DNA from: Flavobacterium marginilacus
Lineage (GTDB): Bacteria > Bacteroidota > Bacteroidia > Flavobacteriales > Flavobacteriaceae
Direction of reading: 5' to 3'
NCBI RefSeq assembly: GCF_026870155.1
Contig: NZ_CP113975.1
Location: 4,154,001 to 4,218,000, forward strand
Length of the DNA stretch: 64,000 nt
Below the pieces are notes generated by a model. That model was not told the origin of the DNA, searched no databases, and saw only the letters and a list, made by a program, of their open reading frames with translations. Both the position numbers and the translations under genes were made by a program. The first letter of the stretch is position 1. The number at the start of each line of letters is the position of its first letter. Positions 1 to 64,000 of the stretch are shown here, in pieces.

Positions 1-42
1 TTAATCTAGTTTATATATTTATTTCAATTTCCTACTTACTTG

Positions 43-114
43 AGCCAACTACGGGAATTGAACCCGTGACCTCTTCCTTACCAAGGAAGCACTCTACCCC
101 TGAGCTAAGTCGGC
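43..114 (-). tRNA. tRNA-Thr (anticodon GGT)
   Basis: Read on the minus strand it folds as a 72-nt cloverleaf. The acceptor arms GCCGACT/AGTTGGC pair with one G-T wobble. The anticodon stem CTTCC/GGAAG encloses the loop TTGGTAA, giving anticodon GGT, and the T arm contains GGTTCAATTCC. CCA is not encoded. It is the last of three tRNAs in the same direction; in flavobacteria such a cluster normally leads into tuf, which would lie beyond the left edge (inference). Confidence 0.95.
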
Positions 115-175
115 AGAATCCCTGTTAAGGATTTTACAATTTTCAATTCAGAATTCTAAATCTCAAATCATTTTG

Positions 176-256
176 TGGGGAGAGCAGGATTCGAACCTGC
201 GAAGTTCACACAGCAGATTTACAGTCTGCCCTCGTTGGCCGCTTGAGTATCTCCCC
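176..256 (-). tRNA. tRNA-Tyr (anticodon GTA)
   Basis: Minus-strand cloverleaf with acceptor arms GGGGAGA/TCTCCCC and discriminator A. The anticodon loop contains GTA (GCAGACTGTAAATCTGC), and the long variable arm is typical of type II bacterial tRNA-Tyr. The T loop GGTTCGAATCC is intact. Confidence 0.95.
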
Positions 257-323
257 CTTTTTTTTTATTAAAATTCCAATACCTTAAAGAACCCGTTTCA
301 AATCGCATTTGAAACAAAAAAAG

Positions 324-397
324 AGCCGGCGGAGGGACTCGAACCCACGACCTGCTGATTACAAATCAGCTGCTCTAGCCAACTGAGCTACGCTGGC
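324..397 (-). tRNA. tRNA-Thr (anticodon TGT)
   Basis: Minus-strand cloverleaf of 74 nt. The anticodon arm is GCTGA-TTTGTAA-TCAGC, so the anticodon is TGT. The D arm and T arm (GGTTCGAGTCC) are canonical. The acceptor stem GCCAGCG/CGCCGGC carries one A-C mismatch at the fourth pair. It is the first tRNA of the cluster, 91 bp downstream of the hpf stop codon. Confidence 0.94.
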
Positions 398-488
398 GAT
401 TTCAATAAAAAAAGTCCGCTATTTCTAACGGACTGCAAATGTAGATATTTTATCCTTTAATCAAAACATTTTTTTAAAAAAAATTAAA

Positions 489-791
489 TTAAATATGTGT
501 TCTTAACTTTTCTTTACGTTTTACAAGCAATCGCTCTAAAGATTCCGCTGCCTGTTCGACTGCTTCTTCAAAGGATTTACATTGTTTTTCAACCAAAAAA
601 TCATCCCCAGGGACATTAATCTTTATCTCAACATTTTTATTTTCCTTTTCACTTGTCTTTTCAACTTTCAAAAAAACATCAGAAGAAACAACTCTGTCAT
701 AATATTTTTCCAACTTATCCATTCTTTCCTGAACGAAATCTACCAGCTTTTTGTCAACAGTAAAGTTAACCGCATGAACATTTACCTTCAT
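489..791 (-). CDS. hpf: Ribosome hibernation-promoting factor HPF/RaiA (short form)
   Basis: This 100-residue protein of the HPF/YfiA family binds the 30S decoding region and inactivates ribosomes in stationary phase or starvation. The start MKVNVHAVNF, the beta-alpha-beta-beta-beta-alpha pattern and a basic C-terminal helix (RLLVKRKEKLR) fit the family. The length matches the short form, which lacks the C-terminal dimerisation domain of long HPF. It lies 34 bp downstream of xerC on the same strand and is followed by the tRNA cluster, a common flavobacterial order. It is likely cotranscribed with xerC. Confidence 0.93.
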   Translation of the reverse strand: MKVNVHAVNFTVDKKLVDFVQERMDKLEKYYDRVVSSDVFLKVEKTSEKENKNVEIKINVPGDDFLVEKQCKSFEEAVEQAAESLERLLVKRKEKLRTHI

Positions 792-825
792 AATCTATCT
801 TTTTAATAGTTAAACACTTTTTGAA

Positions 826-1725
826 TTATTTTCTATTCCTAGGATGCGCTTCTTTATACACCTTTTTAAGTTCATTCAAACTACTATGAGTATAAACCTG
901 CGTAGAAGCCAAACTGGAATGCCCCAATAATTCTTTTACTGAATTCAAATCAGCTCCGTTATTTAATAAATGAGTCGCAAATGTATGACGTAATATATGA
1001 GGACTTTTTTTTACCTTTTCGGAGACACTACTAAAGTATGAATTTATTAATCGATACACAAAAGAATCATTCAATTTTAACCCTTTTTTTGTTAGAAAAA
1101 GATAATCCTCATCCTCAATATTTTCCAACACAGAACGTTCCTTTACATACAACACTAACTGTTCCATAACCACACCCAAAACAGGCAGAATCCGCTCTTT
1201 ATCCCTCTTCCCTAACACCTTTATAGTACCGGCCACGAAATTCACATTCGAAAGTTTTAATTGGATTAGCTCTGCCCTTCGGATTCCGGCAGTATAAAAC
1301 AATTCTACAATAAGCCTATCCCTCACCTCCTGAAATCCTTCAGGAGCCGAATTACAAGACAAAGCCTCAACCAATTCTTTTTCCGAAAAAGGAATCTGAA
1401 GTTTTTTTTCTGTTTTTAAAGCCTTATGCTTCAACAAAGGACTAACCTGAATCTGTTTAATTTTTAATAGAAATTTATAAAACGCTTTAAGGGAGGCAAT
1501 TTTTCTATTCACAGTAACATTAGAAACACCATCATCAACAAGCAAAACAATCCAGCTTCTAATCTGGTTATAATTCACCTGATCAATAGTATCCTGACCG
1601 AAACACTCCCTATTAAAAACCTCAAAAAAAGAGAGATCATTTAAGTAAGCATTTACCGTATGCGGAGAGTATTTTTTTTCCAGCTGCAGATAATCTCTAA
1701 ATGCATCTTTATTATTTGTAGTCAT
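826..1725 (-). CDS. xerC: Tyrosine recombinase XerC
   Basis: Site-specific recombinase that resolves chromosome dimers at dif together with XerD. It is 299 residues from the chosen start. The N-terminal SAM-like core-binding domain spans about residues 1-95. The catalytic domain shows Arg149 (GIRRAEL), Lys173 (GKRDKER), His243 and Arg246 (HILRH), His269 (LGHSS) and the nucleophile Tyr278 (QVYTH), so the full set is present. I chose the ATG at 1725. The upstream in-frame extension would begin with TTG or ATG codons inside the rpsU terminator hairpin and adds only seven unconserved residues. hpf follows. Confidence 0.93.
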   Translation of the reverse strand: MTTNNKDAFRDYLQLEKKYSPHTVNAYLNDLSFFEVFNRECFGQDTIDQVNYNQIRSWIVLLVDDGVSNVTVNRKIASLKAFYKFLLKIKQIQVSPLLKHKALKTEKKLQIPFSEKELVEALSCNSAPEGFQEVRDRLIVELFYTAGIRRAELIQLKLSNVNFVAGTIKVLGKRDKERILPVLGVVMEQLVLYVKERSVLENIEDEDYLFLTKKGLKLNDSFVYRLINSYFSSVSEKVKKSPHILRHTFATHLLNNGADLNSVKELLGHSSLASTQVYTHSSLNELKKVYKEAHPRNRK

Positions 1726-1773
1726 AAAAAAAACCGTTAGCATCAAAGTTAAGAAACTTTAATTACTAACGGT
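1726..1773 (-). terminator. Rho-independent terminator between rpsU and xerC
   Basis: On the minus strand ACCGTTAG (1773-1766) pairs with CTAACGGT (1740-1733). Inside it AAAGTT and AACTTT form a second stem with loop TCTT. A run of eight T follows. The T run ends on the base directly before the xerC ATG, so the terminator doubles as the xerC leader. Confidence 0.8.
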
Positions 1774-1802
1774 AATTTATTTTAAAATGCAGTTAATAAG
1801 TA

Positions 1803-2000
1803 TTAAATATTCTCAATACTATCTCTTAATCCTTGAATATAAGCTGCTTTTTGGAATTTCATTCTATTTGTAACTGACGGCTTAATGAAAGCAGTACGTG
1901 CTCTTAATTGTCTTACAGTTCCAGTTTTATCGAATTTTCTTTTGTAGCGCTTAAGTGCTCTATCGATATTTTCTCCGTCTTTAATTGGTATAATTAACAT
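1803..2000 (-). CDS. rpsU: 30S ribosomal protein bS21
   Basis: Ribosomal protein S21, 65 residues from the start MLIIPIKDGE, with the family's basic helical body (RALKRYKRKFDK, RQLRART) and the usual length. In Bacteroidota ribosomes bS21 lies near the 3' end of 16S rRNA and helps occlude the anti-Shine-Dalgarno. The ATG at 2000 is chosen because a strong Shine-Dalgarno sits just before it; the open frame continuing upstream has no family support. A terminator follows the gene. Confidence 0.95.
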   Translation of the reverse strand: MLIIPIKDGENIDRALKRYKRKFDKTGTVRQLRARTAFIKPSVTNRMKFQKAAYIQGLRDSIENI

Positions 2001-2006
2001 AATTTT

Positions 2007-2037
2007 ATCACCCCCTTTCGTTAAGTGCGCAAAATTA
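2007..2037 (-). promoter_or_regulatory. rpsU leader: strong Shine-Dalgarno and -7 element
   Basis: On the minus strand GAAAGGGGGTGAT (2019-2007) lies seven bases before the rpsU ATG. It is an extended match to the 16S rRNA 3' end, unlike the A/T-rich leaders of neighbouring genes. TAATTTTG (2037-2030) matches the Bacteroidota -7 consensus TAnnTTTG, which places the transcript start near 2024. A strong SD before rpsU is known in Flavobacteriia and is linked to feedback through bS21-dependent exposure of the anti-SD. Confidence 0.75.
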
Positions 2038-2167
2038 AACATTATTTTGGAACTAAAGCATTTTATTTTACTTTTTTTGAATTCATTTTAAAATTGATCA
2101 CAAACCCAGATTCACAAAGAATAAAAGCAACACACAATTATGAAGTACACAACCAAAAAACCATTAA

Positions 2168-3307
2168 CTATTTCAATAAATTTCTAGAAATTACCAATTT
2201 TTGAATCTCAGTAGTTCCTTCTCCAATGGTACATAACTTGGAATCTCTATAAAATTTTTCTACCGGATAATCCTTAGTATAACCGTAGCCACCGTGTATC
2301 TGGACAGCGTCATTAGCAATTTTTACACAAACCTCTGACGAATACATTTTTGCCATTGCTCCTGATGTAGTAACCGGCCTGTGCTGTTCTTTTAAAAAAG
2401 CCGCTTTATGCAGTAACAATTCCGAAGCTTCAATTTCAGTAGCCATATCAGCCAATTTGAATGAAATTGCCTGAAAGTCAGATATAGGCTGTCCAAACTG
2501 ATATCTTTCCTTAGAATATTTTAAAGCCGCTTGATAAGCGCCTTTAGCAATACCTAGCGACAAAGCACCGATCGAGATACGGCCTCCATCCAAAACCTTC
2601 ATTGCCTGTACAAATCCTTCCCCAACTTCACCCAATCTGTTCGCATCCGGAATACGGCAATTGTCAAAAATCAATTCAGCAGTTTCACTGGCGCGCATGC
2701 CTAATTTATTCTCTTTTTTTCCAGATGCAAAACCCTGCATTCCTTTTTCAAAAACAAATGCTGTCATCCCTTTTGAGTCCCCTTTTTCCCCAGTACGCAC
2801 AACCACAACTGCAATATCTCCTGAAATAGCATGAGTAATAAAGTTTTTTGCTCCGTTTACCACCCAAAAATCACCATCGCGAACTGCTGTAGTATTCATT
2901 CCGCCGGCATCGGATCCAGTATTGTGCTCAGTCAAGCCCCAAGCGCCAATATGTTCGGCTGTGGCTAGTTTTGGAATCCATTTTTTCTTTTGTTCTTCGT
3001 TCCCAAAGGTTAAAATATGATTAGTACATAATGAATTATGAGCAGCAACTGACAATCCGATCGACGGATCGACTTTGGAAATCTCCTCTACAATTGTAAT
3101 ATATTCATGATACCCCAATCCTGAACCTCCTAATTCTACAGGAACCAACACCCCCATAAAACCCATTTCGCCCAATTTTTTAAAAAGATGCGCTGGAAAA
3201 ATCTGAGCCTCATCCCATTCCATTATATAAGGCCTTATATTTTTTTCGGCAAAATCTTTTATAGATTGCGCTATCAAAGATTGAGTTTCGTTATAATCAA
3301 AATTCAT
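2168..3307 (-). CDS. Acyl-CoA dehydrogenase
   Basis: FAD enzyme for the alpha-beta oxidation step of fatty acid or branched-chain amino acid breakdown. It is 379 residues, the usual short/medium-chain size. Seen are the N-terminal helical domain, the central beta-domain motifs (WGLTEHNTGSDAGG, NGAKNFITHA) and the C-terminal helical domain ending in QIHGGYGYTKDYPVEKFYRD and IGEGTTEIQ, the region of the catalytic glutamate. Start MNFDYNETQ fits homologues; an ATG four codons upstream is possible. Substrate cannot be told from sequence. It lies just after the HhH gene (17 bp gap from that gene's stop codon). Confidence 0.92.
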   Translation of the reverse strand: MNFDYNETQSLIAQSIKDFAEKNIRPYIMEWDEAQIFPAHLFKKLGEMGFMGVLVPVELGGSGLGYHEYITIVEEISKVDPSIGLSVAAHNSLCTNHILTFGNEEQKKKWIPKLATAEHIGAWGLTEHNTGSDAGGMNTTAVRDGDFWVVNGAKNFITHAISGDIAVVVVRTGEKGDSKGMTAFVFEKGMQGFASGKKENKLGMRASETAELIFDNCRIPDANRLGEVGEGFVQAMKVLDGGRISIGALSLGIAKGAYQAALKYSKERYQFGQPISDFQAISFKLADMATEIEASELLLHKAAFLKEQHRPVTTSGAMAKMYSSEVCVKIANDAVQIHGGYGYTKDYPVEKFYRDSKLCTIGEGTTEIQKLVISRNLLK

Positions 3308-3324
3308 AATAAATATCATTTATA

Positions 3325-4209
3325 TTAAAAGTTCAAATATAAGGCAATATATTTTGCCTTATCAACAGGAAAATTGTTAATCTTTATCAAATCCTCAATA
3401 GTCCTAAAATCACCATTCATACTCCTGTATTTTACAATCTGTCTTGCGAGATCATTTTTAAAATAAAAAAACGCAGACAATTCTTTTAACGAAGCATTAT
3501 TAATATCTACTTTATTTAAATCAGGGAGTTTTGTAATGGCAAAATACTTGTTTAAATTGAGAATCACCTCTGGAGACAAACCCCAAACTTCTTTCATCTG
3601 CTCCATCGATACAAATGCCCCTAACTTTTCTTTCTGAGTCAAAATTCTTAGTGATATTGCTTCGCCAATACCATTAATCTTAATTAAATCATCCTGAGTG
3701 GCGGTATTTATATCGATAGGAACTATTTTCTCTTTCTGGGCGAAAGCTGAATTTGGATATTTCTTAAAATCAGCTTTATTCTTTTTATTATTTACCCAAT
3801 CCGGGAATTTAAAAAACGGTGCTATTGTATTTAATAATGAATCTGAAACTTTTGTTACGTCTTGAAATTCTTTGGCAGAATTAACAAACTTATTTTGTTT
3901 TCTAAAAGCTAAAAGCCTATCAATTTCCGCTACAGACATACCTAATTTGTAACCTTTATAATCAGAAATAAAGTTTGGATTAAAAGGATAAACAGCAGGC
4001 TTATCATTAGATTTATGCAATTTTAAAGAATCTACAACAGGCTGCAAGGAAAGCCATTGCTGTTTACCTGAATCCTTTTCTTGAATAGGACTGAAATCCA
4101 CAAAATAATAAACCAATTGCAAAACAATAATAATTCCAAAAAGCAAATAAATCCCTTTTTGCTGTTGCTTAGTAAACTTAAAATATTGCATTTGTTGTTT
4201 AGAATTCAT
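3325..4209 (-). CDS. Membrane-anchored helix-hairpin-helix protein (ComEA-like)
   Basis: A 294-residue protein with one N-terminal membrane helix (about residues 20-38, YLLFGIIIVLQLVYYFVDF) followed by a charged stretch. Helix-hairpin-helix repeats lie at about residues 85-125, 165-225 and 230-290, for example DINTATQDDLIKINGIGEAI and DINNASLKELSAF. Such repeats bind DNA non-specifically in ComEA-type uptake proteins and related envelope proteins. DNA binding is inferred from the fold; a role in competence is not shown here, since no other com genes are nearby. Confidence 0.8.
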   Translation of the reverse strand: MNSKQQMQYFKFTKQQQKGIYLLFGIIIVLQLVYYFVDFSPIQEKDSGKQQWLSLQPVVDSLKLHKSNDKPAVYPFNPNFISDYKGYKLGMSVAEIDRLLAFRKQNKFVNSAKEFQDVTKVSDSLLNTIAPFFKFPDWVNNKKNKADFKKYPNSAFAQKEKIVPIDINTATQDDLIKINGIGEAISLRILTQKEKLGAFVSMEQMKEVWGLSPEVILNLNKYFAITKLPDLNKVDINNASLKELSAFFYFKNDLARQIVKYRSMNGDFRTIEDLIKINNFPVDKAKYIALYLNF

Positions 4210-4416
4210 TTCAGAATAATGTTCTTGTCTTTATTAAAATCTAAATTAAAATAAAAAAAATCATTTTATTAAGAAAAACATCAAATTCACACATTTCATA
4301 ATATCAATTTATTACATCTTTAATAAATTTACAACACACTAAATATCAATACATAAACAAAAACAAAACCTCTTATTTTTTAAATCTTAAAGTTTTTATA
4401 ACTTAAAAGACGATAA

Positions 4417-4450
4417 TTGTTTTTATTTTTTACAAAAAACGATACATTTG
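4417..4450 (+). promoter_or_regulatory. Predicted promoter of the amino-acid permease
   Basis: TACATTTG (4443-4450) is a full match to TAnnTTTG, with TTG at 4417-4419 upstream. The 23-bp spacer is slightly long. It lies 29 bp before the permease ATG. Confidence 0.5.
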
Positions 4451-4478
4451 GAACTTAATAACATTTAAACCATAAACC

Positions 4479-5957
4479 ATGTCTATTTGGAAAAGAAAAC
4501 CATTAGCTCAACTATTAGCAGAAGCAGCTGATTCTGAAAAAGGATTAAAAAGAACACTAACCGCTTGGTCTTTAATTGCATTAGGTATAGGTGCTATAAT
4601 TGGAGCTGGATTGTTTGTAAGAACAGCTACCGCAGCGGCACAAAGTGCTGGCCCATCTGTAACAATTGCCTTTGTTGTTGCCGCTATAGGCTGTGCATTA
4701 GCAGGATTGTGTTACGCAGAACTTTCTTCTTCTATCCCCATTTCCGGAAGTGCTTATACATACACATACGCAACTATGGGGGAATTTTTAGCTTGGATTA
4801 TCGGCTGGGATTTAATTCTTGAATATGCAGTGGGAGCTGCAACCGTAGGAATCGCCTGGAGTGAATATTTAAACAATTTACTCACAAACGTACTGCATAT
4901 GGATCCAATACCTTACGCCTATTCTCATTCGCCATTCCAAACATCAGTAACAGGAGAACATGGTTTAGTAAATTTACCTGCTCTTTTTATAGTTGCCGTA
5001 ATAAGCTTACTATTGATAAAAGGAATACATGAATCAGCAGTTGTAAATGCTATCATTGTTGTTGTAAAGGTTTTAATTGTTATATTAATTATAGTTGTTG
5101 GATGGCATTTCATAAATCCAGCGAACCACACACCTTATATCCCTCCTACAGATGTTTTCACTGATGAACACGGTGTAGGACACGCCTATGGAGGCATAAT
5201 GGGAATATTAGGAGCAGCTGGTACGGTTTTCTTTGCCTTCATAGGATTTGATGCTGTGAGTACTGCTGCACAAGAAACGATTAACCCTAAAAAAAATATG
5301 CCAATTGGTATTTTAGGATCTTTAGCAGTGTGTACCATTTTATATATTCTTTTTGGTCATGTATTAACAGGGCTTGAACCAGTTGAGTTTTTTAGAACCA
5401 GCGGTAAAGAAGCTTCAGTAGCCAATGCGATTATTCATGCTATGGGAGAAAGTTATAACTGGCTTGCACAATTTGTAACTATTGCCATATTAGCAGGTTT
5501 TTCATCCGTTATTTTAGTAATGTTATTAGGACAGTCAAGAGTTTTTTACTCTATGGGTAAAGATGGATTATTACCAAAAGCTTTTAGTGATCTGCATTCA
5601 AAATACAAAACTCCTTATAAAGCGAATCTAGTAATTCTATTAATTGTTGGAGCGTTTGCAGCATTTGTTCCAGGAGATATTGTTGGAGACATGACAAGTA
5701 TTGGGACTTTATTTGCTTTTGTTCTTGTATGTATTTCTGTTATTATTTTAAGAAAAAAAGAACCAAACATGATCAGAGAGTTTAAAACTCCGCTAGTACC
5801 TTTCGTACCCCTTTTGGGAGTATTCGTATGCTGTGCTATGATGTACGGTCTAGGCTGGACAAATTGGCTGAGACTTTTTGCATGGATGGCTATAGGCGTC
5901 ATTTTCTATTTTTCTTATGGTAAGAAAAACAGTAAATTGAACAATCCAGAAATATAA
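4479..5957 (+). CDS. APC-family amino acid permease
   Basis: A 492-residue inner-membrane transporter with about 12-14 hydrophobic helices. The first helix carries the APC consensus GIGAIIGAGLFV (about residues 36-48), used for substrate and cation binding. Helix 3 contains GWDLILEYAVGAATVGIAWS, and FAFIGFDAVSTAAQETINPK follows mid-protein. This is the cationic amino acid transporter (CAT/YfnA) subgroup pattern. The exact amino acid is not predictable. It is monocistronic, with its own promoter and a strong terminator, and is flanked by genes on the opposite strand. Confidence 0.9.
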   Translation: MSIWKRKPLAQLLAEAADSEKGLKRTLTAWSLIALGIGAIIGAGLFVRTATAAAQSAGPSVTIAFVVAAIGCALAGLCYAELSSSIPISGSAYTYTYATMGEFLAWIIGWDLILEYAVGAATVGIAWSEYLNNLLTNVLHMDPIPYAYSHSPFQTSVTGEHGLVNLPALFIVAVISLLLIKGIHESAVVNAIIVVVKVLIVILIIVVGWHFINPANHTPYIPPTDVFTDEHGVGHAYGGIMGILGAAGTVFFAFIGFDAVSTAAQETINPKKNMPIGILGSLAVCTILYILFGHVLTGLEPVEFFRTSGKEASVANAIIHAMGESYNWLAQFVTIAILAGFSSVILVMLLGQSRVFYSMGKDGLLPKAFSDLHSKYKTPYKANLVILLIVGAFAAFVPGDIVGDMTSIGTLFAFVLVCISVIILRKKEPNMIREFKTPLVPFVPLLGVFVCCAMMYGLGWTNWLRLFAWMAIGVIFYFSYGKKNSKLNNPEI

Positions 5958-5975
5958 AATTTAAAATAAAATCAC

Positions 5976-6012
5976 AAAAGGGTCATGAAGCAAATACTTT
6001 ATGACCCTTTTT
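5976..6012 (+). terminator. Rho-independent terminator after the permease
   Basis: AAAAGGGTCATGAAG pairs with the run TATGACCCTTTTT. The stem has 10 or more bp with A/T flanks, so it can act in both directions between the convergent permease and PspC genes. Confidence 0.85.
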
Positions 6013-6033
6013 ATATGTTCTAGAATTAATTTT

Positions 6034-6261
6034 CTACAAATCGAAAACAGAAGTTCGTTTAGCACGGACTAAGTCTTTCAATCTAATCCAAAAAGCCAAA
6101 GTAAGATAAACTCCAAATCCTAAACCAGCAGTTACAAAAGAAATATAAATAAAAAACAAGCGGACGTTTGTTACACGCATCCCTAATTTATCTGCCAAAC
6201 GTGATGACACATGAAAGCCATATTTTTCTAAAAAGAATTTCAACCGTATTACTGCCCGCAT
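6034..6261 (-). CDS. PspC-domain small membrane protein
   Basis: A 75-residue protein from the start MRAVIRLKFF. It has the PspC-type layout: a soluble segment (FHVSSRLADKLGMRVTNVRL, compare 'G.a.yl.v.p...R' of PspC) followed by one long hydrophobic segment (FFIYISFVTAGLGFGVYL). PspC proteins are inner-membrane parts of phage-shock or envelope-stress systems. No pspA is visible nearby. It lies directly downstream of DUF2851 on the same strand, which is common in flavobacteria. The upstream in-frame start (MYFCKNHN) lacks support. Confidence 0.75.
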   Translation of the reverse strand: MRAVIRLKFFLEKYGFHVSSRLADKLGMRVTNVRLFFIYISFVTAGLGFGVYLTLAFWIRLKDLVRAKRTSVFDL

Positions 6262-6312
6262 TTTTTTTAAGTTATGATTTTTACAAAAATACAAAATTTC
6301 CGAATCGGCAAA

Positions 6313-7584
6313 TCAGTATTTTTTCAATAATTCTAACCCAATAGCGCAATCTAAACATTTATTCTTACTGCAGTATTCATTTTTGAGCTGTAATAATGAT
6401 TGGGTTTCAAACGCATTTTTTGGTTTTAATCCAAAGGAACTAAATTTTTCCATGATTGAATTCTTTTCAGCCTCAACTTTATTCAGCATAGTAATCAAAT
6501 CTTCCGAATCTTCTTTTCCCTGACTTTTGGCATAAGCAAATTGAAGCGGAATAATAGTATTTAGGATAATTAAATCAATGAAAGATTTTGTTAAAGCTTT
6601 CTTTTTCTTGGAACTTTCTTTGTCAAACTGATAATGAGTCTGCCAATAGGACGTAGCCGAAACACCAAAAATTTCATATATAGCTTCAAGTGAATTCAAT
6701 TCGCATATTTTAGAAAACAAATTTTGCTGTTTATGATATAAATCAGCTAATTGCGAAAGCCTGATCGTGGGAAAATTATCAGGACGATGTTTAAAAAACT
6801 GTACAGGCTCGATACTGTTTTTATCAATTTGATATTTATGAAGGAGATAAAAATACCTGAATTTTAAATCTTTGAAATAGGCGTCTTCTTTCTCTTTATC
6901 CATCAATCCTGCGGAACCAAACAATAATGCTTCGAGATTCTCTACTTCAAAACATTCTTTACGGATTACAGAAAACGGAATTGACTGAGCAATTTTGAGA
7001 AATATTTCACCATTAGTATTCAAACCAAAATTCTTTGCCAACAGACAGAACAAAACCGCTTCCCAATCATTATTGGTTAATTCCAGCAATTCCAAAATTG
7101 GTTTTGACTTTCTTTCCAAGCGCTCAAAAAAAAGACGCTCCTGCCAATTAATTAAAGTAAATTGAGGAATTTCCTTTAATTGCTTTTCGCAAAAAATCCA
7201 AGATTTTGGCGATAGTAATTTTTGATAACTATTTACTGTTTCTGAACTAACATAATTTTTAAGTTCCAGAACTGGTATTTCGGAATTGTTGCTTCTGTAA
7301 ATTTCAGAATCATGTTCCCAGACTACATGCAAAATTACATTTTCATAACCTGAATCTCTTTCATGATGGTGAATATACCAATCAGATGATTTGACATGAA
7401 TTTCTACATTTCCTGCCCATTTTTGATCTCCAATGGTAATTTGTGCATTAAAAAAATCAGGCCCTGCCAATTCGAGATACTGACCCGAATTACTAATTGT
7501 GATTTCCTCCTGACAGCAGGTTTTTAGATTTAAAGTATCAAACTTTTTAAATTTCCAAAGGTAGTGGAGAAAATCTTCTTTCAT
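6313..7584 (-). CDS. DUF2851 family protein
   Basis: A 423-residue protein conserved across Bacteroidota, function unknown. It starts MKEDFLHYLWKFKKF. The N-terminal half has the family-typical segment from LELAGPDFFNAQI to NVEIHVKSSDWYIHHHERD (about residues 37-80), with clustered His and Asp that could bind a metal (inference). The C-terminus ends in a conserved cysteine cluster, CSKNKCLDCAIG, suggesting a metal site or an interaction motif. The PspC gene lies 51 bp downstream. Confidence 0.85.
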   Translation of the reverse strand: MKEDFLHYLWKFKKFDTLNLKTCCQEEITISNSGQYLELAGPDFFNAQITIGDQKWAGNVEIHVKSSDWYIHHHERDSGYENVILHVVWEHDSEIYRSNNSEIPVLELKNYVSSETVNSYQKLLSPKSWIFCEKQLKEIPQFTLINWQERLFFERLERKSKPILELLELTNNDWEAVLFCLLAKNFGLNTNGEIFLKIAQSIPFSVIRKECFEVENLEALLFGSAGLMDKEKEDAYFKDLKFRYFYLLHKYQIDKNSIEPVQFFKHRPDNFPTIRLSQLADLYHKQQNLFSKICELNSLEAIYEIFGVSATSYWQTHYQFDKESSKKKKALTKSFIDLIILNTIIPLQFAYAKSQGKEDSEDLITMLNKVEAEKNSIMEKFSSFGLKPKNAFETQSLLQLKNEYCSKNKCLDCAIGLELLKKY

Positions 7585-7685
7585 AATTCAGATTTGTTAG
7601 ACTTTTAAACTAAAGTAATAAAAAAAACCAACAACTTGTCTTACAAAATTAAAAAAAGACAGCTTCGAAGATAATCTGAAAGAGT

Positions 7686-8168
7686 TTATTTCAATAAATA
7701 CAATTCAGCACAAGCTCTGGCATCCGATAATGCCTCGTGATGGTTTAGCTTAATATTCATTACACGACAGCAATCACTAAGCTTTGTTGGTTTTAATCCT
7801 TTAGATTTATATATCTTCACCGTACATTCCCAACGCGAACCAATATTTAAATCTTCGTAGTTCAAGCCATACAGGAGCATTGATTTAATCAAAACATTCC
7901 GATCGAAGCTTTCATTGTGTGCTACTACAACTCTGTTTTGAATCCTTTTTTGAATTTCGGGAAAAACTTCGATAAAGGTTTTGGCATTTGCGGTATCTCT
8001 AGGTGAAATACCATGAACTTTAATTGTAAACGGATTATACTCGTTATTTGGGGGCTTAATCAAAGTTACAAATTCATCAACAATCACCCCGTTTTCAACC
8101 ATTACTATTCCAACCGAACATGGATGATAAGCAGTTGCAGTTTCAAAATCTATTGCCGTAAAAGTCAT
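7686..8168 (-). CDS. 3'-5' exonuclease (DnaQ/DEDDh type)
   Basis: A 160-residue exonuclease domain without extra domains. Exo I is FTAIDFETA (Asp and Glu metal ligands), Exo II VVAHNESFDRNVL (Asp), and Exo III HHEALSDARACAELY (His and Asp), giving the DEDDh set. It resembles the epsilon-subunit/RNase T fold, and single-domain members usually act in DNA repair or nucleotide turnover. It lies downstream of the CBS-type synthase gene with a 25-bp gap on the same strand, so they may be cotranscribed. Confidence 0.88.
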   Translation of the reverse strand: MTFTAIDFETATAYHPCSVGIVMVENGVIVDEFVTLIKPPNNEYNPFTIKVHGISPRDTANAKTFIEVFPEIQKRIQNRVVVAHNESFDRNVLIKSMLLYGLNYEDLNIGSRWECTVKIYKSKGLKPTKLSDCCRVMNIKLNHHEALSDARACAELYLLK

Positions 8169-8193
8169 GGAAATTTAAAATTTAAAAAAAAAA

Positions 8194-9555
8194 TTATTTC
8201 ATTGATCTAATGATGTCTGACTTTGTAATAATCTGATGATTTCCATTATTAAGCTCCACTAATACGGCATCATTTCCTTTGGTGAATAATTTAGAAACCT
8301 CTTCAATAGAAGTGTTCAATTTTACCACCGGAAAAGGTTTTCCCATCACTTCTTTGATTGGCTTATCCGCAACATTTTTGTCGGCTACATAACTTCGAAA
8401 TAAATCCGTTTCATCAACAGAACCCACAAATCCATTGATATCAACAACGGGGATTTGTGAAATATCATACTTGCGCATACGGTCAATCGCATGCGAAACC
8501 AATTCTTCGGTTCGAACCAGAATCAATTGCTGATTGATATGATCTTTGATTACATCTTCTGCCGTTGTAACCTCTTCCTCTAAGAAACCTCTTTCACGCA
8601 TCCAGTCATCATTGAACATTTTGCCCACATATCGGCTTCCCGAATCATGAAATAACACCACCACAACATCCTCTGGCTTGAAATGTTCTTTTAACTGTAA
8701 CAAACCTTTTATCGCAGCACCAGCAGAATTCCCAACAAAAATTCCTTCCTCGAGTGCGATTTTCCGGGTATAAACTGCAGCATCTTTATCAGTTACTTTG
8801 GTAAAACCATCAATCAATGAAAAGTCAACATTCTTCGGCAGAATATCTTCACCAATACCTTCAGTTATATAAGAATAGATTTCATTTTCGTCAAAAATTC
8901 CAGTTTCATGATATTTCTTAAAAACTGAGCCATAAGTATCAATTCCCCAGATTTTGATGTTAGGATTTTTTTCTTTCAAAAATTTACCAACGCCCGAAAT
9001 AGTTCCGCCAGTTCCAACCCCAACTACAAAATGAGTAATTTTGCCATCAGTCTGTTTCCAGATTTCAGGACCTGTCTGCTCATAATGAGCCAAAGTATTG
9101 GATAAATTATCATATTGATTTACATACCAGGAATTTGGCGTTTCTTCAGCCAGTCTTTTGGAAACTGAATAATAAGAACGAGGATCGGTCGGTTCTACAT
9201 CAGTTGGGCAGACCACTACTTTGGCTCCAACTGCACGAAGAATATCCATTTTTTCTTTGGATTGTTTGTCGGATATCACGCAGATTAATTTGTATCCTTT
9301 AATAATTGCTACAAGCGCAAGTCCCATTCCTGTATTTCCGGAAGTCCCCTCGATTATTGTTCCGCCTGGCTGTAAACGGCCATCAGCTTCGGCATCCTCA
9401 ATCATTTTTACTGCCATACGGTCTTTTACCGAATTTCCCGGATTGAATGTCTCTACCTTGGCAATAACCAAAGCATTCACTTCTGCAGTTATTTTATTGA
9501 GTTTCACCAACGGCGTATTCCCAATAGTCCCTAATATATTTTCTGAGTATTCCAT
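8194..9555 (-). CDS. PLP-dependent cysteine synthase / cystathionine beta-synthase with CBS domains
   Basis: A 453-residue fold-type II PLP enzyme. The Schiff-base lysine is Lys44 in NPGNSVKDRM, GTSGNTGMGLA binds PLP phosphate and substrate carboxylate, and GTGGTISGVG binds the phosphate. Residues about 335-453 form a pair of CBS domains (Bateman module), as in cystathionine beta-synthases, where they sense adenosyl ligands. The catalytic core cannot by itself separate O-acetylserine sulfhydrylase from cystathionine beta-synthase activity. The architecture favours CBS. A heme-binding N-terminus is absent, as in other bacterial forms. Confidence 0.9.
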   Translation of the reverse strand: MEYSENILGTIGNTPLVKLNKITAEVNALVIAKVETFNPGNSVKDRMAVKMIEDAEADGRLQPGGTIIEGTSGNTGMGLALVAIIKGYKLICVISDKQSKEKMDILRAVGAKVVVCPTDVEPTDPRSYYSVSKRLAEETPNSWYVNQYDNLSNTLAHYEQTGPEIWKQTDGKITHFVVGVGTGGTISGVGKFLKEKNPNIKIWGIDTYGSVFKKYHETGIFDENEIYSYITEGIGEDILPKNVDFSLIDGFTKVTDKDAAVYTRKIALEEGIFVGNSAGAAIKGLLQLKEHFKPEDVVVVLFHDSGSRYVGKMFNDDWMRERGFLEEEVTTAEDVIKDHINQQLILVRTEELVSHAIDRMRKYDISQIPVVDINGFVGSVDETDLFRSYVADKNVADKPIKEVMGKPFPVVKLNTSIEEVSKLFTKGNDAVLVELNNGNHQIITKSDIIRSMK

Positions 9556-9675
9556 TTAGTTATTTTTCAGCAGTTACAACTTAAACTATAGCATTTCTAT
9601 ATAGTTCGTATGGAAGTAAAATTAGTGTATTTTTTTATTTGAAATAACTTTTTAAATTGATTTTGTTACAAAAAA

Positions 9676-11646
9676 TCAATTAAAGAAATTCCAAACTAAT
9701 CCAAAACGAATTAAGAAGTCACGATATGGATTATTGGGATCTGAAAAATAATTATTTTTCGAAAACAGCGAATTAAAATGTTCTGCTTTCAAATAAAGCC
9801 TCGTACGCTGTATCTTAACATTTACAAAATAATCAAGAAGAGGAGCATTACCAATTTTAACTCTGTCCTGCACAAAAAACTCACCAATTACAGGATTATA
9901 AACATTACTGTAATAGCTTGTAAAATAATTCAATTCAATACCTGTCTGGAAAAATAACTTCCTATTAAACATATAATTAGTATAATACAAAGTGTTTCTG
10001 GTAACAAATTCAGGAACATTCAAAACATTATCCGGCTGATCTGCTTTTTGAAATAATAAAGTATTATCCAATGCCCACTTCCCAAAAACAAACTCTCTAG
10101 CTGCCTTTAGCGAAGCATAATTAATTGCTTTACCATATTGCTTAGGAGCGACAATCTGCATGCTGTCTTCCCTTTGTGTGGCAGTAGTGACATCGGCAAA
10201 ATATAAATGATCATTTATGGTATTCAGCTGCATTGACAATGAAACCCATTTGGTATCCGCATTGGCGCTGATAGAATTTATTTTTTCGTTGACAAAATCA
10301 TTAGACCAGTTGTATTCTTTATAACTGCTTTGAAATAAATTATAATTATTATTTGGCAGCTTATTCATGCTTTGGTAACGAAATGATAACTGATTTTCAT
10401 CATTCCAGTCATAAACAGCCGAAGCATCAATATTATATAAATTTTGATCTGTTATCGATTTAGAATATAAAAATTTACCATTCCATTTGTCCTTACGATA
10501 ATTATATTGACCGCCAAACGTGTTAATTTTTTGACTTAACAGATTACCAACCGTATTTCCATTATCTAAATACAAAATATTATTGTAAAAATAATTAGAA
10601 TGCAGATCGTCAACAAAAAAAGTAAAAGAGCCCAGCATCATATTCTCATATACAACTCCAACTTTATTATACATTTTATTATAATTCGTAATATCATCAA
10701 TTCCACCAGTCACAAACGATTCACCAAAACGGCTCACAAGAGTACCGCCAACATTTGATGCAATTGTCTGCTGTTTGTAGTTGTAATATATTTCTTCGTA
10801 ATTAAACTGATTGGTAAAATACAAATTGTTATCTCCTTTTTTAGGATTTATTCTAAAGGCCTGATCAAAGAAAAAACGTCCTCCTTTCAATACCGAATTC
10901 GCATCTTCGAGGTATACTCCTAACCGCTCTCTATTATCAAACGAAGAGTCACCATTGGTAAAATCGCTTACATTACTGATTCCCCCATTTTCTTCATTTT
11001 GAAGCTTCTGTGAAGTATAATGCATATTTGCAATAAATCGCCCGTCCTTGGAATTATAACTTGTTGTGAATCTAAAATTCCCCGATTTGGTCTCTTGATT
11101 GATATACCTTCCCTTCGACCGCAATCCTTTATAAGCAATCGAAAAATTTAGCCTTGGAGAAATATTCAATGAAAAATAAGAATCAGCTGACTGTCCTCTT
11201 TGAATCGTAGATTTAAAATACAGTTCAGTCACCGGCGTAGCAACATTTGCATATTTTATATCATTAACTTTTAGATAATTAAACTGTCTTGCCGTAAAAC
11301 CAAATTCCGGATAAGGCGAAAAACCATTCATTCCATACTGCAGCGTATTGTATGTCTGTCCGATATTTGGAAATGACAAAAGCCCAAAATTATCTTTTCT
11401 TAAATAATTATGACTGTACGATTTTCTGATAGACTGAGTAGTATCAATATAAGTAGTATCACGGCTCAGTGAAATAAACTGGTACATATCATATGTTGCC
11501 TCTGGCGCTTTCTTCTTCTTTATGGAGTCCGAAGAATTGTATTTACTATTATAATCAATTTCTTTAGCACTATTTACCTGTTTGTTTTTCTGTGAAAAAA
11601 GGAGAATCGGAAAAGCTAAAAAAATTAAAGAAAAGAAAATCCTCAT
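9676..11646 (-). CDS. Putative outer-membrane porin (large beta-barrel)
   Basis: A 656-residue protein with an N-terminal signal peptide (MRIFFSLIFLAFPILLFSQ), a Ser/Lys-rich linker, and then a body rich in alternating aromatic and polar residues ending in FLIRFGLVWNFFN. A C-terminal aromatic residue is typical of outer-membrane barrels. It matches the Bacteroidota 'putative porin' family in size and layout. It is transcribed away from rnhB. Substrate unknown. Confidence 0.78.
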   Translation of the reverse strand: MRIFFSLIFLAFPILLFSQKNKQVNSAKEIDYNSKYNSSDSIKKKKAPEATYDMYQFISLSRDTTYIDTTQSIRKSYSHNYLRKDNFGLLSFPNIGQTYNTLQYGMNGFSPYPEFGFTARQFNYLKVNDIKYANVATPVTELYFKSTIQRGQSADSYFSLNISPRLNFSIAYKGLRSKGRYINQETKSGNFRFTTSYNSKDGRFIANMHYTSQKLQNEENGGISNVSDFTNGDSSFDNRERLGVYLEDANSVLKGGRFFFDQAFRINPKKGDNNLYFTNQFNYEEIYYNYKQQTIASNVGGTLVSRFGESFVTGGIDDITNYNKMYNKVGVVYENMMLGSFTFFVDDLHSNYFYNNILYLDNGNTVGNLLSQKINTFGGQYNYRKDKWNGKFLYSKSITDQNLYNIDASAVYDWNDENQLSFRYQSMNKLPNNNYNLFQSSYKEYNWSNDFVNEKINSISANADTKWVSLSMQLNTINDHLYFADVTTATQREDSMQIVAPKQYGKAINYASLKAAREFVFGKWALDNTLLFQKADQPDNVLNVPEFVTRNTLYYTNYMFNRKLFFQTGIELNYFTSYYSNVYNPVIGEFFVQDRVKIGNAPLLDYFVNVKIQRTRLYLKAEHFNSLFSKNNYFSDPNNPYRDFLIRFGLVWNFFN

Positions 11647-11794
11647 TTGAAACGGTTATAATTAGGCATTTATTTTACAGATATATCCAGCAAAGGTAAA
11701 GGATAAAAACGTATAAATAAAAAAACACTCCAATTTATAAAGTAAACATTAACACATATTTTTTTTACAAACCAGAACTTTTCATTTCCAAATA

Positions 11795-11928
11795 ATCTGG
11801 GCGAGCCACCATCCCAATAAAAGGGCTATTTCACTGTACGGATATACGCCCTTTTACCGGTATGCTGTCAGGCTATACGCTCCGCAGTGGCGGATTGCTT
11901 CTATCCTTCTCGCGTCTCAGCAGTGACT
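11795..11928 (+). repeat. Dispersed palindromic repeat, GGGCGTG family (degenerate copy)
   Basis: Word order CTGGGCGAGCC, an inverted pair AAAAGGGCTAT and ACGCCCTTTT, GGCTATACGCTCCGC, CTATCCTTCTCGCG. The same order recurs at 62710-62841 and, on the minus strand, 42931-43039. It is more GC-rich than the surroundings. Confidence 0.6.
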
Positions 11929-12155
11929 TAGAAAGTTTTAAACATTAATCAATATAACTATCCTTAACTAATACCAAACTGATCGAATTAGCCACTGACT
12001 ACAAAGATTTTTAAATAAACAGTAATGAAATCTGTGAGAATCCATGTAATCAGTGGCAAAAAAAACACATAGTAATATTTGCGTACAGTCATATTAATCA
12101 ATAAGCTTTTCATCTTTTAATACTGCTTACACGGCATTAGCTTTTAAAAGTTTCT

Positions 12156-12278
12156 GACACGAATTACACTAATTAGCACGAATTAAGATTGCTATTTAAT
12201 TACACAAAATATTCGAAACTGTAAAATTTGATTTCAATTTTGATAAGAATTAGTGCTAATTGGTGAAATTCGTGTTTA
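12156..12278. repeat. Long imperfect palindrome
   Basis: The left arm, GACACGAATTACACTAATTA followed by GCACGAATTAAGA, pairs with the right arm, AGAATTAGTGCTAATTGGTG followed by AAATTCGTGT. The loop is about 50 bp. Similar, more degenerate words occur at 26400-26510, so this is a family and not a gene-specific terminator. Confidence 0.6.
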
Positions 12279-12376
12279 TCTTTTTTAAAATGCGAATGCC
12301 ATGTACTGCTTACTGCCTTTTTCAAAAATCAAAAAAAAATCACAATATTTGCAGTACAAAATAGACTTCAATCCGT

Positions 12377-13039
12377 ATGCTTCAAAATAATTTCTCTTCT
12401 TTTGTTTTCGAAACCGGCACCGATGAAGCGGGACGCGGTTGTCTTGCAGGCCCGGTTACTGCTGCAGCTGTAATTCTGCCATTCGATTTTAAAAATGCCT
12501 TTCTAAACGACAGTAAGCAATTAAGCGAAAAAGTAAGAGAGAAACTCAGACCAATTATCGAGCAGGAAGCCATTACCTTTGCAGTAACTCATCTGCATCC
12601 AGAGGAAATTGACGAAATAAACATCCTAAACGCCTCGATGAAAGGAATGCAGGAAAGTATATTGAAATTATCCCAAATTCCGGAATTTATAATTGTAGAC
12701 GGAAACAGAGCATTGAATGCCAAATTGGGACTGAAAAATAAAATTGGAAAACAATTCTCTAACTCGGAAATTGAATTATTGAAATCTATTCCCAACCAAA
12801 GTATCATCAAAGGGGATTCTAAATATTTAAGTATTGCAGCAGCTTCTATTTTGGCAAAAACCTACCGCGATGAATATATGGATAAAATTCACGAGGAATT
12901 CCCAATGTATAACTGGAAAAAAAACAAAGGCTACCCAACGCAGGAACACCGTGAAGCAATCAAAAAATATGGCCCGACGAAATACCACCGAATGAGTTTC
13001 AGATTATTGCCCGAACAGTTGGAACTGAATCTTTTTTAA
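12377..13039 (+). CDS. rnhB: Ribonuclease HII
   Basis: Removes ribonucleotides and RNA primers from RNA-DNA hybrids. It is 220 residues. The catalytic signature [14 protein letters not shown] is at residues 14-27 (Asp and Glu), with later acidic residues in FIIVDGN and [16 protein letters not shown]. The C-terminal segment [20 protein letters not shown] is typical of bacterial RNase HII. Start MLQNNFSS is the first in frame. A leftward receptor remnant lies downstream. Confidence 0.95.
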
Positions 13040-13087
13040 ACAATAAAAAAAGACTTATCCAAAATCGACAAGCCCATTTATTAAAAT

Positions 13088-13412
13088 CTAAAACTGAAAT
13101 TTATATCCAAAATCGGGTAAAAAACCAATCTGGTCTTTTTGATCTATTTTATTGGTCAATCGGTTATATTCTAACTGAAAAACATTGGTATGATTGGTTA
13201 CATTTTTTAAATCAACATAAAACAGATGGAATCTTTTTCTCTTTTTGCTGTTGAATTTAATTCCAAATTTCACATCCAGCCTTAAATATGAATCATATTG
13301 TTTACTAAACGCATTGGCATCATCCTTGATTTCATAACCTGCATCGTTAGAAGCTTCAAAATCTACAAGCGTATAATAACGTCCGCCGGCAGTTGTAAAT
13401 TTGGCATCAATC
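13088..13412 (-). pseudogene. C-terminal remnant of a TonB-dependent outer-membrane receptor
   Basis: About 107 codons are open on the minus strand from 13412 and end in PDFGYKFQF. The text reads like the last strands of a TonB-dependent receptor (YYTLVDFEA, DSYLRLDVKFGIKF, FYVDLKNVTNHTN) with the aromatic C-terminal residue. A TAG codon lies directly before it, and no signal peptide, plug or start codon is present. The rest of the gene is absent; the DNA upstream is the small inverted-repeat element. Confidence 0.7.
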
Positions 13413-13476
13413 TAATTTATTAATATAGAGCAGATATTCAACAAATTAAAAAGAAAACTAAAAAAATTTATACTTA

Positions 13477-13636
13477 GAGCCTGTTTAAGTTTTATTTATT
13501 AGCTCTCTTATGACGTTTTTTGGCTACAACTTCGTTAAATTTTTATACAATAGCTCTGCTATTTTATAAAAATTTGCCTAGTTTCACTCAAAAATCATCT
13601 AATAATAAATCTCAAAAATAAAATTTAAACAGGCTC
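13477..13636. mobile_element. 160-bp MITE-like inverted-repeat element
   Basis: Terminal inverted repeats begin GAGCCTGTTTAA and match 20 of 21 bases. TTA directly flanks both ends (13474-13476 and 13637-13639), consistent with a 3-bp target duplication. The interior is itself palindromic: AAATTTTTATA, then an ATAGC/GCTAT hairpin, then TATAAAAATTT. No coding capacity. It abuts the lipB stop codon and may serve as its terminator. Confidence 0.75.
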
Positions 13637-13645
13637 TTATTATTT

Positions 13646-14359
13646 TCAGACCTGTTTAAAAGCAACAAACTCTGCTTCGAATAATTGAGTAAAATGTTTT
13701 AAGATTTTCGCTTTCACTTCGGCTTCATCCACTTTTGCAACTCCAAGTTCAACGTTAAGTGAAGTAACCGCTTTGCCTCGGATACCGCATGGAATTATAT
13801 TGTCGAAATATCCCAAATCAGCATTAACATTTAAAGCAAAACCGTGCATCGTTACCCAGCGGGAAGCACGAACACCCATAGCACAAATCTTTCTCGCGAA
13901 TGGTGTACCTGCTCCTAGCCAGACTCCGGTTTCGCCGTCGCTTCGTCCGCATTCTATTCCGTATTCCTGTAAAGTAAGAATAATGGCTTCTTCCAGAAAA
14001 CGCAGGTATTTATGAATGTCCGAGAAAAAATTTTCCAGATCCAGAATAGGATATCCCACAATCTGTCCAGGACCATGATACGTAATATCACCGCCACGGT
14101 TGATTTTGTAAAAAGCAGCACCTTTGGCTTCCAGCTGTTTTTCGGATAAAAGCAGATTGCTGAAATCACCACTTTTCCCTAAAGTATAAACGTGAGGATG
14201 CTCAACAAACAGAAAATAATTGGGAGTTTCAAGAGTGGTTTCTTCTCTTCTGTTCTGAATTTTCAAATCGACAATTCCTTTGAAAAGCTCTTCTTGGTAT
14301 GCCCAAGTTTCTTTGTAATCTTTATTTCCTAAATCTTGAAGCTGAATTTTTTTATTCAT
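13646..14359 (-). CDS. lipB: Octanoyltransferase LipB
   Basis: Transfers octanoyl from acyl carrier protein to lipoate-dependent enzymes, the first step of lipoate synthesis. It is 237 residues. The family motif RGGDITYHGPGQIVGYPILD is at about residues 83-102. Downstream GVWLGAGTPFARKICAMGVRA contains the catalytic Cys and Lys region (KICAMGVR), followed by HGFALNVN and IPCGI. lipA is not in the window. The MITE follows the stop codon. Confidence 0.94.
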   Translation of the reverse strand: MNKKIQLQDLGNKDYKETWAYQEELFKGIVDLKIQNRREETTLETPNYFLFVEHPHVYTLGKSGDFSNLLLSEKQLEAKGAAFYKINRGGDITYHGPGQIVGYPILDLENFFSDIHKYLRFLEEAIILTLQEYGIECGRSDGETGVWLGAGTPFARKICAMGVRASRWVTMHGFALNVNADLGYFDNIIPCGIRGKAVTSLNVELGVAKVDEAEVKAKILKHFTQLFEAEFVAFKQV

Positions 14360-14364
14360 TTTAA

Positions 14365-15117
14365 TTATTTTTCAAACTCAACATCAAAGTTAAGTTTATC
14401 TGGATTTTCCATATAATCCGTGAAAGAGTATTGTATTGTAACTGATTTCCGGTCATCGCTGAATAAAGCATTCGGATTAGAAATTTTCTTTATTTTTTTC
14501 GGAAAATGATATTTCATAATATAATTAGACGATGAATAAATCATTTTTGACATATCAGCTGCAGAATCTTTTACCTTTTCAGTCACTTTTTGCTGATTAA
14601 TTACAGCTTTTCGAGAAAACTTCTTCCCATCGTAAGTGTAGCTTAATTTACTGTTATTATCTCCTAAACCACTGCCGAGAGGATTTATACTTGAACCTCC
14701 TTCAAGTTTTTGCAGTGTCCCAGCTGTCTGCAGAATATCCTGAAGTTCATTCACATTTTTAAAATCAGTTGCAATAGTCATTAAAAACTGCTTTTTTTCT
14801 GCATTCATTTTTGTCGTTACCACAAAATTTTCCAGCTTTTTAATTTCTTTTTGAGCTTCTGTCGATAATTTAGCAATGCTGTCTTTTTTCTCAGAAAACA
14901 GCTGTTTGAAAGTAAAAGTAGAATCGATATCATTTTTGGCACCAGCTCCCATTTGACTTCCTAACTGATCGCCAGCCATTCCCATAAAAGCAGAGCCGTC
15001 TACATCTATAAAAAATTTTCCGGTTCCGTTATCATTGATATAAATGTTTTCAGTGAAAGTACAGCTAGTTAACGCCGTTAATAAAAAAGTAAAAAACAGT
15101 AATTTATATATTTTCAT
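14365..15117 (-). CDS. Uncharacterised lipoprotein (paralogue of the next gene)
   Basis: A 250-residue protein from MKIYKLLFFT with a lipoprotein signal (LLTALTSC; lipidated Cys about residue 19). The function is not recognised. The segment after the signal (ENIYINDNGTGKFFIDVDGS) and the C-terminal segment (YHFPKKIKKISNPNALFSDD) are shared with the product at 15241-15981, so the two arose by duplication. The middle region is charged and helix-rich. The gene ends 5 bp before lipB on the same strand and may be cotranscribed with it. Confidence 0.8.
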   Translation of the reverse strand: MKIYKLLFFTFLLTALTSCTFTENIYINDNGTGKFFIDVDGSAFMGMAGDQLGSQMGAGAKNDIDSTFTFKQLFSEKKDSIAKLSTEAQKEIKKLENFVVTTKMNAEKKQFLMTIATDFKNVNELQDILQTAGTLQKLEGGSSINPLGSGLGDNNSKLSYTYDGKKFSRKAVINQQKVTEKVKDSAADMSKMIYSSSNYIMKYHFPKKIKKISNPNALFSDDRKSVTIQYSFTDYMENPDKLNFDVEFEK

Positions 15118-15240
15118 TGCAGAATTATTTTTCTCCAAATATACGAACTCTATTTTAAACCTTTTAACTCCAGATTTATTTTAAAAAAACTTAACTATTT
15201 CATCGCAATCTGACTTAAAAGAGCATAAACCAAAAAGGCA

Positions 15241-15981
15241 TTAATCTACTGCTTCAGGTTCTAAAATCACTTCCAGATTTGTGCTCAACGGATTTTGCAG
15301 ACAATCCGCTAAAAGAAACTGCAGTGACAGCGATTTTTGGTCATCACTAATTTTAGCAAGCGGATTGGAAACCGACTGAATTTTTCGAGGAAAATGGTAA
15401 TTCAGGACATAATTCTGAACTAGTTTACGGCCTTTGTATTCAGCTTTCATTTTTTCAATCTTATCAAATTCCTTTTTTTGCTCCAGTGTATCTGTAACCG
15501 TGACGATTCGATGGAAACGATTGCCGTTGTAATCGTAGCAGACGTTATAATAATGCTCTTCGGCACTTAATGCATAATTATTTTTAATGTCAGCCAAATA
15601 ATGGTCTGTTTTGGTAAGATCAGCAATATCAGCCACTTTTTGAAAATTCTGTGTATAGACCGTTCTGAATTCCTTATCGTATGAACTTGCTTTTACATGA
15701 ATTTTTACTTCGGAATATTTCAAGAACACTCTTTGATCGGCAATTGGCGTTCGGGAAAACGTTTCTTGGTGTTTTTTGATATAATCTCCAAAAACATAAG
15801 TTGTGTCTCTGTAAATATTTTCCTTAGAGTAATTATCTCTAGCAATCTGCATATAACTGTTTTCGTCACGCAAATTAGTTACTTCGATTGTTCCGCTCCC
15901 ATCACTATTGAGGCGCAGTGTTTCTGTTACCTGACAGCTTATGATTAGAAATGGTAAGAGTAATAAGAAACCTTTTTTCAT
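15241..15981 (-). CDS. Uncharacterised lipoprotein (paralogue of its neighbour)
   Basis: A 246-residue lipoprotein (LLLLPFLIISC; lipidated Cys about residue 16). It shares two blocks with the 14365-15117 product: an early TETLRLNSDGSGTIEV and a late YHFPRKIQSVSNPLAKISDD. Function unknown. The same orientation and a 123-bp gap suggest tandem duplication followed by strong divergence. Confidence 0.8.
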   Translation of the reverse strand: MKKGFLLLLPFLIISCQVTETLRLNSDGSGTIEVTNLRDENSYMQIARDNYSKENIYRDTTYVFGDYIKKHQETFSRTPIADQRVFLKYSEVKIHVKASSYDKEFRTVYTQNFQKVADIADLTKTDHYLADIKNNYALSAEEHYYNVCYDYNGNRFHRIVTVTDTLEQKKEFDKIEKMKAEYKGRKLVQNYVLNYHFPRKIQSVSNPLAKISDDQKSLSLQFLLADCLQNPLSTNLEVILEPEAVD

Positions 15982-16138
15982 TTGACTGCAATATGTTAAT
16001 TTTCTAAAATTTAGAGTTCATGAAAATCGAAGTTAATTAGTTTTCCTGCAGCCTTCATTATTGTTTTTAAATAATTAACATTTTCAATCTCTAATTATTA
16101 CTTTGGCAGAGAGGTTATGAAAAACAAAACTTGTAAAA

Positions 16139-16247
16139 TAGCCCCGGCAGGAGTGAAAATCCTCTTGTGCCGGGGTTCGGCACAAGAGATTGCAGCGAAT
16201 GACGGGAGAAATGTTCCTGAAAACACAGAAAATTTGTGCTCCAAAAA
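16139..16247 (+). repeat. Dispersed covarying-hairpin repeat, copy A
   Basis: The element begins TAGCCCCGG and ends TGCTCCAAAAAA. Its central stem CTCTTGTGCCG (16162-16172), loop GGGTT and CGGCACAAGAG (16178-16188) is a perfect 11-bp pair. The outer stem CCCGGCA/TGACGGG pairs with one mismatch. Conserved flanks are AGTGAAAATCCT and AGATTGCAGCGAA. Other copies are at 24933-25042, 52910-53014 (minus) and 58553-58662. Confidence 0.85.
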
Positions 16248-16285
16248 ATCTAAAATCTGCTTTCTGAAATCTGCAATCAATTTGT

Positions 16286-16293
16286 TATCTTTG
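16286..16293 (+). promoter_or_regulatory. Predicted -7 element of lysS
   Basis: TATCTTTG matches TAnnTTTG and lies 23 bp before the lysS ATG. No convincing -33 TTG is seen at the usual distance. Confidence 0.45.
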
Positions 16294-16315
16294 CGGACTT
16301 AAAAATCAGAACATA

Positions 16316-18016
16316 ATGGCCTTATCAGAACAAGAAATCATCCGAAGAGAAAAACTTCAATCCTTACGTAATTTAGGAATCAATCCTTATCCAGCCAATC
16401 TTTTTCCTGTAAATCATACTTCAAAGCAGATTAAAGAGTCTTTTGAAGAAGGTAAAAAGGTGATTGCAGCTGGTCGTTTGATGAGTGTTAGAGATCAGGG
16501 AAAAGCTTGTTTTGCTGAGCTGCAGGATAGCGAAGGACGCATTCAATTGTACGTGAACCGTGATGTTTTGTGTGAAGGCGATGATAAAACACTTTACAAT
16601 CAGGTTTTTAAAAAATTGACCGATTTAGGAGATTTTATTGGTATTGAAGGTGAATTATTTACGACTCAGGTTGGTGCAAAATGTATTCGTGTGAGCGGTT
16701 TTACATTTTTGAGTAAAACTTTGCGTCCGTTACCATTGCCAAAAGTGGATGAAGATGGAAAAGTTCACGATGCCTTCAACGACGCTGAATTGCGTTACAG
16801 AATGCGTTATGTGGATTTAACTGTTAATCCGCAAGTTAAAGAAACTTTTATCAAGCGTACAAAGTTATTCACTGCGATGCGCGGTTATTTTAATGATGCT
16901 GGATATCTGGAAGTAGACACTCCGGTTTTGCAATCCATTCCTGGTGGTGCTTCAGCGAGACCTTTTATCACGCATCATAATTCGCTTGACATTCCGCTTT
17001 ACATGCGTATTGCAAACGAATTGTATTTAAAAAGATTGATTGTTGGCGGTTTTGAAGGTGTTTATGAGTTCTCCAGAAACTTCCGTAATGAAGGAATGGA
17101 CAGAACGCATAATCCTGAATTTACCGCAATGGAAATATATGTAGCCTACAAAGACTACAACTGGATGATGGAATTTGCTGAAGGCTTGCTTGAACATTGT
17201 GCTATTGCTGTGAATGGAACTAGCGAAGTTACTTTTGGTGAGCATAAAATCAATTTCAAAGCACCGTATGCACGTGTTACCATGACAGATTCTATCAAAC
17301 ATTTTACAGGTTTTGATATCTCAGGAAAAACAGAAGCTGAACTGTTCGAAGCTGCCAAAGGTATGGGCATTGAAGTTGACGAAACAATGGGGAAAGGAAA
17401 ACTGATTGATGAGATTTTTGGCGCAAAATGCGAAGGCAATTATATTCAGCCGACTTTCATTACAGATTATCCAAAAGAAATGTCGCCGCTTTGTAAAGAA
17501 CACCGCGATAATCCAGACTTGACTGAACGTTTTGAATTGATGGTCTGCGGTAAAGAAATTGCAAATGCCTATTCTGAATTGAATGATCCGATTGATCAAA
17601 GAGAGCGTTTTGAAGACCAAATGCGTTTAGCTGCAAAAGGTGATGATGAAGCAAACGGAATTATCGATGAAGACTTCCTGAGAGCTCTTGAGTATGGTAT
17701 GCCTCCAACATCTGGAATGGGAATTGGAATGGATCGTTTAATTATGTATTTAACCAATAATGCTTCAATTCAGGAGGTTTTATTGTTTCCGCAGATGCGT
17801 CCGGAGAAAAAACAGACCGTTGAATTATCAGACGAAGAGAAATTTATCATTGATTTATTGAAAGGAAATGAAAATAAAATGGATCTGCAGCAGCTAAAAA
17901 TTACCGCGAATTTAAGCGGTAAAAAATGGGATGCGTCGATGAAAAATTTATCTAAACACGGTTTGACAAAAGTTGCCGTTGAAGGTGAGTTTAAGTTTGT
18001 GGAATTGGTGGAGTAA
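16316..18016 (+). CDS. lysS: Lysyl-tRNA synthetase (class II)
   Basis: Charges tRNA-Lys. It is 566 residues. The N-terminal OB-fold anticodon-binding domain spans about residues 55-150. The class II catalytic core follows: motif 1 (GYLEVDTPVLQSIPGG), motif 2 (FRNEGMDRTHNPEFTAME) and motif 3 (GMGIGMDRLIMYL). A C-terminal extension of about 70 residues beyond motif 3 (from VELSDEEKFIIDLL) is longer than in E. coli LysS and occurs in Bacteroidota. The IS1182-type element begins 24 bp after the stop codon. Confidence 0.96.
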   Translation: MALSEQEIIRREKLQSLRNLGINPYPANLFPVNHTSKQIKESFEEGKKVIAAGRLMSVRDQGKACFAELQDSEGRIQLYVNRDVLCEGDDKTLYNQVFKKLTDLGDFIGIEGELFTTQVGAKCIRVSGFTFLSKTLRPLPLPKVDEDGKVHDAFNDAELRYRMRYVDLTVNPQVKETFIKRTKLFTAMRGYFNDAGYLEVDTPVLQSIPGGASARPFITHHNSLDIPLYMRIANELYLKRLIVGGFEGVYEFSRNFRNEGMDRTHNPEFTAMEIYVAYKDYNWMMEFAEGLLEHCAIAVNGTSEVTFGEHKINFKAPYARVTMTDSIKHFTGFDISGKTEAELFEAAKGMGIEVDETMGKGKLIDEIFGAKCEGNYIQPTFITDYPKEMSPLCKEHRDNPDLTERFELMVCGKEIANAYSELNDPIDQRERFEDQMRLAAKGDDEANGIIDEDFLRALEYGMPPTSGMGIGMDRLIMYLTNNASIQEVLLFPQMRPEKKQTVELSDEEKFIIDLLKGNENKMDLQQLKITANLSGKKWDASMKNLSKHGLTKVAVEGEFKFVELVE

Positions 18017-18127
18017 GGTTTTATTCCGAAAATCATATGAAAAGAGGCTGTCCAAAAAGTAAGGACAGCCTTTTTTTTGCTGTTTTTAATCTAAAATAGT
18101 ATCTTAGAGTTGCACAAAAAACGAGCA

Positions 18128-18724
18128 ATGGCTAAAGTAATATTTAAATCGCAATCGATCAATACACCGGAACTTTTTCCGATAAATATTTTTGATAAAA
18201 TTTCAGAAAACCACCCTGTCCGCTTAGTGGACAAGGTCGTCAATTCATTGGATATAAGCCATATACTTAAAAAATATAAAGGAGGAGGGACCTCGGCTTA
18301 TCATCCCAGAATGATGCTTAAAGTTTTGTTTTACAGCTATTTGAGCAACACTTATTCCTGCCGAAAAATAGCAAAAGCACTCACCGAGAACATTCATTTT
18401 ATGTTTATTTCAGGCAACTCAACCCCTGATTTTAGAACCATCAACGATTTTAGAGGAAAGGTTCTAAAAGAAAACATCAAAGATTTATTTGCAGAAGTAG
18501 TCAAAATGCTTGTGGAAATGGGCTATGTCAGTCTGGATATCCAATACATCGATGGAACAAAAATTGAAGCCAAATCCAACAAATACACCTTTGTCTGGCG
18601 GGGTTCTATAGAGAAATACAAAGAAAAACTCGAAGTAAAAATCAACAGCATCTTATCCGATATCGAAAACAGTATTTTATCAGATAATCAAGAAGTCAAC
18701 AAGGAAGAATTACCAAAAAAATAA
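18128..18724 (+). CDS. IS1182-type transposase, N-terminal part
   Basis: It encodes 198 residues from ATG GCT (an earlier TTG at 18110 is less likely). It carries the IS1182/IS5-group N-terminal domain (HPVRLVDKVVNSLDI, YHPRMMLKVLFYSYLSNTYS, ISGNSTPDFRTINDFR) and the first catalytic region, with the DDE Asp probably in IQYIDGTKIEAKSNKYTF. The frame ends at TAA immediately after seven A residues (18715-18721), and coding text continues in the -1 frame. Alone it lacks the remaining catalytic residues. Confidence 0.85.
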   Translation: MAKVIFKSQSINTPELFPINIFDKISENHPVRLVDKVVNSLDISHILKKYKGGGTSAYHPRMMLKVLFYSYLSNTYSCRKIAKALTENIHFMFISGNSTPDFRTINDFRGKVLKENIKDLFAEVVKMLVEMGYVSLDIQYIDGTKIEAKSNKYTFVWRGSIEKYKEKLEVKINSILSDIENSILSDNQEVNKEELPKK

Positions 18725-19797
18725 ACTCGGAAGAGCTGAAAGAAAAATTATCAGAACTCAATAAAAAACTCAAAGAGCCCAACAAGAAGATAACCAAAGA
18801 GCTTGAAAAGCTTCAGGAAGAGCACCTGCCAAAGCTTGAAAAATACGAAAAAGATTTAGTGATTTTAGGCAATAGAAACTCCTACAGCAAAACAGATCCT
18901 GACGCTACCTTTATGAGAATGAAGGAAGACCATATGAAAAACGGACAGTTAAAACCTGCATACAATCCTCAGATTTCTACTGAAAATCAATTCATTACCA
19001 ATGTAACCATTCATCAGACACCTAACGACACTACGACTTTAAAATCCCATCTGGAGGAATTTGAAAAAATGTATCAAAAACAAAGCAAAACAGTTGTAGC
19101 CGATGCTGGTTATGGAAGCGAAGAAAACTACGAAATGCTTGAAAATAAAGACATAACGGCCTATGTAAAGTATAATTATTTTCACAAAGAACAGAAGAAA
19201 AAAATGAAGGACAATCCGTTTCTTGTCCAGAATTTGTTCTACAATATACAGCAGGATTTTTATGTGTGTCCAATGGGACAAAGAATGGAAAACATTGGCA
19301 GTGGAAAACGGACATCGGCCAACGGATACGAATCACAAGTATCTTATTATCAAGCAAAAAGATGTGATGGATGTCCACTTAGAAGTTTGTGCCATAAAGC
19401 CAAAGGAAACAGAACAATAGAAGTAAACCACCGCCTGAACCAATTAAGGGCTCAGGCCAAAGAGCTGCTCATGAGCGAAAAAGGACTCGAACACCGAAGC
19501 AAACGCCCAATAGAAGTTGAAGCAGTATTCGGACAGCTAAAAAACAACAATAAATTCAGCCGGTTTACTTTCACAAGCATCGAAAAAGTGGAAATGGAAT
19601 TTCTATTGATGGCTATCGGGCATAATTTCAGAAAAATGATAGCAAAGAACAATGATGCGTCGAAAACTCATCTAAAAATCTCCTTCAGAGTTCTAAATAG
19701 AGCTATAAAAGTCGAAATTCACTTTTTAAATACTGTAACAGAATATTTTTTCATTAATCAACCAACCCAAAATCGATTCCTGAAATTTGCAGCATAA
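18721..19797 (+). CDS. IS1182-type transposase, C-terminal part (needs -1 frameshift)
   Basis: It is open from the A7 tract with no ATG for the first 60 codons; a GTG at 18859 is the earliest bacterial-type start. It begins with a lysine- and glutamate-rich coiled coil (KLSELNKKLKEPNKK), then KTDPDATFMRM and the DDE Asp region (VVADAGYGSEENYEML). A four-cysteine motif CDGCPLRSLCHKA and the catalytic Glu region (RPIEVEAVFGQLKNN) follow. Together with the N-terminal part it forms a normal-length IS1182 transposase of about 555 residues. Confidence 0.85.
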   Translation: MNSEELKEKLSELNKKLKEPNKKITKELEKLQEEHLPKLEKYEKDLVILGNRNSYSKTDPDATFMRMKEDHMKNGQLKPAYNPQISTENQFITNVTIHQTPNDTTTLKSHLEEFEKMYQKQSKTVVADAGYGSEENYEMLENKDITAYVKYNYFHKEQKKKMKDNPFLVQNLFYNIQQDFYVCPMGQRMENIGSGKRTSANGYESQVSYYQAKRCDGCPLRSLCHKAKGNRTIEVNHRLNQLRAQAKELLMSEKGLEHRSKRPIEVEAVFGQLKNNNKFSRFTFTSIEKVEMEFLLMAIGHNFRKMIAKNNDASKTHLKISFRVLNRAIKVEIHFLNTVTEYFFINQPTQNRFLKFAA

Positions 19798-19872
19798 AAA
19801 AAGCTGTCCTTTTCGGACAGCCTCTTTTTTTATATCAATATTCTCATTATATTTGAGTAAAATTAAAATGCA

Positions 19873-20082
19873 ATGGAAAATCTAATTTCAAGAATCACAA
19901 TAAACCCTGATGTTTGCCACGGCAAGCCAACGGTTAGAAATATGAGATGGCCTGTAGAAATAATTTTAGATATGCTAGGCTCTGGTATGGAAATCAAAGA
20001 AATTTTAGAAGACCATCCTGAATTAGAAAAAGAAGATGTTATAGCTTCATTATGTTATGCAAAAAACAAATATAATGTGTGA
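19873..20082 (+). CDS. DUF433 protein (antitoxin-like)
   Basis: A 69-residue protein with the DUF433 signature ITINPDVCHGKPTVRNMRWP and a helical C-terminal half (EDHPELEKEDVIASLCYAKN). DUF433 is a small winged-helix-like domain usually paired with a PIN-like (DUF5615) partner in putative toxin-antitoxin loci. Here the next gene encodes an unrelated membrane-anchored protein whose ATG overlaps this stop codon (ATGTGTGA), so translation is probably coupled. Confidence 0.85.
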   Translation: MENLISRITINPDVCHGKPTVRNMRWPVEIILDMLGSGMEIKEILEDHPELEKEDVIASLCYAKNKYNV

Positions 20083-20707
20083 ATTTGATTGGACGATTAT
20101 CACACCTATTCTTTCTTTTTTAGGAGGAACTTTAATGGCAAATATTTTTAATTTACTTTTTTTAAATAGAATAAAACGAAAAGAATTAGAATATAAAAGA
20201 GCCGAATTTATTTACAATCAAAAACATAATGGTTATGAAAATTTACTAAAAACAATAAGTAAATATTCTATTGAAACACATGATTTAATTTTTGAAGATT
20301 TCTTGTTAGTTGTTTTTGAATTTAATTTTAAGAAAAATGAACTTGATTCGGATAATGACGATGAACTTGAATTATTTTATGAAAAATATCGCGAAAAATT
20401 TAGTTCAGTTTCAAAAAAATATAATAATCTATATCAATTATTAAATATAGAAATTCAGCCTTCAATTTTAAATTCATCAGATGAAGTATATGAACTAATT
20501 GAGAATGTAAAGAGCAATTACAATTTAATATTTAAAAAGTTTAACGATGATTATCTTCCTAAACTAACTACATTAACTATGGAAGAAATGAAAAAACATA
20601 ATGATGAAATAAAAACCTTTTCTTTAAAATATCAATTAACATTTGATCAACTAAAGATCCAAATGAGAAAGGAAATAAAAGAAGAAGAATCTAAAATCCA
20701 TAAATAA
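20075..20707 (+). CDS. Membrane-anchored coiled-coil protein of unknown function
   Basis: A 210-residue protein from MCEFDWTIIT, whose ATG overlaps the DUF433 stop; an in-frame ATG 18 bp upstream is possible. One N-terminal membrane helix (IITPILSFLGGTLMANIFNLLF) is followed by basic residues (NRIKRKELEYKRAE) that would keep the rest in the cytoplasm. The remainder is highly charged, helical and likely coiled coil. Not recognised. Very AT-rich codon use suggests acquired DNA. The coupling to DUF433 suggests a joint function. Confidence 0.7.
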   Translation: MCEFDWTIITPILSFLGGTLMANIFNLLFLNRIKRKELEYKRAEFIYNQKHNGYENLLKTISKYSIETHDLIFEDFLLVVFEFNFKKNELDSDNDDELELFYEKYREKFSSVSKKYNNLYQLLNIEIQPSILNSSDEVYELIENVKSNYNLIFKKFNDDYLPKLTTLTMEEMKKHNDEIKTFSLKYQLTFDQLKIQMRKEIKEEESKIHK

Positions 20708-20744
20708 TTTTTTCCTTAACTTTGATTATTCAAATCATTTAATT

Positions 20745-20981
20745 ATGAATACATTAGAATTAAAACTAGAAATATTTGACAAACTAAAATCTGTAGAGGA
20801 TGAGAGCTTGTTAAAAAAAATAATGGTTTTACTCAAGACTATTGACAAAAAAGAAATTTACCATTTAAGCGAATATGAATTAAATATGGTAAAAGAAGGA
20901 GAAGAAGATATAAAATTTGGCAGAGTCATTTCTCAGGAACAATTGGACAAAGAAGATTTAGAATGGCTGTCAAAACAGTAA
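20745..20981 (+). CDS. Type II toxin-antitoxin system antitoxin
   Basis: A 78-residue acidic, helical protein (MNTLELKLEIFDKLK...) ending in the segment RVISQEQLDKEDLEWLSKQ, which resembles the C-terminal toxin-binding tail of Bacteroidota antitoxins next to RelE/ParE toxins. It overlaps the toxin start by 19 bp, the usual coupling. It probably represses its own promoter, located in the 37-bp gap after the preceding gene. Confidence 0.8.
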   Translation: MNTLELKLEIFDKLKSVEDESLLKKIMVLLKTIDKKEIYHLSEYELNMVKEGEEDIKFGRVISQEQLDKEDLEWLSKQ

Positions 20982-21274
20982 TCTGGACTGATACAGCCGT
21001 TCGTGAAAGAAGAAAAATATTGAAATATTGGACAAAACGTAATAAATCTTCTGCCTATTCTGAAAAACTAATTTATGAAATCTTGGCTAGAGTACAATTT
21101 CTACTCAAAAATCCAGAAAACTTCGTTAACACTAATTACAAAAACATTAGAACCTCAACTTTAGGCAATTATAATATTTACTACAAAACAACTGAAAAAG
21201 AATTAATTGTTGTTGCTTTTTGGGACAACAGACAAAATCCAAAAAAACTTTTTAAAATTCTAAAAAAATCATAA
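20963..21274 (+). CDS. RelE/ParE-family toxin
   Basis: A 103-residue basic protein with the RelE/ParE fold pattern: an N-terminal strand (VIWTDTAVRE), a helical hairpin (ILKYWTKRNKSSAYSEKLIYEI, RVQFLLKNPE), then strands ending YNIYYKTTEKELIVVAFWDNRQNP. Targets in this superfamily are mRNA on the ribosome or DNA gyrase; sequence does not decide which. The adjoining antitoxin overlaps its start. Confidence 0.88.
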   Translation: MAVKTVIWTDTAVRERRKILKYWTKRNKSSAYSEKLIYEILARVQFLLKNPENFVNTNYKNIRTSTLGNYNIYYKTTEKELIVVAFWDNRQNPKKLFKILKKS

Positions 21275-21311
21275 AAAAAAGAGCTCCAAAATTGAAACTC
21301 TTTTTTTTCTC
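21275..21311. terminator. Bidirectional terminator-like hairpin
   Basis: AAAAAAAAGAG pairs with CTCTTTTTTTT across a short loop, between the convergent toxin gene and the outer-membrane gene. T runs exist on both strands. Confidence 0.65.
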
Positions 21312-22292
21312 TTACAAACTATAATTTAAATTAATACTCCATCGATAATTGGCAACTACATTGCCGGCAGATAAATTCTGATTTACCGGAGCTAAATAGT
21401 TAACACCAATAGACAAACGGTCTTTACCAATTTCGACACCAAATTTACCAAACAGAATATCTCCCGAAGTATTTGATAATTCTTGTCCATGCTGATAATT
21501 GCTTTCATACACTTCACCTGCCAAACCGGCTTGAGGAGCTATCGAAAGACTATTCTTTTCGTACAAATAATAAAAAGTGCCTGAGTAATTGAATTGATTT
21601 CCGAATTGGTATTTCTTTTCGTTTTCGGTTTTAATAACATAATTAAGCATAGTGTTCAAACCAAATTTATTTCTTCTGATAGTATATTCAGAAGCCAGTA
21701 AATAATCCCAACTTCCGGTTCCAACCTGGAAACTAGGATTTACACCTTCAGAATTGGCTTCATTAAACTTTCCTGTTGGCGCTTTAAATCCTCCGCCCAA
21801 TTGGAGTGTATGACTCACAATTGTACTGTCTTTATGCGTTTGATACAAAGTGTACATTCCCAAAACCGTAATATCACCCACTCCATTTATATCTTCCATT
21901 CCTGCGACGGTTTCTCTTTCGTGAAAATGATATGGAATCAAAGCTGAAATCTGCACCTTATTACCAACTGGAATTCTAGCCCAAGCCTGAACTGTATTGA
22001 AATTCTCCACATACCAAGGCGAATTGCTATACAACCCATCATTGGTTTTATATTGCTGATTGAAATAACGAATACCTACAAAATTGGCATTCAGTACAGA
22101 AGCAAAACCCATGCTTCCGCCACTGGCAGAACAGCCACAGGCATCACAATCCTCATCTTCAAATTCGAATTCAGATTCCACTTTCGAAAAATAGCGAAAT
22201 TTGGCAAACGGATTGATCGCGTTCAGTGTATCTTTTTCGGCTGCATTTGCCCATTGACAAGCAATAAGAAAAAGAATTAGTATTTTTTTCAT
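21312..22292 (-). CDS. Outer-membrane beta-barrel protein of the MbnP/MbnH cluster
   Basis: A 326-residue protein with a signal peptide (ILILFLIACQWANA). The mature N-terminus has an acidic stretch and a cysteine-rich patch (EDEDCDACGCSASGG, about residues 46-60) that could bind metal. The rest alternates aromatic and polar residues and ends RWSINLNYSL, as expected for a barrel. It resembles the 'transporter' or phenol-degradation MetA-type barrel family. It is the last gene after the MbnP-like and MbnH-like genes on the same strand, so a role in metal handling at the outer membrane is inferred. Confidence 0.7.
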   Translation of the reverse strand: MKKILILFLIACQWANAAEKDTLNAINPFAKFRYFSKVESEFEFEDEDCDACGCSASGGSMGFASVLNANFVGIRYFNQQYKTNDGLYSNSPWYVENFNTVQAWARIPVGNKVQISALIPYHFHERETVAGMEDINGVGDITVLGMYTLYQTHKDSTIVSHTLQLGGGFKAPTGKFNEANSEGVNPSFQVGTGSWDYLLASEYTIRRNKFGLNTMLNYVIKTENEKKYQFGNQFNYSGTFYYLYEKNSLSIAPQAGLAGEVYESNYQHGQELSNTSGDILFGKFGVEIGKDRLSIGVNYLAPVNQNLSAGNVVANYRWSINLNYSL

Positions 22293-22310
22293 ATTTATTT
22301 TTTTTAAATA

Positions 22311-22371
22311 GTTTCTAAGTTCCTAAGTGGCTAAGTTGCTGAGAAACTTAGCCACCTAGAAACTTAGAAAC
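22311..22371. repeat. 27-bp-arm perfect-length hairpin between two genes
   Basis: Left arm 22311-22337 (GTTTCTAAGTTCCTAAGTGG...), 7-bp loop, right arm 22345-22371. The arms match at 25 of 27 positions, and both mismatches are of the G-T type that still pair in RNA. The arms are built of TAAGTT/CTAAGT words. It ends one base before the MbnH-like stop codon. Confidence 0.85.
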
Positions 22372-22372
22372 T

Positions 22373-23410
22373 TTAATACTCTGAAAATCGTTTATCAGTT
22401 AGATATTGATTATCGGTTAAGGTTTTTAGAAAAGCAATTATTTGTGACTTTTCAGTTTCAGTTAAAGGAATTCCCAGTTTGCTCTTTTTATTCAAAATTG
22501 GATCTAATGTTTCTGATGCAACAACTCCCGAATTATAATGTTCCAGAACGGCTTCCAAAGTAAATAATCTTCCATCGTGCATGTAAGGAGCTGTTTTCTC
22601 AATGTTGCGCAGACTGGGCACTTTAAATTTATAATAATCAGTCGCCAATTCGGTAACTCGATAACGCCCAACATCATTCACGGCAGGATTTACAGGCAAA
22701 CCGTTATTTCGAAACGAATTATCAGTAAACAAATCAGTAGCGTGGCAAGAAGCACATTTTGCATTAAAAACAGTGTAGCCATCTAACTCTTGCTGAGTAA
22801 GTGTCCCGCCAGATTCCTTACGGCGGTATTTATCAAATCGAGAATTAGACGATGTTACCATCACCATAAATTGTCCCAAGGCTTTGAGCATATTCTCTGA
22901 ATTGATTTCTCCATCGGTAAAAGCAATTTTGAATAATTTTTGATATTCAGGATCGGCTTTCATCATCGCAATGGCACTACTAAAATTACCATTCATCTCC
23001 ACTGCACTCGTAAATGGAATTATGGGCTGTAAATCCAAATGCGCTGTCGCTCCATCATACATAAAACTTGTCTGATACGCTAAATTCTGAATAGACGGTG
23101 TATTGCGGGTTCCTACAGCATTATTCACACCATGGCTTACAGTGTGTCCGTGATGTGTGAATGCATCTTGCTGAATGTGGCAAAATCCACAGGAAACCAA
23201 TCCATCCGAGGATAATCTTCCGTCATAAAAAAGCTTTTTACCTAATTCGAAACCTTTTTCAGTTGGCGGATTATTAGCCAGATCATATACCAAAGGCGGA
23301 AAGTTAGAAGGTACTTCAAATGCTAAAGGAATATTTTGATACACCTCATCATTATCAGAACAGCTCCAGAAAAAAGGCAAAATGAGCAATACTAAATATT
23401 TTACTTGCAT
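22373..23410 (-). CDS. MbnH-like diheme cytochrome c peroxidase-family lipoprotein
   Basis: A 345-residue protein with a lipobox (LLILPFFWSC). Two c-type heme sites are seen: CGFCH (about residue 74) and CASCH (about 217). The bacterial cytochrome c peroxidase/MauG fold is recognised by FELGKKLFYDGRLS, GTRNTPSIQNLAY, FKVPSLRNIEKTAPYMHDGR. MbnH enzymes oxidise a tryptophan in their MbnP partner to make a copper site. The MbnP-like gene lies directly upstream, supporting that assignment over a simple peroxidase. Confidence 0.85.
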   Translation of the reverse strand: MQVKYLVLLILPFFWSCSDNDEVYQNIPLAFEVPSNFPPLVYDLANNPPTEKGFELGKKLFYDGRLSSDGLVSCGFCHIQQDAFTHHGHTVSHGVNNAVGTRNTPSIQNLAYQTSFMYDGATAHLDLQPIIPFTSAVEMNGNFSSAIAMMKADPEYQKLFKIAFTDGEINSENMLKALGQFMVMVTSSNSRFDKYRRKESGGTLTQQELDGYTVFNAKCASCHATDLFTDNSFRNNGLPVNPAVNDVGRYRVTELATDYYKFKVPSLRNIEKTAPYMHDGRLFTLEAVLEHYNSGVVASETLDPILNKKSKLGIPLTETEKSQIIAFLKTLTDNQYLTDKRFSEY

Positions 23411-23460
23411 ATTTTTTGTTTTAAAAAGCGGTCAGTGTAACCAACCGCTTTTATCCTTTT

Positions 23461-24261
23461 TTAGTCGTTATGCACGTGATTTACAGTAAACATATTAGAA
23501 AGATTAGCCGTAATTAATGGCAGGTTTGTTCCTCCCATAATCATCGCTCCCATTCCTCCCATATTATTATCCGAAAGTTTGATTTTATTAGTTCCATCAA
23601 TAATTTTGGCAACATCTGCAAAAATGTGAATATCTGGTGTAATAGTAGTTCTTACCAAAGCTTTAGTTGGCAGATTAAGTGTTACTTCGGTATAATTATA
23701 ATCTGTTCCAGTTTGTCCTGTATGCACCATAAAAGCAGTTTCTGCAGTTACTGTAGATGAAGTAAACTTACCTTCGAAAAGAACAAATTTATACCCCGCA
23801 CTCCAAGACCACATCATTCCAGCCTCATCTGCTATTGTTAAAAAGTCTCCTTGTCCTGTTGCTCCCAAATCAAATTGGGCTTTGTCTACTCCTATTCCGA
23901 ATTTAATTTTTGTGTAATCTCCAGCAGGAATATTTTCTAATTCAATTTCCTGAGTCTCAGTATCTGCTTCACTCACTACAAAATAGCTTTTAGATTTTGG
24001 ATAAGTAAACGTAGTTCCATCTTCTTTTGTTAAAACAATGTTGCTAATAATGTATTTTACATCTGATATTTTTAAGGTTTCACCTTGAGAAGTAACATTA
24101 CTTTGTGTGTTCAGAATCAAATTACTGCTTCCAAAAACATTATCAAATTCTACTCCTAATTTTCCTTCTCCACCAATCGCTTCATCATCATTATTTGAAC
24201 ATGAACCCAATGCAAATGCTATAGCCACAACAGCTATTATTTTTTTTATTTGAAATTTCAT
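23461..24261 (-). CDS. MbnP-family copper-binding-type lipoprotein
   Basis: A 266-residue protein with a lipobox (IAFALGSC, about residue 21). MbnP-type features are the N-terminal strand with an asymmetric LGVEFDNVFGSSNLIL, SDVKYIISNIVLTKEDG, MMWSWSAGYKFVLFEGKF (with two tryptophans, candidate targets of the diheme enzyme), AFMVHTGQTG, and a C-terminal HIFAD...NHVHND rich in histidine. It is likely anchored in the envelope and works with the MbnH-like enzyme 50 bp downstream. Confidence 0.85.
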   Translation of the reverse strand: MKFQIKKIIAVVAIAFALGSCSNNDDEAIGGEGKLGVEFDNVFGSSNLILNTQSNVTSQGETLKISDVKYIISNIVLTKEDGTTFTYPKSKSYFVVSEADTETQEIELENIPAGDYTKIKFGIGVDKAQFDLGATGQGDFLTIADEAGMMWSWSAGYKFVLFEGKFTSSTVTAETAFMVHTGQTGTDYNYTEVTLNLPTKALVRTTITPDIHIFADVAKIIDGTNKIKLSDNNMGGMGAMIMGGTNLPLITANLSNMFTVNHVHND

Positions 24262-24382
24262 TTTTAAGTTTTTTATTTTTTAAAATATCATAACAGTCTG
24301 CATCAAAACAATTCATTTTAATGCAAGCAAAATTAATCCCATCTGTGCAAACGACAGAAGAAACTTTTAATAAATCTAAATT

Positions 24383-24757
24383 TTAAGAAATAAAAATAGG
24401 GGGACGAAAAACTGCATCACCATTCAGATAGAAGTATAAATCCGAATAGCTTTTATTTATTTTTTGAGTATTTGAAGAAATTAAAGTATTGATTTTGAAT
24501 GATTTTATTTCTTCGAAAAACAACACTTCGGTAAGCTGAACAGTTCCTTTTTTGTCTGATGATTTTGGGTTTTCAGCATCAGATGCTTTGGCCAGTTCTT
24601 TCATCAGATGACATTTCCCATTACAATGCATCATGGGTTTTGCTTTATTTTCGCAAAGCACTTTTGAAATATACTCATAATTAACCACATACTCAATAAC
24701 CGGAAATATCGGTTTTATGAGCATCATTAGCACTATTATGAATATCATTTTTTTCAC
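24383..24757 (-). CDS. Small cysteine-motif membrane protein
   Basis: A 124-residue protein with an N-terminal hydrophobic segment (MIFIIVLMMLIKPIFPVIEYVV). The motif CENKAKPMMHCNGKCHLMKEL (about residues 35-55) contains three Cys, a His and several Met. Such spacing suits Cu(I) or heme-related binding. The C-terminal part ends RPPIFIS. Not recognised as a named family; similar short proteins occur in Bacteroidota next to copper-handling genes. It lies upstream of the MbnP-like gene on the same strand (121-bp gap), so they may share transcription. Confidence 0.75.
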   Translation of the reverse strand: MKKMIFIIVLMMLIKPIFPVIEYVVNYEYISKVLCENKAKPMMHCNGKCHLMKELAKASDAENPKSSDKKGTVQLTEVLFFEEIKSFKINTLISSNTQKINKSYSDLYFYLNGDAVFRPPIFIS

Positions 24758-24932
24758 GGTGCAAAAATATATATTTAAATTTTAAACTTTCGTTTTAAAA
24801 CACAAATTAACATCAAATAACGATCGATTAAACAATAAAGAGTTTCTTGCTGAAATGTTTTTTAATCCAATGAATTAAAAACGAAATTCGATTCTAATTT
24901 TAATCATAACAAAAAAACACTATCTCACCTTT

Positions 24933-25042
24933 TAGCCCTGATCGGAGTGAAAATCCTTGTTGCCCGTGGTTCGGGGAACAAGATTGTAACGAAGAGCAGG
25001 AACCATCTGACCAAAAATACCTGATGTTTCTGCTCCAAAAAA
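24933..25042 (+). repeat. Dispersed covarying-hairpin repeat, copy B
   Basis: Begins TAGCCCTGATC and ends TGCTCCAAAAAA. The central stem CTTGTT-CCCG pairs with CGGG-AACAAG around TGGTT. The outer stem CCTGATC/GAGCAGG keeps pairing where copy C has CCCGATC/GAGCGGG. It lies just beyond the stop codon of the leftward porin gene at 25050. Confidence 0.85.
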
Positions 25043-25049
25043 TTAATAA

Positions 25050-26324
25050 TTATTTAAAAGAAAAAATCTGAGGATTCACATTAATCATAACCCATGCCCA
25101 ATTATTGGTGTGATCTACATCGCCACCTTTTATTCTTTGCATTGTATCGGTTCCAAACATTTGAGAGTAGCCGCCAGTTATATTGATAAATTTATGAACA
25201 GCGTAGGCAGCTGTACAATCAATTTCCGTTCCCAGATAGTTGTCCATTTCATTTCCATTAGCAGCTAAAACAGTATTGGCAGCACTAAAGACATGAGGCA
25301 GTAAAGCAAACTGCCATTTGTTTACGTTATAACCAAACTTCAAAAATACATCCTGCAGTCCTACCGAATTTTTATGATTCCCTACATAGAAATAATCCAT
25401 ATAACCGTTCAATCCGTGGTTTGTTCCAAAAAGAGGACTGAATGATTTTATATCGGTACTTGTATTGTCTTGACCTTTTCCAGATAAAAATTCATAACCA
25501 AAACCGGCTTTAAATTTTTCGGTTACAGCATAATTAAAATTAAGCGCAGCATCAAAAGCGCTCACGTTATAAGTACTATTTTTTCCAGTCTGACCATAAA
25601 ACCATAGATTTCCGTCCCAGGATTTACCTTTGGTGTTCATGTAGGTCCCGAAAGTCTGCATATAATCCACTTTCAATTCTGGGGTTGGTGTTGGAATTGG
25701 AGCTGTCAGTTTATTTTCGTAACCAGTGTTTAAGAACAACAAACTCATATTCAATTTACCCAATTCTGTATGATACCAGGCGTACTGCATGGCTTTGTAA
25801 GCGGCAACAGTATATTGTACGGCAATATCAGATTCTCCGTTTGCATTTAAAGCAAAACCTAAATCCAAATGGCTTTTACTGTTTTTATAGGTTACCAATA
25901 CAGCATCGTGGCTTTGTGCCTGCGGTGCCCAATCAGCTTCACCAAGGATACGCTGATTGTCATATGAAATCACCTGACGGCCTAAACGGGTACTCCATTT
26001 TTCATTAAAATTATATTGCGCCCACGCTTCAAAAACCTGAATACCATTCACATCCGATTTGGTATTTGGAGCAGCATCTCCCCAGACACGGACATTCTGC
26101 ATAGTAAATTTGGTAACAAATTGATCCTGTTTAAAATTCAGATTCAGACGCGCTCTTGAATTTATAAACTGCGCCGGTGTTTCTCCATAAGGAATCGGAG
26201 CTTTATAGCCGTTCCTAAATTCGTAACGGGGCTTAATCTGTAAGTTGGCATCAAACTCTTGGGCAAAAATATTCCCGCTGGCAATTAATACAGCTGCCAG
26301 TACCATTTTTTTGAACATTTTCAT
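25050..26324 (-). CDS. Alginate-export-family outer-membrane porin
   Basis: A 424-residue protein with a signal peptide (MVLAAVLIASGNIFAQ). It has a long beta-barrel pattern with the AlgE-like opening (IKPRYEFRNGYK, FINSRARLNLNFKQDQF, NVRVWGD) and repeated short strands ending WVMINVNPQIFSF. In Bacteroidota denitrification clusters a porin of this type often follows the nirK genes, and nitrite or nitrate passage is a reasonable inference. It is the last gene of the leftward nirK group, 204 bp after the SCO gene. Confidence 0.75.
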   Translation of the reverse strand: MKMFKKMVLAAVLIASGNIFAQEFDANLQIKPRYEFRNGYKAPIPYGETPAQFINSRARLNLNFKQDQFVTKFTMQNVRVWGDAAPNTKSDVNGIQVFEAWAQYNFNEKWSTRLGRQVISYDNQRILGEADWAPQAQSHDAVLVTYKNSKSHLDLGFALNANGESDIAVQYTVAAYKAMQYAWYHTELGKLNMSLLFLNTGYENKLTAPIPTPTPELKVDYMQTFGTYMNTKGKSWDGNLWFYGQTGKNSTYNVSAFDAALNFNYAVTEKFKAGFGYEFLSGKGQDNTSTDIKSFSPLFGTNHGLNGYMDYFYVGNHKNSVGLQDVFLKFGYNVNKWQFALLPHVFSAANTVLAANGNEMDNYLGTEIDCTAAYAVHKFINITGGYSQMFGTDTMQRIKGGDVDHTNNWAWVMINVNPQIFSFK

Positions 26325-26528
26325 TAGTGAAATTTTAATTTAGTTTACTTGTAATTATTCAGCTAAAAATTAATAAAACATAAAATCGAAATAAAACGAA
26401 ACACTAATCTCGCAAATTTGCACAAATTGAATTGAAGCTGTATTTGTGAAATTCTCCTCATTTTCATCTTGAATTTGTACTAATCGGCGACATTCGTATC
26501 AAACTTTTATCCAGCCGAATAGTTACGC

Positions 26529-27170
26529 TTACTGTACTTTAGCAGATTCTTCGGTAATTTTTTTAACTGTTGCATCCGAGTTCACACCTAATCCTTCCTG
26601 CTGATAAACCAATTCGCCTTCGGTATTAAAAACGCTTATGATATTGGAATGAGAAAAATCCATTGGAGATATTTTTTTATAATTAACAGCCAAAACCGCT
26701 GCAAACTCTCTGGTGTTTTCTTCTGTCGAACGCAAAAACAGCCATTGGTCACCTTCCATTTTATTTTCAATCGAAAAGTCTTTCAGCCGTTTTGGAGTAT
26801 CTACTTCCGGGTCAATACTAACTAATACTAGTTTTACATTTTCCTTGATATCGTTCGGCAGACGCGATTCGATATTACGCATATCTGCCACCAGACGCGG
26901 ACAGGCCGCTTTACAGGAAGTGTAAATCATAACCATTACAAGTACTTTCCCTCTCAGATCCTTCATTTCAATATTCTGCCCGTTTTGTGTAGTCCACTTA
27001 GATGGCAGATTGTAAATCGACAAATCAGAAATAGGTCTCTCTTTGGCAGCAATCTCTTTTTTGTTACAGCCTTGAAAAGCTAAAAACAGCGCAAAAATAG
27101 GCAAAACAAGTAAAAAATACCATTCTGTTTTAAAAATTCCTTTACGGTTTGGAGTTAAATTAAGTTTCAT
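26529..27170 (-). CDS. SCO1/SenC-family copper chaperone
   Basis: A 213-residue thioredoxin-fold protein from MKLNLTPNRK, membrane-anchored near the N-terminus (WYFLLVLPIFALFLAFQGC, with a possible lipobox Cys). The Cu-binding CxxxC is in IYTSCKAACPRLV and the third ligand His in DFSHSN. SCO proteins deliver copper to CuA or other copper centres. Here it lies in the nirK cluster, so copper loading of NirK is inferred. The start was moved in because the longer frame reads through the gap after nirV. Confidence 0.88.
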   Translation of the reverse strand: MKLNLTPNRKGIFKTEWYFLLVLPIFALFLAFQGCNKKEIAAKERPISDLSIYNLPSKWTTQNGQNIEMKDLRGKVLVMVMIYTSCKAACPRLVADMRNIESRLPNDIKENVKLVLVSIDPEVDTPKRLKDFSIENKMEGDQWLFLRSTEENTREFAAVLAVNYKKISPMDFSHSNIISVFNTEGELVYQQEGLGVNSDATVKKITEESAKVQ

Positions 27171-27207
27171 TTTTGGATTGGTTTTGGCTGATTTCAGAAA
27201 GTGCCAA

Positions 27208-27975
27208 TTAATCTTTGGCACATCTAAAACCTAAGTTTTTTGTAGTATAATTTGCTTTAAGGCTTCCCCTGAAAGCGTAGCGCATAAAAGCGGCATAATT
27301 CATCAGATCTGTGGCGTTTACAGATCCGCTTCCGCAAAAGAGATTCTTGTCAGTGTCTTTGTCCTTTCTGGATTCACCCGAAAGAAAAATGCTGTTGAAA
27401 TCCGAAGTCCATTCCCAAACCAATCCGTGCATATCATAGACACCCCAATAATTTTTGAAGGTTTTCCCTATCGGATTCGAATAGGTTTTTGGCTTTTCGT
27501 ACCAAGACAGAATATATCGATTGAACTCCTCTTTGGTACGGGCATCGGAGCGTTTTTCATCGGCCATAGCCACATATTCCCATTCGTCCATCGACGGCAG
27601 TCTTTTCCCTTGGCACTCACAATATTTCTTGGCAGCAAACCAAGAGACATTGGTTATTGGAGCATCGGCCAAATTATTTTTTCCGATACTGAAATCGCTT
27701 TCCCATTGATTCAGATAACTTTTATCGGCATATAATCCTTTCATTTTCGAACGGCTGTAGTCCGGATATTTTTTTACAAAGGCAAGATATTGTGCATTGG
27801 TAACCGGATAAACATCTAATTTAAAAGACTCCACTTTAACCGGTTTTTTAGTGGTGGCACCATAAAGGGGGACAAAAGTCCCCCTATCTATGAATACCAT
27901 TTTTGATTCTTGAGCAAAAAGAATACTGTTTATCAGCAATAAAAAGAAGATCATTATTTTTTTAAGTGGAGACAT
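27208..27975 (-). CDS. nirV: NirV-like formylglycine-generating-enzyme-fold protein
   Basis: A 255-residue secreted protein (signal FFLLLINSILFAQ) of the FGE-sulfatase/SUMF1 family. Family motifs are VESFKLDVYPVTNAQYLAFV, APITNVSWFAAKKYCEC, RLPSMDEWEYVA, GLVWEWTSDF and NLGFRCAKD. Genes of this fold next to nirK are called nirV in other denitrifiers; the function there is unsettled. It lies between the free cytochrome c and SCO genes on the same strand, with short gaps of 26 and 37 bp, so one operon is likely. Confidence 0.8.
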   Translation of the reverse strand: MSPLKKIMIFFLLLINSILFAQESKMVFIDRGTFVPLYGATTKKPVKVESFKLDVYPVTNAQYLAFVKKYPDYSRSKMKGLYADKSYLNQWESDFSIGKNNLADAPITNVSWFAAKKYCECQGKRLPSMDEWEYVAMADEKRSDARTKEEFNRYILSWYEKPKTYSNPIGKTFKNYWGVYDMHGLVWEWTSDFNSIFLSGESRKDKDTDKNLFCGSGSVNATDLMNYAAFMRYAFRGSLKANYTTKNLGFRCAKD

Positions 27976-28001
27976 AGGAACTCTTTTTGCTTTAAAATTA
28001 A

Positions 28002-28379
28002 TTATTTTCTTTGAGCTTTCACCATGGCTGCGGTAACCACTTTTTTACTATTGCCCCAGCTTGAGTAAACATAAGTAAGTACATCAGCGATTTGTTGGTC
28101 GCTTAAAGCCTGCGGAGGCATAGCCGTTGTGTATTTTTTTCCATTTACGGTTATTGGTGCAGTTGACCCTTTGATTACCTGTTTAATGGCTCGGTTTACA
28201 TCGGCATTCAGATAATCCGATTTAGCTAATGGAGGAAAAGCACCAGGAACTCCAGCTCCTGTAGCCTGATGGCAGGCAATACAAGTTTTGGTATAAACAC
28301 CTTTACCCTTGTTTACATCCTGACTAAACCCTTTCAGACTTAATCCAATCAATGCTATTCCTAAAATGTATTTTTTCAT
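28002..28379 (-). CDS. Secreted c-type cytochrome, copy of the NirK heme domain
   Basis: A 125-residue protein with signal peptide (YILGIALIGLSLKGFSQ) and one heme site (CIACH, about residue 35) with a distal Met candidate in TTAMPPQALSD. Over about 101 residues it is about two thirds identical to the C-terminal domain of the neighbouring NirK, including an identical [10 protein letters not shown] core (AFPPLAKSD shared) and the same end MVKAQRK. It probably delivers electrons to NirK. It lies 29 bp downstream of nirK. Confidence 0.9.
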   Translation of the reverse strand: MKKYILGIALIGLSLKGFSQDVNKGKGVYTKTCIACHQATGAGVPGAFPPLAKSDYLNADVNRAIKQVIKGSTAPITVNGKKYTTAMPPQALSDQQIADVLTYVYSSWGNSKKVVTAAMVKAQRK

Positions 28380-28408
28380 GACTTATAAAATATTTAAAAT
28401 TGTGTTTA

Positions 28409-29869
28409 TTATTTTCTTTGCGCTTTTACCATTGCAGGAGTTATAACCGTTTTGTTATTACCCCAGCTGCTGTAAACATAGGTTAAAACATCTGCGATTT
28501 CTTCATCTGAAAGATTTTGACTTGGCATCACACTATTTATTTTCTGACCGTTTACTGTAATCTCACCGCTCAATCCTCTTATGACAACTTGGATAGCTCT
28601 CTTAGGATCGGCATTCAAGAAATCTGATTTTGCCAATGGAGGAAATGCATGCGGCACCCCTTGTCCTTCAGATTGGTGACAGGCAAAACAAGTTGTCCCG
28701 AAGATTGCTTTTCCTGATTTAATTTGTTCAGGCAGCGTTTTGGCAACTGCAGGTTTAGTCTCTTTTTTACCTTCCGGCATATTTTGCACATTTCCGCCTT
28801 CAGGCAAATAAATTCCTTCCTGAGTCGTTCCTGAATAGATTTTTTTATTTTCTTCACCGGTTACTTTCAGCATTCCCAAGGCTCCTTTATTGAACGCTCT
28901 GAAAATGGAGTGATCCACCAATATAAATGTCCCAGGAACATCAACTTTGAACTCCACAATCGCAGAACCTCCCGCAGGAATCATCGTTGTCTGCACATTT
29001 TTATTGATTAAGTCACCGCCTTCGATGTGTACTTTGTCAAATATCTCACCGATAACGTGGAATGAAGAAACCAAGTTTGGCCCACCGTTACCCATAAAGA
29101 TACGTACTGTTTCACCTACTTTTGCCGTAAGGGCATTATCACCGGCAATCGCTCCCACTTTACCATTGAAAACCACATAATCGGGTTCTTCTTTCAAGGC
29201 TTTGTTCATGTCAAAAGGCTGTACTCCCTGTTCTCCGTAACTTCCTTTGGTATAAAAATCACCCTGCATCACGTAGTATTCTTTATCAACTGGTGGTAAT
29301 CCGCCTTCTGGCTCCACCAAAATCAAACCGTACATACCGTTCGCAATATGCATCCCCACAGGCGCAGTGGCGCAATGGTACACATACAACCCCGGATTCA
29401 GTACTTTGAAATTGAATACTTTTTCATGTCCAGGCGCAACAATTGATGAAGCTGCTCCTCCGCCTTGACCGGTTACTGCATGCAGATCGATATTGTGCGG
29501 CAATTTATTGTCTGGATGGTTTTTTAAGTGAAATTCCACTTCGTCGCCTACTCTGGTTCGAATGAAATTTCCAGGAACAGATCCACCAAATGTCCAATAA
29601 ACGTATTTGGTTCCATCAACCATTTCGCCTTCCTCTTCCTTGATTTCCATATTGACAACCAATTTCATCGCCGGTCGGTCACCAATTGGTTTTGGAACCA
29701 ATGGCGGCACAGTCAGTTCGGCCTCTTTTTGTCCTTCGACCTTTATTTTTTCGTAATAAGCTGCATCATGTTCCTCTTCTTTTTTTGCACAGGAAAAAAT
29801 ACAAATAAATGCAATTAATGCCAATGCCTTCAAGCTAAAAGGTCTGCTAAAATTTAATGGTTTTTTCAT
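28409..29869 (-). CDS. nirK: Copper nitrite reductase NirK with C-terminal cytochrome c domain
   Basis: Reduces nitrite to NO. It is 486 residues from [10 protein letters not shown], with a lipobox (FICIFSC). The two cupredoxin domains cover about residues 65-345. The type 2 Cu/active-site region is PHNIDLHAV (Asp and His) and [13 protein letters not shown]. The type 1 Cu ligands lie in [19 protein letters not shown] further active-site His is in [14 protein letters not shown]. Residues about 390-486 are a mono-heme cytochrome c (CFACH). This fused form is common in Bacteroidota. The start was set below an upstream ATG that would precede the signal peptide. Confidence 0.95.
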
Positions 29870-29901
29870 TTTATTTTTGGTTTTAGAATAGTACTTCAAT
29901 T

Positions 29902-29970
29902 AAGGATAATTATGTCTTTTATAGGGTAAAATTAAAATATGAGTTCCATAAAAAGGATGATAAATATCAT
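29902..29970 (-). promoter_or_regulatory. nirK control region: FNR-type box and AAGGATA palindrome
   Basis: ATGAT-AAAT-ATCAT (29957-29970) is a perfect FNR/DNR-type dyad. On the minus strand TAATTTTA (29934-29927) resembles the -7 element. The implied start near 29922 puts the dyad centre about 41-42 bp upstream, the class II activator position. AAGGATAATTATGTCTTT (29902-29919) lies just downstream of the start and matches the palindromes before norC and ric. Confidence 0.65.
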
Positions 29971-29986
29971 ATTTCTTAACTTTTTT

Positions 29987-30238
29987 TTATGACTTTTGTT
30001 TTAGCGAAATAACCAATACCGTGAACAAAACCAAAGTAAACGTCAAACTGATTTTCCAAAACGAATGTGCTTTCTTCAATTCCATAAACTGAAAAGCTAC
30101 TAACAGAAATTTAATAACCGCAAAAAACATTATCAAAGGAGCAACGATATTTGAAACCCCAAGCCAGCCAGCCACGCAAACAACTGTAAAAGTGATTATT
30201 AACAGTAAAATATAGATTAAAATTAATGATTTTCTCAT
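29987..30238 (-). CDS. Cytochrome c oxidase subunit IV-like small membrane protein (NorF-like)
   Basis: An 83-residue protein from MRKSLILIYI with three hydrophobic helices and the COX4/prokaryotic subunit IV pattern (FFAVIKFLLVAFQFMELKKAH, SFWKISLTFTLVLF). It follows the subunit III-like gene after 2 bp on the same strand, between the nor genes and nirK. By position it corresponds to NorF next to NorE in other denitrifiers; the role in NO reductase assembly or function is inferred. Confidence 0.78.
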   Translation of the reverse strand: MRKSLILIYILLLIITFTVVCVAGWLGVSNIVAPLIMFFAVIKFLLVAFQFMELKKAHSFWKISLTFTLVLFTVLVISLKQKS

Positions 30239-30240
30239 AA

Positions 30241-30822
30241 TTAAAAAAATAAATAAAGGATTGGAAATAACAGCAGCCAAATCAAATCACACATATGCCA
30301 AAAAGCACCGCAAGCTTCGATATCTTCAGCTGTGGTGTCAGAATTTTTCTTCGTCATTCCGTAATTTGTCCACGCCAAAATGACCAATCCCATAATCACG
30401 TGAATAACATGAAATCCGGTCAACAGCCAATAAAAAGTGTAAAACATATTGGTGTCCAATGAAATTCCGCTTTCGATTTTATGGTAATATTCAACACTTT
30501 TTAATGCCAAAAATAAAAATCCGCCAAGCATTGCCAATTTAAAATACAGAGATGATTTTTTAACTTCATTTTCCTTAAACGAATGAACAGCATTGGCCAT
30601 AAAAAAACCGCTAGTCAATAAAAAAACAGTGTTTAAAGTTCCGAAAACCGTATTCAATTCCATACGCGACTCATGAAAAACCGTGGCATTTTCAGTTCCG
30701 TAGTATACAAATGCCAGAAGTGCCATCCCGAAAGTGATGAGTTCCAGAAAAATGATGATCCACATCAGAATACCTCCTGGCGGATAGTAAATATTTTTGT
30801 AATTTATTTTCAAACTTTCCAT
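30241..30822 (-). CDS. Cytochrome c oxidase subunit III-like protein (NorE-like)
   Basis: A 193-residue protein with five predicted membrane helices and COX3 signatures (WIIIFLELITFGMALLAFV, TVFLLTSGFFMANAVHSF, FYWLLTGFHVIHVIMGL, ACGAFWHMCDLIWLLLFPIL). No terminal oxidase subunit I or II lies nearby. It is located between norD-side genes and nirK, so it is best read as NorE, a subunit III homologue accompanying NO reductase. Confidence 0.82.
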   Translation of the reverse strand: MESLKINYKNIYYPPGGILMWIIIFLELITFGMALLAFVYYGTENATVFHESRMELNTVFGTLNTVFLLTSGFFMANAVHSFKENEVKKSSLYFKLAMLGGFLFLALKSVEYYHKIESGISLDTNMFYTFYWLLTGFHVIHVIMGLVILAWTNYGMTKKNSDTTAEDIEACGAFWHMCDLIWLLLFPILYLFF

Positions 30823-31017
30823 TTGATTTTAGATTGAAGATTAACGATTTTAGATTTATGATTTTGGGTAAACGATAGAGGAATGATAAAAGATTTTAGA
30901 TGTTGAAAAACGAAGTCGATTATTTCAGCTTTTTCTTTTGTACATAACGGGAAAAAACTAATCCTTCTGCACTAAAATCAGAAATCAAAAATCGTTAATC
31001 AAAAATCAGAAATCTTT

Positions 31018-31983
31018 TCATTCCCAATCCAACAGTCTTTTTTCACCTTCTATTTTCTTAATGTCGGTGATATCCTGTGACATTTCGATTACGCCTTTGT
31101 AATTTTTATTAGCGTCCCTAACGGCAAAATAGCGGATATAAATCAATCTGTCTTTGTAGTTAATCCAAAACGACGATTCATTTTGAGTTCCTTTGCGGAA
31201 TTCTTCGAGAATTTTCAGTACCGTTCCCACACTTTTTGGCGGATGGCAAAACTTCACTTCACGACCGATGATTCCTGCACTTCTTGGAAATACGCGTTCT
31301 TCTCCGCGGTTGTAGAAAATCACCCTGTCGTTTTCGTCAACGTAAGTCAAATCCAATGGCATCGTTCTCAAAAGCAGATTCACCTGCTCGACCGTCATAT
31401 AACCCTCGTCGTAATGGGAAGTGTTTTCCAACGAAAAAGGCATTTCCCTTACGGTGAAATCTTCGCTCGGGTGTATGTATTCGACTTTTGGGAAAGACGG
31501 CGGTGTGTGCGAAAGCATCCAGCCTATTTCCTCTTCGCCTTTGCGCATTTCGATCCAGTCATTTTCGGTAAGAATATCTAGTGCGTTTGGAAACAGCACG
31601 TTTTCCTCCACACCCAACAATCGATAGATTCCGTCCACCAAAAAGGGAGTATTAGTTGCTATTCTTTCAGGATTATTCATTTTTACATAGTACTGAATCA
31701 AGCGGATTTGCTCTCTCAAATTATCGTGGAAAGACCACATTCCCTGCGACGGACCAACCCAGCCTTTTTTCTCCAAAAAAGGGAAAAGCTGATTTTCCTT
31801 GCGGGCAAAACGTTTCTCAATCGTAAGCAGCTGATTGAATATGTTGGTATACTTTGGCAAATCAATCGCTGGGTCAACACTTTGAATCTCTTCCAAAAGA
31901 GACACTATTAATTCTTTTTCCTGAAAGTAAATCCAAACGGGATGTCCTTCGGGCAATACTGGGGTATCTGTTGTATCTGTCAT
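31018..31983 (-). CDS. Hemerythrin-like/PAS-domain protein (DUF438-like)
   Basis: A 321-residue cytoplasmic protein from MTDTTDTPVL. Residues about 10-150 are an HHE hemerythrin-like helical bundle with His and Glu at regular spacing (EGHPVWIYFQEKE, FARKENQLFPFLEKKG, WSFHDNLREQI, GVEENVLFPNAL). This is a likely di-iron site that senses or binds NO or oxygen. Residues about 205-315 are a PAS domain (DLTYVDENDRVIFYNRGEERVF, IEMSQDITDIKKIEGE). There is no output domain. Its place between nor and nirK genes suggests NO handling or signalling. Confidence 0.82.
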   Translation of the reverse strand: MTDTTDTPVLPEGHPVWIYFQEKELIVSLLEEIQSVDPAIDLPKYTNIFNQLLTIEKRFARKENQLFPFLEKKGWVGPSQGMWSFHDNLREQIRLIQYYVKMNNPERIATNTPFLVDGIYRLLGVEENVLFPNALDILTENDWIEMRKGEEEIGWMLSHTPPSFPKVEYIHPSEDFTVREMPFSLENTSHYDEGYMTVEQVNLLLRTMPLDLTYVDENDRVIFYNRGEERVFPRSAGIIGREVKFCHPPKSVGTVLKILEEFRKGTQNESSFWINYKDRLIYIRYFAVRDANKNYKGVIEMSQDITDIKKIEGEKRLLDWE

Positions 31984-32017
31984 TTTGATTAAATTTTGAA
32001 CCATTTTATTTTTTTTA

Positions 32018-32142
32018 CCATTAAAGTATTAAGGAAATTAAGCTGGATTATGTTTCCTTTTTTAAGCTTTAAGACTTTAATAAAATTAAATTTCAATCTA
32101 TATTTTCACATTAACCTTAATGAATCTTAATATCTTAATGGT
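32018..32142. repeat. Palindromic repeat of ATTAAG words, copy 1
   Basis: The left arm ACCATTAAAGTATTAAGGAA... and right arm ...TCTTAATATCTTAATGGT pair imperfectly over about 26 bp with a loop of about 70 bp. The same word order recurs at 42332-42396. It separates norD from the hemerythrin gene and could slow transcription there. Confidence 0.6.
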
Positions 32143-32165
32143 TCATTTAAAAAAATGGTCTTGCA

Positions 32166-33941
32166 TTATTTTTGGTGTTTTATCTTCTCATATAATTTTA
32201 CTAGCGACTGCAACAGCTCGACGGGAGTTGTCAAAATCTGGTAATGGTTTTGCCCGAACATTTGGGGCAGATAGTATTTGGCTTCGGCCTCGATGGCTAA
32301 TGCGTAGGAATTGATGTTTTTTGAATTCAGTTCCCGAAGTGCCTGTTTTACATCATTGATTCCATATTTACCTTCGTATTTATCGTAATCATTGGGTTTT
32401 CCGTCAGAGATTAGGATAACCCATTTATTTTTGGTGTTTCGTTTGTCGAGGCGAACTCCTGCGTGGCGCAAGGCCGACCCAATCCGGGTGTAACCACTAG
32501 GTTCTACTGCACCCACTTTATGCTTGGCAACATTCCAATTTTCATCAAAATCCTTGATGGTCAGATAGGTTGAGTAATTTCGGGTTTTGGAATAAAAGCT
32601 GTCAATTGAAAAATCGATTTGGAACTCGTTCAGAATTTCCCCAAACAAAATCGAAACTTCTTTCTCTACATCAATCACACGGTTTCCAGAAGCATATCCA
32701 TCACTCGAAAGGCTAATATCCAAAAGAATCAAGATCGATAAATCCTTTTCTTTTTTTCGTTTGGAAACATAAATTTTGTCCGATGGCGTTCTACGGGAAT
32801 GTACATCGACATACAAGTCGGTTATTGCATCGATGTCGAATTCATCGCCCTGAGTCTGCCTTTTTTGCTGTTGCATTTTATTGTTGACATTCGTCAGCAT
32901 TTTGCGCAGACCCATCAGCGTTGAGGCATTCTTTGTTATTGTTTTTTGGTAGTAATCGCTGTCGGTTTTTAACTGTAGTTTTGGATAGACCTTGCAAAAA
33001 TTTGTTTTATAACTTTTTTTGGCAAAATCCCATTCATCGTAACTGTGGTGAAAACCTTTTTCGTCTACCGAAGCACTTTCAGAAATAGTGGTGTTCTCAA
33101 TAAAATCGGCCTGATATACGGAATGTGCCGTGTCGTCAACTCGGACTGTGAATTTCATATTCAGTTCTTCCAAAGCATCCTGATGGTCTTCGAGTTCATC
33201 CGAGCCGTCAAAATCTCGCCAATTTCCGTTGAATTCCTCAGCCGTTTCTACTTTTTCAAAATTATGAAGCATCACATAATCTTCCTGCTGTTTTTTGTCG
33301 AGTTCAACCGTCACTACTTCCTCAACAGCTTGCGCTTTCAATGTCGTTAAAGGCTGAATTTCGTTCGGTTTTTGAATCTTGTCCGTAAAATTTTGAAGTT
33401 CATTTTCAGTTTCGGCAACCACTTCATTTTTCATCCATTTGCCAAAAAGAAAAGAAAAATCAGGTTCGTTTTTAGCATCTTGTTTTTCGATAAAATGTTT
33501 TTTGGCTTTCGCCAAAAACTCTCTGTCAAACGCAAATTCATCGAACAAAACCGAAAGAATGGCTTCAGAAGTTTCCAATGCTTTTTGTTGCGAAAGAAGC
33601 AGGCTCCGCTCCGCATCTTCGGGAGTCCAATTGTAATTCAAACGCTGTTGAATGCTTAAATATAAAATCCTGAAGTGATAAAAAGCAAGATTCTCCTCTG
33701 TTGCTGAAAATTCGGCAAACGAAACCGGAAGGAAAAAATTATTGTTTTTGTAACCTCCTTCCCTTTCGGCAGGAAATATTTCGATTGGATTTCCCGTCAA
33801 GGCGCGCGCCATTATCGTCAGGCGTGACTGTATCTTGGCAAGGGAAACCGTTCTGGTTTCTACTTCGGGGCTTATTTTTTTTCGGCTTTTTAAATGCTTA
33901 AAAAACTTTCCGACTAAATATTCATCTATCTCGAAACCCAT
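32166..33941 (-). CDS. norD: NorD, nitric oxide reductase activation protein (VWA domain)
   Basis: A 591-residue cytoplasmic protein. The C-terminal von Willebrand A domain (about residues 400-590) has the MIDAS start LILLDISLSSDGYASGNR and a later VILISDGKPNDYDKYEG. The N-terminal two thirds are helical and acidic. NorD works with the AAA+ ATPase NorQ to mature NO reductase, probably inserting the non-heme iron of NorB. norQ lies 48 bp upstream on the same strand. Length and layout fit the Bacteroidota form. Confidence 0.9.
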   Translation of the reverse strand: MGFEIDEYLVGKFFKHLKSRKKISPEVETRTVSLAKIQSRLTIMARALTGNPIEIFPAEREGGYKNNNFFLPVSFAEFSATEENLAFYHFRILYLSIQQRLNYNWTPEDAERSLLLSQQKALETSEAILSVLFDEFAFDREFLAKAKKHFIEKQDAKNEPDFSFLFGKWMKNEVVAETENELQNFTDKIQKPNEIQPLTTLKAQAVEEVVTVELDKKQQEDYVMLHNFEKVETAEEFNGNWRDFDGSDELEDHQDALEELNMKFTVRVDDTAHSVYQADFIENTTISESASVDEKGFHHSYDEWDFAKKSYKTNFCKVYPKLQLKTDSDYYQKTITKNASTLMGLRKMLTNVNNKMQQQKRQTQGDEFDIDAITDLYVDVHSRRTPSDKIYVSKRKKEKDLSILILLDISLSSDGYASGNRVIDVEKEVSILFGEILNEFQIDFSIDSFYSKTRNYSTYLTIKDFDENWNVAKHKVGAVEPSGYTRIGSALRHAGVRLDKRNTKNKWVILISDGKPNDYDKYEGKYGINDVKQALRELNSKNINSYALAIEAEAKYYLPQMFGQNHYQILTTPVELLQSLVKLYEKIKHQK

Positions 33942-33989
33942 TTTTTTATTTTTTTGTGTACGGACAGCTCGCGAGCTGTCCCTACGGAA

Positions 33990-34781
33990 TCATATCATCA
34001 AATTGCACAAATCTTTCAATGCTTCCAACGTTTGTAAATCGTCTGTCAATGGCTCGACAACGGCTACGTGAACCGCCAATCGTTTGGGCAATCCGCTGTG
34101 GATGATTTTCCCAGCATCGACTAGAAGTCGTGTCGAAACCGTTTCGGTCAAACCTAATTCGGTTAAATTTCTAATCTTGTTACCTATTGCTACTAATTTC
34201 TTGGATGTGTCGTGATCAATATTCGTTTCGTTTACCAAAATTTCAGCTTCGATTTTCGGTTCTGGATAATCAAATGAAACGGCAATGAAACGTTGTCTTG
34301 TAGAAGGTTTCAATTCCTTAAAACCTCTTTGATAACCTGGATTGAAAGACGCCACCAGCATAAAATCATCATGCGCCTTTATGGTTTCACCCAATTTGTC
34401 TATGAAAAGCACTCGCCGGTGATCCGTCAAGGAGTGAATTGCCACAATTACATCAGGTCGGGCTTCGGCAACCTCATCAAGGTAAATTATTGCACCTTCT
34501 TTTACGGCGGTGGTCAAAGGACCGTCAAGCCAAACCGTTTCGGCTCCCTTGATAATAAATCGGCCAATCAAATCGGTGGAGGAGGTTTCCTCGTGACAAC
34601 TGATCGTAATCAGTTTTTTGTCCAATTGATGTGCCATATATTCCACAAATCGGGATTTACCCGTTCCTGTTGGACCTTTCAGCAAAAAGGGAATTTTGTT
34701 TTTGTACGAGTGTTCAAAAACTTCCACTTCTTTACCTACAGCGTGGTAATACGGTGTTATTGTTAAAGTATCTGCTAACAT
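33990..34781 (-). CDS. norQ: NorQ, MoxR/CbbQ-type AAA+ ATPase
   Basis: A 263-residue ATPase. Walker A is LLKGPTGTGKSRFVEYMA (about residues 33-50) and Walker B GAIIYLDEVAEARPDV (about 92-107). Sensor 1 is LVASFNPGYQ and the arginine-finger region follows in KPSTRQRFIAVSFDYP. NorQ couples ATP hydrolysis to activation of NO reductase with NorD. It is placed between norB and norD in the same direction. Confidence 0.93.
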   Translation of the reverse strand: MLADTLTITPYYHAVGKEVEVFEHSYKNKIPFLLKGPTGTGKSRFVEYMAHQLDKKLITISCHEETSSTDLIGRFIIKGAETVWLDGPLTTAVKEGAIIYLDEVAEARPDVIVAIHSLTDHRRVLFIDKLGETIKAHDDFMLVASFNPGYQRGFKELKPSTRQRFIAVSFDYPEPKIEAEILVNETNIDHDTSKKLVAIGNKIRNLTELGLTETVSTRLLVDAGKIIHSGLPKRLAVHVAVVEPLTDDLQTLEALKDLCNLMI

Positions 34782-34888
34782 ATTTTTTTATTTTTTTGAA
34801 AAAACCGAAACGTCAAACAATTGTTTTGAGGAAATGGAAGTTTAAAACTTTTGAATGAACGTTCCGGTTGGAAAAAAAGGCAGGTTAG

Positions 34889-36223
34889 TTATTTTATTTC
34901 CAAAGCTTCATCCGTTGGTCGGCCGTATTTTATAAAATCATAGATGAACATACAGATTCCGGTGGCGAACATTGTTGCACAGATCAATAATACTACGAAG
35001 TGAATACTGATTTCGTTCTGTACGACCATAAATTCCATTTTCATTTTTCGCTCCAAATATACCTGTACCACTCCGGCAACTCCAAAAGCGACAGTCATTC
35101 CCAGCATTCCAACATTTGACAGCCAGAAAGCAGCCATTCCTGTTGCGCTTTGGTATCTTTTACGACCTGTTAAATTCGGTAAAGCATAACTAATTATCGC
35201 CAAAACAATCATCGCATAAGCGCCCCAGAAAGCGTAGTGTCCGTGCATGGCCGTTACCAAAGTTCCGTGGGTATAAAGGTTTGTCTGCGGTAAAGTATGT
35301 GCGAAACCTAGTAATCCAGCTCCGATAAATGACACGATTGAAGAACCTATTGTCCAGAAAAGAGCAATTTTGTTTGGGTGGCTTTTTTCACCTTTGCGGT
35401 ACATATTTACAGCAAACAAAGCCATTCCGAGGAAAGCCAATGGCTCCAATGCAGAGAAAATTCCGCCCACGATTAACCAAATTTTATTCACTCCAATATA
35501 ATAGTAATGGTGTCCTGTCCCCAACACTCCTGAAAGGAATGTCAAACCAACGATTACATACAGCCATTTTTCGATAACTTCGCGGTCAACGCCAGTCAAT
35601 TTGATCAATAAATACGAAAGGATACCTCCCATAATTAGTTCCCAAACACCTTCAACCCACAAGTGAACTACCCACCAGCGGAAGAAGGAATCCATCACCT
35701 GACTGTCGAACCAAATCATTCCAGGCAGATACAATAAAGCGGCGAATAACAATCCCATTGTCAATACCAGTGCAGTTGTCGTTTTGCGTTTTCCTTTGAA
35801 AAGCGTTCCCAGAATCAATCCAAGGAACAGCAATACATTAACAACAACCAAGAAATCCAATTCTCTCGGGATTTCTAGAAATTTTCTTCCTTCCCAGTGG
35901 TTTAAGTGAAATCCAACGATGGCCACAACACCAACAACGGCAAGGGAAATCAGTTGTACATACGCCCATTTTACGCTTATCAGTTCGCGCTGTGCTTCTT
36001 CAGGGATAATGTAGTAGGCCGCTCCCATGAAACCAGTTAACAGCCAAACTACCAATAAATTAGTATGCACCGCACGGGCAACATTAAAAGGGATAATATC
36101 ATGCAGTCCTTGAACTCCGATTCTATCAAAGCCCATAATAAAGCCATAGACAATCTGCAGTGAGAACAACAGCATACAGAGTGCAAAAAACCAATAGGCT
36201 ACTTTTTGTGATTTATATTTCAT
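34889..36223 (-). CDS. norB: Nitric oxide reductase subunit B (cNOR)
   Basis: Catalytic subunit reducing two NO to N2O. It is 444 residues with 12 predicted helices. The low-spin heme ligand region is ARAVHTNLLVVWLLTGFMG. The Fe-B site has VVHLWVEGVWELIMGG (His and the NOR-specific Glu) and GTGHHYYYIGV (His-His). The heme pair His region is TAMHGHYAFWGAYAM. It lacks the N-terminal quinol-oxidising extension of qNOR, consistent with the separate NorC just upstream. Confidence 0.96.
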   Translation of the reverse strand: MKYKSQKVAYWFFALCMLLFSLQIVYGFIMGFDRIGVQGLHDIIPFNVARAVHTNLLVVWLLTGFMGAAYYIIPEEAQRELISVKWAYVQLISLAVVGVVAIVGFHLNHWEGRKFLEIPRELDFLVVVNVLLFLGLILGTLFKGKRKTTTALVLTMGLLFAALLYLPGMIWFDSQVMDSFFRWWVVHLWVEGVWELIMGGILSYLLIKLTGVDREVIEKWLYVIVGLTFLSGVLGTGHHYYYIGVNKIWLIVGGIFSALEPLAFLGMALFAVNMYRKGEKSHPNKIALFWTIGSSIVSFIGAGLLGFAHTLPQTNLYTHGTLVTAMHGHYAFWGAYAMIVLAIISYALPNLTGRKRYQSATGMAAFWLSNVGMLGMTVAFGVAGVVQVYLERKMKMEFMVVQNEISIHFVVLLICATMFATGICMFIYDFIKYGRPTDEALEIK

Positions 36224-36235
36224 TGTAATTTTCTT

Positions 36236-36670
36236 TTAATTATTTTCTTTAGCTAAAGGCGAAACGATGCGGTCAAATCCGTTCAAATCAATTTTCCCGA
36301 TCCATTTTAAATAGGCCACAACGGCATCGGCATCTTTTTCATTCATATTATAGACCACCATTTTTCGTCCATTTGGTGCCCAAGGCACTGGTGACATCAG
36401 TACAGCCTTAACGTAACCCTCGCCTCTGCGGTCGATAACTTTTGTCAATTCCGGTGCATAATAGCCTCCTTCTCCTAAAATAGTATGACAGCCCATACAA
36501 TTGTTGTGTTCCCAAATTTCTTTTCCTCTCACGACCTGTTTATCAATCGCCTTGTAATTTGTCTGATCATTTCTAGGCATAAACGAATAAATGGTCAATC
36601 CGATAAAGATTAAAAAGGTGACCAATGTTCCTCCCAGAAAAAATGCCCGTGCTTGTGATTTTGAAAGCAT
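36236..36670 (-). CDS. norC: Nitric oxide reductase subunit C (cytochrome c)
   Basis: A 144-residue membrane-anchored mono-heme cytochrome that feeds electrons to NorB. The single N-terminal helix is AFFLGGTLVTFLIFIGLTIYSF, the heme site NNCMGCHTILGEGGYYAPEL, and the distal Met lies in GRKMVVYNMNEKDADA or VLMSPVPWAPNGRKM. It is the first gene of the leftward operon, 12 bp before norB, behind a complex promoter. Confidence 0.95.
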   Translation of the reverse strand: MLSKSQARAFFLGGTLVTFLIFIGLTIYSFMPRNDQTNYKAIDKQVVRGKEIWEHNNCMGCHTILGEGGYYAPELTKVIDRRGEGYVKAVLMSPVPWAPNGRKMVVYNMNEKDADAVVAYLKWIGKIDLNGFDRIVSPLAKENN

Positions 36671-36713
36671 AATAATCTGTTTTTTTTAGTTAGTAAAATG
36701 TTATTTTTAAATA

Positions 36714-36785
36714 AAGGATAAAGTTGTCTTTTATTTAAATGCAAATATAAAAGATATTTTTGTCTTTTATTATGATTTTTATCAT
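36714..36785 (-). promoter_or_regulatory. norC promoter with FNR-type box and two operator-like palindromes
   Basis: On the minus strand TATATTTG (36749-36742) is a full -7 match with no TTG at -33. ATGAT-TTTT-ATCAT (36772-36785) is centred about 41-42 bp upstream of the implied start near 36737. AAAGATATTTTTGTCTTT (36750-36767) fills the space between the box and the -7 element. AAGGATAAAGTTGTCTTT (36714-36731) lies just after the start. This looks like an activated and repressed promoter. Confidence 0.7.
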
Positions 36786-36901
36786 TTATTTCAAAAAAAA
36801 TAATTTGACTGCTCTTTAAAAAAAAATTTCCGTGCAACTGATTATGAATATAGATTTTAGGAGTTTTCAACACAAAAATGTTCTTAAGTTGAAGCCGGAA
36901 T

Positions 36902-36915
36902 ATGATAAAAATCAT
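36902..36915. promoter_or_regulatory. Second FNR-type box in the norC-ric intergenic region
   Basis: ATGAT-AAAA-ATCAT is a perfect dyad. On the minus strand CATTTTTG (36880-36873) lies at the distance of a -7 element for a start near 36868, again giving about -41. This could be a second norC promoter. Action on ric is less likely because the ric -7 element is about 155 bp away. Confidence 0.55.
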
Positions 36916-37029
36916 GTTCCTAATTTTCAATTAGTCGTAAAATTACAAAGTCAAAAAAAGAGACCCCCTACAATCTCATTATTTTAACCTTCAAGTATTT
37001 ATAAAGAATTTTAAATAATAAAATTAATT

Positions 37030-37070
37030 AAGGATAAATTTGTCTTTTATTAAAATAGTATCTATTTTTG
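37030..37070 (+). promoter_or_regulatory. ric promoter with overlapping operator-like palindrome
   Basis: TTG (37040-37042) and TATTTTTG (37063-37070), 20 bp apart, form a good Bacteroidota promoter 31 bp before the ric ATG. The palindrome AAGGATAAATTTGTCTTT (37030-37047; 14 of 18 bases symmetrical) covers the -33 TTG, as a repressor site would. Confidence 0.7.
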
Positions 37071-37101
37071 TGCCTATAAATTTTAAATAAAAAAAATCAA
37101 T

Positions 37102-37833
37102 ATGGAAACTTTAGAAAAAATTACAATAGGTCAATATGTAGCAAAAGATTTTAGAACTGCAGCTTTATTCTCAAAATACGGCATCGATTTTTGCTGTAAC
37201 GGCAACAGAAGTATTGAAGAAGCATGCGAGAAAAAATCAGTTAATCCTGATGAATTATTGAAAGAAATTGAAGCTGTTTTGTCTCAAAAAAGTGATTCGG
37301 GAATTGATTTCAATTCTTGGCCGATCGATTTATTAGCCGATTATATCGAGAAAACACACCACCGTTATGTATCGGAAAAAACACCAGTGCTGCTTCAGTT
37401 TTTAGATAAACTGAGCAGAGTACACGGAGCCAATCATCCTGAATTATTAGAAATAAACGAACTTTTTAAAGGATGCGCAGGAGAATTGGCACAGCACATG
37501 AAAAAAGAAGAACTGATTCTGTTTCCTTTTGTCAAAAAAATGGTTCGTGCCACTATTTCAGATGAATTAATTGAACAGCCACATTTTGGAACTGTAGAAA
37601 ATCCAATTGCGATGATGATGCACGAGCATGATACTGAAGGAGAGCGTTTTAGAAAAATAGCATCATTAAGCAACGATTACACACCGCCATCTGATGCATG
37701 TAATACTTATAAAGTAACATTTGCCATGTTACAGGAATTTGAACAGGATCTGCACAAACACATCCATTTGGAAAATAACATTTTATTCCCAAAAGCAGCT
37801 AAACTCGAAAAGGAATTTTCGGCACAATCATAA
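37102..37833 (+). CDS. ric: Iron-sulfur cluster repair di-iron protein (RIC/ScdA/YtfE)
   Basis: Repairs Fe-S clusters damaged by NO or oxidants. It is 243 residues. The N-terminal ScdA_N domain (about residues 1-70) has TIGQYVAKDFRTAALFSKYGIDFCCNG. The hemerythrin-like domain follows, with conserved His ligands in THHRYVSEK, VHGANHPELLE, AQHMKKEELILFPFV, MMMHEHDTEGERF and LHKHIHLENNILFPKA. It is divergent from the nor operon and first in a rightward operon with nrdD. Confidence 0.95.
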   Translation: METLEKITIGQYVAKDFRTAALFSKYGIDFCCNGNRSIEEACEKKSVNPDELLKEIEAVLSQKSDSGIDFNSWPIDLLADYIEKTHHRYVSEKTPVLLQFLDKLSRVHGANHPELLEINELFKGCAGELAQHMKKEELILFPFVKKMVRATISDELIEQPHFGTVENPIAMMMHEHDTEGERFRKIASLSNDYTPPSDACNTYKVTFAMLQEFEQDLHKHIHLENNILFPKAAKLEKEFSAQS

Positions 37834-37862
37834 ACTATGTCAAACACTAAAAATCAACAACT

Positions 37863-39968
37863 ATGGAGAACTATGTAATAAAGAGAAATGGTAAGTACAA
37901 GCCATTTGAAAGTTATAAAATTAAAGATGCCATTGAAAAAAGTTTCAAAAGCGTCTCTGCAGTTGTTGATGAAAGTATTTTTGAAAGCATTATCATACAG
38001 CTTGAAGCTGAAGAAGTATGGGCCGTCGAGGAAATACAGGACATGATTGAGAAGAAATTATACGAAAAGAAATACTTTGACGTCATGCGTTCTTTTATGC
38101 TTTTCCGTCACACGAGGAAATTACAGCGCGAACATATACAGGGCTTGAATGATGACACAACTTATGTGGACAGTTCTCAGACAATTGAAGAATATATTGA
38201 ACAAACCGATTGGCGCATCAATGCCAACGCCAATACTTCGTATTCCAATGCTGGATTGGTCAACAATGTGGCAGGAAAAATTATTGCCAATTATTGGTTA
38301 GATAAAGTTTATACCAAAGAAGAAGGTTATGCCCACCGCAATGGCGATATTCATATTCATGATTTGGATTGTTTAACCGGCTATTGTGCTGGCTGGAGTC
38401 TGCGTGTACTGCTCAACGAAGGTTTTAACGGCGTGAGGGGGCGTGTAGAGAGTAAGCCTCCGTCCCATTTTAGGGAGGCTTTGGGACAAATGGCAAATTT
38501 CCTTGGGATTCTGCAGAGCGAATGGGCGGGAGCTCAGGCTTTCAGTTCGTTTGACACGTATCTCGCTCCTTATGTTTTCAAAGATAATTTGGGTTTTGAC
38601 GATGTTTTAAAAGCGGTCAGAGGTTTTGTTTACAATCTGAATGTTCCCGCGCGCTGGGGACAATCGCCGTTTACCAACATCACTTTGGACTGGATCGTTC
38701 CAGATGATTTAAAAACGCAGATTCCAACCAAAAATGACCATCATATCTTTGAAGACTGCATTACTTCTGACTTATTAGTCAGAGCAAAAAGAAGAGGAGT
38801 GTCTAAAGTAACCGACTTGCGTTATGAGCATTTCCAGAAAGAAATGAACCTTATCAACAAGGCGTATTATACCGTAATGACCGAAGGCGATGCCAACGGA
38901 CAGCCGTTTACCTTCCCTATTCCTACAGTGAATATCACCGAAGCATTTGACTGGGACGGAGAAAACACTGATCTGCTTTTTGAAAATACGGCCAAAATTG
39001 GTTCTTCTTATTTCCAGAATTTTATTGGCAGTCAATATGTTTTGGATGAAAATGGCAATCAGGTTGAAAATGAAAATGCCTACAAACCCAATGCCGTCCG
39101 CAGTATGTGCTGTCGCCTGCAGCTGGATTTACGTGAATTATTGAAACGCGGCAACGGACTTTTTGGAAGTGCCGAAATGACCGGAAGCATTGGTGTTGTA
39201 ACCATCAATATGGCTCGTCTGGGTTATTTGAACAAAGGAAATAAAGGTAAATTATACACCGAACTAGACCATCTTTTATATATAGCCAAATCGACTTTGG
39301 AGAAAAAAAGGGTATTTATCCAAGAGATGTACGACCGAGGATTGTATCCGTACACCAAACGTTATCTGGAACATTTCAGAAACCACTTTTCGACCATTGG
39401 CGTGAATGGAATGAATGAAATGATTGAAAATTTCAGCAATGACGAAGACAATGTAACCTCTGAAACAGGCATCGAGTTTGCTTCAGAAATTTTGGATCAC
39501 ATCCGCAACCGAATGAAAGAATTCCAAGAAGAAACCGGAAATCTGTACAATCTCGAGGCAACACCTGCCGAAGGAACAACGTATCGTTTTGCCAAAGAAG
39601 ACAAAAAACGTTATGACGATATTATTCAGGCAGGACAGCAGGACAATATTTATTATACGAACAGTTCTCAAATTCCAGTAGATTTCACTCAGGATCCGTT
39701 TGAAGCCTTGATGCTGCAGGATCAACTGCAGTGTAAATATACCGGAGGAACAGTTTTACACCTGTACATGAGCGAAAAAATAAGCTCACCCGAAGCCTGC
39801 AAGCAGTTTGTAAAAAAAGTGATTACCAATTTCAGATTACCGTACATTACCGTAACGCCTGTTTTTAGTGTATGTCCGGTGCACGGTTACCTGAACGGCG
39901 AACACGAATATTGCCCAAAATGTGATGAAACCATCATTGAGGAAAAAGCGAAATTTATTGAACATTAA
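37863..39968 (+). CDS. nrdD: Anaerobic ribonucleoside-triphosphate reductase, catalytic chain without glycyl-radical domain
   Basis: Makes dNTPs without oxygen. It is 701 residues. The N-terminal ATP-cone (about residues 1-95, YVIKRNGKYKPFESYKIKDA) provides allosteric control, followed by the catalytic barrel (HRNGDIHIHDLDCLTGYCAGWSL, SPFTNITLDW, MCCRLQLDLRELLKRGNGLFG). The zinc region CPVHGYLNGEHEYCPKC lies at residues 671-687. The chain stops 14 residues later. The RVxGY glycyl-radical segment that normally follows is absent and is found in the separate gene at 40225-40392. It lies 29 bp after ric, in the same operon. Confidence 0.93.
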   Translation: MENYVIKRNGKYKPFESYKIKDAIEKSFKSVSAVVDESIFESIIIQLEAEEVWAVEEIQDMIEKKLYEKKYFDVMRSFMLFRHTRKLQREHIQGLNDDTTYVDSSQTIEEYIEQTDWRINANANTSYSNAGLVNNVAGKIIANYWLDKVYTKEEGYAHRNGDIHIHDLDCLTGYCAGWSLRVLLNEGFNGVRGRVESKPPSHFREALGQMANFLGILQSEWAGAQAFSSFDTYLAPYVFKDNLGFDDVLKAVRGFVYNLNVPARWGQSPFTNITLDWIVPDDLKTQIPTKNDHHIFEDCITSDLLVRAKRRGVSKVTDLRYEHFQKEMNLINKAYYTVMTEGDANGQPFTFPIPTVNITEAFDWDGENTDLLFENTAKIGSSYFQNFIGSQYVLDENGNQVENENAYKPNAVRSMCCRLQLDLRELLKRGNGLFGSAEMTGSIGVVTINMARLGYLNKGNKGKLYTELDHLLYIAKSTLEKKRVFIQEMYDRGLYPYTKRYLEHFRNHFSTIGVNGMNEMIENFSNDEDNVTSETGIEFASEILDHIRNRMKEFQEETGNLYNLEATPAEGTTYRFAKEDKKRYDDIIQAGQQDNIYYTNSSQIPVDFTQDPFEALMLQDQLQCKYTGGTVLHLYMSEKISSPEACKQFVKKVITNFRLPYITVTPVFSVCPVHGYLNGEHEYCPKCDETIIEEKAKFIEH

Positions 39969-40012
39969 GAAAAGTTTAAAATGTGTCAAACAGGAAGCCA
40001 TTCCTCGATTTT

Positions 40013-40141
40013 GTCATTCCTGACGTAGGAGGACACGAGCGACAGTAAATTGGCGAAGTAATCTCCGCTGCAAAATCGACAAAGATGATTGCCTTTGATT
40101 ACGGAGTTACTTGTGGAGATTCCTCCTTCGTCGGAATTGAC
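40013..40141. repeat. Dispersed inverted repeat in the nrdD gap
   Basis: GTCATTCCTGACGTAGGAGG (40013-40032) and CCTCCTTCGTCGGAATTGAC (40122-40141) form imperfect inverted arms. The interior has ATCTCCGCTGC and TGATTGCCTTTGATTACGG. Similar elements are common in Bacteroidota intergenic DNA. It fills most of the 256-bp gap between the nrdD chain and the glycyl-radical gene. Confidence 0.7.
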
Positions 40142-40224
40142 AATATTGTGAGATAAACAACGAAAATAACATTAAACTATTTTAACCTTTAAACAACTTT
40201 AAACCTTTTAAAACCCAAATAAAT

Positions 40225-40392
40225 ATGAAAATAACAGCCAAGCAGATTCTAGAAGAAAATCAAGAACTACGCACTAAGTGTTTAGTGTACACACGAGTAA
40301 TGGGCTATCACAGACCCGTAGAAAGTTTTAACATAGGAAAAAAAGGTGAACACAGACAACGAACTCATTTTACAGAAGGAAAGTGCTGTTAG
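40225..40392 (+). CDS. Separate glycyl-radical domain of anaerobic ribonucleotide reductase (55 residues)
   Basis: A 55-residue protein that carries the C-terminal NrdD signature missing from the upstream chain. The core LVYTRVMGYHRPVESFN has the RVxGY radical site (Gly27), followed by IGKKGEHRQRTHF, which matches the NrdD 'N.GK..E...R..F' tail, and it ends GKCC. A 19-residue helical leader (MKITAKQILEENQELRTKC) precedes it. The arrangement recalls E. coli GrcA (YfiD), a free glycyl-radical subunit for pyruvate formate-lyase. nrdG starts inside it in another frame, so translation is coupled. Probably supplies the radical glycine in trans. Confidence 0.85.
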   Translation: MKITAKQILEENQELRTKCLVYTRVMGYHRPVESFNIGKKGEHRQRTHFTEGKCC

Positions 40393-41062
40393 GCCCATTT
40401 ACAGCCTAACACCTTTCACTTTATTAGACTATCCGCACAAATCAGCTTGCATTCTTTGGTTTGCAGGCTGTAATATGCGGTGTCTATATTGCTACAATCC
40501 CGAAATTGTTTTTGGGAAAGGCATTATTTCATTCGAAAATGCAATCCAGTTTCTAAAAAACAGAAAAAAACTGCTGGACGCTGTCGTCTTTAGCGGTGGC
40601 GAATGTTTACTGCACAAAAGAAGCGTCTCCTTCATTGAAGAAGTCAAGAATATGGGATTCTTGGTCAAAATTGACACGAACGGCTCACAGCCCAAAATAC
40701 TCAAAGAACTTATCAACAAAAAACTTGTCAATTATGTCGCACTTGATTTTAAGGCCATGCCGGATAACTTCGAAAAGATAACACAGTCGGATCTTTTTAT
40801 TCCGTTTGAAAAGTCACTACATTTATTGCTTGAGAGCGAAGTTCCATTTGAAGTGCGCACAACGGTACATTCCGATTTATTGAAGAAAAACGACATTCAG
40901 CAGATGATTTCCTATCTGGAAAACATCGGTTATATAGGAAATTATTATCTTCAGCATTTTAGGAATGAGACCCCAACGATTGAAAAACTAGGGCATTCGT
41001 TCAGGGATTTGGAAAACGAAAATCTTTCAACAGAAAAAATTAAAGTGCATTTTAGAGGCTAA
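40346..41062 (+). CDS. nrdG: Anaerobic ribonucleotide reductase activating protein (radical SAM)
   Basis: A 238-residue radical SAM enzyme that installs the glycyl radical on NrdD. The [4Fe-4S] motif is FAGCNMRCLYCYNPEIVFG (CxxxCxxC, about residues 41-48), and the SAM-binding GGE occurs in VVFSGGECLLHKRS. The N-terminal SLTPFTLLDYPHKSACILW is typical of the NrdG/YjjW group. GTG at 40346 gives a 47-bp overlap with the small glycyl-radical gene; a later start just before the conserved block cannot be excluded. The next gene follows after 2 bp. Confidence 0.9.
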   Translation: MNTDNELILQKESAVRPIYSLTPFTLLDYPHKSACILWFAGCNMRCLYCYNPEIVFGKGIISFENAIQFLKNRKKLLDAVVFSGGECLLHKRSVSFIEEVKNMGFLVKIDTNGSQPKILKELINKKLVNYVALDFKAMPDNFEKITQSDLFIPFEKSLHLLLESEVPFEVRTTVHSDLLKKNDIQQMISYLENIGYIGNYYLQHFRNETPTIEKLGHSFRDLENENLSTEKIKVHFRG

Positions 41063-41064
41063 TT

Positions 41065-42273
41065 ATGAGAAAGAGCTGGATTCTTGTTTGTTTTATCAAT
41101 TTTTTCATTGCTTCGCTGATGGGGTTATTACTCCGATGGATGTATGTTGCCCCAATTGAAGGAGTCAATTTTCAGTTTTTGATGCACGGCCATTCGCATG
41201 TTGCAATGCTGGGCTGGGTGTATATGATGCTTTATTGCCTGATATTTTACTCTTTTATCCCTGAAAAAGCACAAGAAAAACCCATTTACAACAAATTGTT
41301 TTGGGTAACAGAAATCGCAGTCATCGGGATGATGATCGACTTCCCTGCGCAGGGATATGCCTTTGCTTCTATCCTTTTTTCGACTTTGCATATTTTTTGC
41401 AGTTACTGGTTCTGTTATTTAGTTTGGAAAGACGCCGAACCCGCCGCTTTGCCCGAAAAGAAAATGCTGCGAACCGCTTTGTTTTTTATGCTCTTATCCA
41501 CCGCTGGTGTTTGGTGTCTGGGTCCTGCGGTAGGATTGTTAGGAAAAGCAAGTGCGTTCTATCAAATTGCTATTCAGTTTTTCCTCCATTTTCAGTTTAA
41601 TGGATGGTTTCTGTTTGCTGTTTTGGCTTTATTTTTCAAGCAGGCAAAACTCGTTTTCGATGAGAAAAAATTCAGTCTAATTTATAATTTATTCGTCTGT
41701 TCTACAGTATTGACTTTGGCCTTGCCCGTGAGCTGGTATTTGTCCAATCCTATTTTTCACTGGATAAATGCAATTGGCGTTGTCCTGCAGATGGTTTCGG
41801 CGGTTCTTTTTATTCATCACATCAAGCCACAATTAACGGTGTTTTTTTCCAATCTTTCGATATTAGTAAAAACCGTTTACGGATTTGCGTTGTTCTCATT
41901 AGCTTTAAAAATCATCATTCAGCTGGTAGTTTTGGTTCCTGAACTAGCGCAGGTTTCTCATCAGATTCGGAATTTTGTTATTGGTTATATTCATTTGACG
42001 ATGCTGGGAATTATCACTGGATTTCTGTTTGGATTTGCTTTTCAGAATAGTTTTTTAAACCCGAAAAAATTTATTGAAAAATGGGGAATGAATCTATTTC
42101 TGCTCGGATTTGTGGCAACTGAAATACTGCTGTTTCTCCAAGGCATTTGGCTGTTCCTGAACAAAAGCTCGTTTCCTGATTATTATCTAAATTTATTTTT
42201 AGTGAGCATCTTTTTACCAGTGGGACTTTTGATGCTTACGATTGGTATTTCATTTAAAAAAACAAACGATTAA
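41065..42273 (+). CDS. Polytopic membrane protein resembling a degenerate NorB/heme-copper subunit I
   Basis: A 402-residue protein with about 11-12 hydrophobic helices. Segments line up by eye with NorB of this window: LMHGHSHVAMLGWVYMMLY...FIPEKAQ with HTNLLVVWLLTGFMGAAYY...IIPEEAQ, FFLHFQFNGWF with VVHLWVEGVWE, and GYIHLTMLGIITGFLFGF with the MHGHYAFWG helix. The NOR-specific Glu and the His-His pair of the Fe-B site are not visible. It may bind heme, but catalysis is doubtful. NnrS-like proteins are the alternative. It is in the ric-nrdD-nrdG operon, so a role in NO or anaerobic metabolism is inferred. Confidence 0.6.
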   Translation: MRKSWILVCFINFFIASLMGLLLRWMYVAPIEGVNFQFLMHGHSHVAMLGWVYMMLYCLIFYSFIPEKAQEKPIYNKLFWVTEIAVIGMMIDFPAQGYAFASILFSTLHIFCSYWFCYLVWKDAEPAALPEKKMLRTALFFMLLSTAGVWCLGPAVGLLGKASAFYQIAIQFFLHFQFNGWFLFAVLALFFKQAKLVFDEKKFSLIYNLFVCSTVLTLALPVSWYLSNPIFHWINAIGVVLQMVSAVLFIHHIKPQLTVFFSNLSILVKTVYGFALFSLALKIIIQLVVLVPELAQVSHQIRNFVIGYIHLTMLGIITGFLFGFAFQNSFLNPKKFIEKWGMNLFLLGFVATEILLFLQGIWLFLNKSSFPDYYLNLFLVSIFLPVGLLMLTIGISFKKTND

Positions 42274-42279
42274 TTTTTA

Positions 42280-42425
42280 AACATATAAGTCATATAAGTT
42301 TTTTAAACAGAAAATAAATTTTCAAAATCTTGAACCATTAAGAGATTAAGAAAATTAAGGTTATCCCTTAATGAACCTTAATAACTTAATGGTTTAAACT
42401 AAAAAATATACATGACTTATATGTT
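42280..42425. repeat. Nested palindromic element
   Basis: The outer inverted arms are AACATATAAGTCAT (42280-42293) and ATGACTTATATGTT (42412-42425). The inner arms (42332-42396) are built of AACCATTAAG and CTTAATGGTT words, the same family as 32018-32142. The outer arm plus its continuation CATATAAGTTTTTT recurs at 57022-57048. Confidence 0.7.
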
Positions 42426-42452
42426 TTATTAAAAACTTAAACCAAAAACGAT

Positions 42453-42902
42453 ATGAACCATCATTTACTGTTAATCATTCATCTTATATGTGCTTCCATT
42501 TGGGTGGGAGGGCATTTGTTACTGGTTTTTGGGCATTTGCCAAAAGCACTGAAAGAAAAAAACCAAAATATAATTCTCGACTATGAACGGAAGTACGAAC
42601 CGGTGGGAATGACTTCGCTGGTTTTATTAGTAACCACGGGAATTATGATGGCTTACAAATATGGCGTAAGCATCGAATACTGGTTTCAATTTGCCACACC
42701 GATAGAAAAAGTGGTTTCTACCAAACTGCTTTTACTTTTTCTGACAGTTCTTTTTGCGTTGAGCGCGCAATTCAGAGTGCTGCCAAAACTGAAAACTGAT
42801 TCCCGTAAACTGCCCGAAATGACATTTCATATTCTTTCGGTTACGCTGATTGGTGTTGTGATGCTTATTTTGGGTTCTTTTGTGCGTTTTGGAGGACTTT
42901 AA
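42453..42902 (+). CDS. CopD-like four-helix membrane protein
   Basis: A 149-residue protein with four hydrophobic helices and His residues at the helix starts (NHHLLLIIHLICASIWVGGHLLLVFGHLP), in the pattern of the copper resistance D/YaaH-like heme-binding family. Later helices are TSLVLLVTTGIMMAYKYG, STKLLLLFLTVLFALSAQF and ILSVTLIGVVMLILGSFV. It could bind copper or heme. It lies in the same direction as nrdG and the NorB-like gene, 179 bp after the latter. Confidence 0.75.
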   Translation: MNHHLLLIIHLICASIWVGGHLLLVFGHLPKALKEKNQNIILDYERKYEPVGMTSLVLLVTTGIMMAYKYGVSIEYWFQFATPIEKVVSTKLLLLFLTVLFALSAQFRVLPKLKTDSRKLPEMTFHILSVTLIGVVMLILGSFVRFGGL

Positions 42903-42930
42903 TCTTGAACGAACAACTAATTCTCTTCTC

Positions 42931-43039
42931 CTGCAGTTACCCGCGTGAGGGGTTGCAGTGAAGCTCTCCCGATTTTTCATCGGGAAGCGGGAACGAAAAA
43001 CCCGACCCTGAGTTTTTTACGAAGGGACACGCCCAAATG
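42931..43039 (-). repeat. Dispersed palindromic repeat, GGGCGTG family, minus-strand copy
   Basis: Read on the minus strand it goes from CATTTGGGCGTGTCCC through GGGTCGGGTTTTTCG and a CCCGATGAAAAATCGGG hairpin to CCCCTCACGCGGGTAACTGCA. The start and end words match the copy at 62710-62841. Confidence 0.75.
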
Positions 43040-43126
43040 ATGATTTTTATTCAAAAAACAGCCAAACCTTTAGGGTAATTTCTAGAGAGTTTGGAACTAA
43101 TTTCTTAAATTTGTAAAAAACCGATT

Positions 43127-43561
43127 ATGTTTTCCAAAACCTGTGAATACGGCATTCGAGCCACGATTTTCATCGCTTCAGAGTCTTATCAAAACAAAAG
43201 AGTTGGACTCAAAGACATTGCCAAAAAGATTGATTCCCCAGAAGCTTTTACGGCCAAAATTCTTCAAATACTATCAAAAGACAACATCATTAATTCCATA
43301 AAAGGTGTTGGTGGCGGTTTCGAGATTCCAAGAGAAATAATGAAGGACATTAAACTAGCACAAATCGTGAATGCCCTGGAAGGGGACCGCGTTTTTACGG
43401 GCTGTGGTTTAGGTCTCGCGCATTGTTCCGATAGTCATCCCTGCCCGATGCATGAAAAATTTAAATCAATTCGAAGCGAATTAGCTTTTATGCTCGAGAA
43501 TACCAATCTTGAAGAATTAGCTTTAGGTATAAAATCTAGTGATACATTTTTGAGGTATTAA
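43127..43561 (+). CDS. Rrf2-family transcriptional regulator (NsrR/IscR type)
   Basis: A 144-residue winged-helix regulator. The N-terminal DNA-binding domain starts MFSKTCEYGIRATIFIA and has KDIAKKIDSPEAFTAKILQIL and the wing IKGVGGGFEI. Three cysteines, in the spacing C-x6-C-x5-C (TGCGLGLAHCSDSHPCPMH, about residues 94-110), are ready to hold a [2Fe-2S] or [4Fe-4S] cluster. Given its location beside NO-handling genes, NsrR-type NO sensing is the best inference; IscR-type control is the alternative. It is a candidate reader of the AAGGATA palindromes. Confidence 0.85.
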   Translation: MFSKTCEYGIRATIFIASESYQNKRVGLKDIAKKIDSPEAFTAKILQILSKDNIINSIKGVGGGFEIPREIMKDIKLAQIVNALEGDRVFTGCGLGLAHCSDSHPCPMHEKFKSIRSELAFMLENTNLEELALGIKSSDTFLRY

Positions 43562-43622
43562 AATAGTAATCCTATATTTACATGATAATTTTAAGCAGCC
43601 AATCTTAAAACCTCTAATTATC

Positions 43623-44357
43623 ATGACTAAATCTAAGGAATCCGGCTTAAATTCTCTTCTAAAAATAGATTATGAAGATGATAATAAAATTTGGCTTACC
43701 AATAGTCTGACCCTTCGAAAGATTATTGGTATTATGGGAATGGCTTTGCCTTTACTGTTATTTGGATTCCTGTATCTTGACAATGGCTTACAATATCCTT
43801 TAGAATCTATCAGCCATTATTACTATACCCGTGCTGGCAGTATTTTTGTAATTGTTTTGAGCCTCCTCGCCTTTTTTCTGATTGTTTACAAGGGCAAAGA
43901 GACTGCTGACTTTTATATTTCGTTATCTGCAGGAATTTTTGCCTTACTGGCCGTTTTGTTTCCTACTAGTAATATTACGGATATATGCGGAGATCCTGCA
44001 AAAAAATATGCAGTTACTATATTACCAGTAAGCAATTTCAGAATGTATTTTCATTATACCATGGCAGCATTATTTTTTATTTGCCTATCGTATATGTGCT
44101 TTTTTTTATTTACAAAATCAAATAAGGATCCTAGTAAAAGAGGAAGTAAAAAAATCCTCCGAAACCGAATTTACAGAATTTGTGCTGTACTTATGTTTTT
44201 GGCAATATTGGTTCCGTTTGCCGGCTTACTAAAAATAATTCCTTCCTTCTATTTTTCAAAGTATCCACTAACATTTTGGATGGAAACACTGGCGGTTGAA
44301 AGTTTCGGCTTTGCATGGTTAGTTAAAGGTGAAACCCTTTTTAAAGATCATAACTGA
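43623..44357 (+). CDS. Six-helix membrane protein of unknown function (DUF998-like)
   Basis: A 244-residue protein with about six to seven hydrophobic helices. The loop after the first helix contains QYPLESISHYYYTRAGSIFV, and a short conserved-looking CGDP motif follows the third helix. The helix layout and 'ISHYY' segment resemble DUF998-like proteins, but I do not recognise a function. It follows the Rrf2 gene by 61 bp in the same direction and ends at a strong terminator. Confidence 0.6.
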   Translation: MTKSKESGLNSLLKIDYEDDNKIWLTNSLTLRKIIGIMGMALPLLLFGFLYLDNGLQYPLESISHYYYTRAGSIFVIVLSLLAFFLIVYKGKETADFYISLSAGIFALLAVLFPTSNITDICGDPAKKYAVTILPVSNFRMYFHYTMAALFFICLSYMCFFLFTKSNKDPSKRGSKKILRNRIYRICAVLMFLAILVPFAGLLKIIPSFYFSKYPLTFWMETLAVESFGFAWLVKGETLFKDHN

Positions 44358-44406
44358 CAACAATTGTTTTCAAAATAAAAACAACTTGAAAAACACTATA
44401 AAAAAA

Positions 44407-44434
44407 AGAGGCTCGATTCTGAATCAAGCCTCTT
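44407..44434. terminator. Bidirectional terminator
   Basis: GAGGCT-CGATT and AATCA-AGCCTC form a hairpin of about 11 bp flanked by A and T runs, between convergent genes ending at 44357 and 44440. Confidence 0.85.
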
Positions 44435-44439
44435 TCTGT

Positions 44440-46263
44440 TTAAACTGCTATTGCAGGTATTTGCTCCGGAATGCAAAGCTCCAGCAGTTCGTCTTTATAT
44501 TGTTTTAACTGCTTTTCTATAGTTTGTCTGCTTTTTTCAAACCAATTATTAGACGCGATTAAAGACTGATAATATTCAATTCCTTCATTCAGATTAGTTT
44601 TGAAAGCTTTCAGTTTTTTTGTCTGTGCTGCTGTGATTTGTTCTGAAAATTCATTGATCTCATTTTTCAGATAATCCATGTACATTTTCAATTCGTTGAT
44701 AATAACATTCGGACGCTCCTTATTTCCAAGAACAGAAGCATTTCCATAAATATGTTTTACCATATCCGAAAGCGAAACTTCTTTGTCAAAATAGGCCAAA
44801 TTTGGGCCTGGACAGATAACAACTCCCTGCTGCTGTCCTTTTATTTTTAAATTGTTTTCAAGATAAGAAGCATTTGCCAACCCTACGCAAAGACACGATT
44901 TCTCAGTGATACTGTTTTTTCTTCTGTCAAAAGCTTCTTGGGTCAATGAATCTTTTTCAGCATTCAATTCTTCCAGTTTTAAATCCTGATACGACTTGGA
45001 CGCTGGACACATTCCTTTTGGACCGTATTCCTTGCTCAAAGCCAAGAATTTCTTTGGGCAGGAGCTACCCGCCTTTTCTTCCTGAATCCTCTTTTGTTTA
45101 AAAAACTCATTCGTTGTTCCTTTCACGGCATTGAATGGAATTCCCAAAGGAGAAATATGACTCAAATAAAAATCATCTTCTTTGGCTTTTTCTAACAATC
45201 TTCTCGTTTCAACATCAACAGAAGTAGCTTCGGGAACTAATAAAAAAGGTGAACCCCAGCCCACAGAATCTACTTGATAATGTTCTAGTAAAAAGTCATG
45301 CTCTTCGGCGGTACCAACACCGCCCTGAACTGTGATTTTTAGTTCTAATGGAGTTTCTGGAACATGCAGTCCTTTTATTTCCAAAGCTTTCACCATCAGC
45401 TCGTGAGCCGATTGAATCAGTTGTTCTTTCTTTTGTTTGAATTCTTCCAAAATTGGTCCCAGCAAGTATCCGTCGGTAGCAAAAGCGTGTCCACCACAGT
45501 TTAACCCTGATTCAATTCGATATTCTGAAACCCAAAGTCCTTTTTTGGCCAGAAAATTTCCCTGAATCATTGCCGAACGAAAATCGCTCACTTTAAGGAT
45601 AATTTTCTTTTGCAGTTTATTATCAGTATTCGGATAAAAAACCGGAAAATTTTCAAAATAAGCGTACAATCTCGGATTCATTCCCGCAGAAAGCACCACT
45701 GATGAAGACAGATTACTGTTTGCAAAACCGCGAAGTGAAGCATGAGCATCATTAAACTCAACCGGTAACTGCTTGTCTTTTATAAAATTATCTTTATCGA
45801 CTTTGGTCATGATATTCACATCAATTTCACCTGGAGAAAGATTTTCTTCGATATATTTTTTGATGGTATCCTTGAAAGTAATTCCTTCATCAATAAAATT
45901 CTGCAGCCCTTTTTTGATCTCCGATTTATTAGGAAGCATCGCGATGTAATTTTCCAAAGCTTGCTTGCTTTCTGTCAGTTCTACTTTAAATTTTTCGAAT
46001 TTATCTTTAACGATAGTATCCATCAGATTCAAGTAGGAAGTAACACGTTCAGCACGATAATCATGGATCTTTTCTGTGATTTCCTGATACGGCATTTTGA
46101 ATTTTTCGCTGTAAAAAGCGTTCATTCTTTCAATCAAATCATCATCTATAATTGATACTACAGATGAAATTCCATACTGTGCAACACGAATTGGACTATC
46201 AATCGTATAGGCCAGTCCCATCACAGGAATATGGAAATTATGCAGTTGTTTTTTAGCGTTCAT
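44440..46263 (-). CDS. Uncharacterised 607-residue protein with conserved-looking cysteines, behind an FNR-type box
   Basis: Soluble, from MNAKKQLHNFH (an upstream ATG at 46296 would precede the predicted transcript start). The first 190 residues are mostly helical. The middle has IESGLNCGGHAFATDG and VQGGVGTAEEHDFLLEHYQ...SVGWGSPFLLVPEA, which reads like the TIM-barrel phosphate-binding part of nitronate monooxygenase/dihydroorotate-type enzymes. A cysteine cluster follows (SSCPKKFLAL, GMCPASKSY, KSCLCVGLAN, VVICPGPN), then a coiled-coil tail. A flavin or iron-sulfur protein is plausible. No named family is recognised. Confidence 0.7.
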   Translation of the reverse strand: MNAKKQLHNFHIPVMGLAYTIDSPIRVAQYGISSVVSIIDDDLIERMNAFYSEKFKMPYQEITEKIHDYRAERVTSYLNLMDTIVKDKFEKFKVELTESKQALENYIAMLPNKSEIKKGLQNFIDEGITFKDTIKKYIEENLSPGEIDVNIMTKVDKDNFIKDKQLPVEFNDAHASLRGFANSNLSSSVVLSAGMNPRLYAYFENFPVFYPNTDNKLQKKIILKVSDFRSAMIQGNFLAKKGLWVSEYRIESGLNCGGHAFATDGYLLGPILEEFKQKKEQLIQSAHELMVKALEIKGLHVPETPLELKITVQGGVGTAEEHDFLLEHYQVDSVGWGSPFLLVPEATSVDVETRRLLEKAKEDDFYLSHISPLGIPFNAVKGTTNEFFKQKRIQEEKAGSSCPKKFLALSKEYGPKGMCPASKSYQDLKLEELNAEKDSLTQEAFDRRKNSITEKSCLCVGLANASYLENNLKIKGQQQGVVICPGPNLAYFDKEVSLSDMVKHIYGNASVLGNKERPNVIINELKMYMDYLKNEINEFSEQITAAQTKKLKAFKTNLNEGIEYYQSLIASNNWFEKSRQTIEKQLKQYKDELLELCIPEQIPAIAV

Positions 46264-46293
46264 AAATGTAAATATTTGGTTTAAAACTTTGTG

Positions 46294-46337
46294 CAAATAT
46301 CACAATACTCATCCGCTTAAAACCTGATAAATATCAT
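46294..46337 (-). promoter_or_regulatory. Predicted FNR-controlled promoter of the 607-residue protein
   Basis: CTGAT-AAAT-ATCAT (46324-46337) is an FNR-type dyad with one changed base. GATATTTG on the minus strand (46301-46294) matches the -7 element at seven of eight bases. The implied start near 46289 puts the dyad centre at about -41, as for norC and nirK. Confidence 0.6.
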
Positions 46338-46466
46338 GTTCAAATGAAACATATCCCTTTAAATTTGCTGGTTGCAAAAACCTGAAAAGCTGTTTTTTTT
46401 AACAAAAACATTTTTTTTGAATGGTTTAGAAAGCTTGCGGAAACGTGCAGCTTCAAAGTTTTACCT

Positions 46467-46474
46467 TATATTTG
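46467..46474 (+). promoter_or_regulatory. Predicted -7 element of nadA
   Basis: TATATTTG, a full TAnnTTTG match, lies 47 bp before the nadA ATG. No clear -33 TTG is seen at the ideal spacing. Confidence 0.5.
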
Positions 46475-46521
46475 CATAGAATTAATCTCAATTAAAAAAA
46501 CACCATTAAAGTTTTTAAAAA

Positions 46522-47448
46522 ATGAAAAGTCTTAAAGAACGTATATTGGAATTAAAAAAAGAGAAAAATGCGGTAATTCTAGCGCATTATTATCAAGAAT
46601 CCGATATACAGGATGTGGCAGATTATGTTGGGGACAGCTTGGGATTATCTCAGGAAGCGATGAAAGTAGATGCCGATATTATCCTTTTCGCAGGAGTTCA
46701 TTTTATGGCCGAAACTGCCAAAATATTAAACCCTGCCAAAAAAGTAATTCTGCCGGATCTGAAAGCAGGCTGTTCACTAGCCGAATCATGTCCCCCAGAA
46801 GATTTCAAAAAATTTACCGAAGCACATCCCGATCATATCGTTATCACTTATGTAAACTGCTCTGCCGAAGTAAAAGCGCTGACAGACATTGTAGTAACTT
46901 CATCCAACGCGGTCAAAATCGTTGAATCTATTCCAAAAGACAAACCAATTATTTTTGCTCCGGATAAAAATTTAGGAAAATATGTAATGGAACAAACAGG
47001 CAGAAAAATGCTGCTTTGGGATGGTTCCTGCGTAGTTCACGAAGCTTTTTCACTTGACAAACTGGTGGCTTTATACAAACAAAATCCAGACGCTCAAATC
47101 ATTGCGCATCCAGAATCGGAAACACATATATTGAAAACTGCCAATTACATCGGTTCTACCGCAGGAATGATTAATTATGTAAAAACCAATCCAAGCAGCA
47201 AATTTATTGTAGCCACTGAAGCGGGTATTTTACACAAAATGAAACAGGAAGTCCCTAATAAGATATTGATTCCGGCACCTTCAAACGAAGACAACACCTG
47301 CGCCTGCAGTGAATGCGGATACATGAAAATGAATACATTACAAAAAGTATACGACTGTTTATTGAATGAAACTCCCGAAGTTAATGTTCCCGATGACATT
47401 AGAGAAAAAGCATTAATCCCTATCGAACGCATGCTCGAATTATCTTAA
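46522..47448 (+). CDS. nadA: Quinolinate synthase A
   Basis: Condenses iminoaspartate with dihydroxyacetone phosphate to quinolinate, the second step of de novo NAD synthesis. It is 308 residues. Seen are [23 protein letters not shown], the first cluster Cys84 in [18 protein letters not shown], the second region [14 protein letters not shown] and the third Cys region [15 protein letters not shown]. It carries an oxygen-sensitive [4Fe-4S] cluster. nadB begins 2 bp after its stop codon, so the two are cotranslated. Confidence 0.96.
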
Positions 47449-47450
47449 TA

Positions 47451-48989
47451 ATGATCACAGCCAATTATTTAATTATAGGTTCAGGAGTTGCAGGTCTGAC
47501 ATTTGCCTTAAAAATGGCCAACCGTTTTCCTGAGAGAACCATCACCATTATCACCAAAGCAAACGCAGACGAGTCCAATACTAAATACGCTCAAGGCGGT
47601 ATCGCTATTGTTACCGACAAGACTGAAGATTCGTATCAAAAACATATCGAAGACACTCTGATTTGCGGAGACGGATTGTGTGACGAAGCCGTAGTTAAAA
47701 TGGTTGTTACTGAAGGCCCAAAACGATTAAAAGAACTTATCGAATGGGGAGCCCAATTTGATAGAAATGCCAAAGGTACTTTTGATTTAGGAAAAGAAGG
47801 AGGTCATTCTGAAAACAGAGTTGTGCATCACAAAGACCAGACCGGCCATGAGATACAGCGTGCCATTTTGGAACAGGTAATGCAAAAAGAAAATATAAAT
47901 GTTCTCGATCATCATTTTGCTCTGGAATTGATTACGCAAGATCACCGCTGTATAGGAGCTTATGCTTTGGATGAAAAAACAAATGAAGTAATCACATATC
48001 AATCTGATTTTACTTTACTGGCCACTGGCGGTATCGGACATCTATACGGACATACCACCAACCCAGTCATAGCAACAGGAGATGGAATTGCAATGGCGTA
48101 TCGTGCCAATGCGAGAATACAGGATATGGAGTTTATCCAGTTTCATCCAACAGCTTTATACGATGATTCTCCAGGATCCAAATTTTTAATATCCGAAGCT
48201 GTCCGTGGTTTTGGCGCTCATTTGAGAACCAAAAAAGGCGATTTATTTATGCTGAATTATGACTCAAGAGGCGATTTGGCATCAAGAGATATTGTTTCGC
48301 AGAGCATTGATTTGGAACTTAAAAAATCGGGTGATGAATGTGTGTATTTAGACTGCACACATTTGGATATGGAAGGATTCAAAAACCATTTCCCAATGAT
48401 TTACAACCACTGCAAAAAAGTGGGAATTGATCTTGAAAAAGAATGGATTCCGGTTGTTCCTGCCCAGCATTATTTATGTGGCGGCATTGTGGTAGACAGC
48501 AACGGAAAAACCTCAATAGAGAATTTATTTGCCTGCGGCGAATGTTCCCGAACAGGATTACACGGCGCTAACAGACTGGCTTCAAACTCACTTTTAGAAG
48601 CTTTGGTTTACTCGGATAAAATATATCATTACTTGGCAGAAAATCCTTTTATCACTTCAAAAACTGCCAGCATTATTTCTGAATGGCCTAACCAGTCTAA
48701 AGATAAAATTGCTCCCGAATATATCGCACAAACAAAAGCAAAACTGCAATTATTAATGCGTCAGAATGCGGGAATCGTACGATTTGAATCGGATTTATTA
48801 CTGGCAAAAAATGTTCTTAAAAATCTGCAGAACGAAATTGATGACAAAATAAAAAATCATTTGGTCTGCAAGGATTTATATGAATTACATAATATGATCG
48901 ATATTGGAAACCTAATCGTTCAGCAATCCATCGACCGAAACGGCAATTGTGGCGGATTTGTAAAATATGAATCTAAAGACATTAAATAA
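47451..48989 (+). CDS. nadB: L-aspartate oxidase
   Basis: FAD enzyme converting L-aspartate to iminoaspartate for NadA. It is 512 residues. The N-terminal dinucleotide motif is LIIGSGVAGLTFALKMA, and the family motif is TKYAQGGIAIV. Active-site text is EGGHSENRVVHHKDQTGHEI, FIQFHPTALY, SEAVRGFGAHL and CGGIVVDSNGKTSIENLFACGECSRTGLHGANRLASNSLLEA. The C-terminal helical domain is present and of normal length. It forms a two-gene operon with nadA and is followed by a terminator. Confidence 0.96.
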   Translation: MITANYLIIGSGVAGLTFALKMANRFPERTITIITKANADESNTKYAQGGIAIVTDKTEDSYQKHIEDTLICGDGLCDEAVVKMVVTEGPKRLKELIEWGAQFDRNAKGTFDLGKEGGHSENRVVHHKDQTGHEIQRAILEQVMQKENINVLDHHFALELITQDHRCIGAYALDEKTNEVITYQSDFTLLATGGIGHLYGHTTNPVIATGDGIAMAYRANARIQDMEFIQFHPTALYDDSPGSKFLISEAVRGFGAHLRTKKGDLFMLNYDSRGDLASRDIVSQSIDLELKKSGDECVYLDCTHLDMEGFKNHFPMIYNHCKKVGIDLEKEWIPVVPAQHYLCGGIVVDSNGKTSIENLFACGECSRTGLHGANRLASNSLLEALVYSDKIYHYLAENPFITSKTASIISEWPNQSKDKIAPEYIAQTKAKLQLLMRQNAGIVRFESDLLLAKNVLKNLQNEIDDKIKNHLVCKDLYELHNMIDIGNLIVQQSIDRNGNCGGFVKYESKDIK

Positions 48990-49011
48990 TTAGCATTAAA
49001 AATAAATTATC

Positions 49012-49045
49012 AAACTCCCTCGACAAAATAGCTGAAGGAGTTTTT
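49012..49045 (+). terminator. Terminator after nadB
   Basis: AAACTCC and GGAGTTT pair around an 18-base loop and are followed by T residues, 23 bp after the nadB stop codon. Confidence 0.65.
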
Positions 49046-49147
49046 AGTTTAATTTAAAAATGGAATGCTCTGCTGTTTATCTAATACTATAATCCAACAT
49101 ATAAACTTTTCTTCTCGACGATAATATCCGCTGAGAATACTAATGCA

Positions 49148-50677
49148 TTATTCTTGATAATTTTTCTTTCTTTCCATTTCTTCTTTTATTCTTTTGTTGA
49201 TATCCACTTTGGCACCCCGCAAAACATAAATCGAAATTTCTGGCTCTCTTGCAAACTTATTAATCCTTTTGCCTGCCAAATAAACGGTGTCAAAAATTGG
49301 AATTTCTCTTTTCCTTTCTTTATCATCATCATTATCTTCTTTTACCAAAATAACGTCTTTAATTTCTTTATCCAAAGGAATCCAATTAACATAATCGGCA
49401 TTGAAGGAATGAGCAGTAACTTTTTTATTTTTAGTATAATAATTGATAGCACCGGTCTGTCCGTAATTATCACAGAGAATTAAGGTATGTTCCAAATCCG
49501 GCAATGTTCCGGCAACAGAATCTACTTTCACGGCCAATTCTTTCCATCCTACCATATCGGCAAAATCCTGCTGGAGTATATGCTCTGTTCCATCTTCCCA
49601 GCGATGCAGTCCGTATTTTTGAAATTCTTTGGCATGACTCACAATGTATTGCGGACTTTTATTTGGAAAATCAACTTTATACATTGGAATAAAAATCAAC
49701 ATAGGAATTACAATTAAAACTGAAAATAAATACCTTTTCCAGCCATTTTTTAATTGTTCTTCTAAAAAGACAGCACCAAAGGCAATATAAATAGGATACA
49801 GCCCAATAGCATAATAATCTTTGGCTTTGAAATACATAAAAACCATTAGTGTAAAAACTATCGACCAAAAGAAAAATTTGTATTTCTCAAATGGTTTGTA
49901 GAATAATAAGGCTAATAATCCCGAAACAATAACAAAAAAAGAGCCGATAAAAAAGAACAATTGTGATTTTAAAAATCCTAACCGATCAACATAAACTAAC
50001 TGAGTATCTGCCAATTCTTTTAAATGATGAATAACAGGTAAACTGTTTTGAATCTGCCAATAAATATTCGGTGCAATAAGTAACAATCCTAAAATCAATG
50101 CCAAGTAAAATTTGGGCTGAGCAAAGATTTTTCTCTGTTTCGTCACTAACAATCCGGGAATCAAACCAATCAATAGAAAGCCAATATTATACTTATTTAA
50201 AAAACCTAAAGCAAAAACGACAGCTCCAATGAAAAGCCATTTGGTATTATCAGAATTGATGTATTTTATTAAGACAAAATACAAAGTCGTCCAGCACAAA
50301 ACATCAAAAGAATTAGGCTGATATAAGGTATTTAATCGCAAAAGAGACGAAAGCAGCACACAAACAGCTCCCAATATTAAGGCAGGCAGCTTACCTTTTA
50401 ATTCCTCAATTGCTTTCCAAACCACAACTAAAGTCATTGCGCCAAACAAAGCAGGAAAAAATTTCACCCAAAAAATCGAATTCCCCAAAAGATAAATAAT
50501 ATAGGAAATCCAGGAAGTAAACGGTGGTACCGATAGATATCCCCAGGCCAAATGATGGCCTTGATCTAAGTGCAAATATTCATCTCGTTGTAAATCGTAG
50601 TCGGAGCTTATTAATGAATATTGTAAAACAAATTTGAATAAAACGAAGCCAAGTAGTAATAATGTTTTTTTGGTCAT
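49148..50677 (-). CDS. GT39-family membrane glycosyltransferase
   Basis: A 509-residue protein with about nine to ten hydrophobic helices followed by a soluble C-terminal region from about residue 330. The first periplasmic loop carries the acidic motif YDLQRDEYLHLDQGHHLAWG (catalytic Asp/Glu region of the PMT/ArnT family), then PPFTSWISYIIYLLG. Such enzymes transfer a sugar from a polyprenyl-phosphate donor to protein or lipid on the outer face of the membrane. Acceptor unknown. It stands alone between nadB and fic. Confidence 0.85.
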   Translation of the reverse strand: MTKKTLLLLGFVLFKFVLQYSLISSDYDLQRDEYLHLDQGHHLAWGYLSVPPFTSWISYIIYLLGNSIFWVKFFPALFGAMTLVVVWKAIEELKGKLPALILGAVCVLLSSLLRLNTLYQPNSFDVLCWTTLYFVLIKYINSDNTKWLFIGAVVFALGFLNKYNIGFLLIGLIPGLLVTKQRKIFAQPKFYLALILGLLLIAPNIYWQIQNSLPVIHHLKELADTQLVYVDRLGFLKSQLFFFIGSFFVIVSGLLALLFYKPFEKYKFFFWSIVFTLMVFMYFKAKDYYAIGLYPIYIAFGAVFLEEQLKNGWKRYLFSVLIVIPMLIFIPMYKVDFPNKSPQYIVSHAKEFQKYGLHRWEDGTEHILQQDFADMVGWKELAVKVDSVAGTLPDLEHTLILCDNYGQTGAINYYTKNKKVTAHSFNADYVNWIPLDKEIKDVILVKEDNDDDKERKREIPIFDTVYLAGKRINKFAREPEISIYVLRGAKVDINKRIKEEMERKKNYQE

Positions 50678-50912
50678 GATATAAGTTAGTTATCGATTAG
50701 GATAATATTCATTTTCGATATTTCAAGCTCATAAATATAAAAGATATTGCAATAAAAATCTTTTATCAATATTACATAGAATTATATTACAAAACTAAAT
50801 TTTCACCAAAAGGGCAAAAAAACTTATTGAATAACTTGTCGAAATATTGGTTGTTTGTCAAAAAAGAAAAACAAATTTTCTTCGAACAGATAGAAAATAG
50901 ACACTACTTCTC

Positions 50913-51812
50913 TTAATCTTTATTACCAACTATTTCAAAATAATTAAGAATGGCTTTGTAATTATCTTGAGCGGTTAGACAAGTATCCAAAAGGTATTCT
51001 TTTACATTATTCCATTCCTGCAAACCTCTATAATAAAATAATTTTAAATCTTCATCAATGATAAATGGCACAATATTGTTTGCCAGACATTCTTTAAACA
51101 TAATCAATCGTCCCACCCTGCCATTACCATCCTGAAAGGGGTGAATAATTTCAAACTGATAATGAAAATCAATAATATCTTCTAGAGATTTCTTCTTAAT
51201 TTTATAATACTCAGAAAGCAGTTCTTTCATTTTAACAGCGACCTCTTTAGGCAAACAAGTTTCATTTCCTCCAACTTCATTGGGAAGCTTTTTATATTCA
51301 CCGACATTAAACCAATCTTTACCACTATCAGAAGTACCCGATTTCAATAAAAAATGTAATTCCTTGATAAATGATTCTGTCAATTTTGCTTTAGCTTTAT
51401 CAATTATCAGGTCAATGCAACGGAAGTGATTTGAGGTCTCAATAATATCATCTACATTAATAGCTTCTTTAGAAACTCCAATGGTATTCGTTTCAAAAAT
51501 ATATCGGGTTTGATCGTGACTAAGTTTACTCCCTTCAATGCGGTTGGAATTGTAAGTGAGATCAATCTGCGTACGATGATAAATCCCTCCCTTAAGTTTC
51601 ATATCCTTTTGCTCTTTCAGGTGATTCAGCAAAATATTGTTACTGAATTTTTTCTTTTTCTCCTTTTCAGGCAAAACAGCATCTTCGGGAATATTCCAGG
51701 TTTTACCTGTCAGGAAAGCACCCTTGATTTTACTGGAAGCACAATAATGGCGTACAGTCCTTTCGGATAAAATCCATTTTTTTGCAAACTCATTTACAGA
51801 AATATACCTCAT
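50913..51812 (-). CDS. Fic-family protein with N-terminal DNA-binding-like domain
   Basis: A 299-residue protein. Residues about 1-45 (SVNEFAKKWILSERTVRHYC, TWNIPEDAVLP) look like a MerR/excisionase-type helix-turn-helix. TYNSNRIEGSKLS (about 75-88) is the inhibitory (S/T)xxxE(G/N)-like motif, and the Fic active loop IIHPFQDGNGRVGRLI has the HPFxDGNGR signature for AMP transfer. The start at 51812 is chosen because the longer frame begins inside an operator palindrome. Likely autoregulated through the paired palindromes upstream. Confidence 0.88.
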   Translation of the reverse strand: MRYISVNEFAKKWILSERTVRHYCASSKIKGAFLTGKTWNIPEDAVLPEKEKKKKFSNNILLNHLKEQKDMKLKGGIYHRTQIDLTYNSNRIEGSKLSHDQTRYIFETNTIGVSKEAINVDDIIETSNHFRCIDLIIDKAKAKLTESFIKELHFLLKSGTSDSGKDWFNVGEYKKLPNEVGGNETCLPKEVAVKMKELLSEYYKIKKKSLEDIIDFHYQFEIIHPFQDGNGRVGRLIMFKECLANNIVPFIIDEDLKLFYYRGLQEWNNVKEYLLDTCLTAQDNYKAILNYFEIVGNKD

Positions 51813-51827
51813 TGCTTTGTTTAAACC

Positions 51828-51893
51828 TGCCGTTATCGGCAAATATACAACAAAAAATACTTTTAAAACTTTACTTTTTTGCCGTTAACGGCA
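51828..51893 (-). promoter_or_regulatory. Paired operator palindromes and promoter of fic
   Basis: TGCCGTTATCGGCA (51828-51841) and TGCCGTTAACGGCA (51880-51893, extended TTTTGCCGTTAACGGCAAAA) are centred 52 bp apart, about five helical turns. On the minus strand TATATTTG (51847-51840) is a full -7 match, so the proximal site covers the predicted start. Confidence 0.75.
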
Positions 51894-51906
51894 AAAAATA
51901 CTCTTT

Positions 51907-52857
51907 CTAATTCCCTTTGTACTGCGCCCCCTGAACAATCCCTCTTTTTTCAATTGTAGAATCGATATAATGTTGGATTTCGGTTTTTTTGAGTCCCCAA
52001 TTTGGGGCGATGAGCAAGTCCCAATCGGAGATCCCGAAGAGGCGCTGAATAACAACATCAGGACGCAGGAGCGGAATAAGCTCACAAAGCAAATCGGTGT
52101 ATTGTTCCAAAGTGAAGAGCGGGAACGGATTTCGCTTGTAATGTACGCCCATAATCGAGCCTTCGACGATATGCAGGTGATGGAATTTGACAAATTTTAT
52201 TTGCGGAAAACGGTTGATCTCGGCGATATAATTGAGCATCATGTCGCGGGTTTCCCACGGAAATCCAAAAACGGTATGAACGCACAAATCAATTGGGCTG
52301 TCTTTTAACAGCTCCACTGCAGTAATGAATTCGGCATGGGTACAGCCTCGGTTGATTTTCGATAACGTCTCGTCATACATCGATTCCATTCCCATTTCGA
52401 GATCAACATCAAAACGGTCGCAATAACTTTCGAGTAAAACCACTTTTTCGGCATCTATGCAATCAGGACGAGTCCCTACCGAAAACCCAACAACCTCATC
52501 AGGATTGAAAGCCAAAGCACGGTCATAGATATTTTTTAGATAATCAACATGTGCATAAGTATTGGTATTCGGCTGAAAATAAACTATGAATTGGTCTGCC
52601 TTATACGACTTTTTGGCGCGCTCCATCCCCTGAAGCAATTGATCTTCTATCGTGGGTGCTTTTCTTGAAATATCGGGTGTAAAGGAATCAACATTACAAT
52701 AGGTACAACCTCCATAACCTTTCAGTCCGTCACGGTTGGGACAGCTAAAATTACCATCGACAATTACCTTGAAAACTTTCTTTCCATTGTATTTCTCACG
52801 GAGATGTGTCCCGTAATTGTTATAACCTTTCTTTCCGGATTCTTTTTCTGCATTCAT
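51907..52857 (-). CDS. TIGR01212-type radical SAM protein (YhcC family)
   Basis: A 316-residue protein from MNAEKESGKKGYNNYGTHLR. The cluster motif is NFSCPNRDGLKGYGGCTYCN, with the Cys spacing C-x10-C-x2-C characteristic of YhcC/TIGR01212 (CPNRDGLKGYGGCTYC). FQPNTNTYA, VGFSVGTRPDC and LCVHTVFGFPWETRDMM follow. Function of the family is not settled; a tRNA or nucleotide modification role has been suggested. The longer frame to 53022 is an artefact of reading through the hairpin repeat D. Confidence 0.88.
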   Translation of the reverse strand: MNAEKESGKKGYNNYGTHLREKYNGKKVFKVIVDGNFSCPNRDGLKGYGGCTYCNVDSFTPDISRKAPTIEDQLLQGMERAKKSYKADQFIVYFQPNTNTYAHVDYLKNIYDRALAFNPDEVVGFSVGTRPDCIDAEKVVLLESYCDRFDVDLEMGMESMYDETLSKINRGCTHAEFITAVELLKDSPIDLCVHTVFGFPWETRDMMLNYIAEINRFPQIKFVKFHHLHIVEGSIMGVHYKRNPFPLFTLEQYTDLLCELIPLLRPDVVIQRLFGISDWDLLIAPNWGLKKTEIQHYIDSTIEKRGIVQGAQYKGN

Positions 52858-52909
52858 TTCGCAAAGGTATCCACGATTATATGACACCGAAATGATTTTT
52901 GTCAGGTAT

Positions 52910-53014
52910 TTTGGAGCAGAAAGATTTGTTATTTTCAGAGAAATTCCTCCCGCTCCGTTACAATCTTGCGTGCCGAACCCCGGCACACAAGGATTTCTAC
53001 TGCAATCGGGGCTA
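52910..53014 (-). repeat. Dispersed covarying-hairpin repeat, copy D
   Basis: On the minus strand it runs TAGCCCCGATTGCAGTAGAA to TCTGCTCCAAAA. The central stem CTTGTGTGCCG pairs with CGGCACGCAAG around GGGTT, with a G-T type pair. The outer stem CCCGATT/GGAGCGGG region is retained. It lies directly upstream of the radical SAM gene. Confidence 0.85.
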
Positions 53015-53047
53015 AAAATCAATATTTTATTTTCATAATCCGCTTTT

Positions 53048-53205
53048 CTTTGCGTCTTAGCGACTCCTTACGAACCCAATTTCTCGCAAAGACGCTAAGG
53101 CGCAAAGTCCTTGCCTATAAAATTAATCCTTTCTATCTGCGTTAATCAGCGAAAATCTGCGTGCCACTATTTCTCACTCAGATTTCGCAGATTCACGCAG
53201 ATTTT
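53048..53205. repeat. Two adjacent dispersed palindromes (GCAAAG and CGCAGATT words)
   Basis: CTTTGCGTCTTAGCG (53048-53062) and CGCTAAGGCGCAAAG (53093-53107) pair with one mismatch. Next, 53148-53205 has AATCTGCGTG... and ...GATTCACGCAGATT. Related words recur at 58340-58500, 59640-59690 and 61205-61255. Confidence 0.65.
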
Positions 53206-53261
53206 TAGAAATTCATTAAAAACCTTACTCAATAGACTTTGTGAATCTTTGTGAAATAATA

Positions 53262-54269
53262 CTACCCCCCAATCTTAATCATACTTCTATTCTTCGAAAA
53301 AAGGAGCGGATCTTGGAATTTAGCATCATTATCCATTCCGCCCCGCATGGCAAATTTAGATTTTATATTTTGGAAGATAAGCGGTTCAATTGAATCCCCT
53401 GCTCTCAAGGTATCGAGCAAAGAAGTTTCAGTATTCGAAAACAGACAATTTTTCAATTTTCCATCGGCGGTCAAACGGATACGATTACACGTACTGCAAA
53501 ACGGATTCGTAACCGAACTGATTACCGAAAAACTCCCTTGGTAACCTTCAATTTTATGATTTTTGGAGGTATCATTTGGTCTGTCCTGCAAACGGTTTAC
53601 ATTAGATTTACCATAAAAATCATTCACTTGTGAAAGTATTTCGGCATAGCTTACCAATTTTTCCTTATTCCATCGATTACCGTCAAAAGGCATAAATTCT
53701 ATAAACCGAATCTGAATGTTTCGTTCTTTGGTCAACTCAATAAAATCAACAATTTCGTTATCATTAAATCCTTTGATAACAACGACATTCAGTTTTACTT
53801 TGAAGCCATTTCTTTCTAGTAAATCAATATTTTCAATGACTTTCTCAAAATAATTGCGACGGGTAATTTCATTAAATTTGTCTTGTTTCAAACTGTCGAT
53901 ACTCACGTTCAAAGTGGTAATTCCGGCCTCTTTGAAAGTATCTATAAATTCATGAACTAGGATTCCGTTGGTTGTTAAAGTCAGTACTACGCCTAGTTTT
54001 CCTAATTCTTCAATAATTTTTTTGGCATCTTTCCGTACCAAAGGCTCACCTCCTGTCAATCGGATTTTGTTGACGCCAAGTTTTACGAAAGTCTTTGCAA
54101 TGGTAACAATTTCGGCTGCAGTCATCAGATGCGCTCTTGGTGTAAGCGCAATCCCCTCGGCAGGCATACAATACGTACATCTCAAATTACAATGTTCTGT
54201 AATCGAAATACGAAGGTAATTGTGTACCCTTCCGTGGTCGTCCTGCATTGGATTTTTGCTATTTTCCAT
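53262..54269 (-). CDS. moaA: GTP 3',8-cyclase MoaA
   Basis: First step of molybdenum cofactor synthesis. It is 335 residues. The radical SAM cluster is in SITEHCNLRCTYCMPAEG (CxxxCxxC) and GG in IRLTGGEPLVRKD. The second, C-terminal cluster is in PFCSTCNRIRLTADGKLKNCLF (CxxC-x13-C). The C-terminus ends NRSMIKIGG, the Gly-Gly tail typical of MoaA. Its start overlaps the end of moaCB by 11 bp, indicating coupling. Confidence 0.96.
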   Translation of the reverse strand: MENSKNPMQDDHGRVHNYLRISITEHCNLRCTYCMPAEGIALTPRAHLMTAAEIVTIAKTFVKLGVNKIRLTGGEPLVRKDAKKIIEELGKLGVVLTLTTNGILVHEFIDTFKEAGITTLNVSIDSLKQDKFNEITRRNYFEKVIENIDLLERNGFKVKLNVVVIKGFNDNEIVDFIELTKERNIQIRFIEFMPFDGNRWNKEKLVSYAEILSQVNDFYGKSNVNRLQDRPNDTSKNHKIEGYQGSFSVISSVTNPFCSTCNRIRLTADGKLKNCLFSNTETSLLDTLRAGDSIEPLIFQNIKSKFAMRGGMDNDAKFQDPLLFSKNRSMIKIGG

Positions 54270-55173
54270 GGTTGAAACCATTTAGTATTTTAAATAAATG
54301 CAACACCGAAGGAAAAACGGCATCCATCGATTCACTTGCTCCCGCTGTAGATCCCGGCAGAGCCATAATCAGCGTGTTTCCTTTGAATCCAACAACGCTT
54401 CGGGATAACATCGCATAAGGCGTTCTGTCTTGTCCATAAGAACGAATCGCTTCCTCAATCCCCGGAATACGACGGTCAAGCATTGGGATAATCGCTTCGG
54501 GGGTTACATCACGATTGGACAAACCTGTTCCGCCGGTGAGAATAATCAAATCTTTATTGCCGGAACATAATTTGGTAATCGTTTCCTGAATATCAGCAAC
54601 CTCATCCGGAATTACCGTATAATTCGAAACGGTCATTCCCATCTTTTTGACTTTATCCGAAATCACTTTTCCGGCTCTGTCCTCTTTTTTTCCACTGACA
54701 ACACTGTCAGAACAAACGATCACCGCCACCGATAAATCCAAATTTTCTTTTACTCCATAATCCGATTTTCCTCCTTTTTTATAAAGTAGTTTTATAGTCG
54801 AAATTTCGACTTGTTTGTCGATAGGTTTTAGCATATCGTACATCGTCAAAGCCACTATCGAAGCACCATGCATGGCTTCTACTTCAACTCCTGTTCTGTA
54901 AATCGCTTTAACGCTTACTTTTATCAACACTGAATCTTCGAGCAATTCGTATTCGATTCCTGTATATTCTATCGGCATTGGATGACAATCCGGAATCGAA
55001 TTTGAAGTGTTTTTTACCGCAAACAACCCTGCAGTTCGTGCTACTTCCAATACATCGCCTTTTGGAACTGTTTTATTTACAATTGCCTGCATCGTTTCAG
55101 GCGAACCTACTTTTACAATGGCCTGAGCTGTTGCAATGCGCTGGGTAATTATTTTATGGGTGATATCTACCAT
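54259..55173 (-). CDS. moaCB: Bifunctional MoaC-MoaB fusion
   Basis: A 304-residue fusion. Residues about 1-150 are MoaC (cyclic pyranopterin monophosphate synthase): RIATAQAIVKVG, DCHPMPIEYT, RTGVEVEAMHGASIVALTMYDMLK. Residues about 150-304 are MoaB/MogA, the molybdopterin-binding fold: VAVIVCSDSVVSGKKEDRAG, LIILTGGTGLSNRDVTPEA, ALPGSTAGASESMDAV. Fusion of these two steps is seen in several Bacteroidota. The MoaB half may adenylate molybdopterin. It overlaps moaA. Confidence 0.93.
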   Translation of the reverse strand: MVDITHKIITQRIATAQAIVKVGSPETMQAIVNKTVPKGDVLEVARTAGLFAVKNTSNSIPDCHPMPIEYTGIEYELLEDSVLIKVSVKAIYRTGVEVEAMHGASIVALTMYDMLKPIDKQVEISTIKLLYKKGGKSDYGVKENLDLSVAVIVCSDSVVSGKKEDRAGKVISDKVKKMGMTVSNYTVIPDEVADIQETITKLCSGNKDLIILTGGTGLSNRDVTPEAIIPMLDRRIPGIEEAIRSYGQDRTPYAMLSRSVVGFKGNTLIMALPGSTAGASESMDAVFPSVLHLFKILNGFNHGK

Positions 55174-55374
55174 TATGATTTTAGATTTTAGACTGCAGAT
55201 TTTTAGACTTTAGATTTACCTACTGCACGTATATTTTTTTGCCACGGATGGCACAGATTAAACGGATTTTTTACTGATTATATATTTTAAAATTTATTAA
55301 AAATCATTTTCTATCCGTGTTTATAAGTTTTATCCGTGTCTCCCGATAACTATCGGGAGTGGCCTATTTTTTAT

Positions 55375-55818
55375 TTATGTGTTCTTTTTCCAAGTATAGC
55401 TTTCGTCATCAAAAATTTCTTTTCCGAAAATCGCTGTTTTCTCTTTTATTTCTTCCACCAAAAACTCCAATGCTTCATACACCACTTTTCGTCTTGGTGC
55501 CGAAACAAAGACAAACAGACAGATTTCACCTGTTTTTACCAATCCCAAACTGTGATAAATATGCAGACATGAAAGTTCATATTTTGCAAAAGCGGCTTCC
55601 CTAATTTCATAGAATGTTTGTTCTGCCATTTCTTCGTAGGCAGTGTATTCAATTGCGGTCACTGTTTTTCCTTCAATCACATCGGCACGAACCTGACCCA
55701 AAAAAATATTATGGGCTCCAATTGTGGTTTTACTTTGGTGTTTGGCAATCGAATTCCCAATGAACTCGGAGGTTATTTGTCCTTGTATGAAGGAACTTTT
55801 TTTTGGTTTATCTGACAT
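55375..55818 (-). CDS. moaE: Molybdopterin synthase catalytic subunit MoaE
   Basis: A 147-residue protein that transfers sulfur from MoaD to precursor Z. Family text is GAHNIFLGQVRADVIEGKTV, AIEYTAYEEMAEQ, IYHSLGLVKTGEICLFVFVSAPRR and the catalytic C-terminal KEKTAIFGKEIFDDESYTWK (Lys residues and the terminal Trp). A 201-bp gap with repeat words separates it from moaCB; the operon direction is kept. Confidence 0.95.
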   Translation of the reverse strand: MSDKPKKSSFIQGQITSEFIGNSIAKHQSKTTIGAHNIFLGQVRADVIEGKTVTAIEYTAYEEMAEQTFYEIREAAFAKYELSCLHIYHSLGLVKTGEICLFVFVSAPRRKVVYEALEFLVEEIKEKTAIFGKEIFDDESYTWKKNT

Positions 55819-55931
55819 ATTTTTTCTTTTGGGCCAAAGATGACAACGATTGAACGGATTTTCGCCGATTATTTTTTTTTCTGTGACGTCTATAGCCTAT
55901 TTTTATTTTTTTGATATTGTTATTAAAATTG

Positions 55932-56999
55932 CTATTCTATTTGATTTTTAAGGGATTCAATTCCTCTTGCCAAATGAAAAACTCCAATAAACCCAGAGTT
56001 TTGGAGATAATTCATCGCCTGTTGGCTACGCTGGCCTGTTTGGCAGAACAGTACAATTTCCTGATTTTTATTTAATTTCTTACTATACTCTTCCAATTCA
56101 CTCAAAGGAATCCGAATCACATTATCTTTCTTCAACTCGGGCAATTCATCTGATTCACGGACATCAATAATAACCATTCCCAACTGATTGCATTTTTCTA
56201 GAAAAGCATCAGGACTTAAGTTTTGATTTGCTTTTTTACGATTCAAAAGCAGACTTCCATTGATAAATCCTTTTTCAATTGCTTTTGGATTTCTGGCAAA
56301 ATCAATAATTTGAGTCTGAAAATGCAAGGTATCGTAAATCAGTAATTTTCCCGATAATACTGTACCAATTTCCAGTATTATTTTGAGTACTTCGGTGGCT
56401 TGTAATGTTCCCAATGTATTTGGCAAAACACCCAAAACTCCTGATTCTGCACAATTAGGAACCGCTTTCAGACTTTCCTGCTCCGGAAACAAACAGCGGT
56501 AACTTGGCCCATTTTTATAATTAAACACCGAAACCTGACCTTCAAATTTATGAATAGAGGCATAAACAACCGGAATTTTTTTGGCAACAGCCAAATCATT
56601 TATCAGATAACGGACAGCCAATGTATCAGTGCAATCCACAATAATTTGGTAACTCTGAACAATTTCGCAGGCATTCTGAGTATTGAAAAATTCTGGAAAT
56701 ATAGTTACTTTCACTTCTGAATTGAGTTCTAAAATGGCTTTTTTGGCAGTTTCTGCTTTGCTTTTTCCACAGTCTTTTAAAGTATATAATAATTGTCTGT
56801 GCAGATTGGTTTCATCCACGACATCCCCATCGACAATTCCAATAGTTCCAACTCCTGCACCTGCCAAGTTTTGAAGCACTGGACAGCCCAAACCTCCCGC
56901 ACCAATTACCAAAACGCGGGCGTCTTGCAATTTTTGCTGACCAGTTTCTCCGATTTCAGGGAGGATTATTTGTCTGTTATAGCGTTTGGCGTTTATCAT
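55932..56999 (-). CDS. moeB: Molybdopterin-synthase adenylyltransferase MoeB with rhodanese domain
   Basis: Activates the C-terminus of MoaD. It is 355 residues. The E1-like nucleotide site is VLVIGAGGLGCPVLQNLAGAGVG (N-terminal 60 residues), then NLHRQLLYTLKDCGKSKAE and IIVDCTDTLAVRYLIND. PSYRCLFPEQ and PNCAESGVLG precede the C-terminal rhodanese domain (about residues 265-355) with the sulfur-carrying Cys in IVLFCQTGQRS. The MoeBR layout can both adenylate and thiolate MoaD. Confidence 0.92.
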   Translation of the reverse strand: MINAKRYNRQIILPEIGETGQQKLQDARVLVIGAGGLGCPVLQNLAGAGVGTIGIVDGDVVDETNLHRQLLYTLKDCGKSKAETAKKAILELNSEVKVTIFPEFFNTQNACEIVQSYQIIVDCTDTLAVRYLINDLAVAKKIPVVYASIHKFEGQVSVFNYKNGPSYRCLFPEQESLKAVPNCAESGVLGVLPNTLGTLQATEVLKIILEIGTVLSGKLLIYDTLHFQTQIIDFARNPKAIEKGFINGSLLLNRKKANQNLSPDAFLEKCNQLGMVIIDVRESDELPELKKDNVIRIPLSELEEYSKKLNKNQEIVLFCQTGQRSQQAMNYLQNSGFIGVFHLARGIESLKNQIE

Positions 57000-57021
57000 T
57001 TTATTTTTAAAACTTTTTTGG

Positions 57022-57048
57022 AAACATATAAGTCATATAAGTTTTTTC
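57022..57048 (+). repeat. Copy of the ACATATAAGTCAT repeat
   Basis: AACATATAAGTCATATAAGT followed by TTTTTT is identical to 42280-42305 over 25 bases. Its inverted partner is not found here, so this may be a half element. Confidence 0.6.
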
Positions 57049-57088
57049 TACCTGAAATCTAAATTCTAAAATCTGCAATCTTAAATCC

Positions 57089-57331
57089 TTATCCTCCCGC
57101 AAAAGGCGGTAAAAAGGCAATCACATCCTGATCTTTTATTTTGTTTTGCAAATCACTCATCGTCTGGTTGACCGCAATGGTGTAAGCTGTATTTTGCATA
57201 TTTTGATAAGTGCTTTCAATTCTTGACTTTAATGCAGAAACCGAAATAGTCTCTTCATCAAAAGTGAATTGTTCCTCTTTCAATTGCGTGATATCGGCGA
57301 GTGACCCAAAATATTTTAGCGTAATGGTCAT
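57089..57331 (-). CDS. moaD: Molybdopterin synthase sulfur carrier MoaD
   Basis: An 80-residue ubiquitin-fold protein from MTITLKYFGSLADITQ, ending in the diagnostic LPPFAGG whose terminal Gly-Gly is thiocarboxylated by MoeB. The ATG overlaps the mobA stop codon by 4 bp (ATGA), so translation is coupled and this start is preferred over the longer frame. Confidence 0.93.
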   Translation of the reverse strand: MTITLKYFGSLADITQLKEEQFTFDEETISVSALKSRIESTYQNMQNTAYTIAVNQTMSDLQNKIKDQDVIAFLPPFAGG

Positions 57332-57897
57332 TTGATTAAATTTTGATATTCTTCTTTTGTATTTATATTCTGCACTTGACTGCTCCATTTTTCAGGAATT
57401 TCAATAGTGCGGTGTTTTACATCTTCAATTGCCTGCTTTAATTTCAATTTATTTCCTGCTATCTGTTCACCGAAAACAATTTTCATCGAGCGGTCGTAGA
57501 CTGCAATCAGCGGACTGGTTTTGTCTCCGATTGCAGTTTGTGTAACCATATCTGTTTCGTTGTGGTTTTCTAAAAGCCATTGCAGTAATTCGGTTGTTAC
57601 GAGTGGCACATCAACACTTATAACCAGATTTACTTTGGTCTTAGATTCTTTCAGTCCTGTATAAAGACCGCCCACTGGGCCTTTATTTTCAATAATGTCT
57701 TCGACTCTTAAAAAACCTAATTTATCGTATTCTTTGTTGGCAGAAACAATCAAGATATTCGAGGCTACGATAGGCTGTAGAGTATCGCAAATGTGCTGAA
57801 TGAATGTTTTTCCGTTCCAGTCCAATAAGCCTTTATCGGTCCCCATTCGCTGGCTTTTCCCTCCGGCCAAAAGTATTGCTGTGATTTTGTTTTCCAT
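57328..57897 (-). CDS. mobA: Molybdenum cofactor guanylyltransferase
   Basis: Adds GMP to molybdopterin to form the bis-MGD-type cofactor used by nitrate reductases and other DMSO-reductase family enzymes. It is 189 residues. The nucleotide-binding signature ILLAGGKSQRMGTDKGLLDW is at residues 8-27, followed by ENKGPVGGLYTGLKES and LVISVDVPLVTTELL with metal-binding Asp. It is in the middle of the cofactor operon, 7 bp after the ModE-like gene. Confidence 0.93.
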   Translation of the reverse strand: MENKITAILLAGGKSQRMGTDKGLLDWNGKTFIQHICDTLQPIVASNILIVSANKEYDKLGFLRVEDIIENKGPVGGLYTGLKESKTKVNLVISVDVPLVTTELLQWLLENHNETDMVTQTAIGDKTSPLIAVYDRSMKIVFGEQIAGNKLKLKQAIEDVKHRTIEIPEKWSSQVQNINTKEEYQNLIK

Positions 57898-57904
57898 AAA
57901 CTAA

Positions 57905-58234
57905 TTATAACGAATGTTTCTTGAGTTCGGCATCCAAAAATTCCCAACAGGCCACATTGATTTTTTCAAAAGACGCGATAAGCGATTTCCCATAAGGAGT
58001 AATAACAGTACCTCCGCCTTTATTTCCGCCCACTTGGGTTGCAATTAAGGGCTCTTTGGAAGCTTTGTTAGAAGCGTCGATTAATTTCCACGCTTTTTGG
58101 TACGAAATATTCATTTCCTTCGCCGCTTTGTTGAGCGAACCCGTGGCTTCAATCTGTTTTAGCAAATGAATACGCCCTTCGCTAATGAGAATTCCCTCAT
58201 CGGTTTCTATCCAGATTTTGCTCTTGATTTTCAA
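57905..58234 (-). CDS. ModE-type winged-helix regulator without molybdate-binding domain
   Basis: A 109-residue protein with the N-terminal ModE/LysR-like helix-turn-helix only: RIHLLKQIEATGSLNKAAKEMNISYQKAWKLID, then GGNKGGGTVITPYGK. The TOBE (Mop) domains of full ModE, which bind molybdate, are absent, so how it senses the cofactor or metal is unclear. It is the first gene of the leftward cofactor operon and probably regulates it. Confidence 0.85.
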   Translation of the reverse strand: MKIKSKIWIETDEGILISEGRIHLLKQIEATGSLNKAAKEMNISYQKAWKLIDASNKASKEPLIATQVGGNKGGGTVITPYGKSLIASFEKINVACWEFLDAELKKHSL

Positions 58235-58771
58235 AGTCAGTCTTTTTCGTTATACTTTTACAAATATAACGAAATCTGTTTTTCAAAAAAATATAAAAAC
58301 GGCTTTATGATATATTTTTTGTTATAAAAAAAGATACTCCAAAAATTTAGCACGCAGATTTACGCAGATTTCTTTTTTAGATAATGGCTCAATATACCCT
58401 TAGCCCAATTACATAAAGTTAAACTTTAATTCTTGCTCGGCAAAGACGCAAGATCGCAAAGTTCAAAACGGATTTCTTTGCGTCTTAGCCCTTTGCGAGC
58501 CCATATTCACGCAAAGAATAAAAAACTAATTATGAAATAAAATGCTGATTTTTAGCCCCGATCGCAGTGAAAATCCTCCCTGCCCGGGGTTCGGACAGGG
58601 AGATTGCAACGAAGAGCGGGACAAATCTTTCTGCAAATGCACAATTTTTCTGCTCCTAAAAATAATATTCGAAATCTTTTGCAAAACAGCAAGATAATTA
58701 CTGCAAAAAAACGCATTGAAAACAAAAAATAATTATATTAGCTGAGCAATTTTAATGATAACCAGCTAAAA
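58235..58771. other. Gene-free intergenic region of 537 bp with dispersed repeats
   Basis: It is between divergent genes. It holds CGCAGATTTACGCAGATT words (about 58350-58370), an AAAGACGCAAG/CTTTGCGTCTT palindrome (about 58440-58500) and covarying-hairpin repeat C (58553-58662). No coding sequence is supported. Confidence 0.7.
58553..58662 (+). repeat. Dispersed covarying-hairpin repeat, copy C
   Basis: TAGCCCCGATCGCAGTGAAA to TCTGCTCCTAAAAA. The central stem CTCCCTG-CCG pairs with CGG-CAGGGAG around GGGTT; the outer stem is CCCGATC/GAGCGGG with one mismatch. Confidence 0.85.
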
Positions 58772-59590
58772 ATGAACACGAAACAAGCCACTAGTATTAA
58801 AGAAGTCATCCAGTGTCTGGACGAGATTATTGAAAAATCAAAAATAGAGCAATGTGCCATAGGTTTATTTGCCACTTTATACAGAGAAGTTACAATGCAG
58901 ATAAAAAACGGTATTGAAACGGGCTTGTTCGAAAATCCGGAACGCATGGAAAAACTGGATGTTATTTTTGCGAATCGCTATCTGAAGGCGTATTATCAAT
59001 TTAAGGCAAAAGAAAAATGTTCGGAATGCTGGGAGTTTTCATTCACAAAAGGTGAGGAATACTGGCCGATTGTGGTACAGCATTTACTGCTTGGAATTAA
59101 TGCGCATGTGAATCTGGATTTGGGAATTGCCTGCGCACAGGTGAGCACGCCTGAAAGTATTTTTGACCTGCATTCTGACTATAATAAAATCAACGAAATT
59201 TTAAGCAATCTGGTTAATGGTGTCGAAAAATGCCTGGTGGAAATCTGGCCAACACTTACATACATCTTAAAACTATCTGGCAAAATAGACAATTTCTTTA
59301 TTGATTTTAGCATGAAAACCGCAAGAGACGGGGCATGGAAATATGCAACAGAATTTGTCCTGCTTCCAGAAGATCAATGGAAAACTTCGATACAGGAAAG
59401 AGATCACAAGGTCACCAAAATAGCGCGATTGGTTTCGAATCCTGGTTTCTTTGTAAGCAGTATTTTCAAACTTATCCGAATATTTGAAAGAGGAACCGTG
59501 GCTCAAAAAATTATTGAATTGAGTAAAGTGGAATACAATCCGGTTACTGAAACTGTTGTAACTCCTGAATGTACCGTACAGCCAATTTAA
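58772..59590 (+). CDS. DUF5995 family protein
   Basis: A 272-residue, mostly helical soluble protein. The recognisable block is PIVVQHLLLGINAHVNLDLGIACA (about residues 110-133), the DUF5995 signature with a possible metal- or heme-binding His-Asp arrangement. FANRYLKAYYQF precedes it. No signal peptide is seen and the function is unknown. It stands alone, with repeat-rich DNA on both sides. Confidence 0.78.
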   Translation: MNTKQATSIKEVIQCLDEIIEKSKIEQCAIGLFATLYREVTMQIKNGIETGLFENPERMEKLDVIFANRYLKAYYQFKAKEKCSECWEFSFTKGEEYWPIVVQHLLLGINAHVNLDLGIACAQVSTPESIFDLHSDYNKINEILSNLVNGVEKCLVEIWPTLTYILKLSGKIDNFFIDFSMKTARDGAWKYATEFVLLPEDQWKTSIQERDHKVTKIARLVSNPGFFVSSIFKLIRIFERGTVAQKIIELSKVEYNPVTETVVTPECTVQPI

Positions 59591-59824
59591 CCACAAAAGA
59601 CATAAAGAAAAAATACAAGGTTTACAAAGCTTTTTCGTAAAATTTGCACGCAGATTATGCAGATTCTCGCAGATTTTATCCGTGTAAAATCCGTTTTATC
59701 CGTTAAATCCATGGTCGATTTAACCACAAAGTACACAAGAAAAAAACACAAAGTTCGCAAAGCGTTGCGTTCATAGCGTAAAACTTTGCGAACCTTGCGG
59801 TTAATTATCTAATTTTAAAATTAT

Positions 59825-61051
59825 CTAAGCCGTTTCTTTCTCAAATCGGGCGATGACTTCCTGATAATAATTATAAGTTGTTTTGGCAATTGACTCCCAA
59901 CTGAATTTCTCCAAAACCCGTACACGTCCAGCTTTACCCATTTTGGTAGCCAATTCCTCGTTTTCAAGCAAAGTATTTACTTTGACTGCGAAGGCCTTTT
60001 GAAAAGCTGTTGGATTCAGCGGATTGAAATTCGTTCTCGAAACACTTTCAAGCGGAATCAAATATCCGGTTTCGCCCTCGACAATAATCTCTGGAATTCC
60101 GCCCACGTGACTTCCTACAACCGGTGTTTCGCAAGACATCGCTTCCAAGTTGATGATTCCGAAAGGCTCGTACAATGACGGACAGGCAAAAACACGTGCA
60201 TGGCTGTAGAACACTTTGACTTTTTCGCGTGGTAACATTTCTGAAATCAGAATTACGCCTTTTCGTTTTGCTTTCAGCTGATCGATAAGGTTGGATGTTT
60301 CGATGGCAATCTCTTCGGTATCCGGAGCACCCGCACAAAGCACAATTTGGCAATCTTTATTAAAATATTGACAGGCTTCGATCAATTGCGAAATTCCCTT
60401 TTGGCGGGTTATTCGCCCCACAAAAAGCACAAACGGAATATTCGGGTCGATTCCATATTCAGCTAATAAAGTATTGTCAAAAGTAGGTTTGTAAAATTCA
60501 GGATCGATTCCGTTATGGATTACCGTAACTTTTTCAGGATCGACTCCATAGGCTTCGACCACATCAACTTTCATCTGTTCGCTTACGGCAATAACGCCAT
60601 CCGCCGATTTATAAGCGTTGGTCTCAATCCATCGGGACATAAAATAACCGTTGCCCAACTGTTCCACTTTCCAAGGACGGTGCGTTTCCAAACTGTGGGT
60701 GGTCAATATCAACGGCACCTGTAACAATTCTCTCGTAAAAACACCCGCCAAATGTGTGTACCAAGTATGGCAATGCACGATATCGGCCTTTGGTGTTGCC
60801 TGTGCCATTTCGACATTTCGGCTTAGGTTATGAAACATTTTGATATGTTCATTTTCTGGATCCACCATTTTAGACAAGCAGGAATTTATCCCTTCCACAT
60901 GCATGGAATCGTTGTTTACTTTTTGGTCTCCAAAACACCGAACCTCAACCTGTCCTAACTTGGCCAATTCTTGGCTTAAAAAATCAATATGTACTCCTGC
61001 TCCTCCATAAATATTTGGTGGAAATTCGTTGGTATAAAGCGCTATTTTCAT
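59825..61051 (-). CDS. GT4-family glycogen synthase-like glycosyltransferase
   Basis: A 408-residue enzyme from MKIALYTNEFPPNIYGGAGVHIDFL. It has two Rossmann domains. The N-terminal acceptor site is YGGAGVH and DIVHCHTWYTHLAGV. The C-terminal donor domain has IPFVLFVGRITRQKGI and the E-x7-E motif in YEPFGIINLEAMSCETPVVGS. The pattern resembles the ADP-glucose glycogen synthases of the GT4 type. glgC and glgB are not seen here, so the exact sugar donor is uncertain. Confidence 0.82.
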   Translation of the reverse strand: MKIALYTNEFPPNIYGGAGVHIDFLSQELAKLGQVEVRCFGDQKVNNDSMHVEGINSCLSKMVDPENEHIKMFHNLSRNVEMAQATPKADIVHCHTWYTHLAGVFTRELLQVPLILTTHSLETHRPWKVEQLGNGYFMSRWIETNAYKSADGVIAVSEQMKVDVVEAYGVDPEKVTVIHNGIDPEFYKPTFDNTLLAEYGIDPNIPFVLFVGRITRQKGISQLIEACQYFNKDCQIVLCAGAPDTEEIAIETSNLIDQLKAKRKGVILISEMLPREKVKVFYSHARVFACPSLYEPFGIINLEAMSCETPVVGSHVGGIPEIIVEGETGYLIPLESVSRTNFNPLNPTAFQKAFAVKVNTLLENEELATKMGKAGRVRVLEKFSWESIAKTTYNYYQEVIARFEKETA

Positions 61052-61081
61052 ATGTAGTATTTTATGATTCGTGGTATTCAA

Positions 61082-61566
61082 TACAAAAGCACATCCTTAT
61101 TAACAGCAAACACAAATATAAATTAAACAAACTATTTAACCTCACCCCCAATCCCTCTCCAAAAGAGAGGGGAGCTTCCAATGTCAATAAGTTAAGCTTT
61201 ACTTCACTTTCAGAAACGCAAAGTTTAGATCGGATTTCTTTGCGCCTTTGCGAGAATTATATTTAGACAAACTCTAGCAGGAAATCCTTAACTTAATGAA
61301 ATTGAGAAAACCTATTGAACTAATTTACATTTGTATTTCGTATAAAACATTGAAATGCCTCGAAATATCAATTTAGTAAAAATACGAAACCGCAATTTAA
61401 TTCGTACGCAAACCAAACATTATTTTAAAACTATTTTTATGTTAAGACTACAAAAAAACATAAACTTTCCGCAAAAGACATCCGAATATACCATTAATAA
61501 TTACCATATTTTAACTAGATTAGCACAATAATCCAAATATTACTCATTATCCAAAACCGAAATAGT
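61082..61566. other. Gene-free region of about 485 bp
   Basis: It has a CTCACCCCCAATCCCTCTCC palindrome-like repeat with GAGAGGGGAG (61139-61176), a degenerate TTTGCGCCTTTGCGAG word (about 61240) and A/T-rich DNA. An open frame across the first part is repeat-derived and not supported. The AI-2E-type gene promoter must be in the last 100 bp. Confidence 0.55.
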
Positions 61567-62679
61567 ATGCAACAAAACAGCCCAACTTTCAATATTTTCA
61601 ATTTCGAAAAAATTGCCGACATCCTTATACGGCTCGGTGTATTGTTTTTACTGATTGGCTGGTGTTATGATATTCTGAAACCCTTTGTTTTAATCATAGT
61701 TTGGGCCATTGTCATTGCTGTCGCCTTCAGTCCAATTTATGAAAGAGTAGTCAAATTATTTAAAGGCAAAAAAATATTGGCCACGATATTTGTCACGTTA
61801 ATTCTGCTTACTATTTTAGTTGTGCCTAGCGTACTCATAACACAATCTTTATACGAAGAGGTCAATAATTTCGCCCAGTATTACCAAACCAATGAACACT
61901 TGATTCCGCCACCCGGAGAAACCACCAAAAATTGGCCAACGATAACAAAACCAATAGTTGAAATATGGGCTTCGGCCTCCGAAGACCTTTCCAAAGTGGC
62001 ACTTAAATATACAGAACAGTTAAAAACAGTCGGTTCATGGCTATTGCTTTCCTTGGCGGGAATAGGTAAAGGCATCCTACAATTTATTGTATCGATTATT
62101 ATTGCGATGGGACTGTTATTGTATTCCGAATCGCTAACCAAAGTATCCAAAAACATTTTCGTCAAACTTATCGGAAACAATGGCGAACACTACGCCGAAG
62201 TCACCGTAATCACCATTCGCAATGTCGTAAAAGGATTCTTGGGCGTAGCCTTGATTCAGGCGCTAATGATAGGCATTGGGTTCTTTTTGGCAGGCGTTCC
62301 CTTTGCTGGAATTTTCACCATTATCTGTCTATTTCTTGCCATTATTCAAGTAGGAATTGGCCCGGTTGCCATTCCGGTAGTCATTTATATGTATTCCGTA
62401 ACCGATGCCACAACGGCAACAATACTGGCAATTTGGGTCGGAATCACGCTGATTTCCGACAATATCCTGAAACCTATTTTACTGGGAAGAGGCAATCCTC
62501 CGGCACCAATGCTTGTGATATTCCTTGGTGCGATAGGCGGTTTCATTTACAACGGCTTCATTGGCTTATTCCTGGGAGCGGTAATCCTGACTTTAGGATA
62601 TAAATTTTTCCTTTCATGGATAGACATGGAAAACGATGAACCCCAAATCGAAGAATTACAAACTGAGACTGAAGAATAG
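61567..62679 (+). CDS. AI-2E family transporter (PerM-like)
   Basis: A 370-residue inner-membrane protein with eight predicted helices and the AI-2E/UPF0118 features: FVLIIVWAIVIAVAFSPIYERVV, ATIFVTLILLTILVVPSVLI, a long soluble loop (about residues 95-165), then VVKGFLGVALIQALMIGIGF and LAIIQVGIGPVAIPVVIYMY and KPILLGRGNPPAPMLVIFLGAIGGF. Family members export quorum molecules or act in Na+/H+ exchange; the substrate is not predictable. A repeat follows at 62710. Confidence 0.85.
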   Translation: MQQNSPTFNIFNFEKIADILIRLGVLFLLIGWCYDILKPFVLIIVWAIVIAVAFSPIYERVVKLFKGKKILATIFVTLILLTILVVPSVLITQSLYEEVNNFAQYYQTNEHLIPPPGETTKNWPTITKPIVEIWASASEDLSKVALKYTEQLKTVGSWLLLSLAGIGKGILQFIVSIIIAMGLLLYSESLTKVSKNIFVKLIGNNGEHYAEVTVITIRNVVKGFLGVALIQALMIGIGFFLAGVPFAGIFTIICLFLAIIQVGIGPVAIPVVIYMYSVTDATTATILAIWVGITLISDNILKPILLGRGNPPAPMLVIFLGAIGGFIYNGFIGLFLGAVILTLGYKFFLSWIDMENDEPQIEELQTETEE

Positions 62680-62709
62680 GATTTTACGATTTCAATTTAT
62701 TGCTAAAAC

Positions 62710-62841
62710 TCATTTGGGCGTGCCCCCATTGAGAAAAGGGGCTTATTCTGCAATGCGGTTATACAGCCCCTTTCCTCAACGCGGTCGGGCTGTACGCGTT
62801 ACAAGGTAACTTGCTCCCATCCCTCACGCGGGAAACTGCAT
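62710..62841 (+). repeat. Dispersed palindromic repeat, GGGCGTG family
   Basis: CATTTGGGCGTGCCCCC, an AAAAGGGGCT/AGCCCCTTT inverted pair, GGTCGGGCTGTACGCG, CCATCCCTCACGCGGGAAAC. Shared with 42931-43039 (minus) and 11795-11928. Confidence 0.75.
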
Positions 62842-62964
62842 ACGTGAGGTTTTCCAATTAATAATTTGTAAATATTATATATCAACAAAACTAACAAAAG
62901 GTATTTATGTGATTTTATGGTTCACAGATATTAAGTTCGCAATAACCTTCAGAAAACATCAACA

Positions 62965-63419
62965 ATGATAAATGAAAAAATGGATTTTAGATTTTTAAAA
63001 GTCAAGAATGGAAAACCCTTTTTTGCAATAATAAATTTTGAGTTAGCAGAAGTGATACTAGAAACGAAATCGTTGAAGAATATCAAGGTGAAGGGTGGAA
63101 AAGTCAAGGAAGCATAGAAAGCATACCTATGAACGGTTATGAACTCTGGAAAAAAGCTTTAAAAAACGGATTGGAATTTGCTTTCTCAAAAAGTAATAAA
63201 AAATGGAAAGTCATAATAAAAAAAGTAGAAGGTCGAATTGCTACAGACACAAACCCAACAATTGTTGGTTTTGCGACAATTTTAGCTTTTTGCGAACAAA
63301 CAAATTTGGAGTTAGAGAATGATTTAAAAACTAAAATTGAAAATTTCACATTTAAAAGTTGGGAAAATAATAATGACAAGAAAATTCCAAATTTTATAAA
63401 TTTAGAATATGAAAATTAA
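62965..63419 (+). pseudogene. Frameshifted gene of unknown function
   Basis: The first frame opens at ATG 62965 (or 62980) and reads MDFRFLKVKNGKPFFAIINF; it stops near 63115. The second frame is open from 63042 and reads NEIVEEYQGEGWKSQGSIES directly into the later ATG at 63129 (MNGYELWKKALKNGLEFAFS), ending at 63419. The text on both sides looks like coding, so one -1 shift in about 63042-63115 joins them into about 150 residues. Not recognised. AT-rich codon use points to accessory DNA. Confidence 0.55.
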
Positions 63420-63433
63420 AAGCTATTACAAAA

Positions 63434-63748
63434 GTGATTTTAAAAAATAAACCAAAAATATCGAAACGTACATTCATTTTAATCGTCGTTGTAACTTCTA
63501 TTTTTATTTTATTATGGGGAATCTACAAAGTTTATGAAATATTCTATCCATCATATTTTAATCAAACAGAATATACTCAAATTTCTTTTATTGGAAATGA
63601 AAAAATTCCAACTAAAAGTGAAATACTATTTTCAGGATTTAAAAATATAGAAGTAATAATTGTTAGCTCGATCATAAGCTTTTTTATAGTTTCTGCTAAA
63701 AAACTATTCTTGAGCAAAAATAAAAACAACAAAAATGTTCCCCACTAG
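63434..63748 (+). CDS. Small two-helix membrane protein, unknown
   Basis: A 104-residue protein from a GTG start. Helices are at about residues 14-34 (FILIVVVTSIFILLWGIYKV) and 72-91 (VIIVSSIISFFIVSAKKLF), separated by a polar loop with QTEYTQISFIGNEKIPTKSE. Not recognised. It follows the frameshifted gene after 14 bp and may belong to the same unit. Confidence 0.55.
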   Translation: MILKNKPKISKRTFILIVVVTSIFILLWGIYKVYEIFYPSYFNQTEYTQISFIGNEKIPTKSEILFSGFKNIEVIIVSSIISFFIVSAKKLFLSKNKNNKNVPH

Positions 63749-63805
63749 TGTGAGCGTCATGCTCATACGCGCAAAGATTGAAAAACAACCTTATAGAATA
63801 ACAAA

Positions 63806-64000
63806 ATGGATAAAAAGACTAAATTTTTTCTTTTAACAATGTTAATTGTTGCAGTTACCTATTCCTATTTCAATATTCCAAACAAGTTTGAAACGGAAGG
63901 AGGATCATGTTATCAAGGAATTACCGCAATGTTTATTCGATTCTTTTTGACAGTTTGTCTAATCTTAAATCTGCTATCAATATTTCTAATTACCTATAAA
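63806..64000 (+). CDS. Partial membrane protein gene, runs off the window
   Basis: Open from ATG 63806 to the window edge (65 codons). The start MDKKTKFFLLTMLIVAVTYS is a membrane helix; a polar loop with PNKFETEGGSCYQGITAMFI and a second helix (FFLTVCLILNLLSIFLITY) follow. Similar layout to the preceding small protein. The 3' end is missing. Confidence 0.5.
   Translation, partial: MDKKTKFFLLTMLIVAVTYSYFNIPNKFETEGGSCYQGITAMFIRFFLTVCLILNLLSIFLITYK

Follow-up and report, generated by a model that had tools for sequence, protein, structure and literature searches.

A probable two-chain class III ribonucleotide reductase with its putative glycyl-radical loop on a separate 55-residue protein

The class III ribonucleotide reductase is described as having a single NrdD chain that bears the radical itself. 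The locus discussed here lies in the window, a stretch of 64,000 nucleotides of the Flavobacterium marginilacus genome (contig NZ_CP113975.1, positions 4,154,001 to 4,218,000), and raises the question of what an NrdD becomes when its radical loop is encoded by another gene. It could be a broken gene, one protein joined during translation, a fixed pair of subunits, or an enzyme with an exchangeable radical carrier. A first-pass annotation of the DNA had proposed that nrdD ends 14 residues past its zinc motif and that RVMGY lies on a separate 55-residue ORF, and both ORFs are found where it placed them (Table 1).

Table 1. Features of the split nrdD locus, in window positions
Feature	Position	Strand	Evidence or remark
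norB-like (COX1 family) and norC-like (cytochrome c) genes, facing away from nrdD	34889..36670	-	PF00115, PF00034, weak PF22085
Ric/ScdA-type iron-centre repair protein, upstream of nrdD	37102..37833	+	PF04405, PF01814
nrdD large chain, 701 aa	37863..39968	+	PF03477, 62.3 bits; PF13597 positions 2-529, 546.1 bits; NF006126, 1079.9 bits
Zinc motif CPVHGYLNGEHEYCPKC (metal putative)	39873..39923	+	half of the glycyl-radical domain, on the large chain
Intergenic gap, 256 nt	39969..40224	+	stops in all three frames
Interspersed repeat element, 129 bp	40013..40141	.	12 genome matches including itself; one about full length at 80%
Radical chain, 55 aa	40225..40392	+	PF13597 positions 532-562, 27.7 bits (cut-off 26.2); phrog_4132
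Gly27 codon, predicted glycyl-radical residue	40303..40305	+	invariant in a 25-row alignment
nrdG2 activase gene, start inside the small gene	40346..41062	+	TIGR02495, 201.1 bits (cut-off 131.15)
Rrf2-family regulator (NsrR-like by context)	43127..43561	+	PF02082

The two chains and the position of the cut

The large chain consists of an ATP-cone, the catalytic barrel and the zinc motif, and it lacks the glycyl-radical loop. Its class features are those of an NrdD: the PF13597 catalytic domain with ATP-cone, HIHD at residue 164, Cys175 in GYCAGW, Cys416-Cys417 in SMCCRL and, for the NxN motif, NANAN at residue 120. The catalytic cysteines and the H-H-D of HxHD occupy invariant columns of a 31-row alignment, and a profile search found no PF02867 match on this chain. 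The loop, which in this class is expected on the same polypeptide as the catalytic domain, is here a separate ORF. The 562-position PF13597 profile is covered by the two chains in turn.

In Prevotella copri NrdD, the glycyl-radical domain comprises residues 676-739 and includes the zinc site, the Gly711 loop and the tail, according to the available text of PMC11226230. By pattern match, the F. marginilacus zinc motif, CPVHG...CPKC, corresponds to large-chain residues 671-687 and is followed by 14 residues to the C-terminal end. Because this motif remains on the large chain, the cut falls inside the glycyl-radical domain, leaving the zinc half on the large chain and the radical loop with the C-terminal tail apart. 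Hence the earlier description of the glycyl-radical domain as a separate protein holds for the loop and tail and has to be withdrawn for the zinc half. In the nearest fused relatives, about three residues lie between CPxC and the position of Cys19; the split pair has the 14-residue tail plus a variable leader.

The small chain is laid out as a variable leader of 16 residues, the conserved Arg16 and Cys19, the TRVMGY loop and an NrdD-type tail. The predicted structure of the whole chain has low confidence, and the leader is variable in sequence. The joined-chain structure model represents one chain read through a stop, so docking of free chains is beyond that model's reach. Cys19 (40279-40281) is present in all 86 split loci described below and in 62 of 63 distinct viral cores, and not in all fused relatives. 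We considered and rejected a zinc bridge between the chains, in which CPVH has His in place of a Cys and Cys19 would make up for it as the fourth ligand. The idea fails in 119 of the 120 fused relatives that could be scored: the partner of the His is Ser or Thr in 47 and Cys in 15, and the other pairs are Cys-Cys (39), Cys with Ser, Thr, Ala or Gly (17), and Asp-Cys (1).

The F. marginilacus genome (5.3 Mb, two contigs) holds no PF13597 match beyond these two chains, and a second intact nrdD, raised earlier as an objection, is thus absent. It has one class I/II-type large subunit (PF02867), located elsewhere, and a single PF01228 match, in a 750-residue frame elsewhere that represents a full-length enzyme of the pyruvate formate-lyase (PFL) type. 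An Rfam search of 37000-43700 gave no match at E ≤ 0.1, including none to an intron. With the small frame at +1 relative to the large one and stops in every frame of the gap, no single-base error could bring back one continuous frame, in line with the first-pass judgement that a sequencing error is unlikely. RefSeq annotates both pieces as two proteins with near-identical names ('ribonucleoside triphosphate reductase' for the large, 'anaerobic ribonucleoside-triphosphate reductase' for the small), not called one enzyme.

Conservation, neighbourhood and spread of the split

NrdD is present in 72 of 199 same-genus genomes surveyed. We examined 70 of these, leaving out two broken by contig ends, and added a further 16 loci, eight from the same genus and eight from further genera within its family, order or class, giving 86 Bacteroidota loci (78 of the genus). 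The reductase is split into two genes in all 86, which substantiates the expectation that the same small gene would stand beside a NrdD of about 700 residues in other flavobacterial genomes. The small-gene start was taken as the last ATG that leaves 12 or more residues ahead of the loop; relative to the end of the large gene, it falls anywhere between 29 nt inside and 631 nt past it. The genes overlap in 46 loci, with the small gene always in frame +1; in the remaining 40 they are 10-631 nt apart, in frame +1 (17), 0 (18) or +2 (5), and 16 of the 18 in-frame loci have at least two stops in the junction. Seven same-genus genomes appeared as fused (open frames of 774-802 aa); this was rejected, since their DNA has a stop between the pieces and they are therefore split. 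No convincing spare NrdD copy was seen in the 72 genomes; one has two, in a fragmented assembly.

Across the 86 loci, the 25-codon core of the small gene occurs as 80 distinct DNA sequences encoding five distinct proteins. Its pN/pS is 0.018 (400 random pairs), a ratio that is rough since the mean pS of 0.705 is near saturation. Judged from these substitutions, the core is under strong constraint.

These data bear on two readings in which there would be no separate chain to explain. One is that nrdD is a pseudogene, broken in this strain by a transposed repeat. The repeat proposed by the first-pass annotation is real and does lie in the gap, within which no internal repeats were found. However, the reductase is split at every one of the 86 loci, mostly without a repeat-sized gap, and the core is constrained; we regard this reading as already refuted by these two results. 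Because the genes overlap in 46 loci, the repeat is a local insertion and not the cause of the split. The other reading is that one joined protein is made by programmed frameshift, stop read-through or ribosome bypass. The overlapping ORFs, with the small one always in +1, could be used by a frameshift, and some fused NrdDs exist. Nevertheless, the fixed frame and closeness that a programmed frameshift would call for are not seen (three frames, -29 to +631 nt), separated and in-frame loci carry the distances and junction stops given above, all three frames of the 256-nt gap in the window are interrupted by stops, and the virus copies described below have no large chain to join. The variable frames and distances together with the junction stops rule out a shared frameshift or read-through as a general solution, a point that the 46 overlapping loci alone do not decide. 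We consider a joined product very unlikely. The two-chain reading of the first-pass annotation is thereby strengthened, since the split recurs at the 86 Bacteroidota loci and at most of the plasmid loci with variable spacing and frame, and we are confident that it represents a conserved two-chain class III reductase.

The activase gene is tied closely to the small gene. In the window, its sole ATG/GTG/TTG candidate start is a GTG, 47 nt before the small-gene end, which agrees with the earlier placement of the nrdG start inside the small gene. Every candidate start lies before the small-gene end in 62 of the 68 loci with the nrdG motif found, which suggests translational coupling of the two genes. 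NrdG2 is adjacent in all 65 loci with a full 8 kb. The other neighbours in these 65 loci are Ric/hemerythrin (59), Rrf2 (49), NorC (36) and NorB (29); hence the NO-repair setting that had been proposed for the operon recurs. After nrdG there is a 402-residue ORF (41065-42273) without a Pfam match, found in 33 of the 65; it has the look of a membrane protein belonging to the NO operon. On plasmids, the Cupriavidus locus has norB, Rrf2 and hemerythrin genes nearby, and the Sulfuricurvum locus has NnrS and NapA.

In the family survey, 41 of 397 genomes gave a match: seven split, 31 unsplit, one contig fragment and two weak matches. The NrdD of these 31 is unsplit, about 600 residues long and from another group, and two unrelated class III types therefore coexist in one family. 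The class survey (345 genomes) shows the split pattern in 10 of 19 NrdD-bearing genomes and other NrdD groups in nine, with four genomes judged by Pfam ranges only. Split loci were seen in seven families (f1, f3 and f8, with f55 from the order survey and f6, f83 and f99 from the class survey). A pattern search of named genomes gave 552 confirmed stretches, many from genomes that overlap these surveys, and all 80 that were kept are short ORFs. A protein search gave 2357 clusters of 30-96 aa, some of which may be contig-end fragments. One contig filed as a Klebsiella pneumoniae MAG has a Flavobacterium-type small gene and is probably mis-binned.

Among plasmids, 12 of 28 matching records were examined, with nine split loci (Cupriavidus, Sulfuricurvum, Paracoccus, Bradyrhizobium, Thiothrix, Shinella, Sulfuricystis, Cereibacter and Aquabacterium), two fused loci (Acidiphilium and Actinomyces; L266 1273-3156 and L265 1180-3159) and one small gene alone. 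At the level of gene structure, these loci show that the cut inside the predicted glycyl-radical domain is common to several phyla. The tree omits the Thiothrix row, whose large frame has 321 residues, and the E. coli-type outgroups, and is midpoint-rooted for the latter reason; it suggests one old split followed by two re-fusions. The fused linker runs about 11-13 residues from CPxC (CDKC in Actinomyces) to the conserved Cys. The 321-residue Thiothrix nrdD frame before the small gene (L270 2042-3004) is possibly broken or contains a frame error. The lone gene is on Allochromatium vinosum plasmid pALVIN01 (L269 2965-3174), without nrdD or nrdG beside it; it adjoins a gene for a CHAP-domain protein.

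Lone small genes in virus contigs

In IMG/VR, the search pattern matches 136 stretches. Of these, 130 are relatives; 80 were retained. By stop-to-stop length, 76 of the 80 are short ORFs, three are unclear and one lies inside a long open frame. The patterns contained TRVMGYH and RP[VI]ESFN, so that conservation of these residues is partly built in. Neither the NrdD core nor NrdG2 (one query) was found within up to 4 kb on each side at 79 of the 80 loci, and 57 of these 79 have at least 2.3 kb upstream, room for nrdD. The NrdD core was likewise absent from 39 of 40 whole records, some of which are fragments. At one locus (L199), possibly of bacterial origin, the small gene is accompanied by nrdD and nrdG.

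A PHROGs scan of the neighbours on 25 contigs gave packaging, tail, portal or integrase matches in 11; the remaining contigs had a phage-type DNA polymerase (three), an HNH endonuclease (two), or unknown or no match (nine). Four of the virus-contig small genes adjoin wall-lysis genes. The small protein itself matches phrog_4132, a PHROGs family without assigned function. In cultured phages (INPHARED, 50,697), two queries gave no match at E ≤ 0.01. Two other queries at E ≤ 10 gave 13 and 28 weak records (best E 2e-3), many of them annotated as full-length NrdD, and no stand-alone gene was seen in the two regions inspected among these. The absence of a clear copy from these cultured phages, as far as the four queries reach, speaks against the virus reading.

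The probable benefit of a lone small gene to a virus is that the host's anaerobic dNTP supply is kept up, or restored, during infection. Another explanation is that the virus-contig genes do something else and act, for example, as a decoy or inhibitor that blocks the host reductase at the loop site. The virus copies do stand apart from nrdD and nrdG, several adjoin lysis genes, and PHROGs gives no function, all of which would suit an inhibitor. On the other hand, the loop residues including the Gly are kept and a blocker needs no glycine, an argument weakened by the presence of TRVMGYH in the search pattern. We consider a decoy unlikely.

Action in trans and possible exchange of the radical loop

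The comparison with fused class III NrdDs (P. copri, Thermotoga maritima, T4) shows the same ATP-cone, barrel fold, catalytic cysteines, HxHD, NxN flap, zinc motif, RVxGY loop and NrdG activase (P. copri features from the available text of PMC11226230). The difference is that here the loop and tail are on a second chain with its own start and that the cut lies between the zinc motif and the loop. As read from gene structure and motifs, this is very probably a class III reductase of two NrdD chains in which the radical loop on the small chain would act in trans. In the proposed mechanism, the small chain would dock on the zinc motif of the large chain, which would place Gly27 in the barrel near Cys416/Cys417, and NrdG2 would make the radical on the small chain. 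The radical is likely made there and used in trans. Oxygen is described as cutting glycyl-radical enzymes at the glycine (available text of PMC3019208 and PMC8683613). With the loop on its own chain, O2 damage would cost 55 residues versus about 750; if O2 or NO destroyed the radical loop, only this piece would be lost and a fresh one could be inserted.

Precedents exist for parts of this model. YfiD/GrcA of E. coli and Y06I of phage T4 are likewise small free glycyl-radical proteins, and a phage-borne example is therefore known. The available text of PMC8683613 describes YfiD and Y06I as spare parts of PFL, with exchange after oxygen damage as their proposed use; there, Andorfer and colleagues state that only two PFL spare parts have been validated and that others may exist. 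The first-pass annotation drew a likeness to GrcA that is fair as a comparison, although the small protein does not belong to the GrcA family: its only Pfam match is PF13597, with none to PF01228, and by homology it serves NrdD. Moreover, the large chain here is loop-less by gene structure, whereas PFL loses its loop by cleavage. The NrdJa/NrdJb reductase of Pseudomonas aeruginosa also has a catalytic chain and a C-terminal module on two adjacent genes; however, it is a class II, B12-dependent enzyme, and the part encoded separately carries no radical but is a cysteine-rich zinc domain (PMC4009431, PMC5704485 and PMC9669993, as far as their available text goes). In phages (nrdA and nrdD of Aeh1, phiAS4 and T-even phages with introns), reductase coding sequence also occurs in pieces; this fragmentation is sporadic and due to introns, inteins or homing endonucleases, and the available text of PMC3653736 mentions no free-standing radical loop among these genes. 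Our literature search, whose scope leaves out most subscription papers, turned up such split class II reductases and intron-broken phage genes and no description of a separate NrdD radical chain.

By analogy with YfiD/GrcA and PFL, the radical loop is probably replaceable after O2 or NO damage. The best indirect support for exchangeability comes from the free-standing copies in virus contigs, from which we infer that a spare-part logic is likely for split NrdD. Exchange after damage and phage-supplied loops are plausible, with the balance about even. The most specific form of this proposal is that many uncultured phages carry NrdD-specific spare parts, just a loop gene of about 50 residues whose product would be swapped during infection into the host's split NrdD and would sustain dNTP synthesis under O2 or NO stress; we judge it possible, a little short of an even chance. 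The main competitor is a fixed two-subunit enzyme: the split would be neutral and have arisen by historical accident, and the small chain would remain bound and have no part in replacement. One old split suffices for the tree, two lineages have re-fused without visible cost, the gene pairs are adjacent and coupled, and the genus has no spare copies. Nor is the split a requirement, since the fused NrdDs of the nearest outgroups, as far as is known, function with no separate loop. Yet a fixed subunit leaves unexplained the lone small genes in virus contigs and on one plasmid, as well as the recurrent NO-related neighbourhood. We take it to be a serious reading, although one that is somewhat improbable.

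In either case the predicted radical carrier is a separate protein of about 6 kDa, found in denitrifier-type operons of several phyla, and offers a concrete candidate spare part for a reductase. If the exchange model is true, this chain would be the first example of a spare part outside PFL among glycyl-radical enzymes, and the enzyme a ribonucleotide reductase with a mobile, virus-borne cofactor protein as radical carrier. phrog_4132 gains a candidate role. The arrangement also provides an experimental handle, as labels, mutations or exchanges can be introduced in the radical piece while the catalytic chain stays untouched.

A split enzyme of this kind may already have been studied. Siedow et al., in J Bacteriol in 1999, reportedly found that nrdD and nrdG of Alcaligenes eutrophus (now C. 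necator) pHG1 are needed for anaerobic growth, with an NrdD of 76.2 kDa. The computed mass of the C. necator pHG1 large chain alone is 76.19 kDa. Given this agreement, the pHG1 enzyme is probably the split one, and the system probably works in vivo.
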